From: a virus
Direction: 5' to 3' (one strand)
Length of the DNA: 20,084 nt
IMG/VR virus record: IMGVR_UViG_3300049043_000255
Location: 1-20,084 of that record
The first letter of the stretch is position 1, and each line of letters begins with the position of its first letter. Of this stretch, positions 1 to 20,084 are shown one piece after another. The position numbers and the translations under genes are program-made. Under the pieces are notes generated by a model, which saw only the letters and a list, made by a program, of their open reading frames with translations, had not been told where the DNA came from and did no database searches.

Positions 1-813
1 TCGCCCGATATTATTAAAGCCTCTGTTACTGAGGCTGCTCCAAAAAGAGAAACAGACGCTGAAAAATTTCAACGTTTTTACAATCAATCGCAGCAACAAC
101 TAGGAATTTCAAGCACCTCTGCTGCTGGTAAAGGTGAATATGCGGCTACTGGTGGTTTGTATTATAATCCTGATTTTGGAGAATACGGTAGCTATCTAAC
201 TAAAGATAATCCGGATTTAGCGGAAGTTGCCCGTGTTCGCAACATGATGGCCCGACAAGCAGCGGGCACAGCAGATCCCTATTGGGCGAATCAAGATTTA
301 CTGCTAATCTTATTCAAGCTAAAGGACAAGGTGGCTGGCATGTAAGAGCAGCAACAGCCAATGATACCCGAAGTTCAAAGGTTTGGTATCTACAACGTTG
401 GACGTTCTGATTACATGCAGAATCGTCGGAACGAAGCAATCCAGAAAAACATTGAGATTCTTCAACAGCAAGCTAATGACGGTAATCAATCGTCTCTAAG
501 ATTTTCTAGATGATTACGTTCAAGAAGCACCGCAAGCAGACCCAACTGAAACGGGTCCTCGGGGGAGACATTAATTGCTCAAAATCAAGGGCCAAGCACC
601 CCTGTTAAATACGACGAAAATATGCGTCAATACGTTCCAAATCAGGGTGCTGGAAGACCTGCAAATATTCGTTATAAAGGAGCGCCCCCTCTTGCAGAAA
701 ATGCAGAACCTGAATTTGATCCTTATAAAGCACAAATTGCATCTAAAGCAGCAAATCAATATCGTCGCAGCGGTCAAGTAGAAGATCCATTCAGATCTGG
801 AGCTTTCGGCTAG
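1..813 (+). CDS. Virion-type protein, 3' part, frameshifted
   Basis: The 5' end lies outside the window and the stop is TAG at 811-813. I do not recognise a family. One protein can be followed through about four frame changes (near 300, 385, 508 and 563); each break is bridged by coding-quality sequence in the next frame, so this is one gene of at least 270 codons. It is rich in Gln, Asn, Ala and Tyr, with a helical stretch (RRNEAIQKNIEILQQQ, about 430-475) and a basic, Pro-containing tail. The segment TADPYWANQ (about 270-300) matches GDPYWASQ in the giant protein encoded at 16672-19813, which suggests related virion proteins. It lies immediately upstream of the terminase on the same strand. 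An internal virion or tail-associated role is inferred from context only. The frame changes are probably sequencing errors. Confidence 0.55.
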
Positions 814-840
814 TATTCAGTAATACTTTGAAACAGTCCT

Positions 841-2370
841 GTGCCTTCATACGTCCATCTTGCGTACCGGCGTAATGCAAAGGCAGCTGCGCAGAAATAC
901 AATGTTAAGCCACAGAAGAATTTAGAACTTATTGAGAAAGCTCGCGAAGATTTTGGCTACTTCTGCGAGTTCATGGATGAGAAGAAGAAACCAGCCAAGC
1001 ACCATCTGGATTGGCACAAGCACTTCATCACAAACGAAAACAGTAGTTGCCTGATCAAGATTGCTGGTCCCAACATTGATCTACTTGCTCCACGGGGCTC
1101 AGCTAAAAGTACAGTTCTTGGTCTGTTAACGGCATGGGCCATTGGTATTCATGCCCAGGCCAAACTCCCCCTGCAGATTCTGTATCTGTCATATACCGTT
1201 GATATCGCACGTTCTAAATCAGCAACCATCAAGCGCATTATTGAAAGCAAAAAGTATCAAGAAATTTTTCCTACTGTTCGCCTTCTTAAGAACGTCACTA
1301 GTAACGAGTATTGGTCCATTGACCATAAGTTTGCTGGTATTGATGTAACCGGTGATGAACAATTTACGCTTTGCGCTGCTGGTTTAAAAGGTTCCGTGAC
1401 CTCCAAGCGTTCTCATCTTGTGATGATTGATGACGCTATTAAATCAGCGGCGGATATTTCCAACCCTGACATCCGAAAGATGATGCAGGATAACTGGAAC
1501 GCGGTGATTGCACCTACCATGTTTGAGGGTGCCAGGGCAATCTGCCTTGGTACGCGCTTCCGGCATGACGATATTCATGTTACAACTTTTAACGAGCAAA
1601 ACAACTGGACGCAGATTGTTCTCTCTGCTATTCAGACTAATCCCAAAACAGGTGACGAAGAATCCTACTGGCCAGAGATGTGGTCATTGGACTACCTGAA
1701 GGAAAAGAAACGGCAGGCACCAATTGCCTTTTCCTTCCAGTACATGAATCAGGTTGTCAGACAGAACGAGCTGTCTCTGGCACCTGAACTGATTGTTAAG
1801 GCGGAGATTGCAACTGAATTTGACACGCTTGGAATTGGGGTTGACCTATCAGCTGGAGTCAAAGAAAAGAATGATTACACCGTCATGATTCTGGGTGGGC
1901 GTATTGGAGATCGCATCCATATCATTGATTACCGGCGCATCCGCGTCATGGGCAACCTGGAGAAACTGGACGCCATGAAAGAACTTCTCAATGATTGGTC
2001 AGTGATTGGCAAGGATGATAACGGGCATTACTTCCCGACATATTCAACTTGTGACATCTGGTCAGAAGCAGTCCAGTACCAGGCTTCTCTCGAAGCCGAC
2101 TTCAAGCGCGTTTGCCTCAATAACGAAGGTTTGTACAACCTCATCTGGCATCCAGTAAAAGGGTTCCGTGCAGACAAGTTGGCACGGTTCAGGGGAATCA
2201 TCGGCATGTTTGAAGACCGAAAGATCATCTTCAACCGTTTCCGGAATTTTCCGAATCTCTTCGAGGAACTCACGAATTTCGGCGTTAGTAGTCATGACGA
2301 CTGTGTGGATGCGTTGGTTTGGTTAGTAACCGGACTTGCCAGAAAAGGACAACTCCATCTTGATTTCTAA
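841..2370 (+). CDS. terL: Terminase large subunit
   Basis: This is the DNA-packaging motor: it hydrolyses ATP to drive the genome through the portal into the prohead and cuts concatemers with its nuclease domain. The 509-aa length is normal for the family. The ATPase domain shows a Walker A PRGSAKST (residues 84-91), a Walker B VMIDD (194-198) and a coupling motif LGTR (236-239). The C-terminal RNase H-like nuclease has its expected acidic residues: D335 in GVDLSAG, D405 and E409 in CDIWSE, and D486, D487 and D490 in HDDCVDAL. The start is GTG at 841 with no strong Shine-Dalgarno; the N-terminus before the ATPase looks complete. The gene is intact, unlike many neighbours. No small terminase subunit is recognised nearby. 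The family call is secure; the packaging type (cos, headful or direct repeat) cannot be read from the sequence. Confidence 0.95.
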   Translation: MPSYVHLAYRRNAKAAAQKYNVKPQKNLELIEKAREDFGYFCEFMDEKKKPAKHHLDWHKHFITNENSSCLIKIAGPNIDLLAPRGSAKSTVLGLLTAWAIGIHAQAKLPLQILYLSYTVDIARSKSATIKRIIESKKYQEIFPTVRLLKNVTSNEYWSIDHKFAGIDVTGDEQFTLCAAGLKGSVTSKRSHLVMIDDAIKSAADISNPDIRKMMQDNWNAVIAPTMFEGARAICLGTRFRHDDIHVTTFNEQNNWTQIVLSAIQTNPKTGDEESYWPEMWSLDYLKEKKRQAPIAFSFQYMNQVVRQNELSLAPELIVKAEIATEFDTLGIGVDLSAGVKEKNDYTVMILGGRIGDRIHIIDYRRIRVMGNLEKLDAMKELLNDWSVIGKDDNGHYFPTYSTCDIWSEAVQYQASLEADFKRVCLNNEGLYNLIWHPVKGFRADKLARFRGIIGMFEDRKIIFNRFRNFPNLFEELTNFGVSSHDDCVDALVWLVTGLARKGQLHLDF

Positions 2371-2372
2371 AA

Positions 2373-2696
2373 TTGAGAATTAGAAAAAAGAGTTTTATAC
2401 CAGCGGGACCCGAATACATTGCCTTGGCAATTACCGCAGTTGTTTCTGCTGTTAGTGGTGGCACCTGGACTGCCAATAAAATTTTAAGCAGACAAAACAA
2501 AGATATCCAGCAAGCGTTTAACTACACAAATTCCCAGAAACGAAGGATTGACATCTTGGAAGATCAAATCAATCGCATGCCCCTTGACTACGTGTTAAAG
2601 GTCGACTTCTTAAGGGAAATCCAAGAAATGCACAACAATTTTCGCGAAATTAACAATAAACTTGATAAGCTTATGGAAAAGATTTTGTCAAAATGA
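2373..2696 (+). CDS. Small membrane-anchored coiled-coil protein
   Basis: This is a 107-aa protein of unrecognised family. A basic N-terminus (RIRKK) is followed by one hydrophobic segment, about residues 15-37 (YIALAITAVVSAVSGGTW), and then by a long hydrophilic helical region (about 45-107) with heptad-like spacing and many charged residues (DILEDQINRM, EINNKLDKLMEKIL). This is the layout of a single-pass inner-membrane protein with a cytoplasmic or periplasmic coiled coil. Small TM plus coiled-coil proteins in phage late regions are sometimes holins or spanin-like proteins, but nothing here proves a lysis role. The proposed start is TTG at 2373, two bases after the terminase stop; an in-frame upstream ATG is not available. 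The 3' end overlaps the next gene by ATGA. Confidence 0.7.
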   Translation: MRIRKKSFIPAGPEYIALAITAVVSAVSGGTWTANKILSRQNKDIQQAFNYTNSQKRRIDILEDQINRMPLDYVLKVDFLREIQEMHNNFREINNKLDKLMEKILSK

Positions 2697-2878
2697 GCTA
2701 CATCCTGGAAGTAGAAGAAGACGAAAACGGTGAGCAATTCCTCACTTTTCCGGAAGATCTTCTAGAGGAAATGGGTTGGAAAGAAGGGGATATCCTGAAT
2801 TGGGACGTACAAGGTGACGGGATTGTCCTGACCAAGGTTGCCGATCCTTCTTTGTACGAACTGGAAGAAGATGAGTAA
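2693..2878 (+). CDS. AbrB/MazE-like small protein
   Basis: This 61-aa acidic protein carries the pattern of a SpoVT/AbrB swapped-hairpin domain: LTFPEDLLEEMGWKEGDIL (residues 17-35) followed by a short strand ending in GIVLTK. In AbrB and MazE families this fold is a DNA-binding dimer, acting as transition-state regulator or antitoxin. Here the protein is very acidic (the N-terminal EVEEDENGE and C-terminal ELEEDE), so DNA binding is uncertain and a structural or partner-binding role is possible. No toxin gene lies next to it: the upstream neighbour is the membrane coiled-coil protein, overlapping by ATGA, and the downstream neighbour is a Pro/Gln-rich protein. The start at 2693 fits the overlap. 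I recall similar short proteins in cyanophages; that is memory, not a search. Confidence 0.65.
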   Translation: MSYILEVEEDENGEQFLTFPEDLLEEMGWKEGDILNWDVQGDGIVLTKVADPSLYELEEDE

Positions 2879-2902
2879 AATAGAAAGATCGAGCTAAAGC
2901 AC

Positions 2903-3226
2903 ATGTTTAGAGTATATGGTGGCCAACCGGTTGGCATGGGCAATGCGGGCGCAATAGCTGGAAAAGTACCGTCTGCTCCAGGGAGTTCTCCTTATTCCGA
3001 GTTTCCTAAAGAGTATTTACAGCAACGCAACCCCTTTGGTGCTCCACCTGTTCCTCAAGCCCCGCAGCAAGCACCTCAGCCAGGTGTTCCAGTGCAGTTA
3101 GAACTTCCTTTGGCAATGGGTAGTAGTAACCTTCCCAATGCTATTGGCAATATGGCAGGTGTGGCTAATTCGCAGTTTTACCGTGGTCCTCAGCTTGGTC
3201 AGGCCGGGCTTTATTTTGGGGTGTGA
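2903..3226 (+). CDS. Pro/Gln/Gly-rich hypothetical protein
   Basis: A 107-aa protein of unknown function. The middle (about residues 45-66) is dominated by Pro, Gln and Ala (PPVPQAPQQAPQPGVPV), and both ends are Gly-, Asn- and Ser-rich, so most of it is probably disordered or extended. There is no signal peptide, membrane segment or enzyme motif. ATG at 2903 lacks a strong Shine-Dalgarno, but the frame is open from there to a TGA at 3224-3226, and composition matches other virion-associated low-complexity proteins in this window, especially the scaffold-like protein at 5127. Its place between terminase and portal suggests a head-assembly accessory role, which is inference from context only. 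Confidence 0.55.
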   Translation: MFRVYGGQPVGMGNAGAIAGKVPSAPGSSPYSEFPKEYLQQRNPFGAPPVPQAPQQAPQPGVPVQLELPLAMGSSNLPNAIGNMAGVANSQFYRGPQLGQAGLYFGV

Positions 3227-3227
3227 T

Positions 3228-3384
3228 GTGAAGACAAAGAAGCTGGTAAAGAAGCTCTAAGCATCCGGAACTTTACACTCCGGCTGAAATTAGTTTCTTT
3301 GATCGCTGGCTTCGCAAGAAGAAGGAAGATAAGAAAACTGCTAAGATCAAAAAACAGAAGGAGCAACAGGTGAATGGCAACTAG
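3228..3384 (+). CDS. Small basic protein, one frameshift
   Basis: A very short gene starting at GTG 3228, two bases after the previous stop. The reading frame begins MKTKKLVKKL and hits TAA at 3258-3260. Skipping one base there continues directly into KHPELYTPAEISFFDRWL and a Lys-rich tail, ending at TAG 3382-3384. The joined product is about 51 aa, strongly basic, with a central amphipathic helix. I remember proteins with the same KHPELYTPAEI core at this location in cyanophage genomes, which supports one gene with a one-base insertion near 3258; this is memory only. The 3' end overlaps the portal start by 11 bases. The function is unknown; the charge would suit nucleic-acid contact. Confidence 0.6.
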
Positions 3385-5181
3385 CTCTAATGCCAGACTT
3401 CAAGAAATTATCAACGCTTACATCGAGAAGGATGGCAATGCTGTTGTTGATACCAGTGTCGTTGCTTCTCACCTGGCGCAGATGAAATTATTCGGCATCC
3501 GTCAGGGTGTTGAATTTTTTCCAGGGCAAGATAATTTTGGTAATCAGCGCAAGGATTTTATTGATCGCGTTATCAAGTACAACCAACTTGATACGCGCCT
3601 GGATTCCATCTGGGATTATTTCTTGTGTGATGGCAAGGGATTGTTTTATATCCGGCCAACCAAGCAGAACTACAGGCTCTATTACTTCCGTGAGCACGAA
3701 TACCGTTCGTTCTATAACGTAGACGGTGAGTTAGAAGAAGTCATCATCATCTACAGCTACAAGGTGCGACGTGGCTTTGGTTTTGGTGACAACATTAATG
3801 TCACCAACGTCACAGGCACTGCTATCACTGGGGACCAAGGTGCTAAGCGTTATATCAAACTTTCAATTAAAGCAAAGCAAATTGAAGAAACACACTCAGA
3901 AGGCGAGATGTCTTTTGAGATGCCTTCTTTTGCCAACCCTGGAAAAACCAAAACCTTTAAAAACTCCCTTGGTTTTATCCCTTGTGTTGAGATCTTCAAC
4001 AACCCCAAAGGTTTTGCCATGGAAGGGGTTGGTGAATTTGACGCCTTAGCCAACCATATTGTTACGCACGATGAGTTGGTCCGCACCATGCGGAAGAACG
4101 TTCAATTCTTTGGTAACCCAACCCTTCTTTCCTCCAGGCCCAAGACCGACCTTATGGAGTCGGGTACAGATGGTGCCGTTCAGCGTCCGTCGATTGCAGC
4201 CAACTCGGGCTTTGGCAGTCTGAGTGCATACAGTCGGTCAACCTTCAAACAAGATCCGATCACCCGTGGTGTTGATGGGCAGATCAGAGTTCCAAGGGTG
4301 ATTGCCAACCTGGAGCCCAATGATCGTGTTGGTTATATCGTCCCGGATGCCATCACTGGCGATCAAAACGCATTTGCCCGTCAGTACAGGGAAGAAATCC
4401 GTACTGCCCTTGGTGGTGTGGATGAACTATCAATTTCGGCAGGCGTAACCGCTACTGAATACAAATCACTATTTGGTCGTGTTGCTGCTACATCCAAGAA
4501 AAAAGCAACTTCCATTTACACCCACGGTATTTGCCGTTGCTTGGAACTGATTATCTTTCAGGAAGAACGTATATTCCGCGAGACACTTGCTGCTGCTGCT
4601 GGGATCGAAAAGCCAGTAGAGCCGGCGGATAATGCGAGTGAAGAAGAAATGGATTTGTATGAAGCTGCTTTAGATGGCTTCAATAATCAGATTAAACAAC
4701 TGATGATGGCGTCTGTTCAAACACAACAGATTCCACCCGGTGTGACCGGCTTGATTCCTGATGGTGATCGTAACTATTCTCTGGAGATGGTTCAGGTCCT
4801 GTCTACGAAGATTCGACGCAAGATATTCTGAACAACTCCATTGTTGTCCGAAATCTGCAAGAATTAGGTGTTGATAGCATTGAAGCACTGAAATACCTCT
4901 TTCCGTCAAAAACGGATGAGGAACGGGCCGAGATGTTATCTGGGTTCCCGTTCAGGATGGTGAACGAATTACAGGGTGCATACTCTCAGTTCGCTCGCTT
5001 AGTGGGGGGCATGATGCAGACCCCACACCCGCAATCACCGGATTTACCCGATGGCTGCGGATCCCAGACTGGATTTAACCCCATATCTGTATCGAACCCT
5101 CGAGGCCTTACAAAAGGAGATGAGTTATGCAGGACGCTACCGTCCAATCGATCCCACAGACGAGCCAACCGTCGCCCGTAG
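3374..5181 (+). CDS. Portal protein (by position), frameshifted
   Basis: This is probably the head portal, the dodecameric ring at the capsid vertex through which terminase pumps DNA. The evidence is position between terminase and the scaffold and capsid genes, size (about 600 codons) and a mixed alpha/beta N-terminus (VVASHLAQMKLFGIRQ; FLCDGKGLFYIRP) like phage portals; no single diagnostic motif is seen. ATG 3374 has AAGGAG at 3358-3363. The first frame stops at 4831, but coding continues one frame over from about 4790 (DSTQDILNNSIVVRNLQEL) and shifts again near 5048 into ADPRLDLTPYLYRTLEALQK. The true 3' end is uncertain: the last frame stays open into the scaffold gene, and 5181 is only the first nearby stop in the preceding frame. 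The C-terminus is helical and then Ser/Gly-rich. Confidence 0.7.
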
Positions 5182-6088
5182 CGGTAGCTCCCAGCAGCTA
5201 CGTGGTGGCAGCGCCTCAGGCGCCCTCGGCTCCAGTGGCTTATCAGGTGGGTACCAGTTACCCCAAGCAGTGCCCCAGGCGAGCCCCAGCTACCAATCCG
5301 CCCCGTCTCAATACGCCCCCCAATTCCAATCGGCCCCACAGGCGGAGTCGACCTCCAGTCCGTGGGAATCGGCGTTCAACAAGGTGGTGAACCTGCTGAG
5401 CGCACCAGTTCAATCCCCGTTCCAGGCTCCACCGTCGGCTCCGACGAGCTATACCCCGGCCAACTTCGGGTCGATCAGCCCCCAAGCTACGCCACAATCG
5501 GTAGCGCCGACCTCATATCCCAGCCAGGCATACTCGCCCAGCTCTTCCCCAATCTCCTCGACTCCATCCTTGGAGCAAATCGCGGACCTGGTGGGAATGA
5601 GCCAGAACAGCCGTCAGGTGATGGACGCGTTCGGGATCGAAGCTCCGGCAGTGCTGAACAACTACGCCCTCCAGCTGGAAACAATGCTGGACAGCGCCGT
5701 CGCGTGGGGAAATCGCGCAAGTGACACGATTCAGAACTACGCCCAGTTTGCTGTTAACGAGCACCAAGAGAACCTCGCTTACAACGAAATCCTGACGAAC
5801 CCCGATGTACTCAGCGATTACACGCTGAAGTTCTTTGGTCCCGAAGGTCCTTATCCCGTGTACGAAAACGAGGCTCAATTGGAAACACCTGGTTATCCCA
5901 CTCAGCAAGTTATGCAACCTGAGCTGGGTCAAATGCCTGCTCCCCCTGCCGCTGCTGCTCCTCAGCAACCCGGCAATTTCTGGGGTGATTTCAATGACAT
6001 GATGGCTCGTGATCCCCAGAATGCCTGGCGCGTTCTGAATCAGGCTCAGCCTCAAGTTGTTGCGAACAAACTGTTCGTAATGGAGTAA
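5127..6088 (+). CDS. Scaffold-like Pro/Gln/Ser-rich protein, frameshifted
   Basis: A gene of about 320 codons just upstream of the major capsid gene, the usual place of a prohead scaffolding protein. ATG 5127 has a strong Shine-Dalgarno, AAGGAG at 5114-5119. Its frame gives a Pro/Ala/Ser/Gln-rich N-terminus (QTSQPSPVAVAPSSYVVAAP) and, after one frame change near 5270, continues as AVPQASPSYQSAPSQYAP to a stop at 6088. The second half is helical (LEQIADLVGMSQNSRQVMDA; a long helix with QLETMLDSAVAWGNRAS), followed by another Pro/Gln-rich part and a helical end (QNAWRVLNQAQPQVVANKLF). Disordered plus helical composition fits scaffolds. Without the frame change, one frame is open from 5051 to 6088, so a 5051 start is the alternative reading. 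Function is inferred from position and composition. Confidence 0.6.
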
Positions 6089-6092
6089 TAGT

Positions 6093-6118
6093 AGTCGTTA
6101 ATTGATAAATTACCGACT
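6093..6118 (+). promoter_or_regulatory. Hairpin after scaffold gene
   Basis: Inverted repeat with 11-base arms 6093-6103 and 6108-6118, one mismatch (T6098/C6113) and a GATA loop. It begins a few bases after the scaffold stop and lies in the leader of the capsid gene. There is no T-run behind it, so it is not a typical terminator. An RNA-stability or processing element is possible; this is inference. Confidence 0.45.
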
Positions 6119-6133
6119 GCTAAAATTTGTGTT

Positions 6134-6160
6134 AGATAAGACATAACAATGTCTAAATCT
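6134..6160 (+). promoter_or_regulatory. Second hairpin in capsid-gene leader
   Basis: Core stem AGACAT/ATGTCT (6139-6144 and 6149-6154) with an AACA loop, extended by AGAT (6134-6137) pairing with ATCT (6157-6160) across a small internal loop. No T-run follows. The capsid Shine-Dalgarno GGAGG is at 6192-6196, well outside the stem. No convincing promoter boxes are visible. Confidence 0.4.
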
Positions 6161-6206
6161 TTCACCCGATAAACTACCTTCCTGAGATTCTGGAGGATAC
6201 CTAAAA

Positions 6207-7374
6207 GTGTTTATTGATAACGATTTTCCAAAGATCTTAGGTGCGGAACTTTATCGTCCGCACCCTGCCTACATTGCCGAAATGGCAGTGGAGCCCGTGG
6301 TTGTTCACGACTTCACCCGTCAGCCCGGTCAAACCGTTCAGCTGGATCGCTATAAGTTCTGGGGTACTCCTGGTACCAAGGACAGCCGTGAGCGCGTGTC
6401 CGACCAGACCATCGGTACTGCCAACAGCCGGAACATCACGAAGGAAAAGGTCCTGGTGGTGCTCAAAGAGTACACCGGCCCTGCAGATCCCGGGTGATCC
6501 GACCCAGCCCAGCACCTTCAAGATTGCTCGTGAAACCCTGATTACCGCCCAGCGTCTGCTGCTGGACACCGGTAACCTGAACATGTTCCACCAGAGCATC
6601 GGTTCGCTGACCCTGCTTGACGACTATCGCCGTTGGCGCGACCGCGTGTTCATTGATGAACTCGCCAAAGCCGAAGCCAATGGTGTTGCTTCCACAACTC
6701 AAGGTGGTTACTACTTCCCTGGTGCCAAGACCAAGAATGCTTCTGGTCAAATTACCTACACCAGCACTGAGTACACCGCCGACCTGCAGCAGTTCTCGGT
6801 TCGCACTGACCTGCTGACTGTTGTCAAGGACCTGCGCAAGCGCAACGTTCCGACCTTCTCTGATGGTCTGTATCGTTGCATCTGCGATCCCACCTTCATG
6901 ATGCACCTGCGTCGTGATCCTGACTTCCGTGAGATCGCTCGTTACGCTGGTAACCCTGGCCAAGGCATGTACATGGGCAACCCCATGATGCCTAACAACG
7001 CCAGCTTCTACATGGGTCCTCAGGCTGGTCAGGGCTACTTCCTGGCTGGTGAGCCCGTGATGCCTACTGGCGTCCAGTTTGAAGGTGTGAAGTTCTTCGA
7101 GTCGACCAACTTCCCGACCAAGAACATCACTGCTTCCTTCGGTGGTACCGGCGGCACCTACGCTGCTCAAGAAGTTGCTCAAGGTTACTTCTTCGGTCCT
7201 CAAGCTGTTGGCGTGGGTATCGGCGGTCCTAACGCTCAGGTGCTCATTAACAACAACGATGACTTCAGCCGTTTCATCATCCTGATCTGGCAACTGTATG
7301 CTGGCTTCGAGATCCTGAACAAGGACTTCGTTACCACTGCTTACAGCTTTGTTTCTGACGACGGCACTGTCTGA
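6207..7374 (+). CDS. Major capsid protein, one frameshift
   Basis: This forms the icosahedral shell. GTG 6207 has GGAGG at 6192-6196, and the N-terminus reads MFIDNDFPKILGAELYRPH. The first frame stops at 6497; coding continues in the next frame from about 6490 (GDPTQPSTFKIARETLITAQ) to 7374, giving about 389 aa once one base is corrected. Patterns such as VEPVVVHDF, QTVQLDRYKFWG, RNITKEKVLVVLKEYTGPAD and LYRCICDPTFMMHLRRD resemble N4-gp56-type HK97-fold capsid proteins and capsid proteins I remember from cyanophages. The middle is Gly/Met/Asn-rich (QGMYMGNPMMPNNASFYMG), probably a surface loop. Codon use is strongly biased toward C-ending codons, like the next gene, as expected for a very abundant protein. 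Placement after portal and scaffold strengthens the call. Confidence 0.85.
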
Positions 7375-7408
7375 TAATTAAGTAACATACAAACATAGGG
7401 AAAGATAA

Positions 7409-8206
7409 ATGACCTATTTGTCCGCTAAGAAAATCTACCCAGGTAACTGGGCAGAACCACTGAACGGTTGGTACAAGAACATTGACGTTTACGCTGATAA
7501 CGCCAATGATTACGCCAAGGGTGGCCCCACTTCGGTGCTGGCCATCCCTGGCTACCGTTACTTCCAGCAACGCGGTTACCACGCTGTGTCCAGTGCTTCT
7601 GGTACAGCTATCACCGCTACTGGCGATGTGATTGTTCCTTCGCCTTACCGCCAGGACGATACCCGTCCCGACATCACCGGTATGGTGATTTCTGGTGACA
7701 CCACCCTTCCTGCTTACGTCTACCGCGCCACCATCTCCGTGGCTTCCGGTTGGGGTGACGGCCGTGTGGCTTCTGGTGTGTACGCTGCTACCGGCAACGT
7801 GATCACCTTCTGCCGCAGCAACAGCAACGCCCCTGTGTCGGCCTCTGGTGACGGTGAAGCCGTTGCTCAGGCCAACCTTAGCTCCACCACCTCTGGCTCT
7901 CAGGGCGGCGAAATCTTCTTCACCGCTGGTACCGCTGGCTACAGCGCTAACCCCCTGCTGACCAGCACCGGTACCGTGGGCGCTAGCTCCATCTACAAGC
8001 AAGTGACTGCCGCTACCACCTTCAAGGTGTTTGCCCGTGCCACCACAACCGGCACCAGCACTTCCGGTGGTTGGTACATCTCTAGCGATGACGCCAACGC
8101 TGGTCGTAAGGGTTACTTCGTTGTTGAAGTGTGCTACATCCAACCTGATGTGGCTGCTGGCTACGAAGACATCGACGGCTACCTCCTGGGCCGCACAGTT
8201 AGCTGA
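7409..8206 (+). CDS. Abundant structural protein after capsid
   Basis: An intact 265-aa protein, directly downstream of the capsid gene, starting at ATG 7409 with AGGGAAAG at 7397-7404. It is rich in Gly, Ser, Thr, Ala and Val with short beta-like strands (TGMVISGDTTLPAYVYRATI; GRKGYFVVEVCYIQP), few helices, no membrane segment and no enzyme motif. This is typical of a beta-rich capsid decoration, head-vertex or tail-tube-like protein, but I cannot decide which. Its C-ending codon bias equals that of the capsid gene and exceeds that of most neighbours, suggesting very high expression. The end is followed within 12 bases by the 8219-8241 hairpin. A virion component is likely; the exact role is unknown. 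Confidence 0.65.
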   Translation: MTYLSAKKIYPGNWAEPLNGWYKNIDVYADNANDYAKGGPTSVLAIPGYRYFQQRGYHAVSSASGTAITATGDVIVPSPYRQDDTRPDITGMVISGDTTLPAYVYRATISVASGWGDGRVASGVYAATGNVITFCRSNSNAPVSASGDGEAVAQANLSSTTSGSQGGEIFFTAGTAGYSANPLLTSTGTVGASSIYKQVTAATTFKVFARATTTGTSTSGGWYISSDDANAGRKGYFVVEVCYIQPDVAAGYEDIDGYLLGRTVS

Positions 8207-8218
8207 TTGAGTTAAACT

Positions 8219-8241
8219 AGGACCAGATTAATTCTGGTCCT
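8219..8241 (+). promoter_or_regulatory. Perfect hairpin touching a start codon
   Basis: Arms AGGACCAGA (8219-8227) and TCTGGTCCT (8233-8241) pair perfectly over nine bases around a TTAAT loop. The ATG of the next gene is at 8243-8245, so the stem occupies the place where a Shine-Dalgarno would sit and would hinder initiation unless unfolded. There is no T-run. It could be a translational control element or the 3' end of the capsid-module RNA. Confidence 0.6.
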
Positions 8242-8242
8242 G

Positions 8243-8671
8243 ATGTCTACTATTGCCGAAATGCTTTACCAGCACAAAAAAACAGGTGCCCGCGTAAAGA
8301 TCGTCAGCGAGTGGGATAACGGCGATTGGTTCATGGTTGAAGACCAGGACGGTCGTGTTTATACCGCTTACAAATCTGAATTGATTCTTGATGAGTCGGC
8401 AACCAAAAAAGTAAAAACTCTTCAGATTAAAGATAAAGCTGCACAAGAGGAACCCCGTTCATTCCCTCCGGAAACGCGGTTGAACATCAATTCCGCCACT
8501 GCCCAAATGATCGCAGATCATATCAAAGGCATTGGTTTGAAGACTGCCCGAGAAATTAAAGACCTTCAGATGTCCTTATCGGGTGAGAGGTTCAACAACT
8601 TAGAGCAGCTCAGGCAGATCAAGCGTGTTGATTGGGATGCCGTACTGGCAGCTGATTTAATCCGAGTTTAA
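8243..8671 (+). CDS. Helix-hairpin-helix (ComEA-like) protein
   Basis: A 142-aa protein with two parts. Residues about 1-50 are beta-rich (KTGARVKIVSEWDNGDWFMV, then GRVYTAYKSELI), resembling a small SH3-like barrel. Residues about 72-142 match the ComEA-type helix-hairpin-helix domain: LNINSATAQMIADHIKGIGL, then TAREIKDLQ, a Gly-containing turn and NLEQLRQI. Family knowledge says such domains bind DNA backbone without sequence specificity. No signal peptide or membrane segment is present, so this is not a competence receptor. Being between the capsid genes and a terminator, it may act in DNA packaging, head completion or DNA protection; that is inference. The ATG at 8243 has a hairpin in place of a Shine-Dalgarno, so expression may be controlled separately from the capsid genes. 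Confidence 0.75.
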   Translation: MSTIAEMLYQHKKTGARVKIVSEWDNGDWFMVEDQDGRVYTAYKSELILDESATKKVKTLQIKDKAAQEEPRSFPPETRLNINSATAQMIADHIKGIGLKTAREIKDLQMSLSGERFNNLEQLRQIKRVDWDAVLAADLIRV

Positions 8672-8691
8672 TTACACACTCTGATCATAAG

Positions 8692-8715
8692 CCCCTGGGA
8701 AACCAGGGGTTTTTT
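8692..8715 (+). terminator. Rho-independent terminator
   Basis: Stem CCCCTGG (8692-8698) and CCAGGGG (8703-8709) with a GAAA tetraloop, followed directly by six T (8710-8715). It lies 20 bases after the stop of the helix-hairpin-helix gene. It should end the head-gene transcript, so the M23-like gene at 8741 would be read by read-through or from a promoter I cannot identify. Confidence 0.93.
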
Positions 8716-8740
8716 CGTTTTACAATAAAAAGAAAAAGAT

Positions 8741-9500
8741 ATGGCAACAGCACTTGACCTAGGTAATGTCGGCCTGACCGGAGTAACATCTGGTCCTCAT
8801 GCACATTGGACTGTTACCAAAGGTGGTCAACTGTTTCCGTTATCGAAAGCACGCAAAGATTTAGGGCAATACATCGAGTTTCGTCCCCCAGGTGAACAGT
8901 CTTGGCGGCGTTTATACAGTGACGAAAAATCTGGTTTTAAATTTAATCCAACTGGGTTTCAAGGTTTAACCATTTCTAGTCCCATGGGGACAAGGCAAAC
9001 CGGCATTCCTGGGGCGACTACAAATCACCGTGGAGAAGATTACACATTTCCAGAGGGCACTAGTCTGCGTTTCCTTGGTCCTGGTTCTGTTGCCACTTAT
9101 TCAGGGCAGGGATCTGGTGGCAATGTTTCCAGCTTGCGCACAGGTCCTTATGAATTAGAGACCATGCACTTAGGCAGGCTTCCTGGTTCTGCCACAACAC
9201 GCAAGAGCGATACAACCGCAACAACAATCGTCCAGCCCAGACGGTGAAGCATGGGCACGAGCATACATTGAAAACCAAGTTCAAAATCAAACACAACAAG
9301 GCCAGCTTATTGATGCTTTAATTTCTGTTTTGAATGAAAAAGAAAAGCCCAAAACCTTAATGGAGCAAATGAAAGAAGGTTTGATTGGTGGCATGATGCA
9401 GCAGGTGTTAACACCCAAAAACTTTCTTAGTCAGTTCACTGGAGACGATCCATACCTCCAAGGCCAGCGGTACGCAACCAACCAGTTCTTTGGGCTGTGA
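8741..9500 (+). CDS. M23-type peptidase with permuted motif order, frameshifted
   Basis: Probably a peptidoglycan endopeptidase carried in the virion or used at lysis. In lysostaphin/M23 peptidases zinc is bound by HxGxD near the start and by an HxH motif (GPHLHF-like) near the end, with another His in an xxHL motif between. Here a GPHAHWTV segment (H20, H22) comes first, then the domain opening ISSPMGTRQTG and HRGED (H96, D100), then METMHL-like TMHLG (H143). All the motif residues exist but in a circularly permuted order. The first frame stops at 9247; after a change between about 9195 and 9227, coding continues (SSPDGEAWARAYIENQ, a helical tail, ending NQFFGL) to TGA 9498-9500, about 253 aa in all. 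No signal peptide. The start ATG 8741 follows the terminator and has only a weak ribosome site. Confidence 0.72.
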
Positions 9501-9543
9501 TTGATTTTCTAGAACTATAATTAGTTGATGCTGGACGATAGAA

Positions 9544-10005
9544 GTGCAATTATCTGACTTCGATAAAAGTAGGGTCAGGTATCACCTGGGTTACTTCACG
9601 GTTTCTGTTCCTGCGGGTGATTATGCTCGTCTGGAAGAAGCCATGAATACAATTCCAGACTCATATTTTTACGACAAGATCGTTATTCAGATCGGTCGCT
9701 GTGACACCGCTGAAAAGAAAACTGAGGTGGCGACTTCGCCTTCGACTCGGTTGGAGAGCATTGCTGGTGACGTTGACCGTACAATTCGGTCAAGTAATGC
9801 CAAGGAAGCCCTTAAGGTTTGGAATGAAATCTATCTGTACGAAACAGATCGATTAGCTAACATCTTGTACGTTCCAAACTACAAAGATCCGTTCCAGGCC
9901 AGGTATCGATATGAACGCTCAGGTGCGGAATTCATTCAAGCTTTACCTGGTCCTGCTGACACTGCAGTGGGTTCTCGTATCTATCTTCATGAGGTTTGGC
10001 GGTAA
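9544..10005 (+). CDS. Conserved neck-type protein (inferred)
   Basis: An intact 153-aa protein starting at GTG 9544 without a clear Shine-Dalgarno. It has an N-terminal helix-strand region (MQLSDFDKSRVRYHLGY; RLEEAMNTI), a charged helical centre (LKVWNEIYLYETDRLANIL) and a C-terminal part ending TAVGSRIYLHEVW. It contains no enzyme motif, signal peptide or membrane segment. I remember proteins starting QLSDFDKSRVRYHLGY in cyanophage virion clusters. Size, mixed alpha/beta composition and place after the head genes would suit a head-tail connector or head-completion protein, but no motif proves it. The stop at 10003-10005 overlaps a TAATG whose ATG (10004) may be the true start of the following gene. 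Confidence 0.6.
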   Translation: MQLSDFDKSRVRYHLGYFTVSVPAGDYARLEEAMNTIPDSYFYDKIVIQIGRCDTAEKKTEVATSPSTRLESIAGDVDRTIRSSNAKEALKVWNEIYLYETDRLANILYVPNYKDPFQARYRYERSGAEFIQALPGPADTAVGSRIYLHEVWR

Positions 10006-10019
10006 TGGCTCCTTTCTAA

Positions 10020-11362
10020 ATGTTCATGCGTGGTGGTCCTGCAGCTCTTCGTGCTGTTCAGGGTTTTGGCGCAAAAGCTGCCCCACAGGCTGCAAAAGCT
10101 GTTGCAGATACAGTTACCAATCCACAGACATACCGTGCGTTAGCCGTCCAAGCAGAGAATGTCCTTCAGCGCGGACTTCCTGCACAGTTTGCTGGTGCAA
10201 ACTTCGGCAACATTCCCGCTCGTTTCACTGGTTTGATCAGTGATGTCGCTGGGATGCCAGCCGGTATTCAGCGTTCGGCTCAAGCAGGGATTGTCAATCG
10301 TGCTATCCAGGAGGCTGCTGGTGCAGCTCCACAACTTGCCCGTAGCGTCCAGCAATACGCCACTGGCTGGCGCTTAGCAGCCCCTGTCATTGGTGATGCC
10401 GTACTGAAGGAGCTCGATCAGATTGCTACAGGTGTTCAAGGAGCACTGGTCAGCCCTACAGGCTGTTGGTGGCCCTTTTATGCGGGATCCAGCTCTGCGT
10501 CGTGAATTCTTAAAGCAGTTTGGTGGCACCACAGAAAAAGCAGGCTCGTGCGTTGGCTAGTCAATGGCTGGTCTTTGGTCAGGTTGGTAGCTTGGTTCGC
10601 ATATCTTGCTCCGGGTGGGGCTACTCAGGTCTGCGTGGTACTGGCAGTTCAACTGGGCGGCATGGGCGGCATGGCATTGGGGCTTATCAGATCCCAGCAC
10701 CCATGATTGATGCAAGTCATGGTTTGTTAGGCGTCCTTCGGGATAAGGGTTATGGTCTATGACCCACGCAAGGATCTACGCGTTACGCCATCCAAGACAG
10801 GCCAGTTGTCGACCTGGAGCATTAGCACCTGATTACAGCGGCGCAAGGGATCGAGCAGTTCGATTTGCGCAATATCAAGGAATGGGGCAGATTTCTGGTG
10901 GCGGTGCTCCGCCGTCAGCACCGACCCTTCCTCCACCTCCATTTGGCGGCAGACGTCAGGTCGCAAGCCGGACAACAGACATCTGCTCCTCTTTCTCCTG
11001 TTCTTTCAGACGTGCCACCTGGTGGTTCGTTTGCAGGAGGCCCTACTTACGGGGATGCGGGCGTGTCTAACGGGGCCGGTGTTCCCGCATTACGCCAAAA
11101 TGTTCAAAACCGCGCACTCTCTCAAGAAGTACTTAACGCTGCTCAGCAGTACTCTGCTCCTACAAGTGTTCCCCTTTCTTCCTTCTATGCGGGCCAGCAG
11201 CAACTGGGTAGGAGCATGATGCAAGGCGGGCAGCTGGAGCAACAGCTACAAGCTCTTGGGGGTGCAACCGGGATGACACCAGACGCCCTGAAGCAATGGG
11301 CAGCGGCAAATCCTGGACCTGCGTACAGCCTCCTGGAGAAATTAAAGAGGAGATCCCAGTAA
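10020..11362 (+). CDS. Ala/Gln-rich virion protein, heavily frameshifted
   Basis: A protein of about 447 codons of unrecognised family, broken by at least six frame changes, densest between 10450 and 10960. The N-terminus (10020-10460) is Ala-rich and helical (AALRAVQGFGAKAAPQAAKA), then come REFLKQFGGTTEK, YQIPAPMIDASHGLLGVLRD, FAQYQGMGQISGGGAPPSAP, a Pro-rich linker and a Gln-rich helical end (LGRSMMQGGQLEQQLQALGG) reaching TAA 11360-11362. Each piece lies in a different frame yet overlaps its neighbour, so one gene is the simplest reading. The start may be ATG 10004 (MAPF, one indel away) and not 10020. Helical, Ala-rich and without membrane segments, it might be an internal virion or tail component; this is inferred. 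The 3' end forms TAATG with the next gene. Confidence 0.5.
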
Positions 11363-12051
11363 TGGCGCCTAGAACAGTACAACAACTTTTTGGCTTAAAG
11401 CCAGAAGAATTAAACGCCCTTACTGTTCTTTCAGGCCTGGAGGGTTTTCGTGGAGGCAAAGGTCAAGATGTTGCAGCAGTAGCCGCTAATGTTCTGGCTC
11501 GCCGCCTGCAAGGAGGCTGGGGTGGCGTTGATATTAGAAACATCGCCAAATCCCCTGGTCAGTATGAAGCTGTTTTTGATTACTCAATGCAGCAGCTGGC
11601 TGATCCTGCCTTTGGCGCACGCGTCCTTGGGGGACAAGCTGAGTTTGATCGGTTACGCAACATCGTTAATAACCCAGCTTTAGTTGGTGAGCAGTTCACA
11701 AAATCAAAAGGTGCTCAATCCTTCCGTGGTGTAGCAGCCTACGACGCAAGGAAACCAGGTGATTACACTCCAATCTATGGCCAGAGTAACTTTTATTTCA
11801 ATCCCCTGGATCAAGCCACCTACAAAAAGGGAGCTGGAATCTTTGGATCTCCTGGGCCAACTGCTCAAACAGCAGCTGTTCAAACAGCAGCCGCTCCATC
11901 CGCAAACCTTTCTCCAGAAGCATTGACTGCAGCGTTGCGACAGCGTCGCCAGCAGAAAACTACCAGTCTGTTGGATACGTTTAAGCAACAGGCGGTTCAA
12001 GGTTTAATTCAAAACCTTTCTGTTATTAACCCGTTTGGTTTCCTGCAGTGA
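11362..12051 (+). CDS. SleB-like cell-wall hydrolase
   Basis: The preferred start is ATG 11362, inside a TAATG overlap, giving 229 aa; an in-frame ATG at 11296 would run inside the upstream gene. The N-terminal domain resembles the SleB/Hydrolase_2 family (spore-cortex-lytic-type lytic transglycosylases): a Glu in LSGLEGFRGGKGQ (E27) at the place of the catalytic Glu, then VAAVAANVLARR (equivalent of the VA-VVLNR helix), then NIAKSPGQYEAV (equivalent of the VV-xPxQF strand), and a Phe/Tyr-rich end of the domain (SNFYFNP). The C-terminal 80 residues are Ala/Gln-rich linker and helix (RQRRQQKTTSLLDTFKQQAV). No signal peptide, so a virion-borne, entry-related enzyme is more likely than a secreted endolysin. 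A tail lysozyme of another family is the alternative. Confidence 0.6.
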   Translation: MAPRTVQQLFGLKPEELNALTVLSGLEGFRGGKGQDVAAVAANVLARRLQGGWGGVDIRNIAKSPGQYEAVFDYSMQQLADPAFGARVLGGQAEFDRLRNIVNNPALVGEQFTKSKGAQSFRGVAAYDARKPGDYTPIYGQSNFYFNPLDQATYKKGAGIFGSPGPTAQTAAVQTAAAPSANLSPEALTAALRQRRQQKTTSLLDTFKQQAVQGLIQNLSVINPFGFLQ

Positions 12052-12290
12052 GTTACTCCGACTATTCTGATAAATATCTCCCCGGAGAGTATTTACGTGC
12101 CAAGTTTGGTTCAGGCGCTTTTCGCTTTGTCCCAGATACACAAACTACGATGGATAGCGAGTCCTTTCAGCGGTTTCTCAATCTCCAGAGGAACCCTGAA
12201 AGCTTATTTTCAGAAGCAGTGAAATACCCAAAAGGTTTCACTGATTACATGAATTTTATGCAGGAGTTTGGGTTGACTCCAAGGGTATAA
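12048..12290 (+). CDS. Small hypothetical protein
   Basis: An 80-aa protein starting at GTG 12048, which overlaps the previous stop (GTGA). It is Tyr-, Phe- and Ser-rich (SYSDYSDKYLPGEYLRAKFG; SFQRFLNLQRNPESLF) with no recognised domain. Its last 35 bases overlap the end of the convergent HNH gene on the other strand. The overlap, small size and normal composition suggest that the HNH gene landed beside and not inside it, but a few C-terminal residues could have been replaced. Probably a minor virion protein by context. Confidence 0.55.
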   Translation: MSYSDYSDKYLPGEYLRAKFGSGAFRFVPDTQTTMDSESFQRFLNLQRNPESLFSEAVKYPKGFTDYMNFMQEFGLTPRV

Positions 12291-12837
12291 TTGTTGCAAA
12301 CGCTCTTTCCAGGGGCCAGTTTTTATTTAATCTTTTTTGCATTGATTGCGGAGCAATACCAACTTCTTTGGCCCAGTCTGCGATACACATGGTTTTACCG
12401 TTAAACGTGTATAAACGGGTCGCACGCTTTCCACCTCTATTTCGTGTTTGCTCTTTATGAGTTGCCCATCGGCAATTTTCTTTGCAATAAGGTTTGTCAT
12501 TATCAATTCTTTCTAATTCCATCTTTGGATTTGGCTTTAACCCCATATCGTTTAAAAAGTTTTGAAAATCTTCCCAAGATTTGTCATAAGTAATACCTCT
12601 TCCGCCATATCGATTGTAAGCTTTATGGTTTGAGTTGTTGCAACGATTTTTCATTGCGCACCATGAAGAATATTCACTGGTTTTGTTTTGCCAACCACCG
12701 TGTTTAAATCCACCGCAAACTTTGGAGCAAAACACATAACCGCGTTGTTTTAAGCGTTTTCGACAAGAAGCACCAGCACTTCCAGAGCGTGCAAATTCTT
12801 TACGGCAAGAAGCGCAAATAAAAACGGTTTGGACCAT
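12256..12837 (-). CDS. HNH homing endonuclease with zinc ribbon
   Basis: Free-standing homing endonuclease of 193 aa, the only minus-strand gene inside the structural cluster apart from the excisionase-like one. The chosen start is CAT at 12835-12837; a longer frame begins at 12972 but its extra residues are non-conserved and run through the next gene's leader. Domains: N-terminal zinc-ribbon-like cysteines C8, C11, C37, C41; an HNH-type core YNRYGGRGI (74-82), W88-F91, ELERIDND (107-114) and NCRWAT (121-126), EQTRN (129-133); and a C-terminal DNA-binding repeat IADWAKEVGIAPQSMQKRL (152-170), like NUMOD-type helix-turn-helix segments of homing enzymes. The gene is more AT-rich than its neighbours, consistent with later acquisition. 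It converges with the small gene at 12048. The target is probably in a related phage lacking it; no intron boundaries are visible. Confidence 0.9.
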   Translation of the reverse strand: MVQTVFICASCRKEFARSGSAGASCRKRLKQRGYVFCSKVCGGFKHGGWQNKTSEYSSWCAMKNRCNNSNHKAYNRYGGRGITYDKSWEDFQNFLNDMGLKPNPKMELERIDNDKPYCKENCRWATHKEQTRNRGGKRATRLYTFNGKTMCIADWAKEVGIAPQSMQKRLNKNWPLERAFATIIPLESTQTPA

Positions 12838-12861
12838 TAGAATAAAAAAAAGTTTCCGGAG

Positions 12862-12890
12862 ACATCCACCAATATAGCAGAGGTGGATGT
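12862..12890 (+). promoter_or_regulatory. Hairpin upstream of structural gene
   Basis: Arms ACATCCACC (12862-12870) and GGTGGATGT (12882-12890) pair perfectly over nine bases with an 11-base AT-rich loop. It lies between the HNH gene (minus) and the structural gene starting near 12901. It has no T-run, so a protective or control hairpin is likelier than a terminator. Confidence 0.5.
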
Positions 12891-12900
12891 TTAGTGTGTC

Positions 12901-13686
12901 TTGAGCTACGACATCTACGAATAAGCAGCCGTTGCTGGTTGATCGCCCGTTGTTTGATTCCGTGCGTGTCACGACTCAGACCGTGGGCAGCCAGGCTGGT
13001 AACACGATCTTTGTGCAAGGTGGTCAGGCGCCATCCATCCTTGTGGACATGGATGCTGCCCTGGAAGAAGACAATAATAACGGTGGTGTGATCGATTCAA
13101 TCACCATTACTCGCAACGATTACTACCGGGACGCTGATTACGTCGTTTCCAGTGGCACTTCTGGTAAAGTTATCTGCGCTGACCAGTGGTCAAGTTGTGT
13201 TGATCTACAGTACTGGTATTTTAAGCTACTGCTGCCGCAAGTGGTTTTGGCTATTACACCTACACCGGTGCAACCACCTTAACTGGCATGAACACCAAGT
13301 CTTCTGTACTCGGGCGGCACTTCGTCTGGTTTCACCTGTTCAACGGTGTGAACTACGGTTACCAGCCAGAAGTAACCTTCGTGTTCTACCACACCCGTGG
13401 TACAACCACACCGATCCCGGCTTCTGGTGATTACAAGGTTCTGTTCGCCAAGCAAGTCCCAGCCAACACCCAGCGTGTGGACTGTTCTGACGTGATGCCT
13501 CAGCTGTCGGCTCCTGTTGCAGCTGCTGGTGACACCCTGGGCCTTAGTAACGGTGTGCCCCTCCGCAACCGTGGCATCTACCTGGAACGCGGCGACCGTA
13601 TTTACGTTGGTGTGTTTGCAGACGGCCCTAACGTGTCGGGTTATACCGCCGGTGCTCACGTCCTTGCCCAAGGCGGATTCTTTTAA
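12901..13686 (+). CDS. Structural protein, frameshifted
   Basis: About 260 codons in three frames. The first part, ATSTNKQPLLVDRPLFDSVR, follows a TTG at 12901 with one extra base before GCT; the first start in the open frame is TTG 12932. A change near 13165 leads to ALTSGQVVLIYSTG and another near 13215 to ASGFGYYTYTGATTLTGMNT, ending FVL-type strands and LAQGGFF at TAA 13684-13686. The protein is beta-rich (Gly, Thr, Val, Tyr), with DYKVLFAKQVPANTQRVD and RGDRIYVGVFADGPN near the end; no membrane or enzyme motif. Codon use is C-ending, like the capsid and the 7409 gene, so an abundant virion component is likely. A decoration or tail-tube-like protein are both possible. Its leader carries the 12862-12890 hairpin. 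Confidence 0.6.
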
Positions 13687-13689
13687 ACC

Positions 13690-15253
13690 ATGGCCAAAAA
13701 GAGTGGAAGCTCTTTTGGGAACTTTAATAAGGTCGAGGTTTTTGATCCTGCGGCCTGTAAAACCAATCACAACCGAGTTTTCAAAAGGATCGGTTCCGGA
13801 TTCGATTTATACAGTCAACAGGGAGTCGGCTTGGTCACGCTGGCGGCGTGGCTACGAGATTGCTACAGCTCGTTTCTACGACAACTCATACGACTACCCT
13901 TTCACCTATCGTATACCGATTCCAGCCGGTACTCCACAAACCACCGGTAATCCCCCAACAATTCCCGGTGTTTTCAAAGGGTTCCCAACAAAGAATAAAG
14001 AATTTGGCATGCACTGGGCTGGCGTGCGCGTGGCTGGCAGCCTACGGTTTGATAATGTTCTCGATAGCACTGGGGTGCGTGCTTCTATTTCTTCTATCAC
14101 TGAAGACGATAATTTCTGGTACGTCAGATTGACAGGAACCTGGAGCGTTAGCAACCCACTTCCCCCGCCACTTTATGTAGCTATCCCCGGTGTACCGGGT
14201 GGCTTAAAAGCAATTAATGGTGAGATCCTGGAGGACAGGATTGTTACGCCTGGTGGTGTTCCTATTGATCGCGATACGATTGATCCAACAACACAGAAGC
14301 GTTATGGATATGTTTCTGCCGTTCTTGCAGACACGGATCCCTTTAACGGTATCCTCAAATTGAGAAAAGCAGGTTCAGTCGAAGCCACGCCTGACCGTGA
14401 TCTGGTTACTCCTGCGACCAGGCCTCCCAACGTCGGTCGTTTCTTGATGACTGGTACGCGTTACTGCTGTTCCTGTCAGGATTTCAATCGACGTGATTAC
14501 GGGTTTATTAGTTCGTTAAATAAAGTATCTGATTCATTGAAGGTTAAGTTTCCACGCACAAATGTTGCATCCTTAAAACCAGGGCGGTACGAAGTAATGA
14601 CTTTGGGTGGCGTTGTAGATAACAATGCAATGACCAGTGCCAAGGTCAACAGGGATATGAAGATTGTTTCTCCATCTCCTCAGTACAACGTTCCTCCAAC
14701 CGTTACGCCAACAACTTCAACAGAACCTGGTGCAGCACGTGACAGGCCCGGCGTGTTTCGTGATTTTGGTGCAATGTATATCAGAAATACGTCTGATCCT
14801 TCAATTCCAGGATCCAGGGCAGAGGGTATGCCTGATTACGCAGATTATGCTGCTGTTGGGAATGTGATTACATCTTTGACAGACACCTGGACCCCACTGC
14901 TTGATGAAATGCGTTACTGCAAACACATCTATGCCCTGAAGTATGAAGAAGGGGTGTTTCCCCCCGAGCCTTCTGATTTTCCTGTTGGTATTGAAAGCAT
15001 GACAGCATGGGAGCAAAAACTGATTGCTGAAACCGAAAAAGAACAGATGGAAGCAACTGCTGCAAATCTTCAGCGACGTGCATTGTCAACCATGGATGTA
15101 CCTCCATACAATTGTCAGGCACCCATGATGATGCCAATGATGCAAAAGCTGTTTAATGTCCCTTCAACTTTTGTGAAGATGGCAGGATTTACAATGATTG
15201 ACAAAAATGGAACAAAATATATTCCTGCATCTGGTCAAATGCCGAGTGTGTGA
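13690..15253 (+). CDS. Large conserved structural protein, one frameshift
   Basis: Starts at ATG 13690 (AKKSGSSFGNFNKVEVFDP), changes frame at the AAAAGG near 13790 and continues as GSVPDSIYTVNRESAWSRWR to TGA 15251-15253, about 521 aa. Segments such as PFTYRIPIPAGTPQT, GFPTKNKEFGMHWAGVRVAG, NGEILEDRIVTPGGVPI and GRFLMTGTRYCCSCQDF look strongly conserved and match my memory of a large cyanophage virion protein. The cluster YCCSCQDFNRRDYGF has three Cys within four residues, an unusual feature that might bind metal or cross-link. A C-terminal helical part (LIAETEKEQMEATAANLQRR) and Met-rich stretch (APMMMPMMQK) follow. There is no recognised enzyme domain. It may be a tail or baseplate-type protein; the function is not known. 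Confidence 0.65.
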
Positions 15254-15474
15254 TTATGGCTGAGTTTGGTGAAGTTGTTGCAACGAATGTTATTTATTCG
15301 CAAGAACAGATCGACCGCCGTCTTTACGGGGACAGCGACATCAAGTACAACGGTATCCCGACCGTGTATCACGCTGGTGATGTGGTGCACCTGCCTTACG
15401 CCTCAGGCGAGACCTCAACCATAGAAGCTATCGGCCTGGCCTGGGGCAGCCTTTGCAAGCGGCGTGGGGCCTGA
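15250..15474 (+). CDS. Small hypothetical protein
   Basis: A 72-74-aa protein. GTG 15250 overlaps the previous stop (GTGA); ATG 15256 in the same frame is the more likely start. The sequence is beta-rich with VIYSQEQIDRRLYGDSD, then IPTVYHAGDVVHLPYASGE; no family is recognised and no membrane segment is present. The end (GSLCKRRGA) is basic and may be altered by an unseen frame change, since other genes here are. It is the last structural-cluster gene before the 112-base gap and the integrase-like insert. Confidence 0.55.
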   Translation: MIMAEFGEVVATNVIYSQEQIDRRLYGDSDIKYNGIPTVYHAGDVVHLPYASGETSTIEAIGLAWGSLCKRRGA

Positions 15475-15586
15475 GTAACATAATGTAAACTTATAGTAGT
15501 CCTAAGGGACTTATTAAGAAATCCTTTACCCCTTGCGACCTGGTATGCCTGATGTTTAATTTCAGGTTATCCAGTTCATCTCAGCC
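15475..15586 (+). other. Intergenic gap with small hairpin
   Basis: This 112-base gap separates the structural genes from the integrase-like gene. It holds a five-base-pair hairpin AGTCC-TAAG-GGACT at 15498-15511 and a shorter CCTGA/TCAGG pair further on. TTGCGA near 15534 with an AT-rich stretch about 16-17 bases later is a weak promoter-like arrangement for the 15587 gene. No tRNA-like or attachment-site repeat is seen. Confidence 0.35.
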
Positions 15587-15966
15587 ATGTCTCAGTCCCC
15601 GCCTGTTGACCAGCGGATTGTAGATGAGTACTTCCAGCTGGCGCTCGACCGTAAAACCAAAAATGCAGCCTGGCTTTATGGGATGGTTGCAACCTACGGC
15701 TTAAAGCCCGATGAATTAATTGGATTTGAGTGGAGTGCAAACGACTCAATCCATATCCCTGGCAAAAAACGTCCTGTTTTCCCACTGCATCCACAGTGGG
15801 TTTTGCTTTTTGGCCTCAAGAAAAACGGCCCCACGTAATGCGGAGCCGTTGGGAGTCCCTCTCACTCGCTTTATATCACGCCATTGCCTATCAGCAAGTT
15901 CAGCTGAACATCACTGATCTGCTACTGGCTCACCGCATCCGAAAGAACTTCTGTGAATTCTCTTAA
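15587..15966 (+). CDS. Truncated tyrosine-recombinase-like protein, frameshifted
   Basis: About 126 codons. The segment WLYGMVATYGLKPDELIGFE (residues 29-48), followed by the strand pair SIHIPGKKRPVFPLHPQW, has the layout of the box I region of tyrosine recombinases (YTGLRxxELLxLxW, then the VPL strand). However, the catalytic box I Arg is Lys (K40), and the protein ends with LLLAHRIRKNFCEFS where box II with HxxR and the Tyr should follow. The first frame stops at 15838; after a change near 15833, coding continues (SLSLALYHAIAYQQVQLNIT) to TAA 15964-15966. Either it is an inactive integrase relative kept as a DNA-binding protein, or only a distant similarity. It converges on the excisionase-like gene, with overlapping stops. 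I remember similar short proteins in marine cyanobacteria and their phages. Confidence 0.6.
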
Positions 15967-16181
15967 GCAGAAGCAACAGCTACCCCTTGCTTTTGTAGGT
16001 GCTTCCTGACGGCGGTTACGTTCCAGCGGTAACCGTCGCGAGAACGAGTTTCTGGGAACGCAGCAAAATGCGGACCCAGCTTGAGAGTTCCATCATCGCG
16101 GTACTTGAAGAGGGTCTTGCGATCAATACCTAGGAGTTCCTCTGCCCTTTGAACAGGAACCCAACCCCTGACGGTGGACAT
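15963..16181 (-). CDS. Excisionase-like winged-helix DNA-binding protein
   Basis: A 72-aa basic protein whose N-terminal part VPVQRAEELLGIDRKTLFKY (residues 8-27), then RDDGTL, matches the helix-turn-helix/winged-helix pattern of MerR-like excisionases (Xis, AlpA type). The wing region continues with RDGYRWNVTAVRKHLQK. Such proteins bind DNA bends at attachment sites or act as repressors. Start: ATG complement at 16179-16181. It is transcribed against the late genes and its stop overlaps the convergent integrase-like stop within a TTAA palindrome (15963-15966). The adjacency of integrase-like and excisionase-like genes suggests a relict or repurposed lysogeny or mobile module; no attachment site is identified, so function in excision is unproven. 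Confidence 0.7.
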   Translation of the reverse strand: MSTVRGWVPVQRAEELLGIDRKTLFKYRDDGTLKLGPHFAAFPETRSRDGYRWNVTAVRKHLQKQGVAVASA

Positions 16182-16318
16182 GGTGTGAAAAAATGTGGAC
16201 CTTCGTACGGTATCAACTAGGACACGCGAGTCAAGGTTCTTTAGAAAACATTTGGTTTTGTGTTGTGGTTCGTTACAAATGAGGTGAAATTAAAATAAGG
16301 TAACGGCAACTAAAGAGT
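16182..16318. promoter_or_regulatory. Divergent intergenic region
   Basis: This 137-base gap lies between the minus-strand excisionase-like gene and the plus-strand HNH gene, so it should carry promoters in both directions. It includes CGTACG (near 16206-16211), and AT-rich stretches (AAAACATTTGGTTTTGTG; GAAATTAAAATAAGG). I find no confident -35/-10 pair, no tRNA end and no convincing attachment-site repeat. Confidence 0.35.
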
Positions 16319-16665
16319 ATGTTTGCAGACGACACGCTCCTCTTGCACTGCTGGTCGAAATAACTCCAAGGTTAGCCAAGAAACGATTTAAAGAAGATAT
16401 TTACAAATCCTGGGGACTACAACTGCGCTTATTGCGGTGAAGTGGCAACCAGTCTTGACCACATCATTCCCAGATTTAAGTCCGGCTCTAGTAATCGCAA
16501 TAACCTTGTTCCTGCTTGCAGGCGTTGTAACAGCAATAAAGGCAGTACGGATATTGAGGCCTGGTATTGCCAGCAGGATTTTTTCACTCAGGCTAAGATG
16601 GAAAAATAAAATCCTGGATGTCACAAGAAATCGTGGATTTGTTTAAAGAATTTATTGTTGCTTAA
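16319..16665 (+). CDS. HNH endonuclease (cyanobacterial/phage type), frameshifted
   Basis: Starts at ATG 16319 (MFADDTLLLHCWSK) and, with about three frame changes (near 16361, 16415 and 16605), reads on through RLAKKRFKEDIYKSW, YNCAYCGEVATSLDHIIPRF, SSNRNNLVPACRRCNSNKGS and KSWMSQEIVDLFKEFIVA to TAA 16663-16665, about 115 aa. The core is a classical HNH nuclease (ββα-metal): a CxxC pair (CAYC), the DH with catalytic His, the N in NRNNL and a second CxxC (CRRC) before N and KG, the cysteines binding a structural zinc. It ends directly upstream of the giant gene's start. It belongs to the same insert as the integrase-like and excisionase-like genes. Homing endonuclease, packaging-associated nuclease and defence nuclease are all possible; homing or DNA-processing seems most likely. 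Confidence 0.8.
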
Positions 16666-16671
16666 TACTTG

Positions 16672-19600
16672 ATGAAGTAACTCAGCAGGAGGCGTTTACT
16701 ACAACGCTAAAACCAGAAGTTGGCAGATTAACCAAGAAAAAACTGATTACAGGACAGATTATCCTACCGATGCTTTTACTGGTAGAAAAACAGATTACGT
16801 CACGAATCTGCCCACGCAGTCATTGCCAGAGTATTTACCCACAAATCTTCCAATTGATCTGCCTACAACATTATCAACTGATTTAAAAACAAACTATCCA
16901 ACTGACGCTCCAACTAATTTACAAAGAGAAGAAACTTATTACGCGCCCAGGCAATATTGGACTGACGACGGCACACCAGTAAATCAAACGTATTGGGATG
17001 ATTATGGTAATCAAATAACAGTATATTCAGATGAGCCAACAACACGGATGGTTGATGATACAGAAGCAAATGAAAGAAACCGTGCTCAAAACGAAGAAAA
17101 CGCAAGATTAAACACTTTAATCAGCAAAAAAATGCAGAAAATGCTCGTTTAAATGTAGAAAATGCTGCTGCTAACACTAACAATTACGAAACCAATCTTC
17201 GCAATGCAAATCAAAATTTAGAAATTCAAAAAGAAAGGAATCGGATTGAACAATTGAATTCTCAAAATGCAAACACCAACGCGCAAAATACACAGCTCAA
17301 CATTAATAATCAACGGTTAAATTATCAAGCGCAACAATTAAACCAAACAACACTGCATTGAATGCAGAAAAACACTCAGACAAATCGAGAAAACACAGCA
17401 AAGAACGGGCTTTATACAAAAACAGTTGGCATAGCTTCTGCCACACAAGGGGTGATTATGTAACGCAACGGGATCAAATTACGTTTAACGATTTGATTAA
17501 TGCAGGGCTCCCCACAAAAGATGCCCGAGATGTTGTTGACGGCATCAAAGCACAATACAAACTTTTTTATCAAACAGAAAAACTTAAACCATGGGACAGC
17601 AGCCTTGGAGCTACACCTCCGTACGGTACGTTTGATCCGCTGTATTACAAAGGTCAAAACCCAACTGTCAATGCAGCCTGGAATCAAGCTGTTGCCAATG
17701 ATGATATTGATATAACTGAGCGCTACGGGGAAAACAATTATTACTGGCAACACTACACCAAGATTGGCAAAAACCAAGGTTTGCGTGGTAATAAAGAAGA
17801 AGATTTAGCGGCTGCTAAAAAGTATGTTGAAAAAGCTTTAACGGATCAAGAGATTCAAAGTATTCGCGACCTGCAACTTGGGGTTGATACTGACACCATC
17901 ACGCAGCGCTTGTTAAATGTTTCCAGAAGTTTCTAACGAATGGACAAAAGCTCGACAGGGCGATGCCTACTGGAAGCAACTTGCAAAACAAAAGTACCTG
18001 GATGTCAATAAACCAGAAGAATTTGCCGTGCTTTTCCGTTTGTCTGATCCGACCAGAAGATAAACAAATCATTCTGAATTACAACGTTAATGCAGGCAGC
18101 GGTATCACAGAGAACTAGAAGACGCCATTAACACTGCCATCAACACCAAGAAGACGGTAGAGATCAAAAAGTTTGCTGCTTTGAACCAAACTGATCCTCA
18201 AGGACGCCATTGCTGAAATGAAGAAGCAAAAAGGAAGACAAGAGATGATGGACCTCTTCCGTGGCTTTGAAGGTTTTACTGAAGTTATGGATATCAACAA
18301 GGAAATCTCCAATTCAATCTTGGGGGATTCAGGTGTTGGCGGCATTCTTTCCATCACCTCTGGCAAAAAAGGAGAAGAAAGTTTGTTGAACTCATTGCAA
18401 AATGTAACGGGAATGCGGAATAGTATCGTCTACAACTGGCAGCAGTGGTTTGATAAATCCATTAAAGAAAAGTATGGAATTGATTACTCCTTATTTGAAC
18501 CCCTGGAAGAAAAGCGAGATATTGTTGATGCGTTTCTTTCTAGTAAAGAAAAACCTTACGATTCAACCAAAAATGAATTCAACCAAAAATTCTTGGAAGA
18601 AGCGGGGTTTAACACAACCAAAGATCTTTTGGATTTCCTGGGTAAGCAAGGGCCAGAAGGCCAGACCATTCTGACAGCTATTCAAGGTGATCCAGGGGAC
18701 GGCGCAAAGCTGACGCTCCAGCCCATCCTTTCTCGCCTAGAGGCTGACATCAAGACTCTGGATGAAACCAAAAACAGAGGCCTTGCGCTTGCTTACAGCA
18801 CAGGCGCTGAAACGGGAATGATGAACGTAGAAGCCCAGTACGCCAGAAACTATTTGGATGAATACCTGATTCCTCGTTTCAATACATCTAAGTCCATGGA
18901 TGAATTTATTGAATTCTTGGACACCAAACAGTCTGAACGTAACCCGTTTGAAATTACAGATATTGACAACACCTTGAAGAAGCTGGGTCAATTACACAGC
19001 CAGGTGTACTTGGACCAAGTGAAGCAACAAGGTCCACGGGGGTTTGATCCTGAGTTTTATTTTAATCCCACTGGAGATCGCAGCCGTACACAGCAGTATG
19101 CAGATCAGCAGAAGACGGTTGCAGAAGATTGGGAAAAAGCCAAAGCCGGTGATCCTTACTGGGCATCACAGATTTACCGCTTTGGTATTGACATTAATAA
19201 CAAAGCTGCGTTTGCCAGAATGCACTTTGAAGTTAAAGGTCAAGGTAAAGGATATGACGCTGCTGATGACATTACAAACGCCAGTAAAGTTCAAGACTTT
19301 ATCTCAATCAATGTAATGCCAATTTTGCAGAAAGAAGCAGATAAAACCACGGTTGTGTTTGGTACGTTTATTACTCCAGAAGAATTTGCCGACGAGATGG
19401 TGCGCGGCCTGGATCCGGCCAAAACACCCGATGCCTGGAAGCAAGTTCTTCAACGCTTCAAGCTGAATGATTTTAAGGGCACCGTCGATGAACTTAAGAA
19501 CTACATCACTGAAACTCTCCGTGGCAACTCCGCCCAAGAGATCCGAGATCAGATTAAATTCTTAAATGAAAAACGGCAGAAGCCTACTCAAGAAATCCTT

Positions 19601-19813
19601 GGCATCACATATATACCCAAAGAAGGAGATTATGTAGAGCAGGCAGCCAAACCAACAACACAACTGTACGCTATCTTCCAGAGCGCTGGTTACAAAGGGA
19701 CAGAAGATGACTTCTATCAAAACATGTTCCCAGACGTGGATCGTACAGAACAGGTGTTACTGACTAAAGCTGGAACATCAGAAGGAGTTGAAGATGACTG
19801 GCTTAAATCTTAA
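16672..19813 (+). CDS. Giant repeat-containing virion protein, frameshifted
   Basis: About 1,047 codons, the largest gene in the window, with about eight frame changes (near 16675, 17137, 17345, 17450, 17935, 18050, 18112 and 18190); 18218-19813 is intact. The start is ATG 16672, where removing one A gives MSNSAGGVYYNAKTRSWQ. Regions in order: a Thr/Pro/Asp low-complexity part with LPTNLPIDLP-type repeats (about codons 24-85); an Asn/Gln-rich coiled coil (NQNLEIQKERNRIEQLNSQN); an alpha-helical middle (DLINAGLPTKDARDVVDGIK); and a long helical C-terminal half. WTKARQGDAYW (near 17945) and WEKAKAGDPYW (near 19130) are internal repeats, also echoed in the 1-813 gene. There is no membrane or enzyme signature. 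An internal virion, ejection or tape-measure-like protein is inferred from size and helix content. Confidence 0.6.
16739..16921 (+). repeat. Degenerate Thr/Pro/Asp peptide repeat
   Basis: Within the giant gene, tokens such as TDYR, TDYP, TDAF, TNLP, TQSLP, TNLP, TTLS, TDLK, TNYP and TDAP succeed one another every four to six residues over about 60 codons. Bases are not strictly repeated, so this is a diverged repeat at protein level. An extended, flexible linker is likely. Confidence 0.6.
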
Positions 19814-20036
19814 GGATCCTTTCAGTGCCGTTTCTAGCTTGGAATCTTTATTCCCCTCGGATGATTCAATGGTCAGTGAAGATATTTCTCAAGCAACGAA
19901 ATCTTCTATTGGTCAGAGTTTTTACACAAAGTATCTTAAACTCAAAGAAGAGGAAGATGCTAAAAAAACTGCTACAACTACTTCCGGCACTGCTGATTCT
20001 TTCTTGGGTGATTTTAAATCTCTGTTTAACCTCTGA
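19794..20036 (+). CDS. Small hypothetical protein
   Basis: An 80-aa protein from ATG 19794, with AAGGAG at 19782-19787 and spacing six, overlapping the giant gene by 20 bases. The sequence is hydrophilic and Ser/Thr-rich (DPFSAVSSLESLFPSDDSMV), then a charged helix (YTKYLKLKEEEDAKKTAT) and an amphipathic end (DSFLGDFKSLFNL). No domain, signal or membrane segment is recognised. The strong ribosome site and TGATG overlap with the next gene place it firmly in the operon. Confidence 0.65.
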   Translation: MTGLNLKDPFSAVSSLESLFPSDDSMVSEDISQATKSSIGQSFYTKYLKLKEEEDAKKTATTTSGTADSFLGDFKSLFNL

Positions 20037-20084
20037 TGGCTGATAAACGAAGAAAAGCTGCATCAGCTGCCAAGCTTGCCAAGG
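20036..20084 (+). CDS. Start of a gene cut by window edge
   Basis: ATG 20036 overlaps the previous stop (TGATG) and begins a basic, Lys/Ala-rich protein (MADKRRKAASAAKLAK). The frame is open to the window end, so only about 16 residues are visible and the family cannot be named. Confidence 0.5.
   Translation, partial: MADKRRKAASAAKLAK

Follow-up and report, generated by a model that had tools for sequence, protein, structure and literature searches.

A natural circular permutation of the M23 domain

The peptidase gene at positions 8741 to 9500 of the window (the whole stretch of viral DNA that was analysed, 20,084 nucleotides) encodes an M23 domain that is a natural circular permutation, with the piece that ends canonical members of the family found at the N-terminus of the protein. 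M23 is among the best-studied families of peptidoglycan hydrolases. Its members are identified by the sequence in which their motifs follow one another; consequently, a permuted member obtains only the score of a weak fragment in profile searches and is missed. The ORF reads ...VGLTGVTSGPHAHWTV...NHRGEDY...ELETMHLG..., that is, GPHAHW (H20, H22) is followed by HRGED (H96, D100) and then by TMHL (H143). This order (HxH, HxGxD, HL) had been claimed in a first-pass annotation of the region, and the translation of the ORF confirms it, with all motif residues present. In LytM, zinc is bound by H210, D214 and H293, and water is activated by H260 and H291 (PMC4594094, also the source of the LytM roles given below). 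The features of the gene are as follows:

8741-9247, + strand: ORF of 168 aa; aa 1-150 form the entire permuted M23 catalytic domain, and the end of the ORF, from about aa 163, is out of frame
8741-8821, + strand: moved C-terminal M23 piece (aa 1-27, LGNVGLTGVTSGPHAHWTV), corresponding to Pfam M23 positions 69-92
8798-8806, + strand: HxH motif; by alignment, H20 corresponds to the catalytic H291 of LytM and H22 to its zinc ligand H293
8822-8959, + strand: linker (aa 28-73) between the former C- and N-termini, placed by the rotation-score plateau (cuts at about 36-72)
8960-9190, + strand: former N-terminal M23 piece (aa 74-150), from phmmer, the rotation test and profile-profile comparison
9026-9040, + strand: HxGxD motif; by alignment, H96 and D100 correspond to the zinc ligands H210 and D214 of LytM
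9167-9169, + strand: H143 in TMHL, aligned with the catalytic H260 of LytM
9226-9255, + strand: frame change relative to the intact homologue L006, from the alignment of both
9255-9500, + strand: conserved C-terminal tail, a proposed virion anchor, in another frame here and 74% identical to the tail of L006

When the window protein was searched against Pfam, PF01551 was the sole match, and residues 7-30 were aligned with profile positions 69-92 of 96; in other words, the C-terminal end of M23 was matched at the N-terminus of the protein. Similarly, phmmer found 3slu and 6muk in the PDB (E about 4-5e-7), with two crossed stretches: query 61-135 corresponded to residues 213-285 of 3slu, and query 7-35 to residues 311-340. 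As the linear order of M23 (HxxxD, HL and then HxH) is violated in the window protein, where HxH comes first, it is filed here as a permuted variant and not as an ordinary member of the family.

The permutation was also observed in a rotation test, which used a profile of 71 canonical M23 domains, mostly from bacterial genomes, and candidates rotated in steps of four residues. In natural order, the best match of the window domain to this profile scored 45.2 bits and covered profile positions 6-62. Rotation, which the first-pass annotation had proposed, brought it to 71.3 bits in a single match over positions 6-117, and the score reached a plateau when the cut lay in the linker; shuffled sequences obtained at most 5.4 bits in every family tested. 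In profile-profile comparisons, the two crossed matches of the window clade in natural order (96 and 60) became one full-length match of 148 once rotated. For a control, only half of the canonical domains went into a new profile and 35 were held out. The gain on rotation was 0-0.6 bits in all 35 of them, against a median of 17.8 bits in the permuted domains (n=53) with the same half-set profile. Gains were smaller (0.5 to about 17 bits) in those members of the clade of Synechococcus phage S-EIV1 that carry HxD, apparently because that strand has diverged. With PF01551 itself, whose gathering score is 28.7, the window protein obtained 19.7 and at most 21.1 after rotation, both below that score, while some relatives passed it (30.1 for L006, 31.5 for S-TIM5 and 44.5 for S-TIM54).

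Homologues, gene slot and other phage lineages

An intact IMG/VR homologue, L001, has 242 aa and is 79% identical to the window protein. In the isolate S-EIV1, the orthologue AHV82231.1 also has the permuted order and is annotated as 'peptidase M23 family', an annotation that is silent on the permutation. It resembles the window protein in its orthologous slot, its neighbours, its permuted order and its C-terminal tail, but it carries HxD instead of HxH and is 37% identical to the L001 protein. About 25 further contigs have the permuted order as well, mostly in the same gene slot.

Scans of IMG/VR produced a set of 28 aligned sequences. All 28 are permuted, and H20, S80, R85, H96, D100 and H143 are invariant in them. 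The conservation of GPHAH, another point of the first-pass annotation, holds for H20 (28 of 28) but not for H22, which is His only in the subclade of the window (the window protein, L001 and L006) and Asp in the remaining homologues; activity may therefore differ in most S-EIV1-type relatives. The canonical second HxH after residue 150, which the first-pass annotation had weighed against its own reading, is absent from the intact homologues L001 and L006, in which no His follows the HL motif. Additionally, a PF01551 search of the whole records of the relatives found no second M23 domain, although such a search can miss permuted ones.

The neighbours of the window gene are homologues of S-EIV1 proteins:

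8243-8671, + strand: upstream neighbour, a helix-hairpin-helix protein (homologue of AHV82230)
9544-10005, + strand: downstream neighbour, phrog_29158 (homologue of AHV82232)

In most contigs, the capsid gene is followed by those of a 265-aa protein, a helix-hairpin-helix protein, the peptidase and the phrog_29158 protein, in this order. The L051-L062 group differs: there, the gene after the helix-hairpin-helix one is the phrog_29158 homologue, and the peptidase is found about 0.6-1.1 kb further downstream. In L058 (3427-4113), L060 and L061, the permuted M23 domain has been replaced, with the slot and the C-terminal tail unchanged. The replacement reads HPVGMAIDV...HVHL; we call it M15-like solely by its motif pattern, HxxGxAxD...HxH, and Pfam, PHROGs and NCBIfam gave no name to the domain of L058. 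The presence of an M15-like domain on the same tail points to a virion-associated peptidoglycan hydrolase, and a role of the tail in attaching the enzyme to the particle is suggested by its retention when the catalytic domain is exchanged. Moreover, S-EIV1 has a separate gene annotated as lysozyme, and the permuted peptidase would thus not be needed as an endolysin.

The permuted M23 domain is not an oddity of the window phage; this variant occurs in four virion contexts at least. A query with the S-EIV1 protein retrieved tape-measure proteins of Acinetobacter and Moraxella phages, and a genome scan added Psychrobacter phages; the tape measures of all three read RLVGISG...HLx...HxGxD...LLH, a permuted order that is also found in those of other Moraxellaceae genomes. 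In the Moraxella phages Mcat21 (L239), Mcat18 and Mcat22, the tape measure is annotated as two ORFs, with the break within the permuted HxGxD region. A structure search with the window model led to the cyanomyovirus S-TIM5, whose virion structural protein is permuted (IIGWVG...GAHLHMEI...HTGVDIA...FLAHLL), in agreement with S-TIM54 and S-TIM66. The proteins of S-TIM5 (L271) and S-TIM66 (L268) are near-identical around the permuted domain and 41% identical inside it; as the divergence is almost confined to this domain, it travels as a module. The S-TIM5 protein (L271:4456-7449) also has a degenerate M23 stretch (profile positions 45-79) upstream of the permuted one, a possible relic that fits an origin through tandem duplication, although this is only suggestive. 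At its C-terminus, the same protein has a phage tail lysozyme domain (PF18013). A pattern search of IMG/VR returned no S-TIM5-type relatives. A second structure search found a divergent permuted domain, perhaps inactive, with altered HxxxD spacing in gp33, an internal virion protein of P60; the domain occurs in degenerate form in P60-type cyanopodovirus internal virion proteins. The linker measures about 25 to 50 residues across the permuted families. Canonical M23 order was found in the T4-like cyanophages S-RIM44, Syn1, S-PM2 and S-H9-1.

Structure models were obtained with AlphaFold2 for the window domain (pLDDT 82.8, pTM 0.78) and for a permuted tape-measure domain (pLDDT 84.8, pTM 0.80). 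Among the best PDB matches of the window model, residues 228-317 of Csd3 (M23) corresponded to model residues 39-154 (Z 5.6, rmsd 3.7, 83 aligned), in a tie with lectins. For the tape-measure model, residues 185-270 of LytM corresponded to model residues 33-127 (Z 6.2, rmsd 2.8, 85 aligned); the best 12 matches of this model (VIA) were all M23, and the alignment did not include H291 and H293, the HxH of LytM. Aligners that keep chain order thus matched to M23 only the former N-terminal part of either model, with modest Z scores of 5-6. Foldseek found no PDB match under E 0.001 for the window model, as expected when only half of a permuted domain can be aligned in order. Against viral models, an order-keeping alignment of the tape-measure model spanned the whole domain of S-TIM5 (TM 0.69 by query length), which is the result expected for a shared permuted topology. 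The claim of a naturally permuted M23 domain is supported by these sequence-order structure matches, together with profiles, rotation with held-out controls, and homologues.

A tree of 66 domains and 112 columns was used to compare possible origins. The free search placed the subclade of the window apart from the HxD subclade, and the trees constrained to hold together all permuted members, or all S-EIV1-type members, outscored it (AU p 0.64 and 0.74, respectively). A single origin of all permuted members is neither rejected by this test (AU p 0.64) nor shown by it. We tentatively propose that one ancient permutation may have founded a phage-specific M23 lineage, which then moved as a module into the tape measures of siphophages, the virion proteins of myophages, the internal virion proteins of podophages, and S-EIV1-type phages. 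The new termini may have favoured this spread, being suited to insertion into virion proteins or to delivery by them.

Proposed working, rival readings and known enzymes

The window protein is probably a permuted M23 zinc metallopeptidase with a tail of about 80 residues, most likely borne by the virion, that would open the cell wall at entry. The strand pair with which canonical M23 domains finish, IGxVGxTGxxxGPHxH, stands at the start of the protein, and the linker joins it to the usual first part (SxxGxR...HxGxD...HL). The segment between HL and IGxVG, internal in canonical domains, is opened and provides the new termini. By analogy with LytM, zinc would be bound by H96, D100 and H22, and water activated by H20 and H143, and the enzyme would presumably cut peptide bonds of the host peptidoglycan. 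Carried in the virion through its conserved tail, it would open the wall locally during genome entry. A virion location is most likely, considering the gene context and the relatives of the domain, which sit in tape-measure, virion structural and internal virion proteins.

The protein might have the permuted M23 fold without being an enzyme, and serve as a structural or peptidoglycan-binding module of the virion, which we consider unlikely. Non-catalytic LytM-type domains do exist (e.g., SpoIIQ and EnvC), most relatives have Asp in place of the zinc-ligand His, and the HxxxD spacing is altered in P60-type relatives. However, all five active-site residues are kept in the window protein, L001 and L006, and four of them (H20, H96, D100 and H143) do not vary in the 28 homologues. 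Additionally, the exchange of HxH for HxD is also seen in M23 domains of canonical order (L069 and L070), and in three contigs the domain has given way to one whose motifs are typical of a different peptidase family. Even less probable is that the functional unit is a domain-swapped oligomer, with the active site of one chain completed by the N-terminal HxH strand of another; the tolerance of linkers of very different length and the confident single-chain models for two families speak against it. The motifs are short, but a chance resemblance, in which an unrelated GPHAH would precede an ordinary or incomplete M23 fragment, is refuted by the rotation test with its controls and by the conserved order in 28 homologues and further phage lineages. 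Likewise, although the contig, with its several frame changes, is clearly imperfect, a wrong joining of two M23 gene pieces during assembly is refuted by the same order in independent contigs and in the complete genome of the isolate S-EIV1; shared with the intact L001 as well, the permutation is therefore no artefact of the contig.

The closest known enzymes are those of family M23 (PF01551; lysostaphin, LytM, MepM and EnpA), with which the window protein shares the motif residues HxxxD, HL and HxH, a whole-domain profile match after rotation and, for the aligned part, a similar predicted fold. It differs in that the halves are swapped, the HL-IGxVG segment is opened and a new linker joins the old ends. 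EnpA (PMC8269130) is an M23 domain carried by a tape-measure protein, as in the Moraxellaceae phages; however, its solved domain is canonical (the moved piece of the window corresponds to EnpA residues 96-119), while those of the Moraxellaceae phage tape measures are permuted. Circularly permuted families are known in NlpC/P60 (YaeF/G6R and LRAT-like, cited in PMC6403190) and set a precedent for natural permutation, as peptidoglycan hydrolases also use this fold; NlpC/P60 is, however, a cysteine peptidase fold unrelated to M23. A search limited to the open-access literature found nothing relevant on permuted M23, LytM or lysostaphin. The natural permutation reveals which parts of the M23 fold are independent and offers a new frame for engineering an enzyme class in medical use. 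To our knowledge, little is known about the enzymes with which cyanobacterial phages enter the cell wall, and the permuted M23 domain points to a type of virion enzyme for them.

Host and quality of the contig

The cyanobacterial host suggested in the first-pass annotation is supported by synteny with the Synechococcus phage S-EIV1: TerL is 75-85% identical and the portal 65%, and the order of head and packaging genes is conserved. A prophage resembling S-EIV1 has been reported in S. elongatus UTEX 3055 (PMC9239245).

The tail of the window peptidase runs on in another frame up to a stop at 9498-9500, and the corrected protein of 253 aa that had been proposed is right in substance. Other genes of the contig, including that of the major capsid protein, are broken in a similar manner:

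6207-7374, + strand: major capsid protein, frameshifted at about 6490-6512

Frame changes likewise break the homologues of the S-EIV1 portal, AHV82236 and AHV82241. As other genes are affected and L001, L006 and S-EIV1 are intact, the frameshift of the peptidase gene most likely stems from an indel introduced in sequencing or assembly, and the ORF calls of this error-rich contig need care. Relative to intact S-EIV1 or L001 orthologues, the frame changes lie at 4795-5347, 6490-6512, 13176-13244, 17869-18000 and 19790.

Two further observations were made. The S-EIV1 TerL (L005:2477-5017) has an intein-like insertion at about aa 195-530 (CLVGDTMV...HNFIANGFNVLNC), which is absent from the terminase of the window (841-2370). 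Finally, a 238-aa ORF between tail genes of the window (12256-12972, - strand) has, by eye, the look of an HNH-type endonuclease.
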